From Bradyrhizobium japonicum USDA 6 (GTDB lineage Bacteria; Pseudomonadota; Alphaproteobacteria; Rhizobiales; Xanthobacteraceae), in contig NC_017249.1 of NCBI RefSeq assembly GCF_000284375.1, forward strand, positions 3,698,001-3,762,000: a stretch of 64,000 nt of DNA, in the 5' to 3' direction. The notes under the pieces were generated by a model that was given only the letters and a program-made list of their open reading frames with translations, was not told the DNA's origin and made no database searches. Numbering within the stretch: position 1 is the first letter of the stretch; every line of letters begins with the position of its first letter. This document shows, piece by piece, positions 1 to 64,000 of this stretch. The position numbers and the translations under genes were made by a program.

Positions 1-5
1 GCGAT

Positions 6-932
6 TCAAGGACGCTCGTCGGCTCGGCGGTCTGTGGCCGAGAGCTTGTAGATTTCCAAAGCGTCCGCGTCGGCACCGCGTGCAGCCTTGGCCAGCCTGA
101 ATATCTGTCCCGCGAGGGTCGCCATCGGCACGGGCGTTGACGTCGCCTGGGCGACATCGGCGACCGTGTCGAGATCCTTGAGCATTGTCGCGATATGGCC
201 AAGCGGCGGCGAGTGGATGCCCTGGACCATGCGCGGCACGAAGAGCTGAAGCGGGATGGAATCCGCAAAGCCGCCGGCGAGCGCCTCGGGCAGCCGGCCT
301 GCGTCAATCCCTGCATTCGAGGCAAGGCGCGTTGCTTCCGCCAGAACGGCCATCGCGCATCCGACGATCACCTGGTTGCAGAGCTTTGTGGTTTGGCCAG
401 CCCCGATCGGGCCCATGTGGGTGAACCTGCGTGCCATGTGCAGCACATAGGGCCGTGCCCGCTCAATGTCAGCAGCTTCTCCGCCGGCCATGATGGCGAG
501 CGTGCCTTCCTCTGCGCCCTTGGTGCCGCCGGACACCGGCGCATCTATCCAGCCCGCGCCATTCGCGTCTTTCAGCCGCGCTGCAAGATCGCGCGCGGCG
601 TCGGGATGGATTGACGAGAAGTCGACGACGAGCTTGCCTGCGCCGGAAGCCGCTGCAAGACCCTCGGGTCCGAAGATCACCTCTTCGACGGCGGCGGCAT
701 CGGTCACGCACATGAAGACGATATCCGCGTTCGCCAACATGTCGCGGGGTGTGGTTGCGCGCCTGGCGCCGGCCGCGACGAGCGGAGCGACCTTGCCCTC
801 CGAACGATTCCAGACAGCGACCTGATGGCCGGCTTTGAGCAGGCGCCGGGTCATCGGCGTTCCCATCAGTCCAAGGCCGAGATAGCCGAGCCTCTCGACG
901 CCGTGCGGGTTTGTCTTGGTCGCATCAGCCAT
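6..932 (-). CDS. NAD(P)-dependent beta-hydroxyacid dehydrogenase (HIBADH / tartronate semialdehyde reductase type)
   Basis: A 308-residue member of the 3-hydroxyisobutyrate / 2-hydroxy-3-oxopropionate reductase family. The N-terminus carries the Rossmann motif GLGLMG near residue 17. The family substrate motif DAPVSGGTKGAEEGT and the catalytic-lysine segment GAGQTTKLCNQ follow. The frame stays open upstream to 1352, but the ATG at 932 is chosen because AGGAGG lies just upstream and homology begins there. It is divergent from the ABC binding-protein gene at 1097 and probably oxidises or reduces a beta-hydroxyacid intermediate of the adjacent catabolic cluster. The exact substrate cannot be read from sequence. 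Confidence 0.9.
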   Translation of the reverse strand: MADATKTNPHGVERLGYLGLGLMGTPMTRRLLKAGHQVAVWNRSEGKVAPLVAAGARRATTPRDMLANADIVFMCVTDAAAVEEVIFGPEGLAAASGAGKLVVDFSSIHPDAARDLAARLKDANGAGWIDAPVSGGTKGAEEGTLAIMAGGEAADIERARPYVLHMARRFTHMGPIGAGQTTKLCNQVIVGCAMAVLAEATRLASNAGIDAGRLPEALAGGFADSIPLQLFVPRMVQGIHSPPLGHIATMLKDLDTVADVAQATSTPVPMATLAGQIFRLAKAARGADADALEIYKLSATDRRADERP

Positions 933-1026
933 AGGTTGCCTCCTTCTGTCGCAGCGCAAACGCCGCCTTACCATACATTGCAGGTCGGACAGCGAAACCG
1001 TCCGGCTCGCATGGCTTGCCTGATTG

Positions 1027-1040
1027 TTTGAACCATGAAA
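1027..1040. promoter_or_regulatory. Candidate MarR-type operator (weak match)
   Basis: TTTGA-ACCA-TGAAA, an imperfect inverted repeat in the divergent region between the dehydrogenase (start 932) and the binding protein (start 1097). It fits the TTTKA-N4-YAAAR pattern seen around the MarR gene at 18409, with one deviation in the right arm. The link is inference only. Confidence 0.3.
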
Positions 1041-1096
1041 CATTTGCGCCAGTCGGGTTGGGTGGCGCCGGTCGGCGCCGGAGCAGCGGAGTGGGC

Positions 1097-2083
1097 ATGA
1101 TGCGAACCGTGTCGAAGTGGATCCTGGCTTTGGGAGCGGCGGCGGCTTTGAGCGCGGGGGCGGGCCCGTCATGGGCACAGCAGACCATTCGCGTCGGCTG
1201 GACCATCCCGGCCGAAGAATCCAAGTACTGGATGATGCGCAGGCCGGCTGAGTTTCCCAATATCGGCAAGGCTTACAATATCGAATGGACCCAATTTCAG
1301 GGCACCGCGCCGATGACGCAGGCATTGGCGGCCGGCGCGCTGGATTGCGCAACGCAAGCGCCGCTGTCGCTGGCCAACGGTGTGGTCGGCGGCAATCTCA
1401 AGGCCTACATCGTGGCGCAGCACGTCTTCGAGAAGCCCGGCGGTTTCTCGGTCTATTGGGCGGTGATGGATGACTCGCCGATCAAGACGATCGCCGATCT
1501 CAAAGGCAAGACGGTCGGCATTTCCGTGATCGGCGGCGGCACACAAGGCCCCTTCAACTTGTTGCTCAAGCAGAATGGCGTCGATCCGGCCAAGGACATC
1601 AAGCTGGTCGAGGTCGGTTTTGCCGTCTCCGAAGATGCGCTGCGCCAGGGCCGTGTCGACGCGGTCAACATGAACCAGCCGTTTGCCGCACGTGCGGAGG
1701 CGAAGGGTGGCACAAGAAAGCTGTTCTCGTTGTCGCAGGCGATGCCGAACATCGTGCACATCCTGGAAGCCTGCCGCGCCGATTTCGTCGACAAGAACCC
1801 CGACTTGGTGAAGGCCTACGTGCGTGACATTACCTCAGGTATGAAGAAAGCGCTGGCCAACCGCGAAGAGACGCTAAAGGTCGTGAATGAGGTTCTGAAG
1901 GCGCCTATTCCGGTGCTCGAGACCTATCTGCTCAAGGACAACGATTTCGGCCGCGATCCGGGTGCGGCGCCGAACTTCCCCGCGATCCAGAAGATGCTGG
2001 ACATCTACGCGGAGACCGGAATGCTGCCGAAGCTGGATGCCACGCAGTTCAAGCACGCGACGATCGTCGCGCCGCTGGAATAG
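1097..2083 (+). CDS. ABC transporter substrate-binding protein, NMT1/SsuA (NitT/TauT) type
   Basis: Periplasmic binding protein of about 328 residues. It has an N-terminal signal peptide (MMRTVSKW, a hydrophobic alanine-rich core, cleavage after SWA). The fold is that of the nitrate/sulfonate/thiamine-precursor family, with a typical [12 protein letters not shown] segment. The frame is open from 1016, but the ATG pair at 1097/1100 places the signal peptide at the terminus and has GGAG upstream. It heads a co-directional set with the dehydratase, ATPase, two permeases and dioxygenase, so it should deliver the compound degraded by them. The ligand is unknown. Confidence 0.9.
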
Positions 2084-2150
2084 GCGACGGGCGAATTGTC
2101 CGAACGAGGGGGGGGCGGCGTCCCGGACGTTGCATGAAGAAGATGCACGC

Positions 2151-3845
2151 ATGAAGAAGTTGCGATCACGGGTCACGACTGACGGCCTCGACCGGGCCCC
2201 GCACCGCGCTTTCATGCGCGCAATGGGGCTCGACGACGCCGCGATCGCCAAGCCGATGGTGGGCGTCGTCAGCATGAAGGGCGAGCAGACGCCCTGCAAT
2301 ATGACCCACGACTTCCAGGTGGCCGCGGCCAAGACGGGAATCGAGGAGGCGGGCGGCACGCCGCGCGAATTCTCCACCGTGTCGGTCTCCGACGGCATCA
2401 GCATGAATCACGAGGGAATGAAGTTTTCTCTCTTTTCGCGCGAGCTGATTGCCGATTCGATCGAGGCCGTCGTTCATGGTCTCGCCTATGACGCGCTGAT
2501 CGGGTACGGCGGATGCGACAAGACGCTTCCCGGCGTGATGATGGGCATGGTTCGTTGCAACGTACCGTCTATTTTCATCTACGGCGGCAGCTCGCTGCCT
2601 GGCCGGGTGGACGGGCGGACTCTCACGGTGCTCGACTCCTATGAAGCTGTCGGCAGCTTCATGACCGGAGAGATCGACGGCGCCACGCTCGAGCGGATCG
2701 AGCGCGCCTGCCTGCCGACCATTGGCGCGTGCGCCGGCCAGTTTACCGCGAATACGATGGGGATGGTGTCGGAGACGATGGGGCTGACCATTCCCAACGT
2801 CTCGATGGTGCCCGGTGTCTATGCCGAACGTGCACAGATCTCGCGCCGCGCCGGGCGACTGGTGATGGAGATGCTGGAACGTGGCGGCCCGCTGCCGCGC
2901 GACCTCGTGACTCGGAAATCCCTCGAGAACGGAGCGGCGATTGTTGCCGCCACCGGCGGCTCGACCAACGCCGCGCTGCATCTGCCGGCGATCGCGAATG
3001 AGGCCGGGATCGCATTCACGATCGACGACGTCGGCGAGATCTTTGCAAGGACACCGCTGATCGGAAACTTGCGACCGGGCGGCAAGTACACCGCGAAGGA
3101 TGTCTACGACATCGGCGGCGCGGCCGTCGTGATCCGCGAGTTGATCCAGAGCGGGCACATCGATGGGAGCTGCTTGTCCGTCACCGGGCGCACGCTCGCC
3201 GAGGAATATGGCGCGGCCAACGCTCCCGATGGTGAGGTTGTTTACGCGTCTCGTGCACCGATCATGCCTGATGGTGGCGTGGCGGTTCTGAAGGGCAATC
3301 TCTGTCCAGACGGCGCGGTGATCAAGGTCGCGGGTTTGAAGAGTCAGCACTTCGAGGGCGTTGCGCGCGTCTTCGAAAATGAGGAGGCATGTGTCAAAGC
3401 CGTCCGTGACCGCACCTACACGGCGGGCGAGGTGCTGGTGATCCGCAATGAAGGGCCAGTCGGCGGCCCGGGCATGCGCGAGATGCTCGGCGTTACCGCG
3501 CTGATCTACGGCCAGGGTATGGGCGAGAAGGTGGCCCTGATCACCGATGGACGGTTCTCCGGCGCTACTCGCGGCATGTGCATCGGCTACGTGTCCCCCG
3601 AAGCGTTCGTCGGCGGTCCGTTGGCGCTTGTTCACGACGGCGACAGGATCCGGATCGATGCCGCAAACCGGCGGATGGATATGCTGGTCGACGAGCAGGA
3701 ACTCAAGGCGCGCCGACGCGATTGGAAGCCGAGGCCGCCCCGTCACCGTGCAGGTGCGCTCGCAAAGTATGCGCGGTTGGTCGGACAGGCGCCGGGCGGA
3801 GCCGTGACACATGAGGGCCCTGCAGAATGGCCTTGGTTCGAATGA
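2151..3845 (+). CDS. IlvD/Edd family dehydratase
   Basis: A 564-residue Fe-S dehydratase of the dihydroxyacid / sugar-acid dehydratase family. Conserved motifs are GGCDKTLPG (Cys122), [16 protein letters not shown] (Cys194), [10 protein letters not shown] (Cys49) and the C-terminal signature [11 protein letters not shown]. The three cysteines match the Fe-S ligands of this family. The ATG at 2151 is taken because alignment to the family begins there; upstream sequence in frame overlaps the preceding gene. Members make 2-keto acids from 2,3-dihydroxy acids. Its place between ABC transporter genes argues for a catabolic dehydratase rather than the housekeeping IlvD of branched-chain amino acid synthesis, but this is inference. 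Confidence 0.88.
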
Positions 3846-3969
3846 CGCGCCGCGCCCGTGCGAGAATGACCGCCTGTCTGGCAAGTTTCTTGCTAAGCTC
3901 GCTCAGCTGATGGAGGACATCAGCGGATCGGTTGCGTGACGTTCGCGCGTGAGTCAAGCGAGAGACGGG

Positions 3970-4815
3970 ATGAGGGTAGTGCCTTCGAGATCGAGCGAAT
4001 GGGTGAATCCGGTGACGTTACAAAGGCCGGCTTCTGCGATCATCGAGATCGACCGCGTCTCCCAGGTTTTTCAGACCTCGGCGCGTAAGGATCATTTGGC
4101 GCTATCGGACATCTCGCTGACGATCGAGGAAGGGGCCTTCGTCTCCATCCTTGGTCCGTCCGGCTGCGGCAAGTCGACACTTCTTTATGTCGTCGGCGGC
4201 TTCGTCAGTCCGACCAGCGGCGTGGCGAGAATGAAGGGACAGACGATCACGGGCCCAGGTCCGGATCGCGGACCAGTGTTTCAAGAGTTCGCTCTGTTTC
4301 CCTGGAAGACGGTGCTGGGCAATGTGATGTATGGCCCGCGCCAGCAAGGTGTGCCTGCCACCGAGGCCGGAGCACAGAGCCGGGCCTTGATCGAGATGGT
4401 CGGCCTCAAAGGCTATGAGAACTTTTATCCCAAGGAGCTCTCGGGTGGCATGAAGCAGCGCGTCGCGCTGGCCCGGACATTGGCTTACCATCCTGAAGTT
4501 CTGCTGATGGACGAGCCGTTCGGCGCGCTCGACGCGCACACCCGTACACGCCTCCAGAATGATCTCCTGAACATCTGGGAGCGTGACCGCAAGACGGTGC
4601 TGTTCGTGACCCATTCGGTCGACGAGGCCGTCTTCCTGTCGGACAAGGTCGTGATGATGTCGAAATCTCCCGGCCGCATTCGGCAGGTGATCGACATCGA
4701 TCTGCCTCGGCCGCGTCGCCGCAACGAGCTGTTGCTCGATCCGCGCTACCAGAAATACGTCGTCGACATCGAGCGCATGTTCGACGAGGTCGACGAGACT
4801 GGATCGCCGTCATGA
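3970..4815 (+). CDS. ABC transporter ATP-binding protein (NitT/TauT family)
   Basis: About 281 residues. Walker A is LGPSGCGKST near residue 62, the ABC signature LSGGMKQRVALA near 156, Walker B LLMDEPFGALD near 177, and the H-loop TVLFVTHSVDEA follows. It energises import through the two permeases downstream, and its stop codon overlaps the next start (ATGA). An in-frame GTG at 3949 is an alternative start that would add seven residues. The ATG at 3970 is preferred because of the purine-rich GAGAGACGGG before it. Confidence 0.93.
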   Translation: MRVVPSRSSEWVNPVTLQRPASAIIEIDRVSQVFQTSARKDHLALSDISLTIEEGAFVSILGPSGCGKSTLLYVVGGFVSPTSGVARMKGQTITGPGPDRGPVFQEFALFPWKTVLGNVMYGPRQQGVPATEAGAQSRALIEMVGLKGYENFYPKELSGGMKQRVALARTLAYHPEVLLMDEPFGALDAHTRTRLQNDLLNIWERDRKTVLFVTHSVDEAVFLSDKVVMMSKSPGRIRQVIDIDLPRPRRRNELLLDPRYQKYVVDIERMFDEVDETGSPS

Positions 4816-5597
4816 CACCGCTGGCTGCCGCCGCCAGACGTGCCGCCCCGGTGTTCGCTTGCATCGGGCTGCTGGCAGTCTGGCAGGTCGCGTCGCTCTT
4901 GCTGAAGAATGACAGCTTTCCGACAGCGATCGAGGCGATCCGCGCGATCCCGGACATCCTTGGCGACAAGGAGTCGCTGATCAACATCCTGGCCTCGCTT
5001 CGTCGCATGGCGATCGGGTTCGGTGTAGCGGTGCTCGTTTCGATCCCGCTGGGTCTGATGATGGGGCGTAGCCGCGCCGTCGCGGCCTTCTTCAACCCGC
5101 TTCTGATGGTGATCTATCCGGTGCCGAAAGCGGCGCTGATGCCGATCATCATGCTTTGGCTGGGCGTCGGCGACATCACGAAGACGCTGGTGATCTTCCT
5201 CGGCGTCAGCCTTCCCGTGATCTATCACAGCTTTGAGGGCGCCCAGGCCGTCGAAGAGAAGATGTTGTGGTCGGGCGCCGCGATGGGACTTTCGCCGCTG
5301 CAACGGCTGGTGCGGATCGTGCTGCCGGCAGCGCTGCCGGAGATCCTGACCGGATGTCGCACCGGTCTCGTGCTGGCGTTGATCACGATGATCACCAGCG
5401 AGATGATCGCTCGCCAGTCCGGCGCCGGCAACATTCTGTTCAATGCGCTGGACATGGGCCAATACGACACCGTCTTCGCGATGATCATCATCGTGGGGGC
5501 GATGGGAATTTGCCTCGATGCGATTTTCGAGCGGGTCCGCGCACGGTTGGTGCGCTGGTCCGAGCCTCAATTCGACATGCCGCTGAGCTTCTCATGA
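4812..5597 (+). CDS. ABC transporter permease (SsuC/TauC type)
   Basis: A 261-residue inner-membrane permease with about six hydrophobic segments and the cytoplasmic EAA-type loop (EEKMLWSGAAMGLSPLQR) that contacts the ATPase. The start overlaps the ATPase stop by four bases and the stop overlaps the next permease start by four bases, so the three genes are translationally coupled. Together with the 5594 permease it forms a heterodimeric channel for the substrate bound by the 1097 protein. Confidence 0.92.
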   Translation: MTPLAAAARRAAPVFACIGLLAVWQVASLLLKNDSFPTAIEAIRAIPDILGDKESLINILASLRRMAIGFGVAVLVSIPLGLMMGRSRAVAAFFNPLLMVIYPVPKAALMPIIMLWLGVGDITKTLVIFLGVSLPVIYHSFEGAQAVEEKMLWSGAAMGLSPLQRLVRIVLPAALPEILTGCRTGLVLALITMITSEMIARQSGAGNILFNALDMGQYDTVFAMIIIVGAMGICLDAIFERVRARLVRWSEPQFDMPLSFS

Positions 5598-6361
5598 CAT
5601 CGCGTCTTCCCTCAGCAAACGTCGTTCTCGGGCTCGCGCCAATCGTGCTGGTGATCGCGGTTTGGCAAGGCCTCGTATCGTTCGGCTTTGCGCCTGCGGT
5701 CTTGCTGCCGCCGCCGGGATACGTCTTCAGCAGGTTGCTCCAGCAACTCGTGACGTGGACGTTTCAACAGGAGATCGCAGCGACCCTGATCCGGCTGTTT
5801 GCCGGCTTTGCGATTGCGGTCGTGCTCGGCGTAGGTATCGGCATCGCTGCGGCCGCCAATCCAGCGATCAATGCCGTGGTCCGGCCAATCGTGCGCGTAT
5901 TGGCGCCGTTGCCTAAAGTCGCACTCTATCCGGCGCTGCTGCTTCTGCTCGGCTTCGGCCACGGATCGAAGATCACGCTGGTGGCGGCGGACGCACTCTT
6001 TCCCATTCTGCTGTCCACCTATTACGGCGCATCAGCCGTCGAGCAGAAGCTGATCTGGTCGGCGATGGCAGCGGGAACGCCGCGCTATGAAATCTTGTTC
6101 AAGGTGGTCTTGCCGGCCGCGATGCCCTCGATCCTGACCGGCTGCCGGATCGGCCTTGTCATTTCCTGCATCGTGGTGTTTCTGGCCGAGATGATCACGT
6201 CGACGGACGGGTTGGGGCACGTGCTGGTGACGGCGGCCCGGACCTTTCAGGCCGTCGACATGTTCGTACCGCTGATCACGATTTCGCTGCTAGGGTTGAT
6301 CCTGAACGGCTTGCTGGGTGCCGTGCGATCGTATCTCTTGCGGGGCTTCCCCGAAGCGTGA
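5594..6361 (+). CDS. ABC transporter permease (SsuC/TauC type), second subunit
   Basis: A 255-residue integral membrane protein starting MTSRLPSANVV. It has the same architecture as the preceding permease, including an EAA loop (EQKLIWSAMAAGTPRYEI). The frame is open from 5267, but the ATG at 5594 in an ATGA overlap is the natural start. Two non-identical permeases in a row are usual for hetero-oligomeric NitT/TauT systems. Confidence 0.92.
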   Translation: MTSRLPSANVVLGLAPIVLVIAVWQGLVSFGFAPAVLLPPPGYVFSRLLQQLVTWTFQQEIAATLIRLFAGFAIAVVLGVGIGIAAAANPAINAVVRPIVRVLAPLPKVALYPALLLLLGFGHGSKITLVAADALFPILLSTYYGASAVEQKLIWSAMAAGTPRYEILFKVVLPAAMPSILTGCRIGLVISCIVVFLAEMITSTDGLGHVLVTAARTFQAVDMFVPLITISLLGLILNGLLGAVRSYLLRGFPEA

Positions 6362-6400
6362 TCTGACTGAACAGAAGAACCAGAAGACCGGGAGTGAACC

Positions 6401-7447
6401 ATGCTGGCGGATCGCATCGAGGCAAAATGGATCGACGCGTTTTGCGAGATCTTTGAACGCTGCGCCGTCAAGGCCGGCGACACCGCGGCGATCCTCTCGG
6501 AAACACAATCGCGTGCGCTGAACGTTCATTTGGCGGAGCTCGCCCTGCTGCGGATGGGCGCGCGGCCGTTTCATGTGGTGATGCCGACGCCGCGTAACCG
6601 GAATATCGTGCCGGTTCGCTCGACCGGGGCAAGCGAGGCAATCCAGCGGCTTGGTCCGGTCATCACCGCACTCCAGCAGGCCGGCTTTGTGGTGGATTGC
6701 ACCATCGAGGGCCTGATGCACGCGGCGGAGACGCCGGAGATCCTCAAGGCCGGTGCACGGATACTGGTGATCTCCAACGAACACCCGGAAGCGCTAGAGC
6801 GGATGGTGCCGGATCCCGCACTTGAGAAGCGTGTTCGCGCGGCGGCGAAGTTGTTGCGTGGGACGAAGCGGATGCGCGTGACATCGAAGGCCGGCACGGC
6901 GCTCGACGTTGACATGGTCGGTGCGTCCACGGTCGGCGTGTGGGGTTGGACCGACAAGCCAGGCACGCTGGCGCACTGGCCAGGTGGCATTGTGGTTAGC
7001 TTTCCCAAGAGCGGAACGATCAACGGGACGTTGGTGATGGCCCCCGGTGACATCAATCTGACCTTCAAGCGCTACCTGGCGTCCCCGGTGAAAATGACGC
7101 TGAAGGACGATTATGTTGTCGAGCTGGAAGGCGAGGGCACGGATGCGGCGATGATGCGCGCCTATCTCGCGGCGTGGGGCGATCGCGAGGCCTATGCGGT
7201 CTCGCATGTCGGTTTCGGCATGAATCCGGGGGCCCGCTATGAAGCCCTCTCGATGTATGACCAGCGCGACACCAACGGCACTGAAATTCGTGCCGTCTCC
7301 GGCAATTTCCTGTTCTCGACCGGCGCGAACGAATTTGCCGGCCGCTACACGGCGGGCCACTTTGATTTGCCCATGATGGGAACGACGATCGAACTCGACG
7401 GCGTCGCGGTCGTGCGCGAAGGGGTGCTGCAGGACGTCTTCGGCTAG
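6401..7447 (+). CDS. NicX-like 2,5-dihydroxypyridine 5,6-dioxygenase family protein
   Basis: A 348-residue protein resembling NicX, the non-haem iron extradiol enzyme that opens 2,5-dihydroxypyridine in nicotinate degradation. By eye it shares the KAGTxLD and DHWPxG-like segments, GNFLFSTG and an HxD pair near the C-terminus. Candidate iron ligands are His269 (VSHVGFG), His320 and Asp322 (GHFDLP), matching the His-His-Asp set reported for NicX. The family is related to M29 aminopeptidases, so automated names may say leucyl aminopeptidase. It is last in the importer set and has GGGAG before its ATG. No nicC, nicD, nicE or nicF neighbours are recognisable, so the true ring substrate is uncertain. 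Confidence 0.75.
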   Translation: MLADRIEAKWIDAFCEIFERCAVKAGDTAAILSETQSRALNVHLAELALLRMGARPFHVVMPTPRNRNIVPVRSTGASEAIQRLGPVITALQQAGFVVDCTIEGLMHAAETPEILKAGARILVISNEHPEALERMVPDPALEKRVRAAAKLLRGTKRMRVTSKAGTALDVDMVGASTVGVWGWTDKPGTLAHWPGGIVVSFPKSGTINGTLVMAPGDINLTFKRYLASPVKMTLKDDYVVELEGEGTDAAMMRAYLAAWGDREAYAVSHVGFGMNPGARYEALSMYDQRDTNGTEIRAVSGNFLFSTGANEFAGRYTAGHFDLPMMGTTIELDGVAVVREGVLQDVFG

Positions 7448-8436
7448 CTGCGGTCGAGGACCGGTGGGCGCGCCAGGCCGAAATGCCGGAGCAGGTCGAC
7501 CATGGCCTGAAGCCGCTTCACGCGATAGGCATCGACGTCCATGCCTGAATAATCGAGGAAGCCGGCACCCGTTCGCAGGCCGATCCGGCCTTCATGCATA
7601 TTGCGGGAAATGACGTCCGGCGCGCGATAGCGGTCGCTGCCGAGCGCGCCTTCGAGGTACCGGCTGGCGTAGTACAAGATGTCGCCGCCGCCCCAGTCGA
7701 TGAACTCGAGCAGTCCGAGCACGGCATAGCGGAAGCCAAAGCCGTAACGGATCGCTTTGTCGATCTCCTCGGCGCTGGCGACGCCTTCCTCGACCATGCG
7801 TGCGGCCTCGTTCATCGCCAGTGCCTGGATGCGCGGGACGATGAAACCGGGCGTCGCCGCGCAGACCACGGGGACCTTTCCGATGGCTTCGAGCAGCGCC
7901 TTGACCTCATCGATGATGGCGGGATCGGTGGCTTTGCCGGGCGAAACCTCGACCAGCGGGATCAGATAGGCCGGATTGAGCCAGTGCACATTGAGGAAGC
8001 GGCGAGGGTTCACGATCGCATCGGCGAGATCGTCGACGAGGATGGTTGACGTGGTCGAAGCGATGATCGTATCCGGACCGACTTGCTTTGAAGCCGCCTC
8101 GAGCACCTCGCGCTTGAGCTCGACGACCTCAGGAACGCCCTCGAAAACCATTCCGGCGCCGGACAGCGCTGCGCCGCTTCGGCTGGCTGGCACCACCGAG
8201 ACCCGTGCGACAAGCGGATCGACATCTGCCTCGCTCAGCAGTCCCAGCTTCGACAGGCTGGCAAAGGTCTTCCTGACTTCGTCGCGCGCGTCCGCCTCCA
8301 GCCTGGCGAAGTCTTCCGCGGAACGGCCCTTGATGTCGATCATCGTGACCGTATGCCCTGCGTAGGCGAACGCGACGGCGATGCCGCGCCCCATGCGGCC
8401 GGCCCCGAGGCAGGCAATGTTGGCGCGCCTGGTCAT
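7444..8436 (-). CDS. 3-hydroxyacyl-CoA (3-hydroxybutyryl-CoA) dehydrogenase
   Basis: A 330-residue NAD-dependent dehydrogenase. It has the N-terminal dinucleotide motif GAGRMGRGIAVAFAYAGH, the NVHWLNPAYLIPLVEV segment that includes the catalytic histidine region (family HFFNP/HWxNP), and the C-terminal 3HCDH helical domain. It is the last gene of the minus-strand five-gene operon that begins at 13171. Its stop overlaps the convergent stop of the NicX-like gene in a shared CTAG. It probably oxidises a 3-hydroxyacyl-CoA ring-opened intermediate. Confidence 0.9.
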   Translation of the reverse strand: MTRRANIACLGAGRMGRGIAVAFAYAGHTVTMIDIKGRSAEDFARLEADARDEVRKTFASLSKLGLLSEADVDPLVARVSVVPASRSGAALSGAGMVFEGVPEVVELKREVLEAASKQVGPDTIIASTTSTILVDDLADAIVNPRRFLNVHWLNPAYLIPLVEVSPGKATDPAIIDEVKALLEAIGKVPVVCAATPGFIVPRIQALAMNEAARMVEEGVASAEEIDKAIRYGFGFRYAVLGLLEFIDWGGGDILYYASRYLEGALGSDRYRAPDVISRNMHEGRIGLRTGAGFLDYSGMDVDAYRVKRLQAMVDLLRHFGLARPPVLDRS

Positions 8437-8439
8437 CGG

Positions 8440-9528
8440 TCAAAATCCCCTGCGAAGAAGCGCCTGGAGCTCGGCCTTGCCGAGATTGCCAAGCCCCAGC
8501 GTCTCGAGCGTTCGGCCGCCCTGAGCAAAATCCTCGCCGCAAATCGCACCGCCGATGGCCAGAAAGGCCTTGGCCAACGGCGTGGGCGAGTCCGCCAGGG
8601 CGGCGACGGAGACCAGCAGCGACAGCCCAAGCCGCAGATCCTCACGCATATAGCGGTGCTCGGTCAGCACGATCCGCTCACGCCAGTCGCCGGAATCGGT
8701 CAGCCGGTCGTGCGAGCCACGGCCATACATCCAGATCTCGCCTTCTTTGGCGTAGTGGTGGGCCAGCGGAAAATGCGGCGCGCCATAGCCAAGCGCTTCG
8801 CGCACCGCGATCCGTTCTGCGTCGAGCGCGTCGGTTACCCGGCGGATCGCGGCCTGCGTTCCTTCCTTGTGGATGTCCCATCGTTCGAAATGCTCGATCG
8901 GACCGGCGTTCATCACGATCAGTGGCGGGTGAATGATGGGCCCGGCATTCGTCAGCGCGCCGGAGAGCGCATCGCCACACGGCTCGATCGCATCAGGGAA
9001 AGCGCGTCCGATCACTTCGAGTGCATGCGCGGCCTGATCGAGCGGAAACACGCCGACCGGCAGCCGCTTGGCGCGTATGGTGATCGCGACTTCGAACGGC
9101 CCGTGCTTGCGGGTCAGCCAAGGCAGCGTGCCGGTCTCGGCAAAGCTTGCCCTGGCATGGTTTCCGGCATCCCGTGCGGCTTGGGCGAAGATCATCGAGC
9201 CGAATGTGGCGGGCGGCAGGAACACGACCTGGCCGTCCCGCAAATGCGGAGCGAGCAAACGAGCAATGTCCGGCTGCGCGAAGGCAGGGGCGGGGCACAG
9301 AATCAGTTCGGTGCTCTCAATTGCTTCGCCGATATCGGTCGTCACCAGCGCGAGCTTCACATCGTGCCGGCCATTATGATCCTTGACCAAGATTTGCGAG
9401 CCGGCGGCCCGATGCGCCGCCACCTGATCGGCGTCGCGGCGCCAGAGCCGGACCTCATGCCCCGACAGCGCAAAATCGCCCGCGGCCGCGAAAGAGCCGT
9501 TTCCCCCACCCAGTACTGCAATCTTCAA
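8440..9528 (-). CDS. NAD/NADP octopine/nopaline dehydrogenase family protein
   Basis: About 362 residues. The N-terminal Rossmann domain (KIAVLGGGNGSFAAAGDFALSGH) is followed by an octopine-dehydrogenase C-terminal domain containing the family signature NAGPIIHPP. The start is a TTG at 9528, supported by AAGGAGA upstream and by the TTGA overlap with the stop of the preceding ligase gene. The family reduces or oxidises the bond between an amino acid and a 2-keto acid. In this catabolic operon it may act on an opine-like or branched amino/keto acid conjugate; that role is inferred. Confidence 0.8.
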   Translation of the reverse strand: MKIAVLGGGNGSFAAAGDFALSGHEVRLWRRDADQVAAHRAAGSQILVKDHNGRHDVKLALVTTDIGEAIESTELILCPAPAFAQPDIARLLAPHLRDGQVVFLPPATFGSMIFAQAARDAGNHARASFAETGTLPWLTRKHGPFEVAITIRAKRLPVGVFPLDQAAHALEVIGRAFPDAIEPCGDALSGALTNAGPIIHPPLIVMNAGPIEHFERWDIHKEGTQAAIRRVTDALDAERIAVREALGYGAPHFPLAHHYAKEGEIWMYGRGSHDRLTDSGDWRERIVLTEHRYMREDLRLGLSLLVSVAALADSPTPLAKAFLAIGGAICGEDFAQGGRTLETLGLGNLGKAELQALLRRGF

Positions 9529-11051
9529 GATGCTTCTCCTTGCGCGCGCGACTGCGCATCGAGCTCCTTCAGCAGGAAATGCTGGACCTTGCCCAGTGCC
9601 GTGCGCGGCAGGTCGTTGACGAAGACGATGTCGCGCGGAACCTTGTAACGGGCGAGCTGCGTCTGAAGATGCGCTCTCAGCTCCTCCGCTTCGAGCCGGC
9701 AGCCGGACCGCCCGATGACATAGGCGATCGGCACCTCGTCCCAGCGCGGGTCCGGCCGGCCGATCACGGCGCATTCCCTGACATCGGGATGTTCGAGCAG
9801 GACGCGCTCGACCTCGGCCGGATAGACGTTCTCGCCGCCGGAAATGATCACATTCTTCTTGCGGTCCCGGACCCAGAAATAGCCGTCGGCATCGCAAAGG
9901 CCGATATCGCCGGTGCGATACCAACCGTCGTGCAGCGCATCGCGCGTGGCATCCGCATTGCCCCAATATTCGAAGAACACGGTGGGCCCTCGGACGGCGA
10001 TTTCGCCCGGCGTGCCCGCAGGGACCTCATTGCCGGCCTGATCGATCACTTTCGCTTCGCAGCACAGCCCGGCAAGTCCGGTCGATCCCGCGCGCGAAAG
10101 GTCGCCGCCAAGCCGGGTGTAGATTGCGATGGGGCAGGTTTCCGTCGATCCATAGACCTGAAGCACCGGAACATCGCGCGCCACGAAGCGATCGATCAGG
10201 TGCGGTGGCACGATGGTCGAGCCGGTCGAGACGGCTTTGAGCGACGAGAGATCGGTCGTTGTCCAGGCGGGATGCTCGCTCACGGCCTGGAGGATTGCAG
10301 GCACCATCACAGTCAGGGTCGGTCGTTCCCGTTCAATGGCCGCGAGCGCAGTATCCGGCGTGAAGCGGTCGTGGATCGTGACGGTCGCACCAAGCTGCAG
10401 CGCCGGCGTGGTCTGGATGTTGAGGCCGCCGACATGGAAGAATGGCAGTACCGTCAGCACGTGATCATCCGACGTCATGTTGTGCATGTGCTGGCTCATG
10501 ACGCCGTTCCAGAACAAGGCTTCTTGCCGCAGAACAGCGCCCTTCGGCCGTCCCGTCGTTCCAGACGTGTAGACGACGAGCAGCGGGCAGGAGAGATCAG
10601 TGTGCGGATTGCGGCCGCTGCCTTCGCTGCGAGCCAGCAGGTCTTCGAATGTCACGCCCCGCGACGGCGCGAAATCGAGGCCAATGACGGCCGTCCCCGG
10701 CGCAAGCTCCGGGAGAACTCCGTCAAATGCCCGCTCGAGTACCAGGACCTTTGCGCCCGCATCGGTGAGAATGAAGCGCTGCTCGGCAACCGCCAGTCGC
10801 CAGTTCAGCGGCACCAGCATCGCACCAAGTCGCGCGCATGCGTAGAGCAGAACCAGATAGTCCGGCCGGTTCAGGCTCAGGATCGCGACGCGGTCGCCTC
10901 GGCCGACGCCGAGTTCCTGCTTCAACGCCGTGGCGGTCCGTTCGATACGCGCGGCGAGTGCGGCGTAGCTCAGCCGCTCACCCTCGAAGGCGATCGCCGT
11001 CTTGTCTGGCGCGAACCCCGCGTTGCGATCGATCAGACTACAGAGGTCCAC
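9525..11051 (-). CDS. AMP-dependent acyl-CoA ligase
   Basis: A 508-residue ANL-superfamily enzyme. The P-loop is YTSGTTGRPKGAV, the A5 motif YGSTETCP, the A7 motif GWYRTGDIG, the hinge DRKKNVIISGGENVYPAEVE and the C-terminal catalytic lysine GKVQ. The start is GTG, two bases after the stop of the acyl-CoA dehydrogenase. It activates a carboxylic acid as a CoA thioester for the dehydrogenase and 3-hydroxyacyl-CoA dehydrogenase in the same operon. This is the first of two CoA ligases in the supercluster. Confidence 0.93.
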   Translation of the reverse strand: MDLCSLIDRNAGFAPDKTAIAFEGERLSYAALAARIERTATALKQELGVGRGDRVAILSLNRPDYLVLLYACARLGAMLVPLNWRLAVAEQRFILTDAGAKVLVLERAFDGVLPELAPGTAVIGLDFAPSRGVTFEDLLARSEGSGRNPHTDLSCPLLVVYTSGTTGRPKGAVLRQEALFWNGVMSQHMHNMTSDDHVLTVLPFFHVGGLNIQTTPALQLGATVTIHDRFTPDTALAAIERERPTLTVMVPAILQAVSEHPAWTTTDLSSLKAVSTGSTIVPPHLIDRFVARDVPVLQVYGSTETCPIAIYTRLGGDLSRAGSTGLAGLCCEAKVIDQAGNEVPAGTPGEIAVRGPTVFFEYWGNADATRDALHDGWYRTGDIGLCDADGYFWVRDRKKNVIISGGENVYPAEVERVLLEHPDVRECAVIGRPDPRWDEVPIAYVIGRSGCRLEAEELRAHLQTQLARYKVPRDIVFVNDLPRTALGKVQHFLLKELDAQSRAQGEAS

Positions 11052-11053
11052 GG

Positions 11054-12343
11054 TCAGTCGTCCGTTTCACCGGCCTCGTACAGCGCCTCGCGCCCGATGC
11101 GGTCGAGGCAGAGCTCGGCGGTCCAGGGCAGCATCAGCGAGCCGCAGCGGCTGTCGCGATAGATGCGCTCCAGCGGCAGCGAGCGGAGCATGGCCTGACC
11201 GCCGCAGGTCCGGATCGCGAGCGCGGCGAGCTCATTGGCGCCCTCCATCACCGAATATTGCGCGGCATAGGCGCGCAGCACCTGCTCCTTGCTTGGATTG
11301 GCGTGGGCCTCGGTGACCGCCTGGAACCAGATCGCCTTGATCTGCTCGAGCTTGATCTGCATCTGCGCGACCGCGATCTGCTTGGTCGGGTACATCCGAC
11401 GCTTGACCGGCGGCATGCCCGGTACCTCGCCGCGAAGATAGCGCACGGTGAAATCATAGGCGGCTTGCGCCAGGCCCATATAGGTCGGCGACAGCGTCAG
11501 GAACATGTGAGGCCAGCGCATCGCCGCCTGGAAATAGACGCCGCGCGGCATCAGCGCGGAATCCTCAGGGACGAACACATCCTTGAACAGCAGCGTGCGA
11601 GAGACTGTGCCGCGCATGCCGAGCGGATCCCAGTCGCCGACCACCGAGACACCGTCCGATTTCGCGGAGATCGCGAGGTAGAGGGTGTTGCGCCGCGAGG
11701 CTCTTTCGCCCTCCTCCATCTCGGTGCAGAGCACGCCGTAATAGTCGGCATGACCGGACAGCGATGCAAAGATCTTCTTGCCGTTGACGATCCAACCGCC
11801 CTTCACGGGCTTGGCCTCCGTGCCGAACGCGACGCCGCCGGCCGCGGCCGCTCCGCCCTCGGAAAAGGGCTGCGAGTAGATCGCGCCATCCTCAACAATA
11901 CGCTTGTAATGAACCGCACGCCGCCGCTCGTGCTCGGCGCGGGTCTCCACGTCCATGTCGAGATCGTCGGCGAGCGGACCTGACCACAGGGTCGAGCAGA
12001 CGTGCATGTTCCAGGTGAGGGCGGTCGCGCCGCAATAGCGGCCGATTTCGGCTGCCGCCAGTGCGTAAGTTTGATAGTTCGCGCCGAGCCCGCCATGCTT
12101 CTTGGGAACCGCGATGCCGAGCAGGCCGACGCGATGCAGGTCGCGATAATTCTCTGTCGGGAAGATCGCCTCGCGATCGTAAGTCGCCGCACGACCAGCG
12201 AACACGCTCTGGCCGATCTCGCGGGCGCGCGCGATGATGCCGGCCTGCTCGTCGTTCAAGCGGAATGCGACGGGATCGAAGATCGGAGCATCCAGCGCGA
12301 CCTTGCCGGTTGCGCCAATGTTCTTTCTGACTTGCATGGTCAT
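11054..12343 (-). CDS. Acyl-CoA dehydrogenase
   Basis: A 429-residue flavoprotein of the acyl-CoA dehydrogenase superfamily, with N-terminal helical, middle beta and C-terminal helical domains. The sequence shows FSEGGAAAAGGVAFGTEA in the FAD/substrate region and a C-terminal YSVMEGANELAALAIRTCGGQAML segment. It lies 12 bases after the hydrolase and two bases before the ligase. It may desaturate the acyl-CoA made by that ligase. The C-terminal part resembles the DszC/HpaB-like branch, so a flavin-dependent monooxygenase role is possible. Confidence 0.85.
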   Translation of the reverse strand: MTMQVRKNIGATGKVALDAPIFDPVAFRLNDEQAGIIARAREIGQSVFAGRAATYDREAIFPTENYRDLHRVGLLGIAVPKKHGGLGANYQTYALAAAEIGRYCGATALTWNMHVCSTLWSGPLADDLDMDVETRAEHERRRAVHYKRIVEDGAIYSQPFSEGGAAAAGGVAFGTEAKPVKGGWIVNGKKIFASLSGHADYYGVLCTEMEEGERASRRNTLYLAISAKSDGVSVVGDWDPLGMRGTVSRTLLFKDVFVPEDSALMPRGVYFQAAMRWPHMFLTLSPTYMGLAQAAYDFTVRYLRGEVPGMPPVKRRMYPTKQIAVAQMQIKLEQIKAIWFQAVTEAHANPSKEQVLRAYAAQYSVMEGANELAALAIRTCGGQAMLRSLPLERIYRDSRCGSLMLPWTAELCLDRIGREALYEAGETDD

Positions 12344-12355
12344 TGCGCAGCCACC

Positions 12356-13171
12356 CTACGTTTTGGTCGCGACGGAATTCAGGAACCGGCCGACGGCTTC
12401 GTCGAATGCGTCAGGGCGTTCGAGGTTGGCGAGATGGCCGACCCCAGCCAGCTCGACATATTCGGCAGAGGGAATGAATGTTGCTGTCTTTGCCATCATG
12501 GGGGCAGGCGCGTTGTTATCCCTGGAGCCGGACAGCAACAGCGTCGGGACGGAAATGTCTCTGAGTGTGCTGCGCTGATCGAAGCCCATCAAAGCCAGCA
12601 TCATGGCGCGATAGCTTGCCTCGGGCACGCTTGCCATGCACTCGCGCGCAAGCTCCATTCCCTTCGGATCGGGATCGTCGCCGACAAGCTCTTTCACCAG
12701 GGAGGGAGCCAGCGACTTCATGGTCTCGCCGCGATCGAGTGGCCCAAGCCGCGCCGCGATGAACGATTTTTGCCAATCGCCATCGGCCTTGCCGAAGGCC
12801 GGGCTGGTCTGCGCGAGGACGATCGCGCGGGCCAGTTTCGGAGATTGCGCCAGCCATTTCTGGACGATCATGCCACCGATCGAATGGCCGACGAGAATTG
12901 GCTTGGCTGCACCAAGCTGCTCAATGAATTGCTGGAGCGCATCGGCAAGGGCCGCGATGCTGACGCTGGCGAGCGACGCCGACCTGCCGTAGCCCGGCAT
13001 ATCCCATGCAATCGCGCGGAACTGGGTGCTGAATCTGGCAAGCTGCTGCCGCCAGGCCCGTGCCGCGCCGCCAATGCCATGCAGGAAGATCAGAGGTGTC
13101 GCGTCCGGATCGCCCGCGGCTTCGTAGGCGAAGCGGCCGTCTTTTGTTATCATTGGCGCAGGCTGCGACAC
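12356..13171 (-). CDS. Alpha/beta hydrolase (PcaD / NicD-like)
   Basis: A 271-residue alpha/beta-fold hydrolase. The oxyanion loop is FLHGIGG, the nucleophile elbow GHSIGG, the acid in SGSRDNNAP and the catalytic histidine in GVGHLANLE. It is similar to 3-oxoadipate enol-lactonases and to N-formylmaleamate deformylase NicD. The GTG start at 13171 has AAGGA upstream. It leads the five-gene minus-strand operon, so it may hydrolyse a ring-cleavage product. Confidence 0.88.
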   Translation of the reverse strand: MSQPAPMITKDGRFAYEAAGDPDATPLIFLHGIGGAARAWRQQLARFSTQFRAIAWDMPGYGRSASLASVSIAALADALQQFIEQLGAAKPILVGHSIGGMIVQKWLAQSPKLARAIVLAQTSPAFGKADGDWQKSFIAARLGPLDRGETMKSLAPSLVKELVGDDPDPKGMELARECMASVPEASYRAMMLALMGFDQRSTLRDISVPTLLLSGSRDNNAPAPMMAKTATFIPSAEYVELAGVGHLANLERPDAFDEAVGRFLNSVATKT

Positions 13172-13232
13172 GCGACATCCTTTTGCTCGGCCGGGCGATG
13201 CTAACAGGCCTGTGGGGGATGGGAAGCGATAA

Positions 13233-13246
13233 TTTTATACTTAAAG
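13233..13246. promoter_or_regulatory. Candidate MarR-type operator
   Basis: TTTTA-TACT-TAAAG, an inverted repeat 62 bases upstream of the hydrolase operon start. It matches the arms of the sites next to the MarR gene, though not their AGCY centre. Confidence 0.45.
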
Positions 13247-13310
13247 CAATTTTCGGGCCGGTCTCTCGCGCGAAGGCGTTCGCGGCGCTACGGCAGCTTC
13301 GTTGCAAAAA

Positions 13311-13324
13311 CTTGAAGGTTAAAA
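13311..13324. promoter_or_regulatory. Candidate MarR-type operator
   Basis: CTTGA-AGGT-TAAAA, 39 bases upstream of the dehydrogenase at 13364 in the same divergent promoter region. It has one mismatch in the left arm relative to the TTTKA-N4-YAAAR pattern. Confidence 0.4.
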
Positions 13325-13363
13325 TATATCGAGGAACGATCAGCAGAGCCAAGGAGCCAGCGC

Positions 13364-14125
13364 ATGTCCGGATTGCCGCACTCGCCGCACGCGCTCGTGA
13401 CCGGTGGCGGTCGCGGCATCGGCCGCGCCATCGCGGCCTCTCTTGTCGGGGCAGGCGCAACTGTGACGGTGCTCGGCCGCAACGCCGCTGTTCTCGAAGA
13501 GGCGGTCAGCGCAGGTGCCGCGCATTTTGCTGCGATCGCCGACGTCTCGAACGAATTATCACTGAAAGCCGCTATCGCTGAAGCGAGCGCGCGAAAGCCG
13601 ATCGATATCCTGATCGCCAACGCGGGAAGCGCAGAATCCGCGCCGTTCGCGAAATCGGACGCTGCCCTGTTTGCGCGCATGATGGACGTCAATTTCATGG
13701 GCGTTGTCCACGCCATCCAGGGCGTTCTGCCGGGCATGAAGGATCGTCCCTATGGCCGCATCGTCGCGATTGCCTCGACGGCAGGGCTCAAGGGGTACGC
13801 CTATGTCAGCGCGTATACGGCGGCGAAGCACGCCGTCGTCGGTCTCGTGCGCTCTCTTGCCCTCGAGACGGCCGGAAGCAATGTGACTGTGAATGCGGTG
13901 TGCCCGGGTTTCACCGATACCGATCTCGTCGCCGGCAGCATCGAGAACATCATGAAGAAGACCGGCAGGAGCCGCGAGCAGGCGATCGCCGAGCTCGCGA
14001 AGCACAATCCGCAGGGACGGCTGATCACGCCTCAAGAGGTGGCAGATGCAGTGCTTTGGTTGTGTGGCGAAGGCGCTGGTGCGATCACCGGGCAGGCGAT
14101 TGCAGTCGCAGGCGGCGAAATCTAG
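13364..14125 (+). CDS. SDR family oxidoreductase
   Basis: A 253-residue classical short-chain dehydrogenase. It has the cofactor motif TGGGRGIG near residue 14, NAG (IANAG), catalytic Ser in IASTAG and YTAAK, plus NAVCPGF. It is the first gene of the plus-strand set with the crotonase and FAD monooxygenase, divergent from the hydrolase operon. It probably oxidises a hydroxyacyl-CoA intermediate. Specificity is not readable. Confidence 0.92.
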   Translation: MSGLPHSPHALVTGGGRGIGRAIAASLVGAGATVTVLGRNAAVLEEAVSAGAAHFAAIADVSNELSLKAAIAEASARKPIDILIANAGSAESAPFAKSDAALFARMMDVNFMGVVHAIQGVLPGMKDRPYGRIVAIASTAGLKGYAYVSAYTAAKHAVVGLVRSLALETAGSNVTVNAVCPGFTDTDLVAGSIENIMKKTGRSREQAIAELAKHNPQGRLITPQEVADAVLWLCGEGAGAITGQAIAVAGGEI

Positions 14126-14156
14126 CAGCGCGGAACAAACATACTAAGGAGATCGC

Positions 14157-14993
14157 ATGAGCAGACCAGCCAATCCTGTGACCGTGCCGCTCGCGGATTA
14201 TTCGCCGCAGCACTTCCTGCTGGCAGTGGTCGACAGCGTTGCCACGGTGACGCTCAATCGTCCCGAGCGGAAGAATCCACTGACCTTCGAGAGCTATCGG
14301 GAACTGACGGATTTCTTCCGCGCCTGCGCTTTCGATGATGCAGTCAAGGCCATCATCGTCACCGGCGCCGGCGGTAACTTCTCGTCCGGCGGCGATGTGT
14401 TCGAGATCATCGGCCCGCTCGTGAAGATGGACACCAAGGGGCTGACCGCGTTCACGCGGATGACCGGCGACCTCGTCAAAGCGATGCGGGCCTGCCCTCA
14501 ACCCATTGTGGCTGCGGTCGAGGGCATCTGCGCCGGCGCCGGCGCGATCATCGCGATGGCATCGGACATGCGGCTCGCGGCGAGCGGCGCGAAGGTCGCG
14601 TTCCTCTTCAACAAGGTCGGCCTCGGCGGCTGCGACATGGGCGCCTGCGCGATCCTGCCACGGATCATCGGACAGTCCCGCGCCTCCGAGCTGCTCTATA
14701 CCGGCCGGTTCATGACCGCGGAGGAGGGCGAGCGCTGGGGCTTCTTCAGCCGCATCGTCACGCCCGAGCAGGTGCTGCCGCAGGCGCAGTTGCTGGCCAA
14801 GCAGGTCGCGGAAGGGCCGACCTTCGGCAACACCATGACCAAGCGGATGTTGGCGATGGAATGGGCGATGTCGATTGAAGAGGCGATTGAAGCGGAAGCC
14901 GTTGCCCAGGCGCTGTGCATGACCACAGCGGATTTCGAGCGCGCCTTTGAAGCGTTCGCCAACAAGGTCAAGCCGGTCTTCAGAGGCGACTGA
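14157..14993 (+). CDS. Enoyl-CoA hydratase/isomerase family protein lacking hydratase glutamates
   Basis: A 278-residue crotonase. The CoA/oxyanion segments are present (GNFSSGGDV and CAGAGAI). The two glutamates needed for classical hydration are absent: the GGGCE position reads GAGAI and the PE position reads NK. An aspartate in [13 protein letters not shown] aligns with the catalytic Asp of PaaG-type isomerases and of 4-chlorobenzoyl-CoA dehalogenase. It may therefore isomerise, cleave or rearrange a ring-derived CoA thioester. AAGGAG precedes the ATG, and it lies 31 bases after the SDR gene. Confidence 0.87.
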
Positions 14994-15230
14994 GCCCCGG
15001 ACTTGCTGCGAGAAGCCGGCACGGTGACTTGCGCCGCACCTGCCCGGAACAGATCAGATTTTCCGCAACAGCGTGCGCGACCGGCGGGATCTCGAGGAGC
15101 TGAGAATTAAGGCTAAGCCCAAGACCCGGGCCGAGCTCAAGGCTGAGGCCACAAAGCCGCTTGCGGCGGAGTGACCGCCCGTGCGACTTTAACCCCATTG
15201 CCTGGCGTATTTTCGAGTGGAGTAAGGGCG

Positions 15231-16481
15231 ATGAAGGCGATTATCGTCGGTGGCGGTATCGGTGGTCTCACCACGGCATTGATGCTGCGCTCGCGCGGCA
15301 TCGGGTGCGAGATTTTCGAGCAGGCCGACACCATCCGCGAGCTCGGCGTCGGCATCAACACGCTGCCGCATGCGATGCGGGAGCTTGCCGGCCTCGGTCT
15401 CCTCCAGCAGCTCGACGACGTCGCGATCCGCACCGACCAGCTCTATTACCTCAATCGCCACGGCCAGGAGGTCTGGCGCGAAGCCCGCGGCATCGACGCC
15501 GGCCACGACGTGCCGCAATTCTCGATTCACCGCGGCCGCCTCCAGGGCGTCATCCATCGCGCCGTCGAGGAGCGGCTCGGGCCGGAGGCAATTCACACCG
15601 GCTGCCGCCTCGGCGCCTTCACGCAGGACGAGGGCGGCGTCACCGCTTATTTCTTCGACCGCTCGGGCGCGCACATCCATACTGCGCGCGGCGATATCCT
15701 GATCGGCGCTGACGGCATCCATTCTCGCGTTCGCGACACGCTGTTCCCGAACGAGGGACCGCCGTGCTGGAACGGCCTGATGCTATGGCGCGGTGCGCGC
15801 GATTGGCCGCTGTTCCTCACCGGCAAGTCGATGATCGTGGCCGGCGGCCTCAACGCCAAGGTGGTGATCTATCCGATCGCAGAGGGATCGAGCCCGGCGA
15901 GCCGTCTCACCAACTGGGCGGTGCTGGTGAAGGTCGGCGAGGGCAATGCCCCGCCGCCCCGGAAGGAAGACTGGTCGCGGCCCGGCCGGCGCGAGGAGTT
16001 GATGCCGCATGTCGCGCGCTTCTCGGTGCCCTATATCGATGTCAAGAGGCTGATCTCGGCAACGCCCGAGTTCTACGAATATCCGACCTGCGACCGCGAT
16101 CCCTTGCCTTACTGGTCGTCCGGGCGCGTTACGCTGCTCGGCGATGCCGCGCATCCCATGTATCCGGTCGGCTCCAACGGCGCGTCTCAGGCGATCCTCG
16201 ACGCGCGCTGCCTTGCTGATGCGCTGGTGCGCGCCGAGCATCCGCGCCAGGCTTTGCTTGAATATGAGAAGAAGCGTCTGCCGATGACCGCTGACATCGT
16301 CCGCTCCAACCGGCGCGGCGGCCCCGAGGGCGTCATCGACGCCGTCGAGCAGCTTGCGCCCGATGGCTTCGACAACGTCGACAACGTGCTGAGCTATTCC
16401 CAGCGCGAGGCGATCGTGCGCGGCTACGCCACCAAGGCCGGCTTCGCCGCCGTGCCTGGACTTGCGGCGGTGCGAGCTTGA
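15231..16481 (+). CDS. FAD-dependent monooxygenase (salicylate hydroxylase / PhzS-like group)
   Basis: A 416-residue class A flavoprotein monooxygenase. It has the N-terminal GGGIGG dinucleotide motif, an acidic E at the end of strand 2 (CEIFEQA), the DG motif GADGIHSRVR and the GD motif LLGDAAHPMYPVGSNGASQAI. Such enzymes insert one oxygen atom ortho to an activating group on an aromatic ring using NAD(P)H. The ATG at 15231 is taken as the start, at the residue where the Rossmann fold begins. It follows the crotonase by 237 bases that hold no recognisable gene. It is convergent with the cupin gene. Confidence 0.9.
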   Translation: MKAIIVGGGIGGLTTALMLRSRGIGCEIFEQADTIRELGVGINTLPHAMRELAGLGLLQQLDDVAIRTDQLYYLNRHGQEVWREARGIDAGHDVPQFSIHRGRLQGVIHRAVEERLGPEAIHTGCRLGAFTQDEGGVTAYFFDRSGAHIHTARGDILIGADGIHSRVRDTLFPNEGPPCWNGLMLWRGARDWPLFLTGKSMIVAGGLNAKVVIYPIAEGSSPASRLTNWAVLVKVGEGNAPPPRKEDWSRPGRREELMPHVARFSVPYIDVKRLISATPEFYEYPTCDRDPLPYWSSGRVTLLGDAAHPMYPVGSNGASQAILDARCLADALVRAEHPRQALLEYEKKRLPMTADIVRSNRRGGPEGVIDAVEQLAPDGFDNVDNVLSYSQREAIVRGYATKAGFAAVPGLAAVRA

Positions 16482-16490
16482 GACTCGCTG

Positions 16491-16946
16491 CTAGCCGCCG
16501 GGTGGCGGCGGCAGGAAGTGGATGTTGAACTCGGCGGCCATCGCCACCACGTCCTCGGGCTTCTGTTCCTTCATGTTGTGAAGGCCCCAGAACAAGTCGA
16601 ACAGCTTGCGGGTCGGCGACACCCAGAACAGAACCTTTGCCGTCTGCTCCGACTTGTTGAAGATGCCGTGCGGCACGCCCATGCCGAGGCGGATCAGATC
16701 GCCCGCGGTCGCCTGCGCCTCCGAATTGCCGAGCACGAAGTCGAGCTTGCCCTCGAGCATGTAGAGATACTCATCCTGGTCGGGATGGATGTGCGGCGGT
16801 ACGAATGTGCCCGGCGGCAATGTCGCGTGCCAGGAGAAGCTGTGCTCGGTATTGCTCTTCGGCACATAGGTCTGGCCGAGGATGTTCCAGGAAATGCCCT
16901 GGATCCCTTCATTGGCCCGCGTGATGCCGGTGATTTCGCTTTTCAT
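16491..16946 (-). CDS. Cupin domain protein
   Basis: A 151-residue single-cupin protein. Motif 1 reads PPHIHPDQDEYLYMLEG, supplying two histidines and a glutamate for metal. Motif 2 is GDLIRLGMGVPHGIFN, with the third histidine. It may be a small dioxygenase, an isomerase or a ligand-binding protein. It lies 27 bases downstream of the binding protein gene in one minus-strand unit controlled from the MarR region. Confidence 0.88.
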   Translation of the reverse strand: MKSEITGITRANEGIQGISWNILGQTYVPKSNTEHSFSWHATLPPGTFVPPHIHPDQDEYLYMLEGKLDFVLGNSEAQATAGDLIRLGMGVPHGIFNKSEQTAKVLFWVSPTRKLFDLFWGLHNMKEQKPEDVVAMAAEFNIHFLPPPPGG

Positions 16947-16973
16947 TGCAGTCCTCCCGTAATGCGGTGCGGC

Positions 16974-18149
16974 TTAGTTTGCCGCCTTGCAGTCCTTGGC
17001 ATAGCGGTCGCCATAGTTCTCGAAGACCTTTTGAACGATCTCGGTCTGGAACTTGCCGTCCGCACGCTTGGCGACCTTGGTCAGATAGAAATCCTGGATC
17101 GGATAGCCGTTGGTGTTGAACTTGAAGGCGCCGCGCAGAGAGGTGAAGTCGGCCTTCTTCAGCGCAGCCCCAACCGCATCCTTGTTCGAGAGATCGCCTT
17201 TCACGGCCTTGACCGCGCTGTCGATCAGCATCGCAGCGTCATACGCCTGGAAAGCGTAGGTGCCGGGCACGACGTTGTAGGCGGCTTCATAGGCCGCGAC
17301 GAACTTCTTGTTCTGGGGATTGTCGAGATTGGGCGCCCAGTTCGCGCCGCCAAACATGCCGACGGCCGCATCCTGCTGCGCCGGCAAGGTCGATTCATCC
17401 ACCGTGAAAGCCGAGAGCACTGGAGTCGTGTCGGCGAGGCCGGCTTGCCGGTATTGCTTGACGAGATTGACACCGAGGCCGCCCGGCATGAACGTGAACA
17501 GCGCATCGGGCTTCTGCGACGAGATCTTGGAAAGCTCCGGCTGGAAGTCCAGCGTGTTCAGCGGCATGTAGGATTCTTCGACGATCTCGCCCTTGTAGTC
17601 GAGCTTGAAGCCCGCCACAGAATCCTTGCCGGCCTGATAGTTCGGCACCATCAGATACATGCGCTTGTAGCCGCGATCCTGCGCGACCTTGCCGAGGATC
17701 TCGTGGACCTGGTCGTTCTGATACGACGTCACATAGAAGAACGGGTTGCAGTCTTTGCCGGCGAAAGTCGATGGGCCGGCGTTGGGGCTGATCAGGAACG
17801 TCTTGGACTCCGTAATGGGGCGGTGGATCGCCTGGAGGATATTGGAGAAGATCGGGCCGACCACGAAGTCGACCTTGTCGCGCTCCAGAAGGCCCTTGAC
17901 CTTCGTGACCGCTGCGTCGGGCTTCAACTCGTCATCGGCGACGATCATTTCGACATCTCGGCCCCCCATCTTGCCGCCGAGATCCTTCACGGCGAGCGCA
18001 AAGCCGTCGCGGACCTGCTGGCCAAGCGCGGCGGCGGGGCCCGACAGGGTCACGACCACGCCCAGCTTGATCTTCTCCTGGGCGAGGGAAGGGCTCACCG
18101 CAGTGCCGAGCAGCAGGGCGGCGGCGGCAAAGGTCACTTGCGTCTTCAT
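16974..18149 (-). CDS. Branched-chain amino acid-type ABC substrate-binding protein
   Basis: A 391-residue periplasmic binding protein of the Leu/Ile/Val type. The signal peptide (MKTQVTFAAAALLLG, cleavage after SLA) is followed by KIKLGVVVTLSGPAAALGQQVRDG, typical of the family. The ATG at 18149 is chosen over the upstream frame because it places the signal peptide correctly and has GGGGGA upstream. No permease or ATPase gene of this family is nearby, so it must use transporter parts encoded elsewhere. Homologues often bind aromatic acids. Confidence 0.92.
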   Translation of the reverse strand: MKTQVTFAAAALLLGTAVSPSLAQEKIKLGVVVTLSGPAAALGQQVRDGFALAVKDLGGKMGGRDVEMIVADDELKPDAAVTKVKGLLERDKVDFVVGPIFSNILQAIHRPITESKTFLISPNAGPSTFAGKDCNPFFYVTSYQNDQVHEILGKVAQDRGYKRMYLMVPNYQAGKDSVAGFKLDYKGEIVEESYMPLNTLDFQPELSKISSQKPDALFTFMPGGLGVNLVKQYRQAGLADTTPVLSAFTVDESTLPAQQDAAVGMFGGANWAPNLDNPQNKKFVAAYEAAYNVVPGTYAFQAYDAAMLIDSAVKAVKGDLSNKDAVGAALKKADFTSLRGAFKFNTNGYPIQDFYLTKVAKRADGKFQTEIVQKVFENYGDRYAKDCKAAN

Positions 18150-18292
18150 GATGTATCCCCCGTGACGATCGGGCTTGCGCAGCAAGCCGCGTACTTCAAT
18201 CCAAGCTTATGCCGATGATGGCGGCCGCGGCAAGCAAGCTCAAGGCGTGGCCATCCTGCGGGCAGCGGCGCATGCAAGCGGCGCGCCAGTTA

Positions 18293-18306
18293 TTTGAAGC
18301 CTAAAG
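18293..18306. promoter_or_regulatory. Candidate MarR operator 1
   Basis: TTTGA-AGCC-TAAAG in the divergent region between the binding protein (start 18149) and the MarR gene. The half-site AAGCCTAAAG recurs in inverted orientation at 18334-18343 (CTTTAGGCTT). Confidence 0.6.
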
Positions 18307-18361
18307 AAATTCGAGTGTGGTCGATTGTTGCAGCTTTAGGCTTGCGGCCGGGGCCGATTTA

Positions 18362-18375
18362 TTTGAAGCTCAAAA
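18362..18375. promoter_or_regulatory. Candidate MarR operator 2 (autoregulatory)
   Basis: TTTGA-AGCT-CAAAA, a near-perfect palindrome (TTTGA..TCAAA) 33 bases upstream of the MarR start, where a repressor would block its own transcription. Confidence 0.6.
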
Positions 18376-18408
18376 CGTTGGGGAATCCGTGCTGGCGCCA
18401 GGCCGGCC

Positions 18409-18918
18409 ATGAGTGACTGCATCGAGATGCTCGATTCCGAGACCAAGGCCGTCGAGACGCCGGAGGACCACGCCGAAGAGCTTCGGCTGTGGCTGCGTCT
18501 GCTCACCTGCACGACCCTGATCGAAGGCGAAGTCCGCGGCCGCCTGCGACAGCGCTTCGACGTCACGCTGCCCCGGTTCGACCTGATGGCGCAACTCGAC
18601 AAAGCGCCCGATGGCATGACGCTGTCCGACGTCTCCAAGCGAATGATGGTGTCCAACGGCAACGTCACCGGCCTCGTCGAACGGCTGGTGGAATCGGGCC
18701 ATCTCGACCGGCGCACCTCGGAGACGGACCGCCGCGTCCAGGTGATCCGCCTCACAAAGCTGGGCCGCGCCGAGTTTCGGAGGATGGCTGCGGAGCACGA
18801 GACCTGGATCGCCGATCTGTTCGCCGACCTGACCCCGAAGGATGTCCGCGAATTGATGCGGCTCCTGGCCAAGACAAAGGCGTCGGCGCAGAAATCGGCC
18901 GGTCGCCGCCGGCCGTAG
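18409..18918 (+). CDS. MarR family transcriptional regulator
   Basis: A 169-residue winged-helix regulator. The segment PDGMTLSDVSKRMMVSNGNVTGLVERLVE is the helix-turn-helix, and the wing carries DRRTSETDRRVQVIRLT (the family DxRxxxxxLT pattern). MarR proteins usually repress and are released by a small phenolic or CoA-thioester ligand. It sits between the divergent binding protein/cupin unit and the CoA ligase/RidA unit and is flanked by three matching palindromes, so it is the likely local regulator. Confidence 0.93.
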   Translation: MSDCIEMLDSETKAVETPEDHAEELRLWLRLLTCTTLIEGEVRGRLRQRFDVTLPRFDLMAQLDKAPDGMTLSDVSKRMMVSNGNVTGLVERLVESGHLDRRTSETDRRVQVIRLTKLGRAEFRRMAAEHETWIADLFADLTPKDVRELMRLLAKTKASAQKSAGRRRP

Positions 18919-19001
18919 TCCGCTAGCGGGGCACCCCGCCAGTCCCACCTTGCCGCAGGAAAATGCATGGGATGCCCAAAATCCGCTATTGCGCCGAATT
19001 G

Positions 19002-19015
19002 TTTTAAGCCTAAAA
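19002..19015. promoter_or_regulatory. Candidate MarR operator 3
   Basis: TTTTA-AGCC-TAAAA, perfect 5-base inverted arms, 51 bases upstream of the CoA ligase start. Confidence 0.6.
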
Positions 19016-19066
19016 TGTTTCCCGGATGATGCTGCCGGGTGCTTTCCATGCTGAAAGGAGCGTGCG

Positions 19067-20758
19067 ATGGCCAACGCCGCTAAGGCTCAAGAGTCGGGTT
19101 CGTATGATGGCAACGCCGCGACAGCCCACGTCGATACGTTCGCACGGCAGCATCTGCCGCCGCGAGAGTTCTGGCCCGAATTCATCTTCACGCGGCCGGA
19201 GCTGCACTACCCGCCGCGATTGAACTGCGTCAGCTATTTTCTCGATCGCTGGGTCGAGGAGGGCCACGGCGACGCGCCGTGCGTCATCAGTCCGGCCGTC
19301 AGCTACACCTATCGCGAGCTGCAAGCGCTTGTGAACCGCATCGCCAACGTGCTGGTTCGTAAGCTTGGTCTCGTAACCGGCGGGCGCGTGCTGCTGCGCT
19401 CCGCCAACAATCCGATGATGGTTGCAACCTATCTCGCGGTGATCAAGGCTGGCGGCATCGTCGTGGCGACCATGCCTCTGCTGCGCGCCAAGGAACTATC
19501 TTATCCGATCCAGAAGGCGGAGATTGCACTCGCGCTCTGCGATGGAAAGCTCTCGGAGGAGATGGAGAAGGCGAAAGCGGCGGCGCCCGGCCTCAAGCAC
19601 GTGGTCTATTGGGGCACCGGCGCGTCGGACTCGCTCGAGGCGCTGATTGCTGATGCGAGCCCGGAGTTCAAGGCGGTCGATACCGCCGCCGATGACATCT
19701 GCCTAATTGCCTTCACGTCGGGCACGACGGGCGATCCCAAGGGCACCATGCATTTCCATCGGGATATGCTGGCGGTCTGCGACGGTTATGCGCACAACAT
19801 CTTGAGAGCGGAGCAGAAGGATCGCTTCGTCGGTTCAGCGCCGCTCGCCTTTACCTTCGGCTTCGGCGGCGTGCTGTTTCCGATGCATATCGGCGCTTCC
19901 TTCGTCGTGCTGGAGAAGACAACGCCGGACGACATGCTGACGGCGATCGAGCAATACAAGACCTCGGTCTGCTTCACTGCGCCGACCGCCTATCGCGCCA
20001 TGATCGGCAAGCTCGCAGGTCGTGACATTTCCTCGCTGCGAAAGTGTGTCTCTGCCGGCGAGACCCTTCCCAAGCCGACATTCGATGCCTGGCTCAAGGT
20101 CACCGGCATCATGCTGATGGACGGCATCGGTTCGACCGAGCTGCTGCACATCTTCATCAGTGCGACCGAGGACGAGATCCGTCCCGGCGCAACCGGCAAA
20201 CCCGTGCCGGGTTACGAAGCAAAAATCGTCGATGACGACGGCAATGACCTGCCGCCGGGCACGATGGGGCGGCTCGCGGTGCGTGGCCCGACCGGCTGCC
20301 GCTATCTCGCCGACGAGCGGCAGCGCAAATACGTCCAGAACGGCTGGAACATCACCGGCGATACCTATCTGATGGATAGCGACGGCTACTTCTGGTACCA
20401 GTCGCGCTCCGACGACATGATCGTGTCGGCCGGGTACAACATCGCAGGCACGGATGTGGAGGCGGCGCTGCTGACGCATCCATCCGTAGCCGAGTGCGGC
20501 GTCGTCGGTGCGCCGGACGAGGCGCGTGGCATGATCGTGAAGGCCTATGTCATCGCCGCCCCCGGTGTGACGCCGGACGCTCAACTCGCAGCGGAGTTGC
20601 AGGAGCATGTCAAACGTGAGATTGCGCCTTACAAATATCCGCGCGCGATCGAGTTCGTGGCGCAACTGCCGAAGACCGAGACCGGCAAGTTGAAGCGATT
20701 TGCCCTGCGACAGTTGGCGCAGGCCGCAGCGACGTCATCTGGCGTCGCGGCGGAATAA
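19067..20758 (+). CDS. Benzoate/2-aminobenzoate-type CoA ligase
   Basis: A 563-residue ANL-superfamily ligase. It has the P-loop FTSGTTGDPKGTMHFHRD, GSTELLHIF, GWNITGD, RSDDMIVSAGYNIAGTDVE and the C-terminal lysine in TGKLKRF. The long N-terminus (LPPREFWPEF, YPPRLNCVSYFLDRW) and the MHFHRD motif are typical of aryl-CoA ligases such as benzoate- and 2-aminobenzoate-CoA ligase. It probably forms the aryl-CoA thioester that starts the pathway. AAAGGAG precedes the ATG and a candidate MarR site lies upstream. Confidence 0.9.
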   Translation: MANAAKAQESGSYDGNAATAHVDTFARQHLPPREFWPEFIFTRPELHYPPRLNCVSYFLDRWVEEGHGDAPCVISPAVSYTYRELQALVNRIANVLVRKLGLVTGGRVLLRSANNPMMVATYLAVIKAGGIVVATMPLLRAKELSYPIQKAEIALALCDGKLSEEMEKAKAAAPGLKHVVYWGTGASDSLEALIADASPEFKAVDTAADDICLIAFTSGTTGDPKGTMHFHRDMLAVCDGYAHNILRAEQKDRFVGSAPLAFTFGFGGVLFPMHIGASFVVLEKTTPDDMLTAIEQYKTSVCFTAPTAYRAMIGKLAGRDISSLRKCVSAGETLPKPTFDAWLKVTGIMLMDGIGSTELLHIFISATEDEIRPGATGKPVPGYEAKIVDDDGNDLPPGTMGRLAVRGPTGCRYLADERQRKYVQNGWNITGDTYLMDSDGYFWYQSRSDDMIVSAGYNIAGTDVEAALLTHPSVAECGVVGAPDEARGMIVKAYVIAAPGVTPDAQLAAELQEHVKREIAPYKYPRAIEFVAQLPKTETGKLKRFALRQLAQAAATSSGVAAE

Positions 20759-20773
20759 GAGAAGGATGAAGCA

Positions 20774-21238
20774 TTGTCCGTGACGACGCCGAAAGGCCCG
20801 CACCTCGCTGTGCTGCCGACAGCAGCCCAGGGCGAAACCGGCTCCAGGGCGCAGGTGCTCCAACCGTCCGGGTGGCCGCTACCGAAAGGCTATGCCAACG
20901 GCATGGCCGCCGAGGGACGCATCGTCGTCACCGGCGGCGTGATCGGCTGGGACGCCGAGGAGCGTCTCGCGGACGGCTTTGTCGCGCAGGTGCGCCAAGC
21001 CCTGAGCAACATCGCCGAGATATTGGCGGAGGCGGGTGCGCGGCCCGAGCACCTCGTGCGCCTGACCTGGTACGTCGTCGACATGGACGAATACTTGGCC
21101 AACCTGAGGGAACTCGGCAAGAGCTACCGCGCCACCTTCGGTGCGCACTATCCTGCGATGGCGCTGGTGCAGGTCGTCCGCCTCGTCGAGAAGGCGGCGC
21201 GCGTCGAGATCGAAGCCACCGCCGTCATTCCCCGCTAA
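20774..21238 (+). CDS. RidA family protein
   Basis: A 154-residue YjgF/YER057c/UK114-fold protein. It contains the family pattern RLTWYVVDMDEYLANLRELGKSYRATFG and PAMALVQVVRLVEKAARVEIEATAVI. The start is TTG at 20774 with GAAGG eight bases upstream; a GTG at 20780 is possible. RidA proteins hydrolyse reactive enamine/imine intermediates, and 2-aminomuconate deaminases belong to the same fold. Its position 15 bases after an aminoaryl-type CoA ligase suggests that the pathway releases ammonia from an amino or heterocyclic compound. Confidence 0.9.
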   Translation: MSVTTPKGPHLAVLPTAAQGETGSRAQVLQPSGWPLPKGYANGMAAEGRIVVTGGVIGWDAEERLADGFVAQVRQALSNIAEILAEAGARPEHLVRLTWYVVDMDEYLANLRELGKSYRATFGAHYPAMALVQVVRLVEKAARVEIEATAVIPR

Positions 21239-21256
21239 GCCGCCCTCGGTTCGCGC

Positions 21257-21985
21257 CTAGCTGGCCTTGGCGAGATCGTCGTCCTCGGGCGAATTCAGAT
21301 AGACGCCCGATACGGTGTCGACCCAGCACAGATGGTCATGCACCTTCTTGACACCGTCGACGTTCTCCGCCGCGACGATGGCAGCCTGACGCGCGCGTTC
21401 CTCAGTGATGACACCGCTGAGATGAACGATGCCGTCCCGGACGATGACGTTCAGTCCGAACGGGCACCAGTCGTTTTTCTCCATGGTGTCGATGATGCGG
21501 CCGCGAATGTGGTCGTCGTCGGCCGTCGGGTCCGGTACCTCGCGGGCGAGCCCCGCCACCGCCTGCAACAGATTCGCGCGGGAGACGATGCCGACGACCT
21601 TGTCGCCCCGCACCACCGGCAGCCGCTTTACGTTGTTCCGTTCCATGAGATCGACGATCTCCGCGAGCGCCGTATCCTCGGTGATGGTCACAACCGAGGT
21701 GGTCATCACCTCCGAGACCTTGCGGCCATGCTCGTGGACGAAATCGCTGGCGGATTCGCCGGGGCCGAGGATGAACCGCAGCCAACGGCCTCGCTTGCGG
21801 CCGGTGCCGATTTCGCTGCGGCGGACGAAATCCCCCTCGGAGACCACGCCGACCAGCTTGCCGGCATCGTCGACCACGGTTAGGCCGCTGACGTGCCGCT
21901 TCAGCATGATGTTGGCCGCTTCGACGATGCTGGTGTGGGGGGTAACCGAGATCACCGAGCGGGTCATGATCTGGTGGGCGCGCAT
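21257..21985 (-). CDS. CBS domain protein with C-terminal BON domain
   Basis: About 242 residues: two CBS repeats (beginning near MTRSVISVTPHTSI and MTTSVVTITEDTAL) separated by a basic linker (GRKRGRWLRF), then a BON domain (GLNVIVRDGIVHLSGVITEE). CBS pairs bind adenine nucleotides and BON domains often contact membranes, so it may sense energy state. The ATG at 21985 with GCGGAG upstream is preferred to a GTG at 22006. It lies downstream of a perfect FNR/FixK palindrome at 22052. It is convergent with the RidA gene. Confidence 0.88.
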   Translation of the reverse strand: MRAHQIMTRSVISVTPHTSIVEAANIMLKRHVSGLTVVDDAGKLVGVVSEGDFVRRSEIGTGRKRGRWLRFILGPGESASDFVHEHGRKVSEVMTTSVVTITEDTALAEIVDLMERNNVKRLPVVRGDKVVGIVSRANLLQAVAGLAREVPDPTADDDHIRGRIIDTMEKNDWCPFGLNVIVRDGIVHLSGVITEERARQAAIVAAENVDGVKKVHDHLCWVDTVSGVYLNSPEDDDLAKAS

Positions 21986-22051
21986 GGGGAAGCTCCGCAA
22001 GTTCACACGAATATCGATGTGTGGAGCTTAGGTCGCCGGCAGGAAGCTGAT

Positions 22052-22065
22052 TTGACTTAAGTCAA
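22052..22065. promoter_or_regulatory. FNR/FixK box (perfect palindrome)
   Basis: TTGAC-TTAA-GTCAA, 67 bases upstream of the CBS-BON start. It fits the TTGAY-N4-RTCAA consensus of FNR/FixK regulators. Confidence 0.75.
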
Positions 22066-22077
22066 GCTGGTCCGCAC

Positions 22078-23052
22078 CTAATCCTCGGGTTCTGCATTCG
22101 GGGCGAGGTCGGAGGAGCGGAACGGCTTGGCTTTGTCCAGTTTCCGGTAAGCGTTCGAGGCGGTCCCCAACAGCTTCTTTTGCCGCTTCCGGTTGAGGAA
22201 GCGAATGCCCGCCTCGGGGACGGCCTCGTTCAGGGACGCTGCCAGGGTTTGCCCTCGCGCATCGTCGTTCAATTGCCCGAGGGACCTCTGCGCCTTGCGC
22301 AATTGCTTGAGGATCGACTTCTGTTTTGTCAGCGATTCGTCTGCAAACAAATCCTCTAGCGACTCGATCGAATAGGTCAGCCGCTTGTTGAGGAGCCGCA
22401 GCTTGTGCCGTTTTTCGACGTCGAGCTTGCGGAGTTTCCGCGCCTTCCTGAGCAGCGTCGTTTCCCATTCCGTGAGCTGCGCCGTCGCGTGGTCGGCAAG
22501 CGGGCAGCGGCGCAATCGGATTGCCTCCTTGCTGCGCCGGGTCGACCAAGGACCGCTCTCGATCCAGGCCGAGGTCTGCTCGACAAGACGGCGATACCGC
22601 GCCGATTGCAGCGCGCGCGCCAGCAGGCGGTGGCTCTCGGCGCGCTTCTCGTCCCAATGCTGAAGCTCGGCGATCACGTCAAGCTCGCCTCCGCTCTCGG
22701 CGATAACCCGCTCGATCGCCACGTCGAGGTCGCGCACCATGCCGAGCTGGCTGTTCAGCCATTTCAGTTCGGCCCAGACATTCGGCCGCAGGGAATCGTC
22801 GACCATGGGCGAGAAGAAGCGGATGGCGGTGCGCAGATGCGTCAGTGCGATCCGGATCTGATGCAGCGCCTCCGGATCGCCGTGGCAGGTGCCATTGTGC
22901 TGGGCGAGGACGGCATCGAGGTGACGGCGGGCGATGATCCGGAACGCGGTGTCGCAGGCCATACCGGGACTGAGGCGGCCGGGCAGAACATTGCGCCGCG
23001 CCGCAGGCTTGGCACGAGCGGTCGCCATCGAACTCGTGGTGGGTCGCGCCAT
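22078..23052 (-). CDS. CHAD domain protein
   Basis: About 324 residues, mostly alpha-helical and highly charged. The N-terminal part carries LHQIRIALTHLRTAIRFF and LNSQLGMVRDLDVAIERV, the histidine/arginine-rich hallmarks of CHAD domains, which bind polyphosphate. The second half repeats a similar helical pattern (KLRLLNKRLTYSIESLEDLF). The ATG at 23052 is chosen; a TTG at 23067 would add five residues. It lies 25 bases after the APH-AAA gene. Polyphosphate binding is family knowledge and was not seen directly. Confidence 0.88.
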   Translation of the reverse strand: MARPTTSSMATARAKPAARRNVLPGRLSPGMACDTAFRIIARRHLDAVLAQHNGTCHGDPEALHQIRIALTHLRTAIRFFSPMVDDSLRPNVWAELKWLNSQLGMVRDLDVAIERVIAESGGELDVIAELQHWDEKRAESHRLLARALQSARYRRLVEQTSAWIESGPWSTRRSKEAIRLRRCPLADHATAQLTEWETTLLRKARKLRKLDVEKRHKLRLLNKRLTYSIESLEDLFADESLTKQKSILKQLRKAQRSLGQLNDDARGQTLAASLNEAVPEAGIRFLNRKRQKKLLGTASNAYRKLDKAKPFRSSDLAPNAEPED

Positions 23053-23077
23053 CCTAGCCCGCGCCAATCAGATTGCC

Positions 23078-24625
23078 TTATTTGCCCTCAGCGATTACGT
23101 CCCGGCAGTTCTGGAGCGTCTGCGCTTGTGTCCCGGATGCATCGATGGTCGCCCAACCGACATAGCCGATATTATAGTGCTCTTGCTGCGCGGCAACCTC
23201 TTGCGTGGCGTCGGACGCGTCGCCCCGGCGGCCGCCGATTCGCGCCTGGCGGGTGGCGAGGTCGGCGACGAGGAATAGTCCATTGAGCGGTACGCCGCAC
23301 TCGCGTGCCAGGGCGGCCATCTCGTCTCGCTCGGACTCGCGCGCAAAGACGGCGTCGACGATTGCCGAATGGCCTTGCGCCAGAACCTGCCGGGCGCGCT
23401 GCATCAGCACCTCGTAGACGCGCGCCGTCACGTCGGGCCGGTACGTGGACTGCGGTAGCCGCTCGGTGTGTCCGACCTGAAACATCTGCTTGCGAATGAC
23501 GTCGCTGCGCAGCACGACGGCGCCGGGCTGTGGCGCCACGGCGGGCGCCAGCGCGCGGGCGAGCACGGATTTGCCGGTGCCCGACAGTCCGCCGACCGCG
23601 ATCAGGCGAGGGGCGGGGGGATGAATCAAAGCCTGGGCGAGCTCGAAATAGCGGCGCGCCTCGTCGAGAGTGCCGGGGCCGTCGGCATCAGGCCGCCTCA
23701 GCCGCGCCAGCGCCACCTGTGCACGGATCGCGGCGCGAATGGACATGAACAGTGGCAGCGCAGCCAGGGCGTCCAGCGTTTCGTCGGGCGCCGTCATCAG
23801 ATACTGGTTCAGGACGGCATTGGCCGTGGCCGGCTGGTCATGGCGCAGCAGGTCCATCAGCGTGAACGCAAGATCGTAGAGCACGTCCACAGTCGCCATC
23901 TGCGTGTCGAATTCGAGAGCGTCGAACAGGACAGGCTGCCGGTCGATCAGCACGATATTGGCAAGATGCAAGTCGCCGTGACAGCGGCGCACAAAGCCGT
24001 GGCGCGCGCGTTCCTCCAGTGTAGCGCGGACGCGCAGGAATGCCTGATGTGAGGACTCGCAGAGTTGCTCGATCTGGGCTGCTTCGAAATGATCGCCATT
24101 GCGCAGCCCGGTGCTGTTGCCTTCGATCAGCGCGGAAATGGAGGCAACCCATGCGGCGCCGTCCGCGACGGGCGCTCTCGCATGCAATGCTGCGATCGCA
24201 TCCGCGATGGCCGGGCCGAGCTCTGCATCCAGCGGACCGCCTTTTGCCACATGGTCCAGCGTCCGGTTTTCGTCGAAGCGGGACATGTCGACTGCATACT
24301 CGACCGGCCGGCCGCGACCGTCGATCTTGATCGATCCATCCGGCTCCTCCGTGATCGCCACGACGCGGTGATAGATTTGCGGCGCGAACGGCTGGTTGAT
24401 CCTGATCTCCTCTTCGCAGGCCGCCTCGCGCTTTTCGAGCGTCGAATAGTCGAGGAATGGAAACTTGACAGCCCGCTTGATCTTCAATGCGCGTGCCCCG
24501 TCCAGGAGCACCGAGGCTGCGTGCGTGTCGATCCGCTTCACGCCGGGATGCGCGCTCAGTGCTTGGAAGACCCGTTCCTGGGTTGCAGAATCGTCCGTCA
24601 TCTCTGCCAGCAAATCCAGATGCAT
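23078..24625 (-). CDS. Bifunctional aminoglycoside phosphotransferase-like / AAA ATP-binding protein
   Basis: A 515-residue two-domain protein. The N-terminal two thirds carry a kinase-like fold with the Brenner motif HGDLHLANIV and DALEF (HxDxxxxN and the metal-binding aspartate). The C-terminal third begins with the P-loop GLSGTGKSVLARALA and continues as a nucleotide kinase-like domain. The physiological substrate is unknown. Start ATG 24625; ATG 24601 is possible. It is divergent from the universal stress gene across two FNR boxes and leads a minus-strand series with CHAD and CBS-BON. Confidence 0.85.
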   Translation of the reverse strand: MHLDLLAEMTDDSATQERVFQALSAHPGVKRIDTHAASVLLDGARALKIKRAVKFPFLDYSTLEKREAACEEEIRINQPFAPQIYHRVVAITEEPDGSIKIDGRGRPVEYAVDMSRFDENRTLDHVAKGGPLDAELGPAIADAIAALHARAPVADGAAWVASISALIEGNSTGLRNGDHFEAAQIEQLCESSHQAFLRVRATLEERARHGFVRRCHGDLHLANIVLIDRQPVLFDALEFDTQMATVDVLYDLAFTLMDLLRHDQPATANAVLNQYLMTAPDETLDALAALPLFMSIRAAIRAQVALARLRRPDADGPGTLDEARRYFELAQALIHPPAPRLIAVGGLSGTGKSVLARALAPAVAPQPGAVVLRSDVIRKQMFQVGHTERLPQSTYRPDVTARVYEVLMQRARQVLAQGHSAIVDAVFARESERDEMAALARECGVPLNGLFLVADLATRQARIGGRRGDASDATQEVAAQQEHYNIGYVGWATIDASGTQAQTLQNCRDVIAEGK

Positions 24626-24674
24626 CGGCGGTGAGGCAGCAGGCTAACTCCTGGAGGCGGATCGAGGCCAGTCC

Positions 24675-24688
24675 TTGACATCGGTCAA
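24675..24688. promoter_or_regulatory. FNR/FixK box
   Basis: TTGAC-ATCG-GTCAA, 50 bases upstream of the APH-AAA start and 97 bases upstream of the universal stress gene. Confidence 0.7.
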
Positions 24689-24723
24689 AGCCGGTCGTCG
24701 GCTGGCTGCGCGGTGTTCCCGCC

Positions 24724-24737
24724 TTGAGGAAGATCAA
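24724..24737. promoter_or_regulatory. FNR/FixK box
   Basis: TTGAG-GAAG-ATCAA, 47 bases upstream of the universal stress gene. It has four matching arm bases on each side. Confidence 0.6.
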
Positions 24738-24784
24738 GCTTCCCGGCGAAAGGTGGCTTATCCTAGCCGGTAAGGAGAATCCCG

Positions 24785-25624
24785 ATGCCCATCAAGGATG
24801 TCTTTCTGCCGCTTGTCGGCCAGCCGCGCGGGCCGGCCCTCGCTGCGATCGGGACATGCGTGGCTGTCGCCGCCGACCTCGGCGCCAGGATCACCGCGCT
24901 CGCGCTCGAGGAAGACGATTTCGTGCGGCCGAGGGTCACCATCCCTGGTGATCTCGATTCCGCGGAGGCGAGCGGTTCGCGTGAGGTAAGCAACGTGCAG
25001 CAACTCCTCAACGCCTTCACCAATGCAGCCTCCAGCGCCAACATTCGCGCCCAAAGCCGATCGGGTAAGGTGCCGGCGGACCAGATCGCGTCGATCCTGG
25101 CCGAGCATGCGCGCTTCAGCGATCTGACGCTGGTTCCCGCGAGGCCGCATGACAGTCGAACGGAGCGCATCATCGAAACGCTCCTGTTCGAATCCGGCCG
25201 GCCGCTGCTGCTCTGCCCGGAACAGCATGTGGACAAGCTGCGACCGGAGTTCGAGAACGTCATGATCGCCTGGGATCACTCCGCCCGTGCCGCGCGGGCG
25301 GTCGGCGACGCGTTGCCCATTCTTCAGGCTGCGGCATCCGTCCGGGTGGTCACGGTGGCGGACGACCCGACCGACGCGATTGTTCAATCCGGAACCGCGC
25401 TCGTCGACCACCTGAGGGAACACGGTGTCTACGCCTCGTTCGAAACGGCGATGGGCCGCGGCAGCTCGATCGGCAAGGTGCTCGGAAGCTGGGCGAATTC
25501 CCATGCCATGGATGCGATCGTGATGGGCGCCTACCATCATTCACGGCTGAACGAGATCGTCTGGGGTGGTGTGACAAAGACCGTCATTGGCCAGCCGCCG
25601 TGCTGGGTTATGATCTCGCACTAG
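24785..25624 (+). CDS. Universal stress protein (tandem UspA)
   Basis: A 279-residue protein with two Usp folds in tandem. The second half ends with MDAIVMGAYHHSRLNEIVWGGVTKTVI, the nucleotide-binding loop pattern of the family. Usp proteins accumulate during growth arrest and oxygen limitation. TAAGGAG precedes the ATG, and two FNR boxes lie upstream. The acyl-CoA synthetase/acetyltransferase gene follows after 68 bases and may be co-transcribed. Confidence 0.92.
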   Translation: MPIKDVFLPLVGQPRGPALAAIGTCVAVAADLGARITALALEEDDFVRPRVTIPGDLDSAEASGSREVSNVQQLLNAFTNAASSANIRAQSRSGKVPADQIASILAEHARFSDLTLVPARPHDSRTERIIETLLFESGRPLLLCPEQHVDKLRPEFENVMIAWDHSARAARAVGDALPILQAAASVRVVTVADDPTDAIVQSGTALVDHLREHGVYASFETAMGRGSSIGKVLGSWANSHAMDAIVMGAYHHSRLNEIVWGGVTKTVIGQPPCWVMISH

Positions 25625-25692
25625 GCGCATCGCCGGTTTATCGGCCGATCGTCAACCATCGGAACCGCCACCGACCGGGCGCATATGCTTTC

Positions 25693-28386
25693 ATGTCAAC
25701 CTATCGCTTGAAGAATCTGCTGTCGCCGCGTTCGGTTGCGCTCGTCGGCGCGAGCGCCCGCCCGGTCTCGGTCGGCCGCGCCGTTCTCGAGAACATTCGC
25801 AAAGCCGAGTTCAAGGGGCGGTTCGGCCTCGTCAATCCGCGCCATGCCGAGATCGGCGGCATCGCTGCGGTGGGCAGTCTGGACAGGCTGGACTTCGTGC
25901 CCGAGCTCGTGGTCATCACCGCGCCGGCGCGAGAGGTCCCCGGCATCATTGATCAGGCCGGACGTCGGGGCTCGGCCGGCGCGCTGATCGTCTCGGCGGG
26001 CCTCGGTCACGGACCGGGATCCCTGCACGAGGCCGCGATCGCTGCGGCGCGCAAATACGGCATGCGGCTGATTGGGCCGAACTGCCTCGGCATCATGATG
26101 CCCGGCGTCAGCCTCAATGCCAGCTTTGCCGCTCACATGCCGGGGGCGGGCAACCTCGCGCTGATCTCGCAATCCGGCGCGATCGCGGCCGGAATGGTGG
26201 ATTGGGCTGCGCAGCGCGGCGTCGGGTTCTCCGGCATTGTCACGATCGGCGATCAGATCGACGTCGATATTGCCGATCTGCTCGATCATTTCGCGATGGA
26301 CCACAAGACCCGCGCGATACTGCTTTATATCGAGGCCATCAAGGACGCGCGCAAGTTCATGTCGGCGGCGAGGGCCGCGGCGCGCGTGAAGCCGGTCGTC
26401 GTGGTCAAGTCCGGTCGCATGGTGCAGGGTGCCAAAGCGGCGGCAACCCATACGGGCGCGCTCGCCGGCGCCGACGCCGTCTATGATGCCGCGTTCCGCC
26501 GTGCGGGCGTCCTGCGCGTCTCCGATCTGCGCGAGCTGTTCGATTGCGCCGAGACGCTCGGTCGCGTTGAGCCGCCGGCGGGACAGCGTCTCGCCATCCT
26601 CACCAATGGCGGGGGCATCGGCGTCCTGGCCGTGGATCGGTTGGCGGACCTTGGTGGAATCCCGGCGTCCATCTCGGCTGAGACGCGCAAGAGCCTCGAT
26701 GCAGTTCTGCCGCCGACCTGGTCCGGTGCAAATCCCGTCGACATCGTCGGTGATGCCGATGCATCGCGCTACGCGGCGGCGCTGGAGGTGCTGCTCGCAG
26801 ATCCTGATAATGATGCCGTCCTCGTCCTCAACGTGCAGACTGCGATCGCCCCGGCGGCCGACATCGCCGCGACCGTGACCGAGCTCGTCGGCAAATATCG
26901 CGAGCAGCAGCGTCGATGGGCGAAGCCCGTGCTGGCGGCTTGGGTCGGAGCCGATCAGAACATCATTCAGGCGCTCTCCGGCGCGGGCATTCCGAATTAT
27001 CCGACCGAAGATGATGCGGTGCGCGGCTTCATGCATCTCGTGCGGCATCGCGAGGTCGTGGAGGAGCTGAGCCAGGTTCCTCCCGCGATGCCCGACACGT
27101 TCGTGCCTGACGCCCGGGCTGCCAGGCAGATCGTCGCCGCTGCGATCGCGGACGGTCGCAAATGGCTCGATCCCGTCGAGATCAAGCACCTGCTCGGGGC
27201 CTATGACATCGCGATGGTACCGACCCGTGCTGCTGATGATGTCGAGCAGGCCGTCACCTACGCCAGCGAGATGTTCGCGCAGGGCGTCACAGTCGTGCTG
27301 AAGATCATGTCGCGCGACATCGTCCACAAGTCGGACGTCGGCGGCGTCGTCCTCAATCTGACCACGCCGGAGGCCGTGCGCGCGGCTGCCACCGACATTC
27401 TCGCGCGGGCGAGGAAGCTCCGTCCCGAAGCCCGCATCGAGGGCGTCATCGTGCAGGCGATGGTCGTCAAGGCGAAGGCGCGCGAGCTGATCCTGGGTCT
27501 TGCCGACGATCCCATCTTTGGCACCGTCGTCGTCTTCGGCCGGGGCGGGACGGCGGTCGAGATCATCAACGACAAGGCACTGGCGCTTCCGCCGCTCGAT
27601 CTGCAACTCGCCCGGGACCTGATCGGCCGCACGCGCGTATCACGGCTGCTGAAGGCCTATCGTGACGTACCCGCGGTCGAGCAGGACGCCGTCGCGATGG
27701 TGCTGGTCAAGCTCGCCCAGATGGCCGCTGACATTCCCGAGATCCGGGAGTTCGACATCAACCCACTGCTTGCGGACGAGACCGGCGTGACCGCGGTCGA
27801 CGCCCGCGTCGCGGTGGGGCCGCCGCAGCGCAAATTCGCCGGCTCCGGCCCGGCCAACTTCGCCGTCCGGGCCTATCCGTCGCAGTGGGAGCGCCGCCTG
27901 GCGCTCAAGGACGACTGGCGGATCTTCGTACGGCCCCTGCGTCCGGAGGACGAGCCGACCATCCACGAATTCCTGCGTCACGTCACGGCGCACGACCTCC
28001 GCCTGCGCTTCTTCGCGCCGATGAAGGAGTTCACCCACGAATTCATCGCACGCCTGACCCAGCTCGACTATGCGCGCGCAATGGCCTTCATCGCATTCGA
28101 CGAAGCCACCAACGAGATGGTCGGCGTCGTCCGGCTCCATTCGGACTCGGTCTATGAGAGCGGCGAATATGCGATCCTGCTGCGCTCCGACCTCAAGGGC
28201 AGGGGGCTCGGATGGGCGTTGATGCAGTTGATCATCGACTATGCGAGGTCGGAGGGGCTGAAGACCATCTCGGGTGATGTTCTCAGGGAGAACACCACAA
28301 TGCTTGAGATGTGCCGCCAGCTCGGCTTCGACGTGAAGCCAGATTCAACGGAGCCCGACCTCTGTGACGTCAGGCTCAAGCTCTGA
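25693..28386 (+). CDS. Pat-like bifunctional acyl-CoA synthetase (NDP-forming) / GNAT acetyltransferase
   Basis: A protein of 897 residues, close to the length of Salmonella Pat. The order is a CoA-binding Rossmann domain (from SPRSVALVGASARP), a ligase-CoA domain, an ATP-grasp domain (from about residue 490) and a C-terminal GNAT domain from about residue 735 (RPLRPEDEPTIHEFLRH; acetyl-CoA loop LKGRGLGWAL). His253 in THTGALAGADAVYD aligns with the phospho-histidine of ADP-forming acetyl-CoA synthetases. Likely roles are protein lysine acetylation, acyl-CoA hydrolysis with ATP formation, or both. The ATG at 25693 is where homology starts, although the frame is open from 25600. Confidence 0.88.
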   Translation: MSTYRLKNLLSPRSVALVGASARPVSVGRAVLENIRKAEFKGRFGLVNPRHAEIGGIAAVGSLDRLDFVPELVVITAPAREVPGIIDQAGRRGSAGALIVSAGLGHGPGSLHEAAIAAARKYGMRLIGPNCLGIMMPGVSLNASFAAHMPGAGNLALISQSGAIAAGMVDWAAQRGVGFSGIVTIGDQIDVDIADLLDHFAMDHKTRAILLYIEAIKDARKFMSAARAAARVKPVVVVKSGRMVQGAKAAATHTGALAGADAVYDAAFRRAGVLRVSDLRELFDCAETLGRVEPPAGQRLAILTNGGGIGVLAVDRLADLGGIPASISAETRKSLDAVLPPTWSGANPVDIVGDADASRYAAALEVLLADPDNDAVLVLNVQTAIAPAADIAATVTELVGKYREQQRRWAKPVLAAWVGADQNIIQALSGAGIPNYPTEDDAVRGFMHLVRHREVVEELSQVPPAMPDTFVPDARAARQIVAAAIADGRKWLDPVEIKHLLGAYDIAMVPTRAADDVEQAVTYASEMFAQGVTVVLKIMSRDIVHKSDVGGVVLNLTTPEAVRAAATDILARARKLRPEARIEGVIVQAMVVKAKARELILGLADDPIFGTVVVFGRGGTAVEIINDKALALPPLDLQLARDLIGRTRVSRLLKAYRDVPAVEQDAVAMVLVKLAQMAADIPEIREFDINPLLADETGVTAVDARVAVGPPQRKFAGSGPANFAVRAYPSQWERRLALKDDWRIFVRPLRPEDEPTIHEFLRHVTAHDLRLRFFAPMKEFTHEFIARLTQLDYARAMAFIAFDEATNEMVGVVRLHSDSVYESGEYAILLRSDLKGRGLGWALMQLIIDYARSEGLKTISGDVLRENTTMLEMCRQLGFDVKPDSTEPDLCDVRLKL

Positions 28387-28395
28387 TCGTTCCGA

Positions 28396-28878
28396 TCACG
28401 AGTGCGCTTCGCGCGATGCGCCGGCTTCCGTGGCCGCTTTCCGCAGACTCTTGACGATGATCGCAATCAGCGGCACCAGCACCGGCACAATCGTGGTGAG
28501 CGGATGATGGACCGCGCCTGACACCTGAGCCTGGAGCGCCCGCGCCTCGAGCTGCAAGGCTTCGATGGATGCGCCGTGAATTTCATTGGCGAGCTCGATG
28601 TCGCGGCCGGATGGAGGACGGCCGGCAACGATGAAGAGAACCGCCGCGATGGCGAAATTCACGGCGCCGAGGATGGCAGCCGCCGCAATTGCGCTCCAGA
28701 TCTGGACCAGCGCGAAATAGGCCGACAGCTCCAGCATCAGGAGCCCGAATGCCGCGATCAACGCCGCGAAGGCCCGCAGGCCGAGACCGATCAGTAGATG
28801 GCGCAGCCTGATGTCCGCGATGATCCTGTCGGTGCGCCACAGCACGCGCAGATGTTTGACGACATTTTCCATGTTCAT
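28396..28878 (-). CDS. Phage-holin-family-like membrane protein
   Basis: A 160-residue protein with two adjacent hydrophobic segments (about residues 25-85), a soluble stretch and a further C-terminal hydrophobic segment (TTIVPVLVPLIAIIVKSL). It resembles the putative holin-superfamily (Phage_holin_3_6) proteins that accompany DUF883 genes; there is no prophage here. GAGGAG precedes the ATG. It is directly downstream of the DUF883 gene and convergent with the Pat-like gene ten bases away. Confidence 0.7.
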   Translation of the reverse strand: MNMENVVKHLRVLWRTDRIIADIRLRHLLIGLGLRAFAALIAAFGLLMLELSAYFALVQIWSAIAAAAILGAVNFAIAAVLFIVAGRPPSGRDIELANEIHGASIEALQLEARALQAQVSGAVHHPLTTIVPVLVPLIAIIVKSLRKAATEAGASREAHS

Positions 28879-29154
28879 CTAGTGTCTCCTCAGCATGAAG
28901 CCGACGACCACGCCGAGCGCGAAAGCCGAGGCCAGCGATGTGACCGGGCGTTCCGCAATGAGGCCCTGAAGCTGCTCCTGCTCGTCGCTGACGGTTTCTC
29001 CGAGCTCGGCAAGCGCGGCCTTGATCTGATCGGCCAGAACCTCGGCCCGGTCTCTCGAGCTGTCGAACATCTCTTCGCCTGCGGTGCTCAGCAGACGCGT
29101 GACGTCAACCTTCAGCGCTCGCAGCTCTTCGCTCATCCTGTCGCTGTTGAACAT
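28879..29154 (-). CDS. DUF883 / YqjD-ElaB-like membrane-anchored protein
   Basis: A 91-residue protein. A long amphipathic, coiled-coil-prone helix (SEELRALKVDVTRLLSTAGE onward) is followed by a C-terminal transmembrane helix containing SAFALGVVVGFMLRRH. This is the architecture of YqjD/ElaB proteins, which tether ribosomes to the inner membrane in stationary phase. It lies one base upstream of the holin-like gene and 59 bases from an FNR box. Confidence 0.82.
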   Translation of the reverse strand: MFNSDRMSEELRALKVDVTRLLSTAGEEMFDSSRDRAEVLADQIKAALAELGETVSDEQEQLQGLIAERPVTSLASAFALGVVVGFMLRRH

Positions 29155-29212
29155 GGATTTGAGAACTCCCTTGAAATGGAAGCGAGCCTAAGGCCCGGCG
29201 GCGCGACCGCGC

Positions 29213-29226
29213 TTGATTTGCGTCAA
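29213..29226. promoter_or_regulatory. FNR/FixK box
   Basis: TTGAT-TTGC-GTCAA in the divergent region, 59 bases upstream of the DUF883 start. Confidence 0.72.
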
Positions 29227-29248
29227 GGGCCGGCGCGTGGCCCTGGTG

Positions 29249-29262
29249 TTGAGACAGGTCAA
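29249..29262. promoter_or_regulatory. FNR/FixK box
   Basis: TTGAG-ACAG-GTCAA, 70 bases upstream of the MlaE-like gene. With the 29213 box this gives one site for each divergent promoter. Confidence 0.65.
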
Positions 29263-29331
29263 CCCGGCCGCCACATGCTGGCCTAGAAGTGGCGGCTGAA
29301 TGGGGGCCAATTGTCCCGATGAGGTGGAAGC

Positions 29332-30465
29332 GTGAACGAACCGCTGTTGCTGGCAACGCCCTCCGGCGATGCGCTGAAATTGCGCCCGGAAGGGCCGTGG
29401 ACGGCAGCCAACGTGTCGGCGCTCGAAACGCTGTCCCGATCGGTCGGAGCGGATGTCGATCGATCCAGCGCCGTGACGCTGGACATGTCCGGCGTCAGTG
29501 CGCTTGACACGCTCGGCGCCTGGGTCCTGGAGAAGTTGTCGCGCAGGGCCGCATCATCCGGTAGATCGGCCGAATTCGTCGGCGTTGCCGATCATTTCAG
29601 CGGCCTGATGGATGAGGTGCGTCAGGTCAACCGCCACCCCCCGGCGGTTGCGGCCGCGCCAAACCCGATTCTGCTGAGGCTCGGCGATCTCGGCAAGTCC
29701 ACGGTTGGCGCGCGCGAAGACGTCACGATCTTTCTTCAAATGCTGGGTGCATTGTTCATCGCCGTAATCGGCGTGCTGCGCCGGCCGCGATCGCTGCGGC
29801 TGACCTCGCTGGTCTACCAGCTCTACCGGATTGGCTGGCAGGCGATTCCCATCGTCGTGCTCATCACCTTCCTGATCGGCGCCATCATTGCGCAACAAGG
29901 GTTCTTCCATTTCCGCAGGTTCGGTGCGGAGTCCTACACGGTCGACATGGTCGGCATCCTGGTGCTCCGCGAGCTCGGCGTGCTGATCGTCGCCATCATG
30001 GTCGCGGGACGTTCGGGCAGCGCCTACACCGCCGAGCTCGGCTCGATGAAGATGCGCGAGGAGATCGACGCGCTCTCGACCATGGGACTCGATCCCGTCC
30101 ATGTCCTGATACTGCCGCGAGTAGCAGCCCTCGTCATCGCGCTGCCGATCCTCGCGTTCATTGGGGCGGTTGCGGCGCTCTATGGCGGAGGACTGGTCGC
30201 GCAATTCTACGGCGGCATGGCACCGGCGATCTACATCGCGCGGCTGCATGAGGCCATCTCCGTCACCCATTTCGAGGTCGGCATCCTGAAGGCGCCCTTC
30301 ATGGCGCTGGTGATCGGGATCGTCGCCTGCAGCGAAGGATTGCGCGTGAAGGGCAGCGCGGAATCGCTCGGGCGGCAGACGACCACGTCGGTGGTGAAGT
30401 CGATCTTCCTGGTGATCGTGCTCGATGGCCTGTTCGCGATCTTCTTCGCTTCGATCGGAATGTGA
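29332..30465 (+). CDS. MlaE family lipid ABC permease with N-terminal STAS domain
   Basis: A 377-residue protein. Residues 1 to about 100 resemble a STAS domain (VTLDMSGVSALDTLGAWVLEKL), the module supplied by the separate protein MlaB in E. coli. The remainder is a MlaE permease with about five transmembrane segments and MAGRSGSAYTAELGSMKMREEIDAL, the conserved MlaE coupling region. The start is GTG at 29332 with GAGGTGGAAG upstream. It is first of three overlapping or near-touching genes forming an MCE phospholipid transporter. Confidence 0.9.
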   Translation: MNEPLLLATPSGDALKLRPEGPWTAANVSALETLSRSVGADVDRSSAVTLDMSGVSALDTLGAWVLEKLSRRAASSGRSAEFVGVADHFSGLMDEVRQVNRHPPAVAAAPNPILLRLGDLGKSTVGAREDVTIFLQMLGALFIAVIGVLRRPRSLRLTSLVYQLYRIGWQAIPIVVLITFLIGAIIAQQGFFHFRRFGAESYTVDMVGILVLRELGVLIVAIMVAGRSGSAYTAELGSMKMREEIDALSTMGLDPVHVLILPRVAALVIALPILAFIGAVAALYGGGLVAQFYGGMAPAIYIARLHEAISVTHFEVGILKAPFMALVIGIVACSEGLRVKGSAESLGRQTTTSVVKSIFLVIVLDGLFAIFFASIGM

Positions 30466-31235
30466 CGATGGACGAATCGCAAGAGGTATTGGCGATCCGC
30501 GTTCGCGACCTCGTGGTCGGCTTCGGCCGCCAGACCGTGCTCGACTATCTGTCGCTCGACGTCCGCCGGGGCGAGATCCTCGGGCTCGTCGGAGCGTCCG
30601 GCGGCGGCAAGTCGGTCTTGATGCGCACCATCATCGGCCTCATCCCGCGCCAGGGCGGGAGCATCGAAGTCATGGGACGGCCGATCGGTGGCCGCACCGA
30701 AGGCGCGGCAACGACGTGGGGCATTCTGTTCCAGCAAGGTGCGCTGTTCTCCTCACTGACGGTTCGTCAAAACGTGCAGTTTCCGCTGCGCGAAAATCTC
30801 GTGCTGTCGCAGGAGCTGATGGACGAGATCGCGATCGCCAAGCTCGAGATGGTCGGGTTGCGGGCGCAGGACGCCGACAAATATCCGTCGGAGCTCTCGG
30901 GCGGCATGACCAAGCGCGTGGCGCTGGCCCGCGCACTCGCGCTCGATCCGCCGATCCTGTTCCTGGACGAGCCGACCTCCGGTCTCGACCCGATCGCGGC
31001 GGGCGATTTTGACGCGCTGATCGGGACGCTGCAGAAGACCCTCGGCCTCACCGTGTTCATGGTCACCCATGATCTTGCGAGCCTCACCACGGTCTGCGAC
31101 CGCGTCGCCGCGCTCGCCGACGGCAAGATCGTGGCGATCGGCCCGATGCGCGAATTGCTGCAATCCGAGCATCCCTGGGTGCGCGCCTATTTCCACGGCA
31201 AGCGCTCGCAGATGCTGCAACACGAGATGAGATGA
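30462..31235 (+). CDS. MlaF family lipid ABC transporter ATPase
   Basis: A 257-residue ATPase. Walker A is GASGGGKSVLMRTI, the signature LSGGMTKRVALARALA, Walker B ILFLDEPTSGLDPI, and the H-loop VTHDL. It starts at GTG 30462 in a GTGA overlap with the permease stop; the ATG at 30468 is an alternative. It energises the MCE transporter encoded by its neighbours. Confidence 0.92.
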   Translation: MTMDESQEVLAIRVRDLVVGFGRQTVLDYLSLDVRRGEILGLVGASGGGKSVLMRTIIGLIPRQGGSIEVMGRPIGGRTEGAATTWGILFQQGALFSSLTVRQNVQFPLRENLVLSQELMDEIAIAKLEMVGLRAQDADKYPSELSGGMTKRVALARALALDPPILFLDEPTSGLDPIAAGDFDALIGTLQKTLGLTVFMVTHDLASLTTVCDRVAALADGKIVAIGPMRELLQSEHPWVRAYFHGKRSQMLQHEMR

Positions 31236-31238
31236 GAC

Positions 31239-32342
31239 ATGGAAACCCGCGCTCCCTACGTGCTGATCGGCAGCTTCGTGCTGGCCGCGATCCTCGCGGT
31301 ATTCGGCTTCGTCTATTGGCTGAACAACACGGGCGGCATCGGGCCGCGCGCGAACTATCATGTGCAATTCCAGGGTCCGGTGCCGGGTCTGCTGGTTGGT
31401 GCCGGCGTGCTGTTCAACGGCATCCGGGTCGGCGAGGTGACGCAGATCGGCCTCGCGCCGGATAATCCGCGCTTCGTCAATGCGACGATCTCGGTTGCCT
31501 CGACGACACCCGTGCGTAACGACACCAAGGTCGGGCTCGATTTCCAGGGGCTGACCGGCGTGCCGGTGGTGACGCTGGAGGGCGGCGTGATCGTTGCCAA
31601 GGCCGGCGAGCCCGTGACCCTGATCGCCGAGGCCGGTGCAGGCCAGAGCATGACGCAGGCTGCGCGCGATGCGCTGCGACGGGTCGATACCGTGCTGGAG
31701 GACAATTCCGGTCCACTGAAGGACACCATTGCGAACCTCAAGACATTCTCCGACGGGCTCGCGCGCAACACCGGCAAAATCGACGGTATTCTGGCAGGCC
31801 TGGAAAAGATGACCGGCGGCGGGACGCCGGCCCAGAAGATCACCTACGACCTGCGCACGCCGCAGAATCTTGGGCCGGCCGGCAAGACGCTTACGGCGTC
31901 ACTGGCGATTCCGGAGCCGACCGCGGTTGCGATGCTCCAGACTCAACGGATGCTGTTTGCGCCCAGCGGGGACAATCCGGGTTTTGCGGAATTCCTCTGG
32001 GCCGACAGCATCCCGAAGCTGGTCCAGGCGCGGCTGATCGACAGTTTTGAGAATTACGACATCGCCCACGCGCCCCTGCGCACGGCTGACCTCGGACAGG
32101 CGGACTACCAGCTTCTGATCGACATCAGGCGTTTCCGGATCGCCACGGAGGGCGAGGCCCGGGTCGAGATCGGACTGTCGGCACACATCGTCGACAAGAA
32201 CGGCAAGGTGATCGCGTCGCGCCTCGTCGAGACCAGCGAGAAGCTTGACAAGGTCGAGCCGGCCGCAGCGGTCGCAGCGTTCGACGCAGCCTTCGCTCGC
32301 ATTGCAAAGGAGCTGATCGGCTGGACAGTTCAGGCAGTCTGA
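31239..32342 (+). CDS. MlaD-family MCE protein fused to ABC auxiliary (PqiC/DUF330-like) domain
   Basis: A 367-residue protein. One N-terminal transmembrane helix (VLIGSFVLAAILAVFGFVYW) precedes a single MCE domain (about residues 40-120, PGLLVGAGVLFNGIRVGEV and TGVPVVTLEGG). After a helical stretch (about 135-195), residues from about 205 resemble the ABC-type transport auxiliary lipoprotein component (IPKLVQARLIDSFENY, YQLLIDIRRFRI). The second domain is normally a separate outer-membrane lipoprotein, so here both sit on one chain. It lies three bases after the ATPase gene. Confidence 0.85.
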   Translation: METRAPYVLIGSFVLAAILAVFGFVYWLNNTGGIGPRANYHVQFQGPVPGLLVGAGVLFNGIRVGEVTQIGLAPDNPRFVNATISVASTTPVRNDTKVGLDFQGLTGVPVVTLEGGVIVAKAGEPVTLIAEAGAGQSMTQAARDALRRVDTVLEDNSGPLKDTIANLKTFSDGLARNTGKIDGILAGLEKMTGGGTPAQKITYDLRTPQNLGPAGKTLTASLAIPEPTAVAMLQTQRMLFAPSGDNPGFAEFLWADSIPKLVQARLIDSFENYDIAHAPLRTADLGQADYQLLIDIRRFRIATEGEARVEIGLSAHIVDKNGKVIASRLVETSEKLDKVEPAAAVAAFDAAFARIAKELIGWTVQAV

Positions 32343-32348
32343 CGGCCT

Positions 32349-32666
32349 CTATTCCAGTGTCTTCAGGTAGGACAGGAGATCGTGGATCTGGTCTGGACTG
32401 AGCTCGAAGGCCGGCATGTTGGTGTGGCCGGTCGAAATACCTTCGGCCAGCGCTTCCTCGAGGGCCTCGATCGGATAGCGGTTGTGCAGCGTGCGCAACG
32501 GCGGCGCTATCCTGAGCGGGCTTTTCGAGACCCGATCGATCGCATGGCAGCGCGCACAACTGGCCCGTGCAAATGCCTTGCCGCGCTGTTCTGCGGTCGG
32601 AGCCGCCAGCACAGGCGTGATCAGAAACAGCCCAATCAGGCCGTGGCGCAACGCAGTTTGCAGCAT
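32349..32666 (-). CDS. Small secreted c-type cytochrome
   Basis: A 105-residue protein with a signal peptide (MLQTALRHGLIGLFLITPVLA). It has one haem-binding CARCH motif and a C-terminal methionine ligand candidate in TNMPAF, followed by DLLSYLKTLE, as in class I cytochromes. It should act as a periplasmic electron carrier. The ATG at 32666 starts at the signal peptide; the frame is open further upstream. It is divergent from the FNR-type regulator over an FNR box and convergent with the MCE gene. Confidence 0.9.
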   Translation of the reverse strand: MLQTALRHGLIGLFLITPVLAAPTAEQRGKAFARASCARCHAIDRVSKSPLRIAPPLRTLHNRYPIEALEEALAEGISTGHTNMPAFELSPDQIHDLLSYLKTLE

Positions 32667-32722
32667 GGAAGGTGATCCCGTCGAACTCTGGAAGCAGAAT
32701 ATGGCGGGGACGTCTGTCAAAA

Positions 32723-32736
32723 TTGATCTGGGTCAA
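32723..32736. promoter_or_regulatory. FNR/FixK box
   Basis: TTGAT-CTGG-GTCAA, 57 bases upstream of the cytochrome gene and 82 bases upstream of the FNR-type regulator, so it could serve both, including autoregulation. Confidence 0.72.
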
Positions 32737-32817
32737 CTGCCTTTGGCGCAGTGCAGTAAAATGCAGCCGTGCGGTGGACTCGGCCTGACGCGGAGCAGCC
32801 GGCGCTTGGAGCGGTGG

Positions 32818-33531
32818 ATGAAGGCTTCCGTGGTGACGATCGAGCCGAACGGGCATTTCTGTAGCGATTGTGCGGTCCGCGACTTCGCGGTGTGCTCGTC
32901 GCTGGACCCGGCCGAGCTCAGGGAATTCGAGCATCTGGGGCGCCGCGTCCATTTTGACGGGGGCGAGACCGTGTTCTCCGAGGAGGACATCGCGACCTCG
33001 TTCTACAACGTCCTCGAAGGCGTCATGCGGCTCTACAAGCTGCTGCCCGACGGAAGGCGGCAGATCGTGGGATTTGCTTTGCCCGGCGATTTCCTGGGGA
33101 TGAATATTTCCGGCCGGCACAATTTTTCGGCCGATGCGATCAGCGGCGTCACCGTGTGCCAGTTCGCGAAGGCCCCTTTTGGCCGTTTCATCGAAGACCG
33201 GCCGCACCTGCTCAGGCGGATCAACGAGCTGGCTATTCGCGAGTTGAGCCAGGCGCGCGACCACATGGTCTTGCTCGGCCGCCGCTCGGCGGACGAGAAA
33301 GTCGCGACGTTTCTGCTCACCTGGCGCGAGCGGCTATTTTCGCTGAAGGGGGCGTCGGACACGGTTCAGCTGCCGATGAGTCGTCAGGACATCGCCGACT
33401 ACCTCGGCCTGACCATTGAAACCGTCAGTCGCACCTTCACCAAGCTGGAGCGACATGGGGTGATCGAGATCGTTCAAGGCGGCATCAGTCTGCTCGATCC
33501 GGCGAAGGTCGAGGCCTTGGCTGCGGCCTGA
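32818..33531 (+). CDS. FNR/FixK-type regulator with Fe-S cysteines (FnrN/AadR-like)
   Basis: A 237-residue Crp/Fnr protein. Cys15, Cys18 and Cys26 (FCSDCAVRDFAVC) plus Cys114 match the four [4Fe-4S] ligands of oxygen-sensing FNR/FnrN proteins. The cNMP-fold beta-barrel follows, then a helix-turn-helix with ETVSRTFTKL. The E-x-x-S-R recognition pattern is the one that reads TTGAT-N4-ATCAA. The ATG at 32818 with GGAG upstream is chosen although the frame is open from 32482. It is the likely regulator of the boxes in this island. Confidence 0.9.
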   Translation: MKASVVTIEPNGHFCSDCAVRDFAVCSSLDPAELREFEHLGRRVHFDGGETVFSEEDIATSFYNVLEGVMRLYKLLPDGRRQIVGFALPGDFLGMNISGRHNFSADAISGVTVCQFAKAPFGRFIEDRPHLLRRINELAIRELSQARDHMVLLGRRSADEKVATFLLTWRERLFSLKGASDTVQLPMSRQDIADYLGLTIETVSRTFTKLERHGVIEIVQGGISLLDPAKVEALAAA

Positions 33532-33548
33532 TTCGGCGATCGCCAATT

Positions 33549-33562
33549 TTGATCCCAATCAA
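33549..33562. promoter_or_regulatory. FNR/FixK box (consensus)
   Basis: TTGAT-CCCA-ATCAA, an exact match to the E. coli FNR consensus arms, 52 bases upstream of the small membrane protein gene at 33615. Confidence 0.72.
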
Positions 33563-33614
33563 TGACGGCGGTCGCGCGCCGCCAATAATGCCCCAAATAG
33601 CAGGGGAGGGCATC

Positions 33615-33740
33615 ATGCCGACTGACGCACTGCTGGTGACGATCGCTGTCGTAGTCGTTTTTGTCACATTCGCCGGGGCTTTGGCATGGGCAGACCGGCA
33701 AACCAGCGCAGGTCGGCCTGATTCGGACGCTAGGCACTGA
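33615..33740 (+). CDS. Small single-span membrane protein
   Basis: A 41-residue product consisting of a short N-terminus, one hydrophobic helix (LLVTIAVVVVFVTFAGALAW) and a polar tail (ADRQTSAGRPDSDARH). GGGGAGGG lies eight bases before the ATG and a consensus FNR box lies upstream, which makes translation and low-oxygen induction plausible. The function is unknown. It is too short for many gene callers. Confidence 0.6.
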   Translation: MPTDALLVTIAVVVVFVTFAGALAWADRQTSAGRPDSDARH

Positions 33741-34022
33741 CGGTCCTGAGATCACAATCGCGTTTTACCGTGCTTGCCGCGGAGGCGTCCACGGCCAGCT
33801 CGTGGCTGTTCGGCAGCGCCTCAACGCAATGGTGCGGGCGATAGCTGCAACTCTGCATCGACCGGGACACGTTGGCTCATCCCCCGGATGCCGCCTTGGC
33901 GCCCGATCGCGGCATTTTCGCCGTATTTGGCTCAAACCGTGCACATGCTTTCCGGTTGAAAAGCCTGCTAACGTTGACTACGCAGGAACTCCAGTGCCTC
34001 GCAGTCTTAGGAGCCCAGCGGC

Positions 34023-34751
34023 GTGCCTCAGGACAAGACCGGCGACCCCCGACAAGCTGCGGGCAACAAATTATCGGTCCTGCGCAAGCACCCGATCTTC
34101 GCGGATCTGGAGCCGGAGGCGCTCGATCAGCTCTGCCGCTACGCCAAGCACACCACGGTGAAGCGCGGCGCGACGATCGCCGCCAAGGGCGATCCCGGCA
34201 ACAACCTGTTCGCGGTGATCACGGGAACAGTGAAGATTTCCTCTTCGTCGCCGGATGGAAGGAACGCTATTCTCAATCTGATCGGTCCTGGAGAAATCTT
34301 TGGCGAGATCGCGGTTCTCGATGGCGCGCCGCGCTCGGCCGACGCGACCGCCAACACCAATTGCGAACTCTACATCATCGACCGTCGCGACTTCCTGCCA
34401 TTCGTGAAGAGCCAGCCGGCGCTGGCGATGAAGTTCATCGAGCTGCTTTGCGCGCGCCTGCGCTGGACCAGCCAGCAGGTCGAGCAAGTGATCCTGCAAA
34501 ATCTGCCGGGCCGGCTTGCGAGCGCGCTGCTCGGTCTCACCGAAGAGCGCAAGTTAGACTCCGGCAGCGGCACGCTCGCCATCACGCAGCAGGAGATCAG
34601 CGAGATGGTGGGGATGACGCGCGAGAGCATCAACAAGCAATTGCGCGCCTGGGCCGGCCGCAACTGGGTTCGTCTCGAGCACGGCGCCATCGTCGTGCTG
34701 GATACCGATGCGTTGCGCGACCTCGCCGAGAGCGGCCTCGACGGCGAGTGA
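34023..34751 (+). CDS. Crp/Fnr family regulator (no Fe-S cysteines)
   Basis: A 242-residue protein with a cNMP-binding barrel (GDPGNNLFAVITGTVKI, GEIFGEIAVLDGAPRSADATA) and a Crp-type winged helix (ITQQEISEMVGMTRESINKQLRAW). It has no N-terminal cysteine cluster, and the recognition helix reads RESINK rather than ETVSR, so its DNA target should differ from the 32818 regulator. The phosphate-binding-cassette-like segment suggests a cyclic nucleotide or related ligand. The start is GTG at 34023; the 282 bases upstream hold no recognisable gene. Confidence 0.88.
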   Translation: MPQDKTGDPRQAAGNKLSVLRKHPIFADLEPEALDQLCRYAKHTTVKRGATIAAKGDPGNNLFAVITGTVKISSSSPDGRNAILNLIGPGEIFGEIAVLDGAPRSADATANTNCELYIIDRRDFLPFVKSQPALAMKFIELLCARLRWTSQQVEQVILQNLPGRLASALLGLTEERKLDSGSGTLAITQQEISEMVGMTRESINKQLRAWAGRNWVRLEHGAIVVLDTDALRDLAESGLDGE

Positions 34752-34755
34752 GGCC

Positions 34756-35538
34756 TCAGATCTGATTGTCGACGATGGCGACCGCTCGGGTCCACCCTGC
34801 GGACGCCCGCTCGATCTTTACCGGGAAGCATGAGACCGTGAATCCGGTCGACGGCAGCTTGTCGAGATTGTGCAGCTTCTCGAGATGGCAATAGCCGATG
34901 TGTCGTCCCGCCTTGTGACCTTCCCAGATCAGGCCGGCATCTTTTGTTTCGGCATATTTCTTCGCGGTGTAGACGAACGGTGCGTCCCAGCTCCAGCCGT
35001 CGGTGCCGGTCAGCCGCACACCGCGTTCGAGCAGGTACATGGTGGCCTCATAGCCCATGCCGCAGCCGGAGTTGACGTAGTCGGCCTGGCCGAATTTGGC
35101 GCCGGCGCTGGTGTTGACGACCACGATCTCCAGCGGCGACAGCGTGTGCCCGATCCGTTTCAGCTCCTTCTCGACATCGTCGGCAGTCACCACGTACCCA
35201 TCGGGCAGGTGGCGGAAGTCGAGCTTCACGCCGGGCTGCAGGCACCATTCGAGCGGCACCTCGTCGATCGTCCATGACCGCTCGCCGCGATTCATGGTCG
35301 GGTGGAAGTGCCAGGGCGCGTCGAGATGCGTGCCGTTGTGGGTGGACAGCGAGACCTGCTCGACCGCCCAGCCCTGGCCATCCGGCAAATCCTCCGCCTT
35401 GAGGCCGTCGAAGAACTGCAGCATGCGGGGCAGGCCCTGCTGGTGATCAATATACTGGATCGTCGGGTGATTGCCCGGCGGATCGGCCGTCGCGTCGTTT
35501 CCGAGCGGCACGGAAATATCGATCAGCTTCCGCGGCAT
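34756..35538 (-). CDS. Metal-dependent cyclase family protein (kynurenine formamidase-like)
   Basis: A 260-residue protein with the family metal-binding motif STHNGTHLDAPWHF (HxGTHxD) and a C-terminal GRHIGYCHLEKLHNLDKLP segment. Members hydrolyse amides or lactones such as N-formylkynurenine. Two ATGs at 35544 and 35538 are possible; the second is favoured because GAGGA is correctly spaced for it. It is convergent with the Crp-like gene and divergent from the TRAP transporter. Confidence 0.85.
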   Translation of the reverse strand: MPRKLIDISVPLGNDATADPPGNHPTIQYIDHQQGLPRMLQFFDGLKAEDLPDGQGWAVEQVSLSTHNGTHLDAPWHFHPTMNRGERSWTIDEVPLEWCLQPGVKLDFRHLPDGYVVTADDVEKELKRIGHTLSPLEIVVVNTSAGAKFGQADYVNSGCGMGYEATMYLLERGVRLTGTDGWSWDAPFVYTAKKYAETKDAGLIWEGHKAGRHIGYCHLEKLHNLDKLPSTGFTVSCFPVKIERASAGWTRAVAIVDNQI

Positions 35539-35684
35539 GGGCATTCCTCGCGATGTTCCGTTTCGGCGCATCTTGGGGGGCTCTACCTGTGGCGTCAAGT
35601 AACGGCCCGGTGCAGGCGATTTCGGAAAAACGAGGCCATTCGCCGATCGCGCGCTCGAAGTGATGCATGATAGATCGATGCAAC

Positions 35685-35706
35685 TCCAGCATTGATCGAT
35701 GCTGGA
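35685..35706. promoter_or_regulatory. Hyphenated palindrome, candidate operator
   Basis: Arms TCCAGCAT and ATGCTGGA are perfect inverted repeats around TGATCG. The word GATCGATGC also recurs as a direct repeat at 35673-35681 and 35694-35702. There is no T-tract, so an operator is more likely than a terminator. Confidence 0.4.
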
Positions 35707-35825
35707 TTTGGCTTGGACTCAGAATGCCGCCCGCCCTAGGGACGACGTAAGGATGGGGCGACCTTCATGTCTGCACCTCCAAGCCGCAACCAATAGCGGT
35801 CGATTCTAGAGCCAGAGGAACGACC

Positions 35826-36092
35826 ATGGACATGATGAGCATCGTCACCTTGCGTCCGGCATTGGCCGAACGGCGAGGCGGGATTAGAGGGAAGCCGGTA
35901 CCTGCCGCGCAAGTCCCCGCCGGAGAGGGCGCGATGAAGCTCGCACCTGCCCTCGCCGCGATCATCCACCAGTCAAATCCGCTCGACTCCGCCGCGCAAT
36001 CCTACCAAGGTGGTGCGTTTGTAACGCTTGACTTTACACCTGAAGTGGAGCGACCCAAGGCGGCCTGCAGCATCGGCTCAACGACAACATAA
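35826..36092 (+). CDS. Uncertain small open reading frame
   Basis: An 88-codon frame with AGAGGA six bases before its ATG, ending 21 bases before the TRAP binding protein. The product has no recognisable domain, signal peptide or membrane span and is rich in Pro, Ala and Arg. It may be fortuitous in a GC-rich leader. Confidence 0.25.
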   Translation: MDMMSIVTLRPALAERRGGIRGKPVPAAQVPAGEGAMKLAPALAAIIHQSNPLDSAAQSYQGGAFVTLDFTPEVERPKAACSIGSTTT

Positions 36093-36113
36093 TCAACTCA
36101 GGAGGAAGCCCAG

Positions 36114-37085
36114 ATGAAGACACTCACCGGTATCATCGCAGCCGCCGTACTGGCGGTCTCAGCGCCACTCGCGACCGCACGCGATTTCCGTTCGGCCGAC
36201 ATCCACCCCGCCGATTATCCGACCGTCGAGGCCGTCAGGTTCATGGGCAAGCAGCTCGCGACGGCGAGCGGCGGCAAGCTCGGCGTGAAGGTGTTTCCCA
36301 ATGGAGCCCTGGGCTCCGAAAAGGACACCATCGAGCAGCTGAAGATCGGCGCCCTCGACATGATGCGGATCAACGCATCGCCGTTGAACAACTTCGTGCC
36401 TGAAACCATCGCGTTGTGCCTGCCCTTCGTCTTCCGCGACACGCAGCACATGCGCACCGTCCTTGACGGACCGATCGGCGACGAGATCCTCGCAGCCATG
36501 GAGCCGGCCGGCCTGGTCGGGCTTGCCTATTACGACAGCGGCGCCCGCTCCATCTACACCGTCAAGGCGCCGGTCAAGTCGCTCGCCGACCTCAAGGGCC
36601 TGAAGATCCGCGTCCAGCAGTCCGACCTCTGGGTCGGCATGATCCAGAGCCTCGGTGCCAATCCGACGCCGATGCCTTATGGCGAAGTCTACACCGCGCT
36701 CAAGACGGGCCTGGTGGACGCAGCCGAGAACAACTGGCCCTCCTACGAGTCTTCGCGTCACTTCGAGGCCGCCAAGTTCTACAACGTGACCGAGCACTCG
36801 CTCGCGCCCGAAGTTCTCGTGATGTCCAAGAAGGTCTGGGACACGTTGAGCAAGGAGGATCAGGCGATGGTCCGCAAGGCGGCCAAGGAATCGGTGCCGG
36901 TCATGCGCAAGCTCTGGGACGATCGCGAGCAGGCTTCCCGCAAGACCGTCGAAGCCGCAGGCGTTCAGGTCGTGACCATCGCCAACAAGACGGAATTCGT
37001 CGACGCGATGAAGCCGGTGTACGACAAGTTCGCAGGTGACGAAAAGCTGAAGGGCCTCGTCAAGCGGATCCAGGACACGAAGTAA
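36114..37085 (+). CDS. dctP: TRAP transporter substrate-binding protein (DctP)
   Basis: A 323-residue periplasmic binding protein with a signal peptide (MKTLTGIIAAAVLAVSAPLATA). It has the DctP-family pattern: GPNGALGSEKDT-like VFPNGALGSEKDTIEQLK, LKGLKIRVQQS with the conserved arginine that binds a carboxylate, and GEVYTALKTGLVDAAENNWPSYESS. AGGAGG precedes the ATG. The ligand is an organic acid of unknown identity. It heads dctPQM. Confidence 0.93.
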   Translation: MKTLTGIIAAAVLAVSAPLATARDFRSADIHPADYPTVEAVRFMGKQLATASGGKLGVKVFPNGALGSEKDTIEQLKIGALDMMRINASPLNNFVPETIALCLPFVFRDTQHMRTVLDGPIGDEILAAMEPAGLVGLAYYDSGARSIYTVKAPVKSLADLKGLKIRVQQSDLWVGMIQSLGANPTPMPYGEVYTALKTGLVDAAENNWPSYESSRHFEAAKFYNVTEHSLAPEVLVMSKKVWDTLSKEDQAMVRKAAKESVPVMRKLWDDREQASRKTVEAAGVQVVTIANKTEFVDAMKPVYDKFAGDEKLKGLVKRIQDTK

Positions 37086-37161
37086 GACCACAGCGTCGGG
37101 TCCGGCGTCGCCGCGAGGCGGGCGCCGGACCCTCGCGAAGGGGACGCGCAAGGAGACGCCG

Positions 37162-37710
37162 ATGACAGACCCACATGTCGCAAGCCACGAACAGGAGGTA
37201 ACCGGCCGACCGTCGACCGGCCTGCTGTCGCGGATCAACGCCGTCGTTGCTCGCCTCGGCATGTATCTGTCCGTGACCGGCCTGCTCGTCATCGTCACCA
37301 TCGTGTTCTACCAGGTGTTCGGACGTTACGTGCTCAATTCGAGCCCGACCTGGACCGAGAACCTTGCGCTGGTCCTGATCCTGTATGTCACGCTGATCGG
37401 CGCCGCCGTCGGCGTTCGCGACGCCGGACACATCGGCATGGACAGCTTGCTGGTGATGCTTCCGGATCATCTGCGAGAGAAGATCGAGCTCGTGATCCAC
37501 GTTCTGGTGGCCGTGTTCGGCATTGCGATGGCGTACAATGGCTGGATCCTCGGAGCGTCGGTCGGAACCGTGAAGATCCCCAATCTCGGGCTCCCCGAGG
37601 TCATCCGCTACGTCCCGCTGATCGCCTCCGGCGTCCTCATCGTCTCCTTTTCAATCGAGCACATCATTGCGCTCCTGCGCGGCGAGGAGGTCGTCCCCTC
37701 ATGGAACTGA
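37162..37710 (+). CDS. dctQ: TRAP transporter small permease (DctQ)
   Basis: A 182-residue membrane protein with four predicted spans. It shows the DctQ-type segment FYQVFGRYVLNSSPTWTENLALVLILYVTLIG broken over helix 1 and 2, and GVRDAGHIGMD. It supports assembly of the large permease. Its stop overlaps the DctM start by ten bases. Confidence 0.92.
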   Translation: MTDPHVASHEQEVTGRPSTGLLSRINAVVARLGMYLSVTGLLVIVTIVFYQVFGRYVLNSSPTWTENLALVLILYVTLIGAAVGVRDAGHIGMDSLLVMLPDHLREKIELVIHVLVAVFGIAMAYNGWILGASVGTVKIPNLGLPEVIRYVPLIASGVLIVSFSIEHIIALLRGEEVVPSWN

Positions 37711-38993
37711 TCATTCTCGGCGCAACCTTCTTCGGCTTCCTGATCCTCGGCGTACCTGTCGCCTTCGCGATCGGCCTCTCGGCGATTTGCACCATCCTCT
37801 ACGAAGGCCTGCCGGTCGCCGTCATCTTTCAGCAGATGATGTCGGGGATGAACATCTTCTCCTTCCTTGCCATCCCGTTCTTCGTCTTCAGCGGTGAGCT
37901 GATGCTGCATGGCGGGGTAGCCGACAAGATCGTGCAGCTCGCCAAGAATCTCGTCGGACACATCCGCGGCGGGCTCGGCATGTCGAACGTGGTCGCCTGC
38001 ACGCTGTTCGGCGGCGTCTCCGGCTCGCCCGTGGCCGACGTGTCGGCGATGGGCGCGGTGATGATCCCGATGATGAAGAAAGAGGGTTTCGACACCGACT
38101 ACGCGGTCAACGTCACCACCCACGCTTCGCTGGTGGGCGCGCTCATGCCGACCAGCCACAACATGATCATCTATGCGCTCGCCGCGGGCGGCAAGGTCTC
38201 GATCGGCGCGCTGATCGCGGCCGGCCTCCTGCCGGCGCTCGTGCTGATGGTGTGCATGCTGGTTGCCGCCTACGCGGTCGCGGTGAAGCGCGGCTATCCC
38301 GCCGGCAAGTTCCCGGGCTGGGCCGAGGTGTTCCGCTCGTTCGCGGCCGCGCTGCCCGGCCTGCTGATCGTCGGCATTATCCTGGCGGGCATCCTGTCCG
38401 GCGTCTTCACGGCAACTGAATCCGCAGCCGTCGCGGTCACCTACACGATCCTGCTGACGTTCTTCATCTACCGCACCATGACCTTGCCGAACTTCCTGCG
38501 GGCTGCCGCCAAGGCCGTGAAGACGACGGGCGTGGTGCTGCTGCTGATCGGCGTCTCCACCATGTTCCAGTATTTGATGGGGCTCTACGAGGTGGCCGAC
38601 TTCGCCGGCGACTTGATGAGCAAGGTGTCCTCGCAACCCTGGGTCATCTTCCTGCTCATCAACGTCATCCTGTTCGTGCTCGGCACGTTCATGGACATGG
38701 CGGCGACCATCCTGATCTGCACTCCGATCTTCCTGCCGATCGCGATGAAGGCGGGCATGGATCCGGTGCAATTCGGCATGCTGATGCTGATCAACTGCGC
38801 GCTGGGGCTGAACACCCCGCCGGTCGGAACGACGCAGTTCGTCGGTTGCGCCATCGGCGGCATCTCGGTGGGTGCGGTGATGCGTACCATCCTGCCGTTC
38901 TATGCCGCCCTGATCGCAGCTCTGATGTTCGTGACCTACGTCCCCGCGTTCTCGCTGTGGCTGCCCCGCCTGCTGATGGGCTACAAGGGATAG
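37701..38993 (+). CDS. dctM: TRAP transporter large permease (DctM)
   Basis: A 430-residue protein with about twelve hydrophobic segments. Family motifs include FVFSGELMLHGGVADKIVQLA, GGVSGSPVADVSAMGAVMIPMM and LNTPPVGTTQFVG. It imports the DctP-bound organic acid using a sodium gradient. It overlaps dctQ and is followed 22 bases later by an SDR gene. Confidence 0.94.
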   Translation: MELIILGATFFGFLILGVPVAFAIGLSAICTILYEGLPVAVIFQQMMSGMNIFSFLAIPFFVFSGELMLHGGVADKIVQLAKNLVGHIRGGLGMSNVVACTLFGGVSGSPVADVSAMGAVMIPMMKKEGFDTDYAVNVTTHASLVGALMPTSHNMIIYALAAGGKVSIGALIAAGLLPALVLMVCMLVAAYAVAVKRGYPAGKFPGWAEVFRSFAAALPGLLIVGIILAGILSGVFTATESAAVAVTYTILLTFFIYRTMTLPNFLRAAAKAVKTTGVVLLLIGVSTMFQYLMGLYEVADFAGDLMSKVSSQPWVIFLLINVILFVLGTFMDMAATILICTPIFLPIAMKAGMDPVQFGMLMLINCALGLNTPPVGTTQFVGCAIGGISVGAVMRTILPFYAALIAALMFVTYVPAFSLWLPRLLMGYKG

Positions 38994-39015
38994 CAGCAAC
39001 AGGGAGAATCCGTTC

Positions 39016-39822
39016 GTGACTGACTATCGCAAGCTCTTCGATCTCACCGGCAAGACCGCCGTGGTGCTCGGCGCCGCCTCGGGCATCGGCAAATCGTCGG
39101 CCGAGGCGCTGGCCGGGCTCGGCGCCCGCGTCGTTTGCGCAGATCGTGCGCTTGACGCCGCTGAGGCGACGGCAGCCGGCATTCGCGACAAGGGCGGCTG
39201 GGCGGAAGCAGCTAGCTGCGACGCCGCGAGCGCTGCGGACGTCAATGCGCTGGCTAAAATCGTGATGCAGAAATTTGCGCGGCTCGACATCGCCGTGACG
39301 ACGCCGGGGCTCAACATCCGCAAGACCATCCTCGACTACACCGAGGAGGATCTCGACCGCGTTCTCAATCTCAACGTCAAGGGCACGGTCTGGTTCTTCC
39401 AGGCCTTCGGCCGCATCATGGTCGAGCAGAAGGGCGGCAGCATCATCGCCTGCTCCTCGGTGCGCGCGGTCACCATCGAGCCGGGCCTTGGCGTCTACGG
39501 CTCGACCAAGGCGGCCATCGGCCTCCTGGTGAAGGGCTTTGCTTCAGAGGTCGGCCACGCTGGCGTCCGCGTCAACGCGATCGCGCCGAGCATTGCCGAG
39601 ACCGCGCTGACCGGCCCGTTCAAGCAGCGGCCCGATATCTACAATCTCTACGCCGGCCACACCGTGTTCAACCGCTGGAGCAGTGCCGACGAGGTCGCGA
39701 CGGCGGTCGCCTATCTTGCTTCGGACGCCGCGAGCTATGTCAGCGGCAGCACGCTGTTCGTCGACGGCGGCTGGACCGCGGTCGATGGTCCGCCGACCGG
39801 TCTCACCCAGTTGCATAAATAG
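39016..39822 (+). CDS. SDR family oxidoreductase
   Basis: A 268-residue short-chain dehydrogenase. It has VLGAASGIGKSS (cofactor), CSSVRA with the catalytic serine, YGSTKAAIG (YxxxK) and the C-terminal VSGSTLFVDGGWTAVDG. The canonical NAG motif reads TPG (VTTPGLNIR). The start is GTG at 39016 with AGGGAGA upstream. It follows dctM closely and probably oxidises the imported hydroxy acid or sugar acid. Confidence 0.9.
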   Translation: MTDYRKLFDLTGKTAVVLGAASGIGKSSAEALAGLGARVVCADRALDAAEATAAGIRDKGGWAEAASCDAASAADVNALAKIVMQKFARLDIAVTTPGLNIRKTILDYTEEDLDRVLNLNVKGTVWFFQAFGRIMVEQKGGSIIACSSVRAVTIEPGLGVYGSTKAAIGLLVKGFASEVGHAGVRVNAIAPSIAETALTGPFKQRPDIYNLYAGHTVFNRWSSADEVATAVAYLASDAASYVSGSTLFVDGGWTAVDGPPTGLTQLHK

Positions 39823-39837
39823 GGCGGCCGTCGGCAC

Positions 39838-40536
39838 CTAGCCGGTAAAGCCCATGCTCCGGCGCAGCTCCTTCCGGTCTGCGCCGGTCAGCAGCGCGAT
39901 CAGCGCGGCCGCTTCTGTCGGATGTGCGGCCCGCGCGGTCACGGCGGCCGTGTACATCGTCACGAGCTCGCAGCCCTGCGGCAGCGATCCTGACAGCGCG
40001 ATGCCGTCGGTCGCGATGATCTCGGTCGCCTGCGTGCATCCGATCGGCCGTGCGGCGGTGGACGACGCCAGCTCCCGCATCGCGGTCGCTCCGTTCGGAA
40101 AGATCTTGAGACGCGATGCGACCTCATAGGCGATCCCAAGCTGGTCCAGCACTCTTGCGACATGCTGTCCCGCGGTCGAGGCTTTGGTGTCCGGAACGTA
40201 GATGGCATCCGCGGATCGCAGCACCTCGCGCAGATCGGCCTCAGTCTTCACCGTGACTTTCGGATCGCGGTTACGGACCGCCAGCGCGGTCTCGACCCGG
40301 CCGATATCTGCGATCGAGGAGGGGACGACGAGCTTCTCCGCGGCAAGCTTCGCAAGGAGCGCCTGCGTCAGGATCACGAGATCCGCCGACGTGCTGGCGC
40401 GCAGCTTGTCGGCCATGATGCCGACCGCGCCGAACTCGCCATCGATGCCGAATCCGGTCCGCGTCTTGAAAGGCTCGCTGAGGCCGCGCACGAGGCCTTG
40501 CGCCGCGCCGCCGCTCAAAATGGTCACTGTCGTCAC
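39838..40536 (-). CDS. ModA-like substrate-binding protein without signal peptide
   Basis: A 232-residue type II periplasmic-binding-fold protein resembling molybdate-binding proteins (VTILSGGAAQGLVRGLSEPF, ADLVILTQALLAKL, YTAAVTARAAHPTEAAALI). It starts directly at the first beta strand with no export signal, so it should be cytoplasmic. The start is GTG at 40536 in a GTGA overlap with the molybdenum hydroxylase stop, with GGAG upstream. It may help handle molybdate or cofactor for the hydroxylase, or bind the substrate; either is inference. Confidence 0.75.
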   Translation of the reverse strand: MTTVTILSGGAAQGLVRGLSEPFKTRTGFGIDGEFGAVGIMADKLRASTSADLVILTQALLAKLAAEKLVVPSSIADIGRVETALAVRNRDPKVTVKTEADLREVLRSADAIYVPDTKASTAGQHVARVLDQLGIAYEVASRLKIFPNGATAMRELASSTAARPIGCTQATEIIATDGIALSGSLPQGCELVTMYTAAVTARAAHPTEAAALIALLTGADRKELRRSMGFTG

Positions 40537-42664
40537 GATGCAAGCTCCATGGCTGCGATGATCTTGTCGCGCGTGATCGGCAGGTCGCGTACGCGCACGC
40601 CGAGGCAATCGTAGACCGCATTGGCGATCGCCGCCGTCACGGGGCCGTGCGCGGCCTCGCCGGCGCCGACCGGCTCGATCTCCGGCCGCTGGATGATTTC
40701 GACATCCACCGCCGGCACCTCGCTGAAAGTCAGGATCGGGTAGTCCGTCCATGACGTTGAGGTGATGCGCGTCCGGTCGAAGCGGACGCGTTCCTTCAGC
40801 ACCCAGCTCGTGGCCTGGATCGCACCGCCCTCGATCTGGTTGATGACGCCGTCCGGATTGATGGCCTCGCCGACGTCGACTGCAAGCGTCAACCGCCGGA
40901 CGCGAATGTCGTCGGTGCCTTCGATCTCCGCGATCGCGGCGCAATAGGCGCCCGTGTTCTTGTAGCGGGCGAAGCCGACGCCATGGCCGATGCCAGACTG
41001 TTTTTGCGGTTTCCACTGCGCGCGGCGTGCCGCGGCGCGAATGACGTCGCTGGCGCGCTCGTCGCGGAGACAACGCAGGCGGAACGCGATCGGGTCCTCG
41101 CCGCGCAGGACCGCGATCTCGTCGAGTATGGATTCGATCGCGAACACATTACCTTGCCCGCCCAGGGTCCGCAGCGCCGACGTGCGCACCGGCATCGTCA
41201 GCAACCGGTGGCTCGTGATGGTCCAGGCCGGAAGGTCGTAGAGTGGAACGGAGTTGCGGTCGCCGCCCCGCCATTGGCGGCCGGTGGGTTCGTCGAGATC
41301 ATGCGCGGGTAGGGGGGCGCGATCTCGGTCGCCGCAAGCAGCGCCGGCTGCGCCGCGCGTCCCGGCCGCGCGGCGTGGCCGTTGCTCCAGATCGCATGGC
41401 GCCAGCTGACGATCTCGCTGTCCGCATCGAGGTCGGCCTCGATCTCGATGGCCATCGCTGCGCCAAACGGCGCATGAGACATCTCGTCATGGCGCGACCA
41501 CTGCACCCGCACCGGGCGGCCGCCGGCGGCTTTCGCCAGCAACACAGCATCGAGCGCGACGTCGTCGGCCGCATTGTGCCCATAGCAGCCGGCCCCCTCC
41601 ATATGCTCGACGACGATGTTTTCGGCCGGCAGCTCGAGCACGATCGCAAGATCGGCGCGCAGCAGATAGACGCCCTGGCTGTGTGTCCAGACATGGATAC
41701 GATCGCCGTCCCATCGCGCCATGGCGCAAGATGGCGCGATCGAGGCGTGTGCGATGTAGGGACGGGTGTATTGCCGGCGAAGGGTGCGCGCAGCTCTCTT
41801 CGTCGTTGCCGCTGCTCTGGTGTCGATGACGGTGGTTTCGACCGGCTGGCTCTTCAGAAAGCCTGCGAGATCGTCTTCGTCGGGCAACGGCTCGCCGGCC
41901 GACCATGTTGCGCCCTTGCGCAAGGCTTTCAGTGCGGCTTCCGCCGCAGCCTCGCTATCGGCAACCACGCCGGCAAAGCCGCCGTCGCGGACGATCGCGA
42001 GGAGGCCCGGAACGGCGCGCGCCGCCGTGTCGTCGAGCGCGGTCAGTCTGGCACCCGAGATGTCAGGCCGCAGCACGCGGCCGTGTGCCAGGTCCGGCAG
42101 CGCGCAATCGTGAATGAAGCGCGGTCGCGCGAACACCTTGTCGGGAATGTCGACCCGCTGGACCGAATGTCCGGCGACACCGCGTGTGGCAGCGGGCTTC
42201 GCCACGGCGCCCGCGGTGGCGTCGCGGTCGAGCGAGACGTCGCCAGCCAGCTCCCAATAGCTGGTCCTGACATTGCCGGGACCCGAGATCGTGCCGTCAT
42301 CGACATCGAGCAGCGCCGCATCGACGCCGAGACGCTCTGATGCGGCAGCGAGGAAGCGCTGGCGCACCTCGGCGCAGACATGTCGCAGCGCGCGGCCGGA
42401 TTGCTGGACCGAGAGGCTGCCCGAGGTGACACCCTCGTTCGGGCTGGCCGCCGTCGAGGCGCGGATCAGCTCGATCCTGCCGATATCGACGTCGAGCTCG
42501 TCCGCGGCGATCTGCGCCAGCGCCGTGACGATGCCCTGGCCGATCTCGACCTTGCCGGGCGAAATTGCGACACCGCCTTCGCCGCTGAACCGCACCCAGG
42601 ACGACAGCTTTGGATTGGCCGCGAGGCTAACCGGCAGTTTCGGGACGGGGGACGGCATACTCAT
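40533..42664 (-). pseudogene. Molybdenum hydroxylase large subunit (xanthine dehydrogenase / isoquinoline oxidoreductase type), frameshifted
   Basis: Two overlapping frames together make one large molybdopterin-binding subunit. The N-terminal part (MSMPSPVPKL to about nucleotide 41270) contains the family domains. The C-terminal part resumes with RNSVPLYDLPAWTITSH and ends GVRVRDLPITRDKIIAAMEL. The switch falls in a CCCC run at 41266-41269: adding one base restores NGGGGDRNSVP, the family pattern. The full span is 2132 bases, one short of 711 codons. The start overlaps the small-subunit stop (ATGA). Either the gene is disrupted or there is a sequencing error. Confidence 0.85.
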
Positions 42665-43131
42665 GATGTCGCCGTCTCCGCTGCCGCGCGCAGCACGGCG
42701 CGGACCATGCGATTGTGCGATCCGCAGCGGCACAGATTGCGATCGAGCGCGGCTCTGACCTCGGTCTCCGTCGGCGAGGGATTGCGCTTCAGCAGCGCCG
42801 CCGCGCTGATCAGGATCCCCGAGACGCAATAGCCGCATTGCATCGCCTGCTCGGAGACGAAGGCGCGTTGCAGCGGATGCGGCCGCTCGGCCGTGCCGAG
42901 GCCTTCCACCGTAACGACGTCCTTGTCCGCCACCGACCACATCGGCATGTCGCAGGAGGCCATCGCGCGGTCGCCGACCATGACGTAACAGGCCCCGCAC
43001 TCACCGGCCCCGCAGCCGAAATGCGCACCCGTGATGCCGAGCCGGCCGCGCAGCACATCGAGCAGTGTCTGGTCGGGATCGGCATCCACAGCCATCGCCG
43101 CGCCGTTGAGCTGAAATTGAATGGTCGGCAT
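42661..43131 (-). CDS. Molybdenum hydroxylase [2Fe-2S] small subunit
   Basis: A 156-residue two-domain iron-sulfur protein. The N-terminal ferredoxin-like cluster is ligated by CGAGECGAC and a fourth cysteine (MASC). The C-terminal helical domain binds the second cluster with CGYC and CRCG. It transfers electrons from the molybdenum subunit encoded next to it to an external acceptor. No FAD subunit is present, as in isoquinoline/aldehyde oxidoreductases that pass electrons to cytochromes. Confidence 0.93.
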   Translation of the reverse strand: MPTIQFQLNGAAMAVDADPDQTLLDVLRGRLGITGAHFGCGAGECGACYVMVGDRAMASCDMPMWSVADKDVVTVEGLGTAERPHPLQRAFVSEQAMQCGYCVSGILISAAALLKRNPSPTETEVRAALDRNLCRCGSHNRMVRAVLRAAAETATS

Positions 43132-43146
43132 GATCGCTCTACGGCC

Positions 43147-44118
43147 TCAGGATTTGTCGAACTTCTTGACGACATCGGCCCATTTCTCGATATCGCCGCG
43201 AAGGAATTTTTCGAATTCCCCCGGCGTCATGGACATGGGTACGGCACCCTGCTCGGTCCAGAGCTTTACGATGTCCGGTCGCTTCACCATTGCGTTTACG
43301 GCGGCATTGAGCTTGTCGATGACAGGCTTCGGCGTGCCGGCCGGAGCCATTAGGCCAAGCCAGATCGTGGCCTCATAGCCTGCTACGCCGGCTTCGCCCG
43401 CGGTCGGCACGTTCGGCAGTACGGCCGAGCGCTGCTTGCCGGTGGTCGCGAGCGCGCGGACCTGGTTCTCGCCGATATTCGGCGCCATCGCCGGCACGGC
43501 GTCGATCATCATCTGCACCTGTCCGCCGATCACGCCGCTGCGCGCCTCGCCGCTGTTGCGGTAGGGAACGTGGACCACGTCGATGGCGGCCATCGCTTTG
43601 AACAACTCGCCGGCCATGTGATAGGGCGTGCCCTGGCCGGAGGAGGCGTAGTTCAGCTTGCCCGGCTGCGATTTGGCGAGCGCGATGAACTCCTGCAGCG
43701 TCTTCGCCGGAACTTGCGGGTTCACCACGATGACGAGATCGGAGTAGTTCACCGGCGCGATCGGCGCGAGGTCGCGCATCAGCTCGTATTTGCGCTTGTC
43801 CGGCGTCAATAGCGATTCATTCGCGGTCTGGGTGTTGGACATCATCAACAGCGTGTAGCCGTCGGCCGGCGACTTCGCCGCTTCGACCGTGCCGATGATG
43901 CCGCCCGCGCCGGTGCGGTTTTCGACCACGAAGGGCTGGCCAAAGCTCTCCTGGAGCACGTTGCCGATCAGCCGGGCCGCGACGTCCGCCGGCCCGCCGG
44001 CGCCAAAGGGCACCACGATCCGGACGGCGTGGTTGGGATAATCTTGCGCGGATGAGGGGGCTGCGGAGAATGCGGCAAGCAGGCCGGCGGCGAGCGCCAG
44101 CATAAGACGTCGGGCCAT
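43147..44118 (-). CDS. Tripartite tricarboxylate transporter (Bug family) binding protein
   Basis: About 323 residues, with a signal peptide (MARRLMLALAAGLLAAFSA...SSAQ). Typical Bug motifs are YPNHAVRIVVPFGAGGPADVAARL, VENRTGAGGIIGT, YASSGQGTPYHMAGELFK and LNAAVNAMVKRPDI. The ATG at 44118 is chosen at the signal peptide with GGAGG upstream. It is an orphan receptor here, sitting with the molybdenum hydroxylase genes, and may sense or import that enzyme's substrate. Confidence 0.92.
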   Translation of the reverse strand: MARRLMLALAAGLLAAFSAAPSSAQDYPNHAVRIVVPFGAGGPADVAARLIGNVLQESFGQPFVVENRTGAGGIIGTVEAAKSPADGYTLLMMSNTQTANESLLTPDKRKYELMRDLAPIAPVNYSDLVIVVNPQVPAKTLQEFIALAKSQPGKLNYASSGQGTPYHMAGELFKAMAAIDVVHVPYRNSGEARSGVIGGQVQMMIDAVPAMAPNIGENQVRALATTGKQRSAVLPNVPTAGEAGVAGYEATIWLGLMAPAGTPKPVIDKLNAAVNAMVKRPDIVKLWTEQGAVPMSMTPGEFEKFLRGDIEKWADVVKKFDKS

Positions 44119-44354
44119 CACGCCCACCTCCCTGATATCGTTTTTGTTGGCCGACACTGTAACGGCAGGGGATATGGACTGTCGACGCCTCACAAAGTCG
44201 GTCGCGCCGGGAATATCGGACGGTTTTCGGTGTGACCGCGGCCGATTTCGCGGTCGCGGCAGGAGCCGTCTGCGCATGCGGGTTGAGCAATTCGCATGGG
44301 AAATGCCGGCAAAATGCTCTCGGCTGGTCGGTATTTTGATGTTACGAACTGGAC

Positions 44355-46445
44355 ATGAACCAGCACGCCAAGATCGAAATCCGCCATTCGACCTGTCCGC
44401 ACGACTGCCCCTCGGCCTGCGCGCTCGATATCGAGGTGGTCGAAGGCCGCAGCATTGGCCGCGTCCGAGGTTCGAAGAAGCAGACCTACACGGCTGGCGT
44501 CGTCTGCGCCAAGGTCGCCCGTTACGCCGAGCGCATCCATCACCCCGAGCGGCTGATGTATCCGATGCGCCGCACCGGGCCGAAGGGCTCCGGGCAGTTC
44601 GCGCGGATCTCCTGGGACGAGGCGCTGGACGAGATCGCGGATCGCTTCAACCAGGCCGAGCGCGAGTACGGCGCGGAATCGATCTGGCCTTATTACTACG
44701 CCGGCACGATGGGGCTGGTGATGCGCGACGGCCTCAATCGCCTCACGCATGTGAAGAAATATTCGCGCTTCTATCAGACCATCTGCGCCAATGTCGGGCG
44801 CATCGGGTTCGCGATCGGCACCGGTAAGATTGCCGGCGTCGATCCGCGCGAGATGGCGCTCTCCGACCTCGTCGTGATCTGGGGCACCAACCCGGTCAAC
44901 ACGCAGGTCAACGTGATGACGCATGCTGCCCGTGCTCGCAAGGAGCGCGGCGCCAAGATTGCCGCCGTCGACATCTACGACAACGAGACCATGAAGCAGG
45001 CTGACATCAAGATCATCCTGCGGCCCGGCACCGATGGCGCCTTTGCGTGCGGCGTGATGCATGTCCTGTTCCGCGATGGCTACGCCGACCGCGCCTACAT
45101 GGACAAGTACACCGACTGCCCCGATGAACTCGAGGCGCATCTGAAGACGCGCACGCCGGAGTGGGCGTCCGCGATCTGCGGCGTGCCGGTGTCGGAGATC
45201 GAGGCCTTTGCGAAACTGGTCGGCGAGACCAAGCGGACCTTCTTCCGGCTCGGCTACGGCTTCACCCGCTCGCGCAACGGCGCCACGCAAATGCACGCGG
45301 CGCTCTGCGTTCCCGCGGTGACCGGCGCCTGGCAGTATGAAGGCGGTGGCGCCTTCTTCAACAATTACGCGCTGTGGCACTTCAATGAATCCCTCATCGA
45401 GGGGCACGACGCGATCGATAAGACCACGCGTGCGCTCGACCAGTCGCAGGTCGGCCGCATCCTCACCGGCGACGCGGAAGCCTTGCTCGGCAAGGGGCCG
45501 ATCAAGGCGATGCTGATCCAGAACACCAATCCGATGACGGTGGCACCGGAGCAGGCGCTGGTGCGTCAGGGGTTTGCGCGCGAGGATCTGTTCGTGGCGG
45601 TGCACGAGCAGTTCATGACCGAGACGGCCGAGATGGCCGACATCGTGCTGCCGGCGACCATGTTCATGGAGCATGATGATCTCTATTACGGCGGCGGCCA
45701 CCAGCACATCTCGGTCGGGCCGAAGCTGATCGACCCGCCCGGCGAATGCCGCTCCAACCATCAGGTCATGCAGGCGCTGGCGCCGCGGCTTGGCGCGAAG
45801 CATCCGGGCTTCGAGATGACGCCGCGCGAATTGATCGACGCGACGCTGAAGCTCAGCAACCACGGCGACATCGCTGGTCTCGAAGCCGACATCTGGCGCG
45901 ACCTGCAACCGGACTTCCGGACCTCGCATTATATCGACGGCTTTGCCCACGCGGACAAGAAATTCCATTTCAAGGCCGATTGGGCGCATCCGCCGTTCGG
46001 CCAGACGATGGGCGATTTCGACAAGATGCCGTCGCTGCCGGACCATTGGGCGGTGATCGAGCATACCGATCAAGCCCATCCGTTCCGGCTCGCGACCAGC
46101 CCCTCCCGCAGCTTCCTCAACACCACCTTCAACGAGACGCCGTCCTCGCAGGCGCGCGAAGGCAGAGCGAGCGTGATGATCCATCCGCTGGATGCGGCCG
46201 CGCTCGGCATCGCCGACGGCGACGCCGTGACGCTCGGCAACAACCGCGGCGAAACCACGCTGCTCGCAACGCTGTTCGACGGCGTGCGGCGCGGCGTGCT
46301 GATCGCGGAATCCGTTCACCCGAACAAGAATCATATCGGCGGCCGCGGCATCAACGTGCTGACTGGAGCCGATACGATCGCGCCGATCGGGGGAGCCGCA
46401 TTCCACGACAACAAGGTCTGGATCAGGAAAACGGTCTCGGCCTGA
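44355..46445 (+). CDS. Molybdopterin oxidoreductase family protein
   Basis: A 696-residue DMSO-reductase-superfamily enzyme. The N-terminal [4Fe-4S] cluster motif is CPHDCPSAC with a fourth cysteine near residue 50 (VVCAK). The molybdopterin domain includes VVIWGTNPVNTQVNVMTHAARA, and a C-terminal dinucleotide-binding domain ends IGGRGINVLTGADTIAPIGGAAFHDNKVW. There is no twin-arginine signal, so it is cytoplasmic. The reaction is unknown. It is divergent from the Bug protein gene across 236 bases. Confidence 0.92.
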   Translation: MNQHAKIEIRHSTCPHDCPSACALDIEVVEGRSIGRVRGSKKQTYTAGVVCAKVARYAERIHHPERLMYPMRRTGPKGSGQFARISWDEALDEIADRFNQAEREYGAESIWPYYYAGTMGLVMRDGLNRLTHVKKYSRFYQTICANVGRIGFAIGTGKIAGVDPREMALSDLVVIWGTNPVNTQVNVMTHAARARKERGAKIAAVDIYDNETMKQADIKIILRPGTDGAFACGVMHVLFRDGYADRAYMDKYTDCPDELEAHLKTRTPEWASAICGVPVSEIEAFAKLVGETKRTFFRLGYGFTRSRNGATQMHAALCVPAVTGAWQYEGGGAFFNNYALWHFNESLIEGHDAIDKTTRALDQSQVGRILTGDAEALLGKGPIKAMLIQNTNPMTVAPEQALVRQGFAREDLFVAVHEQFMTETAEMADIVLPATMFMEHDDLYYGGGHQHISVGPKLIDPPGECRSNHQVMQALAPRLGAKHPGFEMTPRELIDATLKLSNHGDIAGLEADIWRDLQPDFRTSHYIDGFAHADKKFHFKADWAHPPFGQTMGDFDKMPSLPDHWAVIEHTDQAHPFRLATSPSRSFLNTTFNETPSSQAREGRASVMIHPLDAAALGIADGDAVTLGNNRGETTLLATLFDGVRRGVLIAESVHPNKNHIGGRGINVLTGADTIAPIGGAAFHDNKVWIRKTVSA

Positions 46446-46565
46446 GCGCACGCTCGCCAATTTGTGTCGAGGCGCTAAAGCAAGGCCTCGCTACAGATTG
46501 CCCTTGCGCCTGCCGCCCGAGCTGCCGCAAATGGCTGCAAACGGGAGCAAGGAAGCGAGCGTACC

Positions 46566-47348
46566 ATGACCGACACCACAGCAATCATCACCGAAAAGCG
46601 TGGGCAGGCGTTCTGGATCACCATCAACCGGCCGGAGAAGCGCAACGCGCTGAACGGCGAGGTCATCGCCGGCATCACCAAAGGCTATCGCGAGGCGCAT
46701 GACGACAAGGACGTCCGCGTCATCGTGCTGACGGGGGCAGGCGACAAGGCGTTCTGCGCCGGCGCCGACTTGCAGAATTCCGGCGCGGCGTTCGCGATGG
46801 ATCATTCCAAGCCGAATGTCGACTATGCCGATCTGCTGCGGTTGTCGCAGAACGCGACGAAGCCGGCGATTGCGCGGGTCGGCGGCGTCTGCATGGCCGG
46901 CGGCATGGGCCTGTTGTGCATGACCGACATGGCGATTGCGGCCGATCACGTCATCTTCGGCCTGCCGGAGGTGAAGGTCGGCGTATTCCCGATGCAAGTG
47001 CTGAGCTTGTTGCAGAGCATCGCGCCGCCGCGACTCGTCAACGAATGGGCGCTCACCGGCGAGCCGTTCGACGCGAAAGCGGCGCAAGCTGCGGGCCTGC
47101 TCAACTACGTCGTGCCTACAGCCGAGTTGGATGCCAAGGTCGACTGGCTGATCGGCCGCATCGTCGACAAATCCCCGACCGCGATCCGCCGCGGCAAATA
47201 TGCCATGCGCGCCATCGCCTCGATGTCGTTCGACGAGAGCATCGCCTATACCGAAAGCCAGATCGCGCTGCTCGCAATGACCGAAGACGCCAAGGAAGGC
47301 CTGAAGGCCTTCGGCGAGAAGCGGAAGCCGGTCTGGACGGGGCGGTGA
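46566..47348 (+). CDS. Enoyl-CoA hydratase/isomerase family protein
   Basis: A 260-residue crotonase with NRPEKRNALN, GDKAFCAGADLQ and VCMAGGMGLLCMTDMAIA. The glutamate of the PE motif is kept (FGLPEVKVGVFP), but the GGGCE glutamate position holds leucine. One-glutamate members may hydrate, isomerise or cleave thioesters. GGAAGC precedes the ATG. It lies 120 bases after the oxidoreductase and may be expressed independently. Confidence 0.88.
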   Translation: MTDTTAIITEKRGQAFWITINRPEKRNALNGEVIAGITKGYREAHDDKDVRVIVLTGAGDKAFCAGADLQNSGAAFAMDHSKPNVDYADLLRLSQNATKPAIARVGGVCMAGGMGLLCMTDMAIAADHVIFGLPEVKVGVFPMQVLSLLQSIAPPRLVNEWALTGEPFDAKAAQAAGLLNYVVPTAELDAKVDWLIGRIVDKSPTAIRRGKYAMRAIASMSFDESIAYTESQIALLAMTEDAKEGLKAFGEKRKPVWTGR

Positions 47349-47357
47349 GGGGAAGTT

Positions 47358-47474
47358 CGTAGGGTGGGTTAGCGTCAGCGTAACCCACCACTGTCAGTTT
47401 CCGCCGAGGCAGAATAGGCGGGTTACGCCCTGCAGGCCGCGCTTTGCGCGTCCGCAGCGGTAACCCACCCTACG
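47358..47474. repeat. Intergenic palindromic repeat element
   Basis: CGTAGGGTGGGTTA at 47358-47371 and TAACCCACCCTACG at 47461-47474 are perfect 14-base inverted ends. An inner copy, TAACCCACC at 47381-47389, and a diverged GGCGGGTTACGCC lie between. Such elements are dispersed in Bradyrhizobium-type genomes. It fills the space between two convergent genes. Confidence 0.75.
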
Positions 47475-47479
47475 GCATC

Positions 47480-47908
47480 TCAACCCGCGTTGGGCTTCAG
47501 CCCGGCCGCCTGGATGCCGGCGACCGCACAGGCCTCGTCATTGTCCGAGGTGTCGCCCGACACGCCGACGGCACCGAGCAGCGTTGCGCCATCCATGATC
47601 AGAACACCGCCGGGGACCGGCACCAGCGCGCCCTTGGCGATGGTGTTCACGGAATCGATGAAATAGGCCTGCTCCTGTGCGCGCTGGTACAAGGCGCGCG
47701 AGCCCATGCCCATGGCGAGCGCACCATAGGCTTTGCCGTGGGCGATCTCGGCGCGCATCAGGCTGGTGCCGTCCTGCGCCGCGGCGATCTTGAGCACGCC
47801 GCGTGCGTCCAGGATGGTGACGACCAGCGGCTTGAGCTTCAGCTCGGTGGATTTCGCGAACGCGGCGTCGAGGATCTTGCGGGCGGTGTCGAGCGTGAGG
47901 TCAGCCAT
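47480..47908 (-). CDS. GlcG/HbpS family (DUF336) protein
   Basis: A 142-residue protein with the family pattern LDARGVLKIAAAQDGTSLMRAEIAHGKAYGALAMG and a C-terminal GGVLIMDGATLLGAVGVSGDTSDNDEACA. Relatives are encoded in glycolate oxidase (glc) operons or bind haem. Its start lies inside the end of the FAD/Fe-S oxidase gene (8-base overlap), so the two are co-translated. The role in the oxidase is not established. Confidence 0.88.
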   Translation of the reverse strand: MADLTLDTARKILDAAFAKSTELKLKPLVVTILDARGVLKIAAAQDGTSLMRAEIAHGKAYGALAMGMGSRALYQRAQEQAYFIDSVNTIAKGALVPVPGGVLIMDGATLLGAVGVSGDTSDNDEACAVAGIQAAGLKPNAG

Positions 47909-50876
47909 GGCTGGTTTCCTTTTTAGTGTGAGAAGTGGAATTTGCTCCGGCGCGGTCGAGGCTCATCGCCAGCACGCGCGCAACGTGAAGCGCTTCGCGC
48001 TGGGCGCCGTCGTGGATCTGATGTCGGCAGGAGGTGCCGTCAGCGACGACCAGCGTATTTTGGTCGGCGCGCCGCACGGCGGGCAGCAGCGACAGTTCGG
48101 CCATCTCGATCGAGGCATCATAGGTGTCAGCGCCGTAACCGAACGCGCCGGCCATGCCGCAGCAGCTCGATTCGATGGTCTCGACCTTCAGGTCCGGAAT
48201 GAGGCGCAGCACCTGCTCGACCGGCTTGAAGGCGCCGAAGGATTTTTGGTGGCAATGGCCGTGCACGACGGCCTTGTCGGCGACGGTACCGAGCGGCAGC
48301 TGCAGCCTTCCGGCCTCCGCTTCGCGCACCAAAAATTCCTCGAAAGTCAGCGCGTGGGCGCCGACGGCCCTGGCATCGTTGTCCTTGCGCAGCGAGGCGA
48401 GCTCGTCGCGCAGCGTCAGCAGGCAGCTCGGCTCAAGGCCGACGATCGGCACGCCGCGGGCGGCAAAGGGCGCGAACGCGGCCACGAGGCGGTCGAGCTC
48501 GGCCCTGGCTTCGTCGACGAGACCGGCTGAGAGGAATGTACGGCCGCAGCAGAGCGGGCGACTGCCGCTCGAAGGCCTGGGCAGGTGCACGCGATAACCA
48601 CCCGCCGCGAACACGCGGAGCGCGGCGTCGAGATTTTCGCGCTCGTAGATGCGATTGAAGGTGTCCGTGAACAACACGACTTCGCGGCCGGTCTCCGGCC
48701 CGACCGCTTCCGCAGGCGGCATGAACACGTCGCTGCGGAAGGCGGGCAGGGCGCGGCGCGCGCTGATGCCGGCAAAGCGCTCGAACAGCTTTCGGAGCAA
48801 CGGGCTGCGGTTGCGCAAATTGGCGAGTGGCGCGAAGTGCGATGCGAGACCGGCATAGCGCGGGAGGTAGCCGACCAAGCGATCGCGCAGGGTCAGGCCA
48901 TGGGACGCTGCGCGGGCAGCGAGCACCTCGATCTTCATCTTGGCCATGTCGACGCCGGTCGGGCATTCGTGGCGGCAGGCCTTGCAGGAGACGCAGAGTT
49001 TTAGGGTCTCCATCATCTCGTCGGAGGACAACGCGTCGGGACCGAGCTGGCCGGAGATGGCGAGCCGCAAGCTGTTGGCGCGGCCGCGGGTGACGTCCTT
49101 CTCGTTGCGCGTCGCGCGGTAGGACGGGCACATCACGCCGCCCTCGAGCTTGCGGCAGGCGCCGTTATTGTTGCACATCTCGACGGCGCCTTGGAATCCG
49201 CCGCCGGCGCCGGGATAGGCGGACCAGTCCAGCCTGGTCTTCAGCTCGGTGACGCGATAGTCGGGCCGGAAGCGGAACAGCGAGCGATCGTCCATCCGGG
49301 GCGCATCGACGATCTTGCCGGGATTGAGGACGCCCTCGGGATCGAAGCGGCTCTTCACCTCCCTGAAATCGGCGACGAGACGCTCGCCGAACATGGTCTC
49401 GTGGAATTCCGAGCGCACCAGGCCATCGCCATGCTCGCCTGAATGCGAGCCCTTGTATTCACGCACCAGCGCGAAGGCTTCCTCGGCGATGGCCCGCATC
49501 GCCTTGACGTCCTTCTCCAGCTTCAGGTTCAGCACGGGCCGCACGTGCAGGCAGCCCTCGGAGGCATGCGCATACATCGTGCCGCTGGTGCCGTGCTTTG
49601 CGAAAACCTCGCTCAAGCGCGCGGTGTAGTCGGCCAGATGCGGCAGCGGCACGGCGCAATCCTCGACGAACGAGACCGGCTTGCCCTCCTGCTTCATCGA
49701 CATCATGACATTGAGGCCGGCGGCGCGGAAATCGGCAATGCCGCTCTGGAGTGCGGGCTCGGTGATCTCCACCACGCCGCCCCATTTGCGCTGCTCGTTG
49801 TTCCAGCCGAAGCCGAGATCGCCCATCAATTCGCCGAGTTGCTTGAGGCGCACCAGATTGTCCGCCTGGTCCTCTTCGGCGAACTCCACCACCAGAACGG
49901 CATCCGGATCGCCCTTGATAGCGGCGGAGATGATCGGCCTGAACATCGCGATGTCGCGGCCGAGCGCGAGCATGGTGCGGTCGACCAGCTCGACCGCGAT
50001 CGGCTTGAGCTTGACCAGGTGCTGGGCGGCGTCCATCGCCTCGTAGAAGCTGCCGAAGTGGCAGATGCCGAGCGCCTTGTTGCGAATGACAGGCCACAGC
50101 TTCAGCTCGACCTTGGTGGTGAAGGCGAGGGTGCCTTCGGAGCCGACCAGGAGATGCGCCATGTTGTTGCGCGCATTGCGCGGCGTCAGCGCATCGAGAT
50201 TATAGCCGCCGACCCGGCGCTGCACCTTGGGAAAGCGCGCGGCGATCTCGTCGGCCTCGCGGGCGCCGAGATCGAGCATGTCGCGGAACAGGGCGCGCGC
50301 GCTGTCGTTCGCATCGAGATCGGAGAGGTCGCGCGACACCTCGCCGTAGCGGCCAAGCGTGCCGTCGGCGAGCGCCGCCTCCATCGATAGCGTGTTGTCG
50401 CGCATCGTGCCGTAGCGAAGGGAGCGGCCACCGCAGGAATTGTTGCCGGCCATGCCGCCGATGGTCGCGCGCGAGGCCGTGGAGACGTCGACCGGAAACC
50501 ACAGGCCGTGCTTCTTGAGCTGACGGTTGAGATCGTCGAGCACGATGCCGGGCTCGACCACGCAGGTGCGGCTGGCGACGTCGAGCGACAGGATCCGGTT
50601 CAGGTGCTTCGAGAGATCGACCACGAGGCCGTCATTGACGGTCTGGCCGCATTGCGAGGTGCCGCCGCCGCGCGGGGTCACCTTCAGGCCCTCGTCACGG
50701 GCGATCGCCAGTGCCCGCAAGGCCTCATCCATGGTCCTGGGCACGACCACGCCGGTCGGCATGATCTGGTAGAACGAGGCGTCGGTGGCATAGCGGCCGC
50801 GGCTGAAGCCGTCGAACAGGACATCGCCGGTCATTTCCGCGCGCAGGCGCCGTTCGAGCGAGGAGGCGTTTGTCAT
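47901..50876 (-). CDS. FAD-linked oxidase fused to Fe-S / CCG-type domain (D-2-hydroxyacid dehydrogenase type)
   Basis: A 991-residue protein. The FAD-binding domain (about residues 40-200) has VTPRGGGTSQCGQ and GGMAGNNSCGGRSLRYG. The FAD-oxidase C-terminal domain has SHSGEHGDGLVRSEF. Iron-sulfur ligands follow (CVSCKACRHECP near residue 620), with a further cysteine group just before them (MCNNNGAC). The last third carries cysteine-rich GlpC/GlcF-like segments (PLCCGRTFLS, SSCCGMAGAFGYG). It oxidises a D-2-hydroxy acid such as glycolate, lactate or 2-hydroxyglutarate. GlcD- and GlcF-like functions are on one chain. Confidence 0.92.
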   Translation of the reverse strand: MTNASSLERRLRAEMTGDVLFDGFSRGRYATDASFYQIMPTGVVVPRTMDEALRALAIARDEGLKVTPRGGGTSQCGQTVNDGLVVDLSKHLNRILSLDVASRTCVVEPGIVLDDLNRQLKKHGLWFPVDVSTASRATIGGMAGNNSCGGRSLRYGTMRDNTLSMEAALADGTLGRYGEVSRDLSDLDANDSARALFRDMLDLGAREADEIAARFPKVQRRVGGYNLDALTPRNARNNMAHLLVGSEGTLAFTTKVELKLWPVIRNKALGICHFGSFYEAMDAAQHLVKLKPIAVELVDRTMLALGRDIAMFRPIISAAIKGDPDAVLVVEFAEEDQADNLVRLKQLGELMGDLGFGWNNEQRKWGGVVEITEPALQSGIADFRAAGLNVMMSMKQEGKPVSFVEDCAVPLPHLADYTARLSEVFAKHGTSGTMYAHASEGCLHVRPVLNLKLEKDVKAMRAIAEEAFALVREYKGSHSGEHGDGLVRSEFHETMFGERLVADFREVKSRFDPEGVLNPGKIVDAPRMDDRSLFRFRPDYRVTELKTRLDWSAYPGAGGGFQGAVEMCNNNGACRKLEGGVMCPSYRATRNEKDVTRGRANSLRLAISGQLGPDALSSDEMMETLKLCVSCKACRHECPTGVDMAKMKIEVLAARAASHGLTLRDRLVGYLPRYAGLASHFAPLANLRNRSPLLRKLFERFAGISARRALPAFRSDVFMPPAEAVGPETGREVVLFTDTFNRIYERENLDAALRVFAAGGYRVHLPRPSSGSRPLCCGRTFLSAGLVDEARAELDRLVAAFAPFAARGVPIVGLEPSCLLTLRDELASLRKDNDARAVGAHALTFEEFLVREAEAGRLQLPLGTVADKAVVHGHCHQKSFGAFKPVEQVLRLIPDLKVETIESSCCGMAGAFGYGADTYDASIEMAELSLLPAVRRADQNTLVVADGTSCRHQIHDGAQREALHVARVLAMSLDRAGANSTSHTKKETSHG

Positions 50877-50980
50877 CCCTGGTCCCGGATTGATCCAGCG
50901 AGGCCCAGCCTTGCTGAGTTATTCATTATTTCTCATGACCGATTATATTATGAATTCAAAATGAGCAAGTCGGTCACCCC

Positions 50981-51718
50981 TCAGGGCGATACCGGCGCGT
51001 CCGCTTGGGGCTCGGTCAGGTGCTCGATCGCGGCCGCCCGCTTGTTGCGCAGGTGCTGGAACAGGATGTCGCTGAGCTCGCTGGCGGCGCGGCGGCGCAG
51101 CGCGTCGAGGATGGTCTCGTGCTCGCGCATCGCTTCCGCCCAGCGCTGCCGCTTGCGGGCGAAATTGGCGGAGTAACGGACCCGGCGGATGCGGCCAGCG
51201 AAGTTGGCGTAGGCGCTCTTCAGCGTCTCGTTGCGTGCGGCTGCGACGATGCTTTCGTGGATGCGCTGGTTGGTCTGGAAATAGCCGTGCATGTCGCGAT
51301 GCAGATAGTGCCCGTACATCTCGTAATGCAGCTGCTCGATCGCCGTGATTTCCTCATCCGTGATGGCCTCGCAGGCGAGGCGTCCGGCAAGGCTCTCCAG
51401 CCCCGCCATGACGTCGAACAGCTCCTCGAGGTCGCGCTGGCTGAGCTGGCGGACGCGCGCGCCGCGGTTGGGCAGAAGCTCGATCAGGCCCTCGGAGGCG
51501 AGCACCTTCAGGGCCTCGCGCAGCGGCGTGCGGGAGATCCCTAGCATCGCGCAGAGCTGGCGCTCGGGGACACGCGCGCCGTCGGGGATATTGCCCTCGA
51601 CCACGTAGTCGCGCAGCCGCAGCAGGATCTCGCCGTGAAGCGAGGCCTCCTGGCGGTCGCCGCCATTTGCGGCTGGTGGGGCGATCGGAACCCCGGTGTC
51701 GGGAATCGTGGATTTCAT
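50981..51718 (-). CDS. GntR family regulator with FCD ligand domain
   Basis: About 245 residues. The winged helix has ILLRLRDYVVEGNIPDGARVPERQLCAMLGISRTPLREALKVLASEGLI. The C-terminal all-helical FCD domain carries histidines for metal/acid binding (HESIVAAARN, EHETILDAL). Such regulators respond to short organic acids. The ATG at 51718 is used; a GTG at 51727 is possible. It is divergent from the aminotransferase across a 24-base palindrome and follows the AT-rich upstream region of the oxidase gene. Confidence 0.9.
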   Translation of the reverse strand: MKSTIPDTGVPIAPPAANGGDRQEASLHGEILLRLRDYVVEGNIPDGARVPERQLCAMLGISRTPLREALKVLASEGLIELLPNRGARVRQLSQRDLEELFDVMAGLESLAGRLACEAITDEEITAIEQLHYEMYGHYLHRDMHGYFQTNQRIHESIVAAARNETLKSAYANFAGRIRRVRYSANFARKRQRWAEAMREHETILDALRRRAASELSDILFQHLRNKRAAAIEHLTEPQADAPVSP

Positions 51719-51760
51719 TTGCAGCACAATAGTTTGCCTGTCTGATCGCGTCGATGTTTA

Positions 51761-51784
51761 CAATCGAATACCAAAATTCGATTG
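51761..51784. promoter_or_regulatory. Palindromic candidate operator for the GntR regulator
   Basis: CAATCGAAT and ATTCGATTG are perfect 9-base inverted arms around ACCAAA. It is 43 bases upstream of the GntR start and 69 bases upstream of the aminotransferase start. Location and symmetry suggest the GntR binding site. Confidence 0.55.
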
Positions 51785-51852
51785 AAAGGACAAAAAATGA
51801 ATGCAAAATAGTCTTCGAAGCCGGCCCAGAGTCCGCCGACAAGGAGGTTTTC

Positions 51853-53055
51853 ATGCACCAGGGACGCCATTTCCTTCAGATTCCAGGCCCGAGCCCGGTC
51901 CCAGAGCGCGTCCTGCGCGCCATGGACATGCCGGTGATCGACCACCGGAGCGCCGAGTTCGGTGAGCTCGGCCGCGCCGTTCTCGAGGGCAGCCAGACAA
52001 TTTTCCAAACCGCGGGCCCGGTCGTGATCTTCCCCTCGTCGGGGACGGGCGCCTGGGAGGCCGCGATCGTCAACACGCTATCGCCTGGCGACAAGGTGCT
52101 GATGGTCGAGACCGGCCATTTCGCCACGCTGTGGCGGCAGATGGCGGGACGATTCGGCATCGAGGTCGACTTCGTGCCCGGTGACTGGCGCCGCGGCGCC
52201 GATCCCGCATTGATCGAGGCGAAGCTCACCGATGACAAGGCACGCGCGATCAAGGCTGTCATGGTCGTGCACAACGAGACCTCGACCGGCGCAACCAGCC
52301 GCATCGCCGAGATCCGCGCCGCGATCGACCGCACCGCGCATCCGGCGCTGCTGATGGTCGACACCATCTCCTCGCTCGGCTCGGTCGACTACCGCCACGA
52401 CGAGTGGAAGGTCGATGTCAGCGTGAGCTGCTCGCAGAAGGGGTTCATGCTGCCGCCCGGCCTCGGCTTCAACGCGATCTCGGAGAAGGCGCGCGCAGCC
52501 GCGAAGACCAACAAGATGCCGCGCTCCTATTTCGACTGGGAGGAGATGCTCAAGCCCAACGCCAACGGCTTCTTCCCCTACACGCCGGCGACCAATCTGC
52601 TCTACGGCCTGCGCGAGGCTATCGCGATGCTGCTCGAAGAGGGGCTCGACAACGTGTTCGCGCGCCATCAACGGCTGGCTGCCGCGACGCGTGCCGCCGT
52701 CAGTCACTGGGGCCTCGAGATCCTCTGCCAGGAACCCTCGGAGTTCTCGCCGGTGCTCACCGCGGTGTTGATGCCGCCGGGCCACGACGCCGATCAGTTC
52801 CGCAAGATCGTGCTCGACAATTACAACATGTCGCTCGGCTCGGGCCTGTCGAAGGTCGCCGGAAAAGTCTTCCGCATCGGCCATCTCGGCGAATGCAACG
52901 CGCTGACGCTGCTCGGTGCGCTCACCGGCGTGGAGATGGGCCTGTCGGTTGCGGGCGTGCCGCATCGCTCCGGCGGCGTCGACGCCGCGATGAAGCTTCT
53001 GGAGCAGCGCCCGCAGGGCAATGCCTCGCCGCATCTGAAAGTGGTCGGCACCTAG
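51853..53055 (+). CDS. Class V aminotransferase, serine-glyoxylate type (copy 1)
   Basis: A 400-residue PLP enzyme resembling serine-glyoxylate / alanine-glyoxylate aminotransferase. It has PGPSPVPERVLRAM, IFPSSGTGAWEAA, HNETSTG, LLMVDTISSLGS with the PLP-binding aspartate, and SQKGFMLPPGL with the Schiff-base lysine. AAGGAGG precedes the ATG at 51853; the frame is open from 51754. It is followed by an MFS transporter and a second, closely similar copy. Confidence 0.92.
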   Translation: MHQGRHFLQIPGPSPVPERVLRAMDMPVIDHRSAEFGELGRAVLEGSQTIFQTAGPVVIFPSSGTGAWEAAIVNTLSPGDKVLMVETGHFATLWRQMAGRFGIEVDFVPGDWRRGADPALIEAKLTDDKARAIKAVMVVHNETSTGATSRIAEIRAAIDRTAHPALLMVDTISSLGSVDYRHDEWKVDVSVSCSQKGFMLPPGLGFNAISEKARAAAKTNKMPRSYFDWEEMLKPNANGFFPYTPATNLLYGLREAIAMLLEEGLDNVFARHQRLAAATRAAVSHWGLEILCQEPSEFSPVLTAVLMPPGHDADQFRKIVLDNYNMSLGSGLSKVAGKVFRIGHLGECNALTLLGALTGVEMGLSVAGVPHRSGGVDAAMKLLEQRPQGNASPHLKVVGT

Positions 53056-53112
53056 GTCGCGCGGGACACGCAGGGCCAATCATAAAAAACAGTACAGTCA
53101 GGGAGGGTGGAG

Positions 53113-54396
53113 ATGGGAATTCGGTTCAAGGCCACGCATGTCGTCTTGGCGATGCTCTGCGCGATGTATTTCATCACCTATGTCGACCGGGTGAACATCG
53201 GCACCGCCGCGAGCGAGATCCAGAAGGAGCTGGGTCTGTCGAACACCCAGCTTGGCCTCGTGTTCTCCGCCTTCGCCTATCCCTATCTGCTGTTCCAGGT
53301 GATCGGCGGCTGGGTCGGCGATCGTTTCGGGCCGCGCAAGACCCTGTTCTGGTGTGGCATGATCTGGGCGGCGGCGACCATCTCGACCGGCTTCGTCAAC
53401 GGTCTTGCCGCACTGTTCGTTGCGCGCTTCGCGCTCGGCTTCGGCGAGGGCGCGACCTTCCCGACGGCAACGCGCGCGATGCAATACTGGACGCCCGCGA
53501 ACCGCCGCGGTTTTGCGCAGGGACTGACCCATTCCTTCGCCCGGCTCGGCAACGCCGTGACGCCACCGGTGGTGGCGCTGCTCATCCTCTGGCTGACCTG
53601 GCGCGGCGCGTTCGTCGTGCTCGGTCTCGTCAGTCTGGTCTGGGGCGTCGTCTGGGTCTGGTACTTCCGCAACGAGCCGAAGGAGCACGCCTCCATCACC
53701 GAGGCCGAGCTCGCCGCACTGCCGCCGCGCCCGACCGGCGAGCGGCCGGGCGTTCCGTGGGGGCCGTTGCTCGGACGCATGTGGCCAGTGACGCTGACCT
53801 ATTTCTGCTACGGCTGGTGCCTGTGGCTCTATCTCAACTGGCTGCCGCTGTTCTTCAAGAACAACTACAATCTCGACATCAAGAACTCGGCGCTGTTCGC
53901 CTCCGGCGTGTTCTTCGCCGGCGTGGTCGGCGACAGCGTCGGCGGCGTGCTTTCGGACAAGATCCTCGATCGCACCGGCAACGTCCGCCTGGCGCGGCTG
54001 AGCGTCACCGTTGCGGGATTTACGGGCGCGCTGCTTTCGCTGTTTCCAATCCTGTTCGTCCACGACATCACGATCGTCGCGCTGTGCCTGTCGGCCGGCT
54101 TCTTCTGCGCCGAGCTGGTGATCGGCCCGATGTGGTCGATCCCGATGGACATCGCCCCGAAATGTTCCGGCACCGCCTCGGGGCTCATGAACACCGGCTC
54201 GGCCTTCGCCGCCATCGTCTCTCCGCTCGTTGCCGGCTTCGTGATCGACGCGACCGGCAACTGGTACCTGCCGTTCCTGATGTCGATGGGGCTGCTGTTG
54301 CTCGGTGGCTTCTCCGCCTTCCTGATGCATCCGGAGCGTCCGTTTACGGAAGCCGAGGGGCGCCTGCCGGTCGGAAAGGTGGTGGCCGCGGAGTAG
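53113..54396 (+). CDS. MFS transporter (anion:cation symporter type)
   Basis: About 427 residues with twelve predicted transmembrane helices. It has the family N-terminal pattern YFITYVDRVNIGTAA, the loop 2-3 motif GDRFGPRK and GFGEGATFPTATRAMQYWTP, as in hexuronate/phthalate/tartrate carriers. The ATG at 53113 has GGGAGG upstream; a GTG at 53107 is possible. It sits between the two aminotransferase genes and probably imports their substrate or a related carboxylate. Confidence 0.92.
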   Translation: MGIRFKATHVVLAMLCAMYFITYVDRVNIGTAASEIQKELGLSNTQLGLVFSAFAYPYLLFQVIGGWVGDRFGPRKTLFWCGMIWAAATISTGFVNGLAALFVARFALGFGEGATFPTATRAMQYWTPANRRGFAQGLTHSFARLGNAVTPPVVALLILWLTWRGAFVVLGLVSLVWGVVWVWYFRNEPKEHASITEAELAALPPRPTGERPGVPWGPLLGRMWPVTLTYFCYGWCLWLYLNWLPLFFKNNYNLDIKNSALFASGVFFAGVVGDSVGGVLSDKILDRTGNVRLARLSVTVAGFTGALLSLFPILFVHDITIVALCLSAGFFCAELVIGPMWSIPMDIAPKCSGTASGLMNTGSAFAAIVSPLVAGFVIDATGNWYLPFLMSMGLLLLGGFSAFLMHPERPFTEAEGRLPVGKVVAAE

Positions 54397-54522
54397 GGGA
54401 AGCGCGGCCGGGGCGAGGCCCGCCGCTTATGCATGGGAGGCGTCTTAAGGAGAGGGGACAAGCCCGTCAAATGGTGCTATTCGGCGGCCATCAAAACCAA
54501 GGCTAGACCGGGAAGGACGCCG

Positions 54523-55722
54523 ATGACCGTGCACACTGGAAGGCATTTCTTACAGATTCCAGGACCGACCAACGTGCCCGACCGGGTGCTGCGGGCGATG
54601 GACATGCCGACGCTGGACCATCGCGGTCCGGAGTTCGCCGAGCTCGGTTTTGCGGTCCTCGCCTCGATGCAGCGGGTGTTCCGCACCCAGCACCCCGTCA
54701 TCATCTTCCCCTCGTCCGGCACCGGTGCCTGGGAAGCGGCGATGGTCAACGTGTTCGCCCCCGGCGACAAGGTTTTGATGTGCGAGACCGGCCAGTTCGC
54801 CGTGCTGTGGCGCGGCATCGCCGACAAGTTCAAGCTCGACGTCGACTTCATCCCGAGCGACTGGCGCCATGGCGCCGACCTCGCCGAGATCGAGAAGCGC
54901 CTTGCCGCCGACAAGCAGCACACGATCAAGGCGGTCTGCGTCGTTCACAACGAGACCTCGACCGGCTGCGTGACGCCGCCGCTCGAGGTGCGCAAGCTGC
55001 TCGACCGCGTCAGGCATCCGGCCCTCCTGATGGTCGACACCATCTCCGGCCTCGGCTCGATGGAATACGAGCACGATGCCTGGGGCATCGACGTCTCGGT
55101 CGCCGGCTCGCAGAAGGGCCTGATGCTGCCCCCGGGCCTCGGCTTCAACGCCGTCTCGGAGAAGGCGCTCGCGGTGGCGAAGGCCAACCCCGGCATGCGC
55201 TCCTACTGGGACTGGCAGGAGGTCATCTCCTTCAACAAGCTCGGCACCTTCCCCTATACGCCCGCGACCAATCTGCTCTATGGCCTGCGTGAAGCGGTCA
55301 AGATGCTGGAAGAGGAGGGGCTGGAGAATGTCTGGACCCGCCACAAGCGCCACAGCGCCGCGACCCGCGCCGCGGTCAAGGTCTGGGGCCTGGAGACGCA
55401 GTGCGCCGATCCCGCCGCACACTCGCCGGCGCTGACCGGCGTGCGCGTGCCCGATGGACACGACGCCGACGCCTTCCGCAAGGTGGTGCTCGAAAACTTC
55501 GACATGTCGCTCGGCACGGGCCTGAACAAGGTCAAGGGCAAGGTGTTCCGCATCGGCCATATCGGCCATTTCAACGACCTGATGCTGATGGGCACGCTCG
55601 CCGGCGTCGAGATGGGCCTGGATCTTGCAAAGATTCCGCACCGGAGCGGCGGCGTATTGGCGGCCATGGACGTCCTGAAGGGACGCGACGCGGTGCCGAT
55701 GGCCAAGGCCCAGGTGGCCTGA
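54523..55722 (+). CDS. Class V aminotransferase, serine-glyoxylate type (copy 2)
   Basis: A 399-residue paralogue of the 51853 gene, alike over its whole length. It has PGPTNVPDRVLRAMDMP, IFPSSGTGAWEAAMVN, LLMVDTISGLGS and SQKGLMLPPGLGFNAVSEKA with the PLP lysine. GGAAGGA precedes the ATG at 54523, and the frame is open from 54433. It is probably a duplication; divergence is spread along the chain rather than in one segment. Confidence 0.92.
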   Translation: MTVHTGRHFLQIPGPTNVPDRVLRAMDMPTLDHRGPEFAELGFAVLASMQRVFRTQHPVIIFPSSGTGAWEAAMVNVFAPGDKVLMCETGQFAVLWRGIADKFKLDVDFIPSDWRHGADLAEIEKRLAADKQHTIKAVCVVHNETSTGCVTPPLEVRKLLDRVRHPALLMVDTISGLGSMEYEHDAWGIDVSVAGSQKGLMLPPGLGFNAVSEKALAVAKANPGMRSYWDWQEVISFNKLGTFPYTPATNLLYGLREAVKMLEEEGLENVWTRHKRHSAATRAAVKVWGLETQCADPAAHSPALTGVRVPDGHDADAFRKVVLENFDMSLGTGLNKVKGKVFRIGHIGHFNDLMLMGTLAGVEMGLDLAKIPHRSGGVLAAMDVLKGRDAVPMAKAQVA

Positions 55723-55763
55723 AGGCTCAGGTGGCCTGAACTAACTTAGAAAGTGAGCGCGCG

Positions 55764-56561
55764 ATGAACGCACCGACGACGACCAACGAAGACCTGCTCT
55801 ACTCCGTCCAGGACGGCATCGCGCGGATCACCTTCAACCGCCCCCAGGCGCGTAACGCAATGACCTTCGCCATGTATGACCGCATGGCGGAGATCTGCCA
55901 GGAGATCAACGCCGATCGCTCGATCAAGGCACTGATCCTGACTGGCGCCGGCGACAAGGCGTTCGCCTCGGGCACCGACATTTCCCAATTCCGCGCCTTC
56001 AAGACCGCGCAGGACGCGCTCGACTACGAGGCCCGCATCGACCGCGTGCTCGGCACGCTCGAGCAGTGCCGTGTGCCCGTGATCGCGGCGATTGCGGGAG
56101 CCTGCACCGGCGGCGGCGCCGGCATCGCGGCCTGCTGCGACCTTCGCATCGGTACCGAAACCACGCGCATCGGCTTTCCGATCGCACGCACGCTCGGCAA
56201 CTGCCTGTCGATGTCGAACATCAGCCGCGTCGTCTCGCTGGTGGGACCTGCCCGCACCAAGGATCTGATCTTCAAGGCGCGCCTCGTCGAGGCGCAGGAA
56301 GCGCTGTCGCTCGGCCTGCTCAACGAGGTCGTGCCCGACGTCGAGACGCTGCAGCGCCGTGCCGACGAGACCGCCAGGCTCGTCGCAAGCCATGCGCCGC
56401 TCACGCTGGAAGCGACCAAGGAGGCGGTGCGCCGCATCCGCCGCACGCTGTCGCGCGAAGAGGGCGAGGACCTGATCCTCAAGGCCTATATGAGCGAAGA
56501 TTTCCGCGAGGGCATGGACGCCTTTCTCAACAAGCGTACACCGAACTGGAAGGGCAAGTAG
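55764..56561 (+). CDS. Enoyl-CoA hydratase/isomerase family protein without hydratase glutamates
   Basis: A 265-residue crotonase with NRPQARNAMT, GDKAFASGTDISQ and ACTGGGAGIAACCDLRIG. Both hydratase glutamate positions are substituted: the GGGCE position reads GGGAG, and the PE position reads PIA (GFPIARTLG). The family fold is kept but the reaction is probably not simple hydration. It follows aminotransferase copy 2 by 41 bases and likely shares its transcript. Confidence 0.87.
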   Translation: MNAPTTTNEDLLYSVQDGIARITFNRPQARNAMTFAMYDRMAEICQEINADRSIKALILTGAGDKAFASGTDISQFRAFKTAQDALDYEARIDRVLGTLEQCRVPVIAAIAGACTGGGAGIAACCDLRIGTETTRIGFPIARTLGNCLSMSNISRVVSLVGPARTKDLIFKARLVEAQEALSLGLLNEVVPDVETLQRRADETARLVASHAPLTLEATKEAVRRIRRTLSREEGEDLILKAYMSEDFREGMDAFLNKRTPNWKGK

Positions 56562-56566
56562 CGCAG

Positions 56567-56592
56567 GCCTAGGTCTTGTGCGGTGCCTAGGC
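56567..56592. other. Inverted repeat after the crotonase, possible weak terminator
   Basis: GCCTAGG and CCTAGGC flank a 12-base loop six bases after the crotonase stop. There is no T-tract. The rest of the 278 bases up to the TctC gene shows no recognisable gene. Confidence 0.35.
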
Positions 56593-56839
56593 AAACGCCT
56601 GTCTCAGTGCAATCGCCGACACGGCAGACATAGATTCTCGCCTTCAGGACGTTGCTCAACCGTTGTGAGGCTGCGCGCTGCAACGGCTCGCGTTTTGTCG
56701 GCGGGTTCGCTTGCCATCCATCTCATTCCAAAGTCATAAGTGAAGCGGCGCCGGGCGGCTTGAACTGGCCGGCGTTCGCCCGCACAATGCAACTCGCCTT
56801 ACTTCGCGAATTGCCAATCCAAACAAGAACATAGGGAAG

Positions 56840-57832
56840 ATGCGCGTGAGATATGGAATGAAGGCCGCAATCACGCTGGCCGCCGCGCTTTGTGGCGCGC
56901 CGGCTTTTGCTGGCTGGGAGCCGACCAAACCCGTCGAGATCGTGGTGGCCGCCGGCGCGGGCGGCGCCTCCGACCAGATGGCGCGGATGATGCAGGCCGC
57001 CATTCAGAAGAACAATCTGATGAAGCAGCCGATCGTCGTCTCGCTCAAGGGCGGCGCCTCGGGCGCGGAAGCGCTGATGTACATGAAGTCCAGCGAAGGC
57101 GACCCGAACAAGGTGCTGATCGCCTATTCGCTGATCTACATGCTGCCGCTGTCGGCGAAGATCCCGTTCAACTGGCGCGAGCTGACGCCGGTCTCGGTGA
57201 TCGCGCTAGACCAGTTCGTACTGTGGGACAACAGCGCAGGTCCGAAGACGGTGAAGGAATTCGTCGCGGCCGCGAAGGCGGCGAGTTCGCCGTTCAAGAT
57301 GGGCGGCACCGGCTCCAAGCGCGAGGATCACGTGCTGACCGTCTTCCTCGAGCAGAAGACCGGCGCGAAATTCTCCTATCTGCCCTACAAGTCCGGCGGC
57401 GAGGCCGCCACCCAGCTCGTCGGCAACCACACTGAATCCAACGTCAACAATCCGAGCGAAAATCTCGAAGTCTGGCGTGCCGGCCAGGTGCGTCCGCTCT
57501 GCGTGTTCGACAAGGAGCGCATTTCCTACACCAGCAAGGTGACGGACACGCAATCCTGGGCCGACATCCCGACCTGCAAGGAGGAGGGCGTCGACGTCCA
57601 GTATCTGATGCTGCGCGCGATGTTCCTGCCCGGCAAGGTCACGCCGGAGCAGCAGGCGTTCTATGTCGATCTGTTCCACAAGGTGACGCAGACCGCGGAA
57701 TACAAGGACTACATGGAAAAGCAGGCGCTGAAGCCGATCTTCCTCACCGGCAAGGACATGGTGCAATTCCTCGAGGAGGACGACGCCACCAACAAGTCGC
57801 TGATGACGGAAGCCGGATTCGTCGCGAAGTAA
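56840..57832 (+). CDS. tctC: Tripartite tricarboxylate transporter binding protein (TctC)
   Basis: About 330 residues with a signal peptide (MKAAITLAAALCGAPAFAG). Bug-family features include PTKPVEIVVAAGAGGASDQMARMM, GGTGSKREDHVL and YLPYKSGGEAATQLVGNH. The ATG at 56840 is used; the ATG at 56858 is equally plausible for the signal peptide. It heads tctCBA, separated from tctB by a palindromic repeat. Confidence 0.92.
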   Translation: MRVRYGMKAAITLAAALCGAPAFAGWEPTKPVEIVVAAGAGGASDQMARMMQAAIQKNNLMKQPIVVSLKGGASGAEALMYMKSSEGDPNKVLIAYSLIYMLPLSAKIPFNWRELTPVSVIALDQFVLWDNSAGPKTVKEFVAAAKAASSPFKMGGTGSKREDHVLTVFLEQKTGAKFSYLPYKSGGEAATQLVGNHTESNVNNPSENLEVWRAGQVRPLCVFDKERISYTSKVTDTQSWADIPTCKEEGVDVQYLMLRAMFLPGKVTPEQQAFYVDLFHKVTQTAEYKDYMEKQALKPIFLTGKDMVQFLEEDDATNKSLMTEAGFVAK

Positions 57833-57844
57833 TCACACCCTCCA

Positions 57845-57966
57845 TGTCATGCCCCCGCGAAGGCGGGGCATCCAGTATTGCACAGAATTCGACGAAAGAC
57901 GGCTTCTGCACGGAGTACTGGATCATCCGCCCCAGTGCGCAATTGCGCACAAGGCGGATGATGACA
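57845..57966. repeat. Intergenic palindromic repeat inside the tct unit
   Basis: Outer ends TGTCAT and ATGACA, arms ATCCAGTA (57870-57877) and TACTGGAT (57916-57923), a GC hairpin near 57851-57869 and the palindrome TGCGCAATTGCGCA (57936-57949) make a multi-stem structure. It lies between tctC and tctB and may attenuate or stabilise the mRNA, giving more binding protein than permease. Confidence 0.7.
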
Positions 57967-57988
57967 GCGCAACTTGATCTGGCGGAGC

Positions 57989-58531
57989 ATGTCCCAAACC
58001 GATCTTGAAATCGTCGTCGACGATCCGACCGCGCCTGAAGACGACTCACCCTCCGTCGTCTCCTCCGGCACGATCGAGATATTCGTCTGCCTGCTGTTGC
58101 TCGCGTTGGCCGCAACGCTCGGCTATGACAATTGGCGCACCGGCGCCTCCTGGGATTCGACCGGGCCGGAGCCCGGCTATTTCCCGTTCTATCTCTCCGT
58201 CATCCTCGGTGGCGGCAGCCTCTATGGCCTGATTGCGGCCTTCGTGGCGCACCGCGCGGCATCCGAAAGCTTCGTCACGCGTGCGCAAGCGCGCCGTGTG
58301 ATGGCGGTGTTCGTGCCGACGCTGCTGTTCTGCCTGGTGATGCAGTTCCTCGGCCTCTACGTCGCGAGCTTCCTCCTGATCGCGGGCTTCATGCGGCTCG
58401 TCGGCAAGATCGCGCTGTGGAAGTCGCTGCTCACTGCCCTCCTGTTCACGGCGATCATGTTCATCACCTTCGACATCGCCTTCGACGTCATCATGCCGAA
58501 AGGGCCGCTCGAAGCGGCCTTCGGCTACTAG
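57989..58531 (+). CDS. tctB: Tripartite tricarboxylate transporter small permease (TctB)
   Basis: About 180 residues with four predicted membrane helices and the family segment GPEPGYFPFYLSVILGGGSLYGL. The ATG at 57989 gives the usual short cytoplasmic N-terminus; an ATG at 57974 is possible. It partners TctA, whose gene starts nine bases later. Confidence 0.9.
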   Translation: MSQTDLEIVVDDPTAPEDDSPSVVSSGTIEIFVCLLLLALAATLGYDNWRTGASWDSTGPEPGYFPFYLSVILGGGSLYGLIAAFVAHRAASESFVTRAQARRVMAVFVPTLLFCLVMQFLGLYVASFLLIAGFMRLVGKIALWKSLLTALLFTAIMFITFDIAFDVIMPKGPLEAAFGY

Positions 58532-58540
58532 GCGCTCACG

Positions 58541-60055
58541 ATGGAAGCTTTCGGTCTCTTGCTTCATGGCTTCGCCGTCCTGCTGACGTGGAAGACGCTC
58601 GTGCTGATGATGGTCGGGCTGGTGCTCGGCATCTTCGTCGGCGTGCTGCCCGGGCTCGGCGGCCCCAACGGCGTTGCGATCCTGCTGCCGCTCACCTTCA
58701 CGATGGATCCGACCTCGGCGATCGTGATGCTGTCCTGCATCTACTGGGGCGCGCTGTTCGGCGGCGCCATCACCTCGATCCTGTTCAACATCCCCGGCGA
58801 GGCCTGGTCGGTCGCGACCACGTTCGACGGTTATCCGATGGCGCAGCAGGGCAGGGCGGCGGAGGCGCTGACCGCGGCGTTCACGTCCTCCTTCATCGGC
58901 TCGCTGGTCGCGGTGCTGCTGATCACCTTCCTCGCGCCGATGATCTCGTCCTTTGCGTTGAAGTTCGGTCCCCCCGAGTTCTTCGCTGTTTATCTGTTGA
59001 CCTTCTGCTCCTTCGTCGGATTGGGGCGCGAGGCCAAGCACAAGACGGTCATCTCGATGTCGCTCGGCCTTCTGCTCGCCGGCGTCGGCATGGATACCGT
59101 GTCCGGCCAGCTGCGCATGACCTTCGGCTCGGCCGAGCTCTTGCGCGGCATCAACTTCCTCGTTGCCGTGATCGGCCTGTTCGGCATCAGCGAGATCCTG
59201 CTGACGATGGAGGAGCGGCTGGCGCTGCGCGGACACGCGGCGAGCATCTCGCTCCGCGTCGTGCTGAGCGTCTGGAAGGACCTGCCGAAATACTGGGTGA
59301 CGCTGCTGCGTTCCTCCTTCATCGGCTGCTGGCTCGGCATCACCCCGGGGGGCGCGATCGCGGCTTCCTTCATGGGTTACAACCTCGCAAAACGCTTCGC
59401 CAACGATCCCGAGAGCTTTGGCAAGGGCCGCATCGAGGGCGTGTTCGCACCGGAGACGGCGGCGCATGCCTCCGGCACCTCGGCGCTGCTGCCGATGCTG
59501 GCGCTCGGCATTCCCGGTTCCGGCACGGCAGCGATCCTGCTCGGCGGGTTGATGGTGTGGGGACTCAATCCGGGTCCGCTGCTGTTCGTGGAGCACAAGG
59601 ACTTCGTCTGGGGCCTGATCGCCTCAATGTATCTCGGCAATGTCGTCGGCCTCGTGCTGGTGCTGACGACGGTGCCGATCTTCGCCTCGATCCTGCGGGT
59701 GCCGTTCGCCGCGGTCGCGCCGATGATCGTGGTGTCCTGCGCGATCGGCGCCTATGCGATCCAGAACGCGATGTTCGACATCTGGCTAATGCTGGGCTTC
59801 GGCGTGGTCGGCTACGTTTTCAAGAAGATCGGCATCCCGCTCGCGCCGTTCACCCTGGCGCTCGTGCTCGGCAACCGCGCCGAGGATGCCTTCCGCCTCT
59901 CCATGATCGGGTCCGGCGGCAACCTCAAGGTGTTCTGGTCGAACGGCCTCGTCGGCTCGATCACAACCTTGGCGATTGTGCTGTTGTTTTGGCCTGCGAT
60001 CGACCGCTTGCTGCGCTGCGTCGGATGGCCGCGACAGACGAAGCCTGTCGCTTGA
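58541..60055 (+). CDS. tctA: Tripartite tricarboxylate transporter large permease (TctA)
   Basis: A 504-residue membrane protein with about eleven hydrophobic segments and the TctA signature VGVLPGLGGPNGVAILLPLTF. Further family features are GGAITSILFNIPGEAWSVATTFDGYPMA and PGSGTAAILLGGL. It is the transport channel of the system, driven by ion gradient. The substrate is unknown. Confidence 0.94.
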   Translation: MEAFGLLLHGFAVLLTWKTLVLMMVGLVLGIFVGVLPGLGGPNGVAILLPLTFTMDPTSAIVMLSCIYWGALFGGAITSILFNIPGEAWSVATTFDGYPMAQQGRAAEALTAAFTSSFIGSLVAVLLITFLAPMISSFALKFGPPEFFAVYLLTFCSFVGLGREAKHKTVISMSLGLLLAGVGMDTVSGQLRMTFGSAELLRGINFLVAVIGLFGISEILLTMEERLALRGHAASISLRVVLSVWKDLPKYWVTLLRSSFIGCWLGITPGGAIAASFMGYNLAKRFANDPESFGKGRIEGVFAPETAAHASGTSALLPMLALGIPGSGTAAILLGGLMVWGLNPGPLLFVEHKDFVWGLIASMYLGNVVGLVLVLTTVPIFASILRVPFAAVAPMIVVSCAIGAYAIQNAMFDIWLMLGFGVVGYVFKKIGIPLAPFTLALVLGNRAEDAFRLSMIGSGGNLKVFWSNGLVGSITTLAIVLLFWPAIDRLLRCVGWPRQTKPVA

Positions 60056-60310
60056 GCCAAGCGGATTGGAAACCCCATTGGGATAGGTGTCGCGTAAGTC
60101 CGATAAAGTTCAAAGCCCGTGTCGCCGGGTGCAGTTTTGCTTCCGAATCAATCGCGATGTGGGGAATAGTGCATTCCACGACTATTGCCGCTCGCGAGGG
60201 TGTGATATGGCTAACAATTGCAGGTTGTTGTTCTTTGTTGCGTCGGAATTGATCTTCGGCTCATGACGCCGAACGATCTATTGCAATCATTTTTTTAGTT
60301 GGAGACGGAA

Positions 60311-61252
60311 ATGAAGAGGTTATGTGGGCTGCCTTTTGTAATCGCCGGGGCAATCATCGCACTTTCGCTCCTGACGAGTCCCGCCAGCGCTCAAGCGAGC
60401 CGCACTTGGGTGTCGGGTGTTGGCGATGACGTCAATCCGTGCAGCAGGACGGCGCCTTGCAAGACCTTCGCCGGCGCGATTTCGAAGACAGCGGTGAACG
60501 GTGAGATCAATTGTCTTGATCCTGGCGGCTTCGGCGCCGTGACCATCACGAAGTCGATCACCATTGACTGCCACGAGGTGTACGGTTCGATTCTCAACGC
60601 CTTAACGAACGGCATCAACGTCGCATTTGATTCCTTCGCGGGAACCGACGTCCGCAAGACGGTGAACCTCCGCAACCTCAACCTGCAGGGATTCGACACC
60701 GGCCTTACCGGGATTCGTATCTTTGGTGCGGGGGCCGGGAGCTTCGTCAACATCGAGGACTGCCTGATCAACGGCAATTTCGGCTCGCCCGGCACAGGCA
60801 TTGCCGATCAGCGGACCAATGGAACGCTGAACGTCGTGAACACCACGATTCGGGATATGGGAGGCAGCGGCTTTACGATTGCAAGCGCGGCTGCGGGCTT
60901 GATCAAGGCGACGCTCAGCAACGTCAAGGTGATCAACGCGGCCAGCGGTGTCGGCGTGGGCGCCGGCGCCGCCGTTCACCTCAGCAATTCGGTCGTGTCA
61001 AGCAATTCGGTTGCCGGTATTGCCATCTCGGGCGGCGGCATCAACATTGACACCACGACGATTTCGTTCAACACGATCGGCGTCAAGCAAGTCGGCGGAT
61101 CGGTCAACCTGTCCAATAACGATCTTTCGTTCAACAGCACCGGCGTGTCCGGCACGGTCAGCTCGCATTCGAACAATCGCTTCACGAACAACGGTGCCGG
61201 CGGAACGATCACGCCAATCGGTAGCACGACCAATCCGACCGGATTGCAGTAA
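60311..61252 (+). CDS. Secreted right-handed parallel beta-helix protein
   Basis: A 313-residue exported protein with a signal peptide (MKRLCGLPFVIAGAIIALSLL, cleavage after ASA). It then shows repeated short beta-strand turns rich in Asn, Ser, Gly and Val (for example NNRFTNNG, SNNDLSFNSTG), as in pectin lyase-like beta-helices. No catalytic triad is obvious, so binding or structural roles are possible. GGAGACGG precedes the ATG. Its 255-base upstream region is more AT-rich than the surroundings, and a strong terminator follows. Confidence 0.85.
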   Translation: MKRLCGLPFVIAGAIIALSLLTSPASAQASRTWVSGVGDDVNPCSRTAPCKTFAGAISKTAVNGEINCLDPGGFGAVTITKSITIDCHEVYGSILNALTNGINVAFDSFAGTDVRKTVNLRNLNLQGFDTGLTGIRIFGAGAGSFVNIEDCLINGNFGSPGTGIADQRTNGTLNVVNTTIRDMGGSGFTIASAAAGLIKATLSNVKVINAASGVGVGAGAAVHLSNSVVSSNSVAGIAISGGGINIDTTTISFNTIGVKQVGGSVNLSNNDLSFNSTGVSGTVSSHSNNRFTNNGAGGTITPIGSTTNPTGLQ

Positions 61253-61291
61253 GAGCGAGAGTCGCATCGGCTCAGCGATGACGTGAAATGC

Positions 61292-61317
61292 AAAAGCCCC
61301 GGCTCGCCGGGGCTTTT
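61292..61317 (+). terminator. Rho-independent terminator of the beta-helix gene
   Basis: AAAAGCCCCGG-CTCG-CCGGGGCTTTT, an 11-base-pair stem 40 bases after the stop codon, with T-run in the 3' arm. By symmetry it could work on both strands. Confidence 0.85.
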
Positions 61318-61496
61318 GGTATTTGCAATGTTTTCCGTCCCGGCGCGATGCGGGCCGCCGCGTTGAGCCGGCTCGATGAGGACCTGAGCTGCCGCCGTTC
61401 AAATCTGGAGAGCGAAGCTGGCGAAAATCTGCTGAGCGCATCTCTGGTCTGGCGCAGTATCTGCGGTGGTCCTCGTGATCTCGGTGACGATGAATC

Positions 61497-61524
61497 GAAA
61501 GCCCGGCGGTGTCGCCGGGCTTTC
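61497..61524 (+). terminator. Second hairpin terminator
   Basis: GAAAGCCCGGCG-GTGT-CGCCGGGCTTTC followed by GTTATTTCG. It is a perfect 12-base-pair stem without an assigned upstream gene, so it may belong to a lost gene or to a small RNA transcribed through 61320-61496. Confidence 0.65.
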
Positions 61525-61575
61525 GTTATTTCGTCGTGACCCACCGACCGGACAGTTCGAGGCGGGAGCCAGGTC

Positions 61576-61671
61576 GTGCTGCTCTACCATGACGGCGGAG
61601 AGCTTTGTCGTGTCGTCGATGCTGCCGGCCGCTATGTCGGCACGCGCTTCGACGGTTTGCGCAAGATTTAA
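61576..61671 (+). CDS. Short coding-like stretch, possible gene remnant
   Basis: A 31-codon frame from GTG 61576, with GGGAG eight bases upstream, ending in GRYVGTRFDGLRKI. The composition is protein-like, but length and lack of a partner domain make it either a small protein or the tail of a decayed gene. Confidence 0.3.
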   Translation: MLLYHDGGELCRVVDAAGRYVGTRFDGLRKI

Positions 61672-61761
61672 TTGTTGCGTAAGCGCGTCAATGCGCGGCC
61701 GATGGTGATCACCGCGGCGATCCGGATCCGAAAGGCCGGCCGTCGAGACGCGGCCGTTCTT

Positions 61762-62955
61762 TCACACCACCTTGGCGCTCCGGAGCGTCGCGATCTCATC
61801 TGCGCTGAGGCCGAACTCCTTCAAGATCTCGTCGGTCTGCTCGCCGAATTCCGGCGGCCGCGCCACCATCTTGCTCGGCGTGCGCGACAGCGTGACGGGT
61901 TGGCCGACCAGTCGAATGTGGCGGTCCTCGTCGTTCGGTACGTCCTGCGCGATGCCGAGATGTTTGACCTGCGCGTCTTCGAACATCTGGTCGATGGCGT
62001 AGATCGGTCCGCAGGGCACGCCGGCGTCGTTGAACTCGCGGACCCAGGTCTCGGTCGACTTCGTCACCGTGCGCTTTTCGATCTCGGCGTTGAGCGCGTC
62101 GCGGTTCTTGGAGCGGGCCGGCGCGGTCGCATAATCGGGATGGCTGTAGAGCTCCGGCGCGCCGATCGCCTGCGCGCAACGCTCCCAGATCCGTCCGCCG
62201 GTGGTGGCGATGTTGATGTAGCCGTCCGAGGTCTTGAACACGCCGGTCGGGATGCTGGTCGGATGGTTGTTGCCGGCCTGCTTGGCGACTTCCTTCTCCA
62301 TCAGCCAGCGCGCGGCCTGGAAGTCGAGCATGAAAATCTGCGCCTGCAGCAGCGAGGTCTGCACCCACTGTCCCTTGCCGGAGACCTCGCGCTCGAGCAG
62401 CGCGGTGAGGATGCCCATGGCGCAGAACAGGCCGGCCGTGAGGTCGGCGACGGGAATGCCGACCCGCATCGGCCCTTCGCCCGGCGCACCGGTGATCGAC
62501 ATCAGTCCGCCCATGCCCTGGGCGATCTGATCGAAGCCCGGCCGCTTGTGGTAGGGGCCATCCTGGCCGAAGCCGGAGATGCTGCCATAGACGATGCGCG
62601 GATTGATCTCGCGCAGGCTCTCATAGTCGATGCCGAGCTTCTTCTTCACGTCGGGACGGAAATTCTCGACCACGACGTCGGCCTTGGCGGCGAGGCGCTT
62701 GAACACGGCGAGCCCGCGCTCGTCCTTCAGGTTCAGCGTCATCGCCCGCTTGTTGCGATGCAAGTTCTGGAAATCGGACCCCCGCCGCGGCCCGCCCGGC
62801 TGCTCGCCGCCGGAATCCTCGGTCAGCGCGTCGATCTTGACGACATTGGCGCCCCAGTCCGCGAGCTGCCGCACGCAGGTGGGCCCGGACCGGACACGGG
62901 TCAGATCGAGCACGGTGAAGCGCGACAGGGCTTCCGAGGCATGCGGAAAGGGCAT
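61762..62955 (-). CDS. CaiB/BaiF family CoA transferase
   Basis: About 397 residues of the class III (formyl-CoA / carnitine) CoA transferase family. It has VLDLTRVRSGPTCVRQLADWGANVVKID, NLHRNKRAMTLNLKDERG, VVVENFRPDV and YGSISGFGQDGPY. The nucleophilic aspartate should lie in the AGLFCAMGILTAL-adjacent region (PVADLTAG). The ATG at 62955 with GGAG upstream is preferred to 62991. It moves CoA between an acyl-CoA donor and a free acid. It stands alone. Confidence 0.9.
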   Translation of the reverse strand: MPFPHASEALSRFTVLDLTRVRSGPTCVRQLADWGANVVKIDALTEDSGGEQPGGPRRGSDFQNLHRNKRAMTLNLKDERGLAVFKRLAAKADVVVENFRPDVKKKLGIDYESLREINPRIVYGSISGFGQDGPYHKRPGFDQIAQGMGGLMSITGAPGEGPMRVGIPVADLTAGLFCAMGILTALLEREVSGKGQWVQTSLLQAQIFMLDFQAARWLMEKEVAKQAGNNHPTSIPTGVFKTSDGYINIATTGGRIWERCAQAIGAPELYSHPDYATAPARSKNRDALNAEIEKRTVTKSTETWVREFNDAGVPCGPIYAIDQMFEDAQVKHLGIAQDVPNDEDRHIRLVGQPVTLSRTPSKMVARPPEFGEQTDEILKEFGLSADEIATLRSAKVV

Positions 62956-63085
62956 CGTGAAAGGCTCCGGGTCAGATTGCGGAGTCACCATAGTGCCGAA
63001 ACATCATGCGGCAAGTCTGCGCGTGCGCGGATGCCGCCTGTCGAAATGCAGTGCTTGGTGCTGCTTGCTGCGTTGCAGGAAGGGA

Positions 63086-63412
63086 TCAGCGCGGCAGGCG
63101 CTTCAGCTCGTCGCGTGCCTGCGCGGCGAGCGGGTCATCGCCGTGGCGCGCAATGAAGAGCTCGAACGCCTCCCTGGTTCCCTTCTGACGTGCGGTCTCG
63201 TATTCCCGGGTGACCGTCGCCGCAGGGTCCCGGGCCATAGGCATGGAGGGGGCGGGTCCCGCCTTACCGCTTTCATTGCCTTTGTCCTTGCCGCCATCGT
63301 CTGCATTGGCTTTCCCGACCATGGCGGGCTGTTCTCCGATGGGCAGACGATCCGGCCCGGCGAACACCGCCATGACCCCGACGAGACCGACTGAAAATAG
63401 GCCTGGTTTCAT
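63086..63412 (-). CDS. Small exported hypothetical protein
   Basis: A 108-residue product with an N-terminal hydrophobic signal (MKPGLFSVGLVGVMAVFAG). A low-complexity charged linker (GGKDKGNESGKAG) and a C-terminal helical repeat (EYETARQKGTREAFELFIARH) follow, of the type seen once or in series in many rhizobial exported proteins. AAGGA precedes the ATG at 63412. The function is unknown. Confidence 0.65.
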   Translation of the reverse strand: MKPGLFSVGLVGVMAVFAGPDRLPIGEQPAMVGKANADDGGKDKGNESGKAGPAPSMPMARDPAATVTREYETARQKGTREAFELFIARHGDDPLAAQARDELKRLPR

Positions 63413-63613
63413 GATTTCCTTTACAGACCATACCCGCCGGCGGGACCTGAATCCCTGCCCTCGGCCCGTGCCCCTACTTGATTTGATGGCTAATACGGCC
63501 CTATGAAAGGGGGCCGGAAGCCGCTGCCGAATTTTAACCAAACATATAACTCTCAAGCTAGAATCTCGCGCCTTCGTCCGCGAATCGCGTGATCCGTTGC
63601 TCCGGAGAGTCCA

Positions 63614-64000
63614 TTGGCTAATTCTGTTACCGTTGGTGCAACCAACAACGCCGATATTGACGGCTTGCTGTCGGGCTACAAGTGGACCGGCACGATCACC
63701 TATAGCTTTCCCGACTCGGCCAGCGACTACTCCAATCCTTATTACGGCGGCAACAGTGAGCCGACATCGTCTGGCTTCGCCGCGGCGCCAAGCGCGATGC
63801 AGTCGGCGATCAACTACGCGATCGGACTGATCCTCGGCTACACCAACGCCAGCATCCAGTACGTGGGGACCGACGGCGCGGACATCATGATCGCGCAGTC
63901 ATCGAAGCCCCCGACCTCCTACGCCTACTATCCGGGCGACTATGCGGCCGGCGGCGACGTCTGGTTCGGGACCCAATACAATTACTCGCTCGCCAAGCTC
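63614..64000 (+). CDS. Serralysin-like (M10) RTX metalloprotease, N-terminal part, cut by window end
   Basis: The frame runs open from a TTG at 63614 (GGAGAG six bases upstream) through the last base, giving 129 residues. The sequence resembles the N-terminal region of secreted serralysin proteases: GLLSGYKWTGTITYSFPDSASDY, then YNPYYGG-like spacing, AMQSAINYAIGLILGYTNASIQY and GGDVWFG. The catalytic zinc motif and RTX repeats would lie beyond the window. Such proteins have no classical signal peptide and leave by a type I secretion system. Confidence 0.75.
   Translation, partial: MANSVTVGATNNADIDGLLSGYKWTGTITYSFPDSASDYSNPYYGGNSEPTSSGFAAAPSAMQSAINYAIGLILGYTNASIQYVGTDGADIMIAQSSKPPTSYAYYPGDYAAGGDVWFGTQYNYSLAKL

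Follow-up and report, generated by a model that had tools for sequence, protein, structure and literature searches.

What do seven FNR/FixK-type palindromes, standing before genes as unlike as a lipid transporter, a cytochrome and a universal stress protein, have in common, and which regulator reads them? The question arises from a 64-kb stretch of Bradyrhizobium japonicum USDA 6 DNA (64,000 nt; here, the window), in which these palindromes and their genes form a compact island that also encodes an FNR-type regulator.

Distribution of the boxes

Exact matches to TTGA-N6-TCAA were counted throughout the window. Seven were found, against a mean of 0.35 in shuffled sequence; the highest count in a shuffle was 2, and seven was reached in 0 of 100. 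The first-pass annotation had reported seven palindromes confined to promoter positions, and these proved to be the sole exact matches in the 64 kb, all intergenic and spread over five gaps (Table 1). The regulator gene, which shares the 32723 box, was missing from its list of the genes behind the boxes. The seven exact boxes have the promoter positions and the form expected for the FixLJ-FixK2 regulon, the FixK2 box consensus being TTGA/C-N6-T/GCAA (PMC9104804). With the relaxed consensus TTGM-N6-KCAA the window yielded 9 matches against 3.24 expected, the additional ones (23183 and 59141) both falling within ORFs.

Genome-wide, TTGA-N6-TCAA occurs at 159 sites in 9.2 Mb (the full set, listed by four sub-patterns) and the reversed pattern at 32. 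Given the latter figure, part of the 159 sites must be due to chance. The island is the genome's top cluster, with 7 boxes in 11.5 kb, while the next separate cluster has 4. None of 20,000 random placements put seven boxes in 11.5 kb, the highest number being 6, seen five times. The enrichment anticipated by the first-pass annotation is thus borne out, and the objection that boxes might be equally dense elsewhere fails.

Table 1. Genes and boxes of the island (distances run from the box centre to the gene start; counterparts are those of B. diazoefficiens)
Feature	Coordinates	Strand	Remarks
CBS-BON protein gene	21257..21985	-	Pfam CBS 116 bits, BON 64.5 bits; counterpart blr6074
Box of CBS-BON	22052..22065		73.5 bp; near box retained in relatives
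CHAD-domain protein gene	22078..23067	-	Pfam CHAD 144 bits
APH-like/AAA kinase-like gene (APH-AAA)	23078..24625	-	Pfam AAA_33 95 bits, APH 34 bits; probably counterpart of blr6071, putative kinase
Box of APH-AAA gene	24675..24688		56.5 bp
Box of universal stress protein gene	24724..24737		54.5 bp
Universal stress protein gene	24785..25624	+	Pfam Usp; counterpart bll6069
Acyl-CoA synthetase/GNAT acetyltransferase fusion gene	25693..28386	+	Pfam ATP-grasp_5, Succ_CoA_lig, CoA_binding_2, Acetyltransf; counterpart bll6068
Holin-like membrane protein gene	28396..28878	-	Phage_holin_3_6 22.7 bits (cut-off 28.4 not reached); counterpart blr6067
91-residue protein gene, at best DUF883-like	28879..29154	-	DUF883_C 12.3 bits (cut-off 27; E 0.14); counterpart bsr6066
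Box of 91-residue protein gene	29213..29226		65.5 bp
Box of mlaE	29249..29262		76.5 bp
MlaE-type permease gene, N-terminal STAS domain	29332..30465	+	Pfam MlaE 243.5 bits; TIGR00056 above cut-off; counterpart bll6065
MlaF-type ABC ATPase gene	30462..31235	+	Pfam ABC_tran 107 bits; counterpart bll6064
MCE/MlaD protein gene fused to ABC_trans_aux	31239..32342	+	Pfam MlaD 49.8 bits, ABC_trans_aux 52.6 bits; counterpart bll6063
Small cytochrome c gene, cycS	32349..32666	-	Pfam Cytochrom_C 40.8 bits; CxxCH in translation; counterpart bll6062
Box between cycS and fixK1	32723..32736		63.5 bp from cycS, 88.5 bp from fixK1
fixK1, FNR-type regulator gene, four cysteines	32818..33531	+	Pfam HTH_Crp_2, cNMP_binding
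Box of 41-residue ORF	33549..33562		59.5 bp
41-residue single-span membrane protein ORF	33615..33740	+	
Second CRP/FNR-type regulator gene	34023..34751	+	Pfam cNMP_binding 88.7 bits; counterpart bll6060

Correspondence with the fixK1 locus of B. diazoefficiens

Gene order and annotation identify the island as bll6060-blr6074 of Bradyrhizobium diazoefficiens, the fixK1 locus, with FixK1 as the four-cysteine regulator and CycS as the cytochrome. The published gene order (PMC6515984) fits, as do the kinds of genes and the type and places of the boxes. bll3466, tried as the counterpart of the island's regulator, was dropped in favor of this match. The island is real but mostly known, and could not be upheld as a novel one. 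Compared with USDA 110 by annotation and gene order, the window lacks both a phaC2 match beside CBS-BON and a counterpart of the Zn-alcohol dehydrogenase gene blr6070; CHAD abuts CBS-BON. Some of the original labels did not survive profile searches: "DUF883" and "holin-like" are both weak (Table 1), and "ribosome-tethering" is unsupported, no family match lying above cut-off. From the spacing, the acyl-CoA synthetase/GNAT fusion gene probably shares an operon with the universal stress protein gene. The scan of the window revealed no exact TTGA-N6-TCAA box in front of the second regulator gene.

Published transcript and protein tables for B. diazoefficiens show bll6060, bll6063, bll6064, bll6065, bll6068, bll6069 and blr6074 rising at 0.5% O2. 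In a fixK2 deletion, bsr6066 is reduced 92.6-fold, blr6067 20.9-fold and blr6074 90.9-fold, and fixK1 itself requires FixK2. In the table that marks direct FixK2 targets, bll6060, bll6063, bll6064, bll6065 and bll6068 are induced but do not carry the mark, and fixK1, cycS, bsr6066 and blr6067 are absent. With seven counterparts induced at low oxygen and three falling sharply without fixK2, the joint low-oxygen control proposed for these genes is very likely. The window is thereby tied to a published oxygen cascade, of which it offers a comparative map of the densest target cluster in the USDA 6 genome.

There is evidence that two published assignments, bsr6066 at -105 and blr6074 at -143, name the box of the divergent neighbor: the 29249 box, which lies before mlaE, is identical in its 14 letters to the one published for bsr6066. 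Both assignments may need to move to the nearer boxes.

Conservation of genes and boxes in related loci

In the best 80 of 493 related loci, boxes recur at the same promoters (443 matches, against 3 for the control). Their half-sites are 98-100% identical to those of the window, compared with 61-73% for the remainder of the same gaps. Synteny in this set extends to MlaF in 77, MlaE and MlaD in 76 each, PatACS in 75, APH-AAA in 71 and the cytochrome in 70 of the 80; the count for the second regulator, 80, includes weak cross-hits to FixK1 and was left out of use. The MCE lipid transporter is a conserved low-oxygen target. Among the loci opened in other genera, regulator, cytochrome and transporter occur together in 8 of 14 and the regulator without the transporter in 6 of 14.

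Individual loci called for some care. In the CBS-BON comparison, where matches under about 77% may be paralogs, L158, L163 and L165 showed no box within 400 bp. L020 was flagged holin-positive, yet its 232-bp gap is too short for the holin gene; conversely, L095 was flagged as lacking the 91-residue gene, but its gap of 975 has room and the gene was found there at 43%.

The 41-residue membrane protein, which has its own box and is under purifying selection, is an apparently new detail of the locus; the copies compared, from 65 of the 80 loci, were chosen by motif, which favors conserved ones. No box was found within the scanned stretch in 7 of the 80 loci, and the reading frame is altered or shortened in L018, L046 and L053. 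The main texts of a start-site map (PMC4842269) and a small-ORF study (PMC5082802) carry fixK1, FixK2/FixK and the locus tags only in their reference lists. This so far uncharacterised protein might target the respiratory chain or the transporter that the island encodes.

Regulators of the island

All four cysteines attributed to the FNR-type regulator (C15, C18, C26 and C114) are present in FixK1 and occur in 81 of 81 sequences. Helices of the ExxSR type read TTGA; the window's FixK1 has ETVSR, invariant in the FixK1 sequences compared. Against the FnrL equivalog model (NCBIfam NF045989) it scored 179.8 bits, the curated cut-off being 300. Elsewhere the genome encodes FixL (952 bits; NCBIfam cut-off 850) and FixJ (344 bits; cut-off 255), with a FixK2-like gene beside them and ccoN also there, at 7.2 Mb, 3.5 Mb from the island. 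The FixK2-like protein has a single Cys and reaches 232.5 bits against the cut-off of 300 of NCBIfam's Caulobacter FixK model. A box cluster at 3.49 Mb, with a FixK-like regulator, a response regulator and an acetate kinase-like gene, had been considered as the fixLJ-fixK2 site and was rejected, ccoN lying at 7.2 Mb. Since FixL, FixJ and a FixK2-like gene are present, FixLJ-FixK2 is likely to drive the island, with FixK1 as a second tier; the notion that the island's FNR-type protein is its sole driver is not supported.

We consider it highly probable that these genes form the fixK1 island of Bradyrhizobium and that it is a hot spot within the low-oxygen regulon of FixLJ-FixK2. A drop in oxygen would lead FixL to activate FixJ, which would switch on fixK2; FixK2 would then bind the TTGA-N6-TCAA boxes and activate the adjoining genes, fixK1 among them. 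Since it has a DNA-reading helix of the same kind and the four cysteines of an oxygen-sensing Fe-S FNR protein, FixK1 is most likely to act through a subset of these boxes at still lower oxygen. The lipid transporter, cytochrome, acetyltransferase, universal stress protein, CBS-BON, CHAD, kinase and small membrane proteins would together adjust the envelope and the metabolism to scarce oxygen. For the USDA 6 genome we infer the FixK2 control, the FixK1 tier and this common purpose.

Could the island instead respond to oxygen on its own, with little need of FixK2, its boxes being activated mainly by FixK1, the putative Fe-S FNR protein that it encodes? The fixK1 gene lies inside the island and is itself preceded by a box, the four cysteines are invariant in 81 sequences, and regulator, cytochrome and transporter remain together in the eight other-genus loci mentioned above. 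However, in the six others the regulator is found without the transporter, and bsr6066, blr6067 and blr6074 drop 21- to 93-fold in the fixK2 deletion. Part of that drop could be indirect, as fixK1 needs FixK2 in B. diazoefficiens; even so, we regard this alternative as improbable. The same induction by low oxygen, dependent on FixK2, makes it quite implausible that the boxes are mainly NnrR/DNR sites answering nitric oxide during denitrification, a reading prompted by the near identity of the sequences recognised by FNR, FixK and DNR. As for a functionless chance pile-up, some genomic sites must be accidental, as the reversed pattern attests, but the random placements and the conservation of the boxes in the best 80 of 493 loci already refute it, leaving it a negligible probability. 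By sequence, FNR, FixK and DNR sites are indistinguishable, which tells against the FixLJ-FixK2 reading, as do the below-cut-off score of the FixK2-like protein, the counterparts unmarked in or absent from the table of direct targets, and the absence of blr6070 and phaC2 from the island.

Within the FixLJ-FixK2 scheme we also entertain, tentatively and with more doubt than belief, a joint elaboration: FixK2 would open the boxes in micro-oxia and box-fed Fe-S FixK1 take over near anoxia, while each gene and its own box would be gained and lost as a unit, the module growing and shrinking by such units. L148, which retains two boxes with CHAD and within its 3.7 kb shows nothing matching phaC2, goes against a simple gene-plus-box rule.

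The mycobacterial DosR dormancy regulon, in which low oxygen induces universal stress and CBS-type proteins, differs from the island in regulator class and box. Both island regulators are of the CRP/FNR type, and no NarL/LuxR-type response regulator was found in the island. No evidence for the proposed dormancy or persistence regulon was found in the sequence, and "dormancy" is merely an analogy. The island also fits the aadR region of Rhodopseudomonas palustris (RPA4234-RPA4239), whose regulator AadR is credited with controlling anaerobic aromatic degradation, a role not attributed to FixK1, and which, compared by description, likewise has FixK-dependent genes with consecutive tags for an FNR-type regulator, a cytochrome c and an ABC transporter.

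Box density and conservation in relatives

A pattern search of the window found seven TTGA-N6-TCAA boxes (FixK/FNR sites), all intergenic and at the positions reported by the first-pass annotation (see table), where 0.35 were expected; seven was reached in none of 100 shuffles. The window spans 3,698,001-3,762,000 of a single 9.2-Mb contig, which as a whole holds 159 boxes (all enumerated via four sub-patterns) versus 32 for the reversed pattern, and the island is their densest cluster (seven in 11.5 kb), the next separate one having four. When 159 sites were placed at random 20,000 times, at most six fell within 11.5 kb; the outcome that the first-pass annotation had named as refuting its proposal, a similar box density elsewhere, is therefore not borne out. 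The second densest region of the same genome (L126/L127; 3,487,334-3,507,696) has six boxes in 20.4 kb; the genes there include those for a cysteine-free FixK-like regulator, a response regulator of the FixJ type, an acetate kinase-like protein and an ion channel.

Eighty loci, the best 80 of 493 relatives of the regulator, were compared. Over 1.59 Mb they contain 443 boxes, most of which occupy the gaps that hold them in the window, versus 3 for the reversed pattern. In the four gap alignments of the table, the N6 centres are 72-91% identical to the window and the remaining gap 61-73%. The boxes thus form a genuine and strong pattern, and it is very likely that the island genes are regulated jointly; the dormancy reading first attached to them would hold as an analogy only.

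Boxes and small features of the island, with box conservation among the 80 loci
Feature	Position	Location	Boxes in relatives	Half-sites identical to window	Remarks
Box	22052	before CBS-BON gene
Box pair	24675, 24724	APH-AAA/USP gap	128 in 65 loci	99.8% (n=25)
Box pair	29213, 29249	91-residue gene/mlaE gap	137 in 69 loci	98.2% (n=69)
Box	32723	cycS/fixK1 gap	70 in 70 loci	100% (n=69)
Box	33549	fixK1/small ORF gap	65 in 65 loci	98.9% (n=70)
Small ORF	33615-33740	after fixK1, own box			41 residues, ATG at 33615, single hydrophobic span, membrane protein
Second CRP/FNR-type regulator	34023-34751	beside fixK1			no exact box; gene order conserved; different recognition helix

The fixK1 locus

The gene order fits, by published order and annotation, bll6060-blr6074 of B. 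diazoefficiens, published as bll6060 (CRP/FNR), bll6061 (fixK1), bll6062 (CycS), bll6063 (MCE), bll6064 (ATPase), bll6065 (MlaE), bsr6066, blr6067 (holin family), bll6068 (GNAT), bll6069 (USP), blr6071 (kinase) and blr6074 (CBS) (PMC6515984, PMC9104804, PMC6710368, PMC4070659, PMC2908626). The four-cysteine regulator of the first-pass annotation is therefore FixK1, and its cytochrome CycS. Mesa et al. 2008 reportedly described one FixK2 box common to fixK1 and cycS, and box 32723 lies exactly there. The system is already known; what is new are details.

By record title, 78 of the 80 relatives are Bradyrhizobium, one Bradyrhizobiaceae and one Frankia; the island is present in L045, titled B. 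diazoefficiens SZCCT0138. MlaF was found in 77 of the 80 loci, MlaE and MlaD in 76 each, PatACS (an acyl-CoA synthetase/GNAT acetyltransferase fusion) in 75, APH-AAA in 71, the cytochrome in 70, the holin-like and 91-residue proteins in 69 each, the small ORF in 67 and the universal stress protein (USP) in 66; CBS-BON and CHAD lie mostly outside the flanks taken. The record titled Frankia sp. RB7 (L020, JAUEPE010000031.1), in which the Bradyrhizobium island is present at ~90% identity, is probably a misnamed or contaminated assembly. One genome (G010) gave 25 CBS-BON protein matches, versus 1 to 10 in 39 others searched.

Within the family, the regulator is matched at 1e-40 in 41 of 149 genomes. 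Eighteen loci were opened, 14 from other genera: eight of these combine MlaEFD, cytochrome and regulator (seven also with PatACS and APH-AAA), and six have the regulator without all of the MlaEFD/cytochrome set. Published locus tags of R. palustris are consistent with this arrangement: RPA4234 is AadR, RPA4235 a cytochrome c and RPA4236-4238 an ABC transporter, RPA4235-4239 being FixK-dependent (PMC2908626). In locus L208 (genome G176, of the same genus as the window), a FixK1-like regulator (55%), cytochrome and CBS-BON are accompanied by nine boxes within 20 kb, without the transporter genes.

At the sequence level, the small ORF is conserved in Bradyrhizobium. GGAGGG immediately precedes its ATG. 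Among 63 copies, picked by motif and so biased to conserved ones, 58.6% of differences fall at third codon positions and median dN/dS is 0.13 (289 usable of 300 sampled pairs). A protein search gave 60 homologs, the named organisms all Bradyrhizobium and the annotations "hypothetical" except one "FtsN"; weak matches occur in another genus (L213, 53%), and no Pfam match fell below E 0.27.

Assignment of boxes to genes

Natural deletions, as read from the relatives' sequences, tie boxes to genes. The gene cycS is absent from 8 of 76 judgeable loci, and the box is kept in all eight, as expected if it serves fixK1 too, and in 68/68 loci with cycS. Six loci (L019, L020, L024, L078, L082, L091) lack the 91-residue gene; all keep the mlaE-side box and four have lost the other. 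Of the 67 loci with both small genes (holin-like and 91-residue), 62 carry a pair of boxes, three a single box and two a set of three. CBS-BON has phaC2 near and divergent in 10 of 30 loci, each with two boxes; where CHAD adjoins CBS-BON (window, L141), the near box alone remains. L148 is an exception to this pattern.

Box centres at -41.5, where activators usually bind, would imply leaders of 13 to 47 bases for the eight genes, a reasonable length. In PMC9104804, boxes are placed at -105 for bsr6066 and -143 for blr6074; their letters are those of box 29249 and of the far, phaC2-side box, respectively. The published boxes therefore probably belong to the divergent neighbours; the genes' own boxes would be the nearer ones, which in the window lie at ~65 and ~73 bp from the respective gene start.

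Candidate regulators

FixL (952 bits, cut-off 850) and FixJ (344, cut-off 255) adjoin at 7.2 Mb, grouped with an additional response regulator and with a FixK-like protein that has a single cysteine in its open frame; a box is located before the gene for this additional regulator, upstream of that for the FixK-like protein, and ccoN is close by (715 bits, cut-off 583). FNR, FixK and DNR sites are indistinguishable by sequence (PMC2908626), and FixK2 is thus the putative driver in this strain. According to PMC6515984, seven island genes of B. diazoefficiens are induced at 0.5% O2, transcript and protein columns alike; among them, direct control by FixK2 is indicated only for bll6069 and blr6074 (as it is for the phaC2 gene), leaving bll6060, 6063, 6064, 6065 and 6068 unmarked. 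Deletion of fixK2 there lowers bsr6066 92.6-fold, blr6067 20.9-fold, phaC2 27.9-fold and blr6074 90.9-fold (PMC9104804). FixK1, whose four cysteines are kept in 81/81 sequences, could plausibly act as a second tier at lower oxygen.
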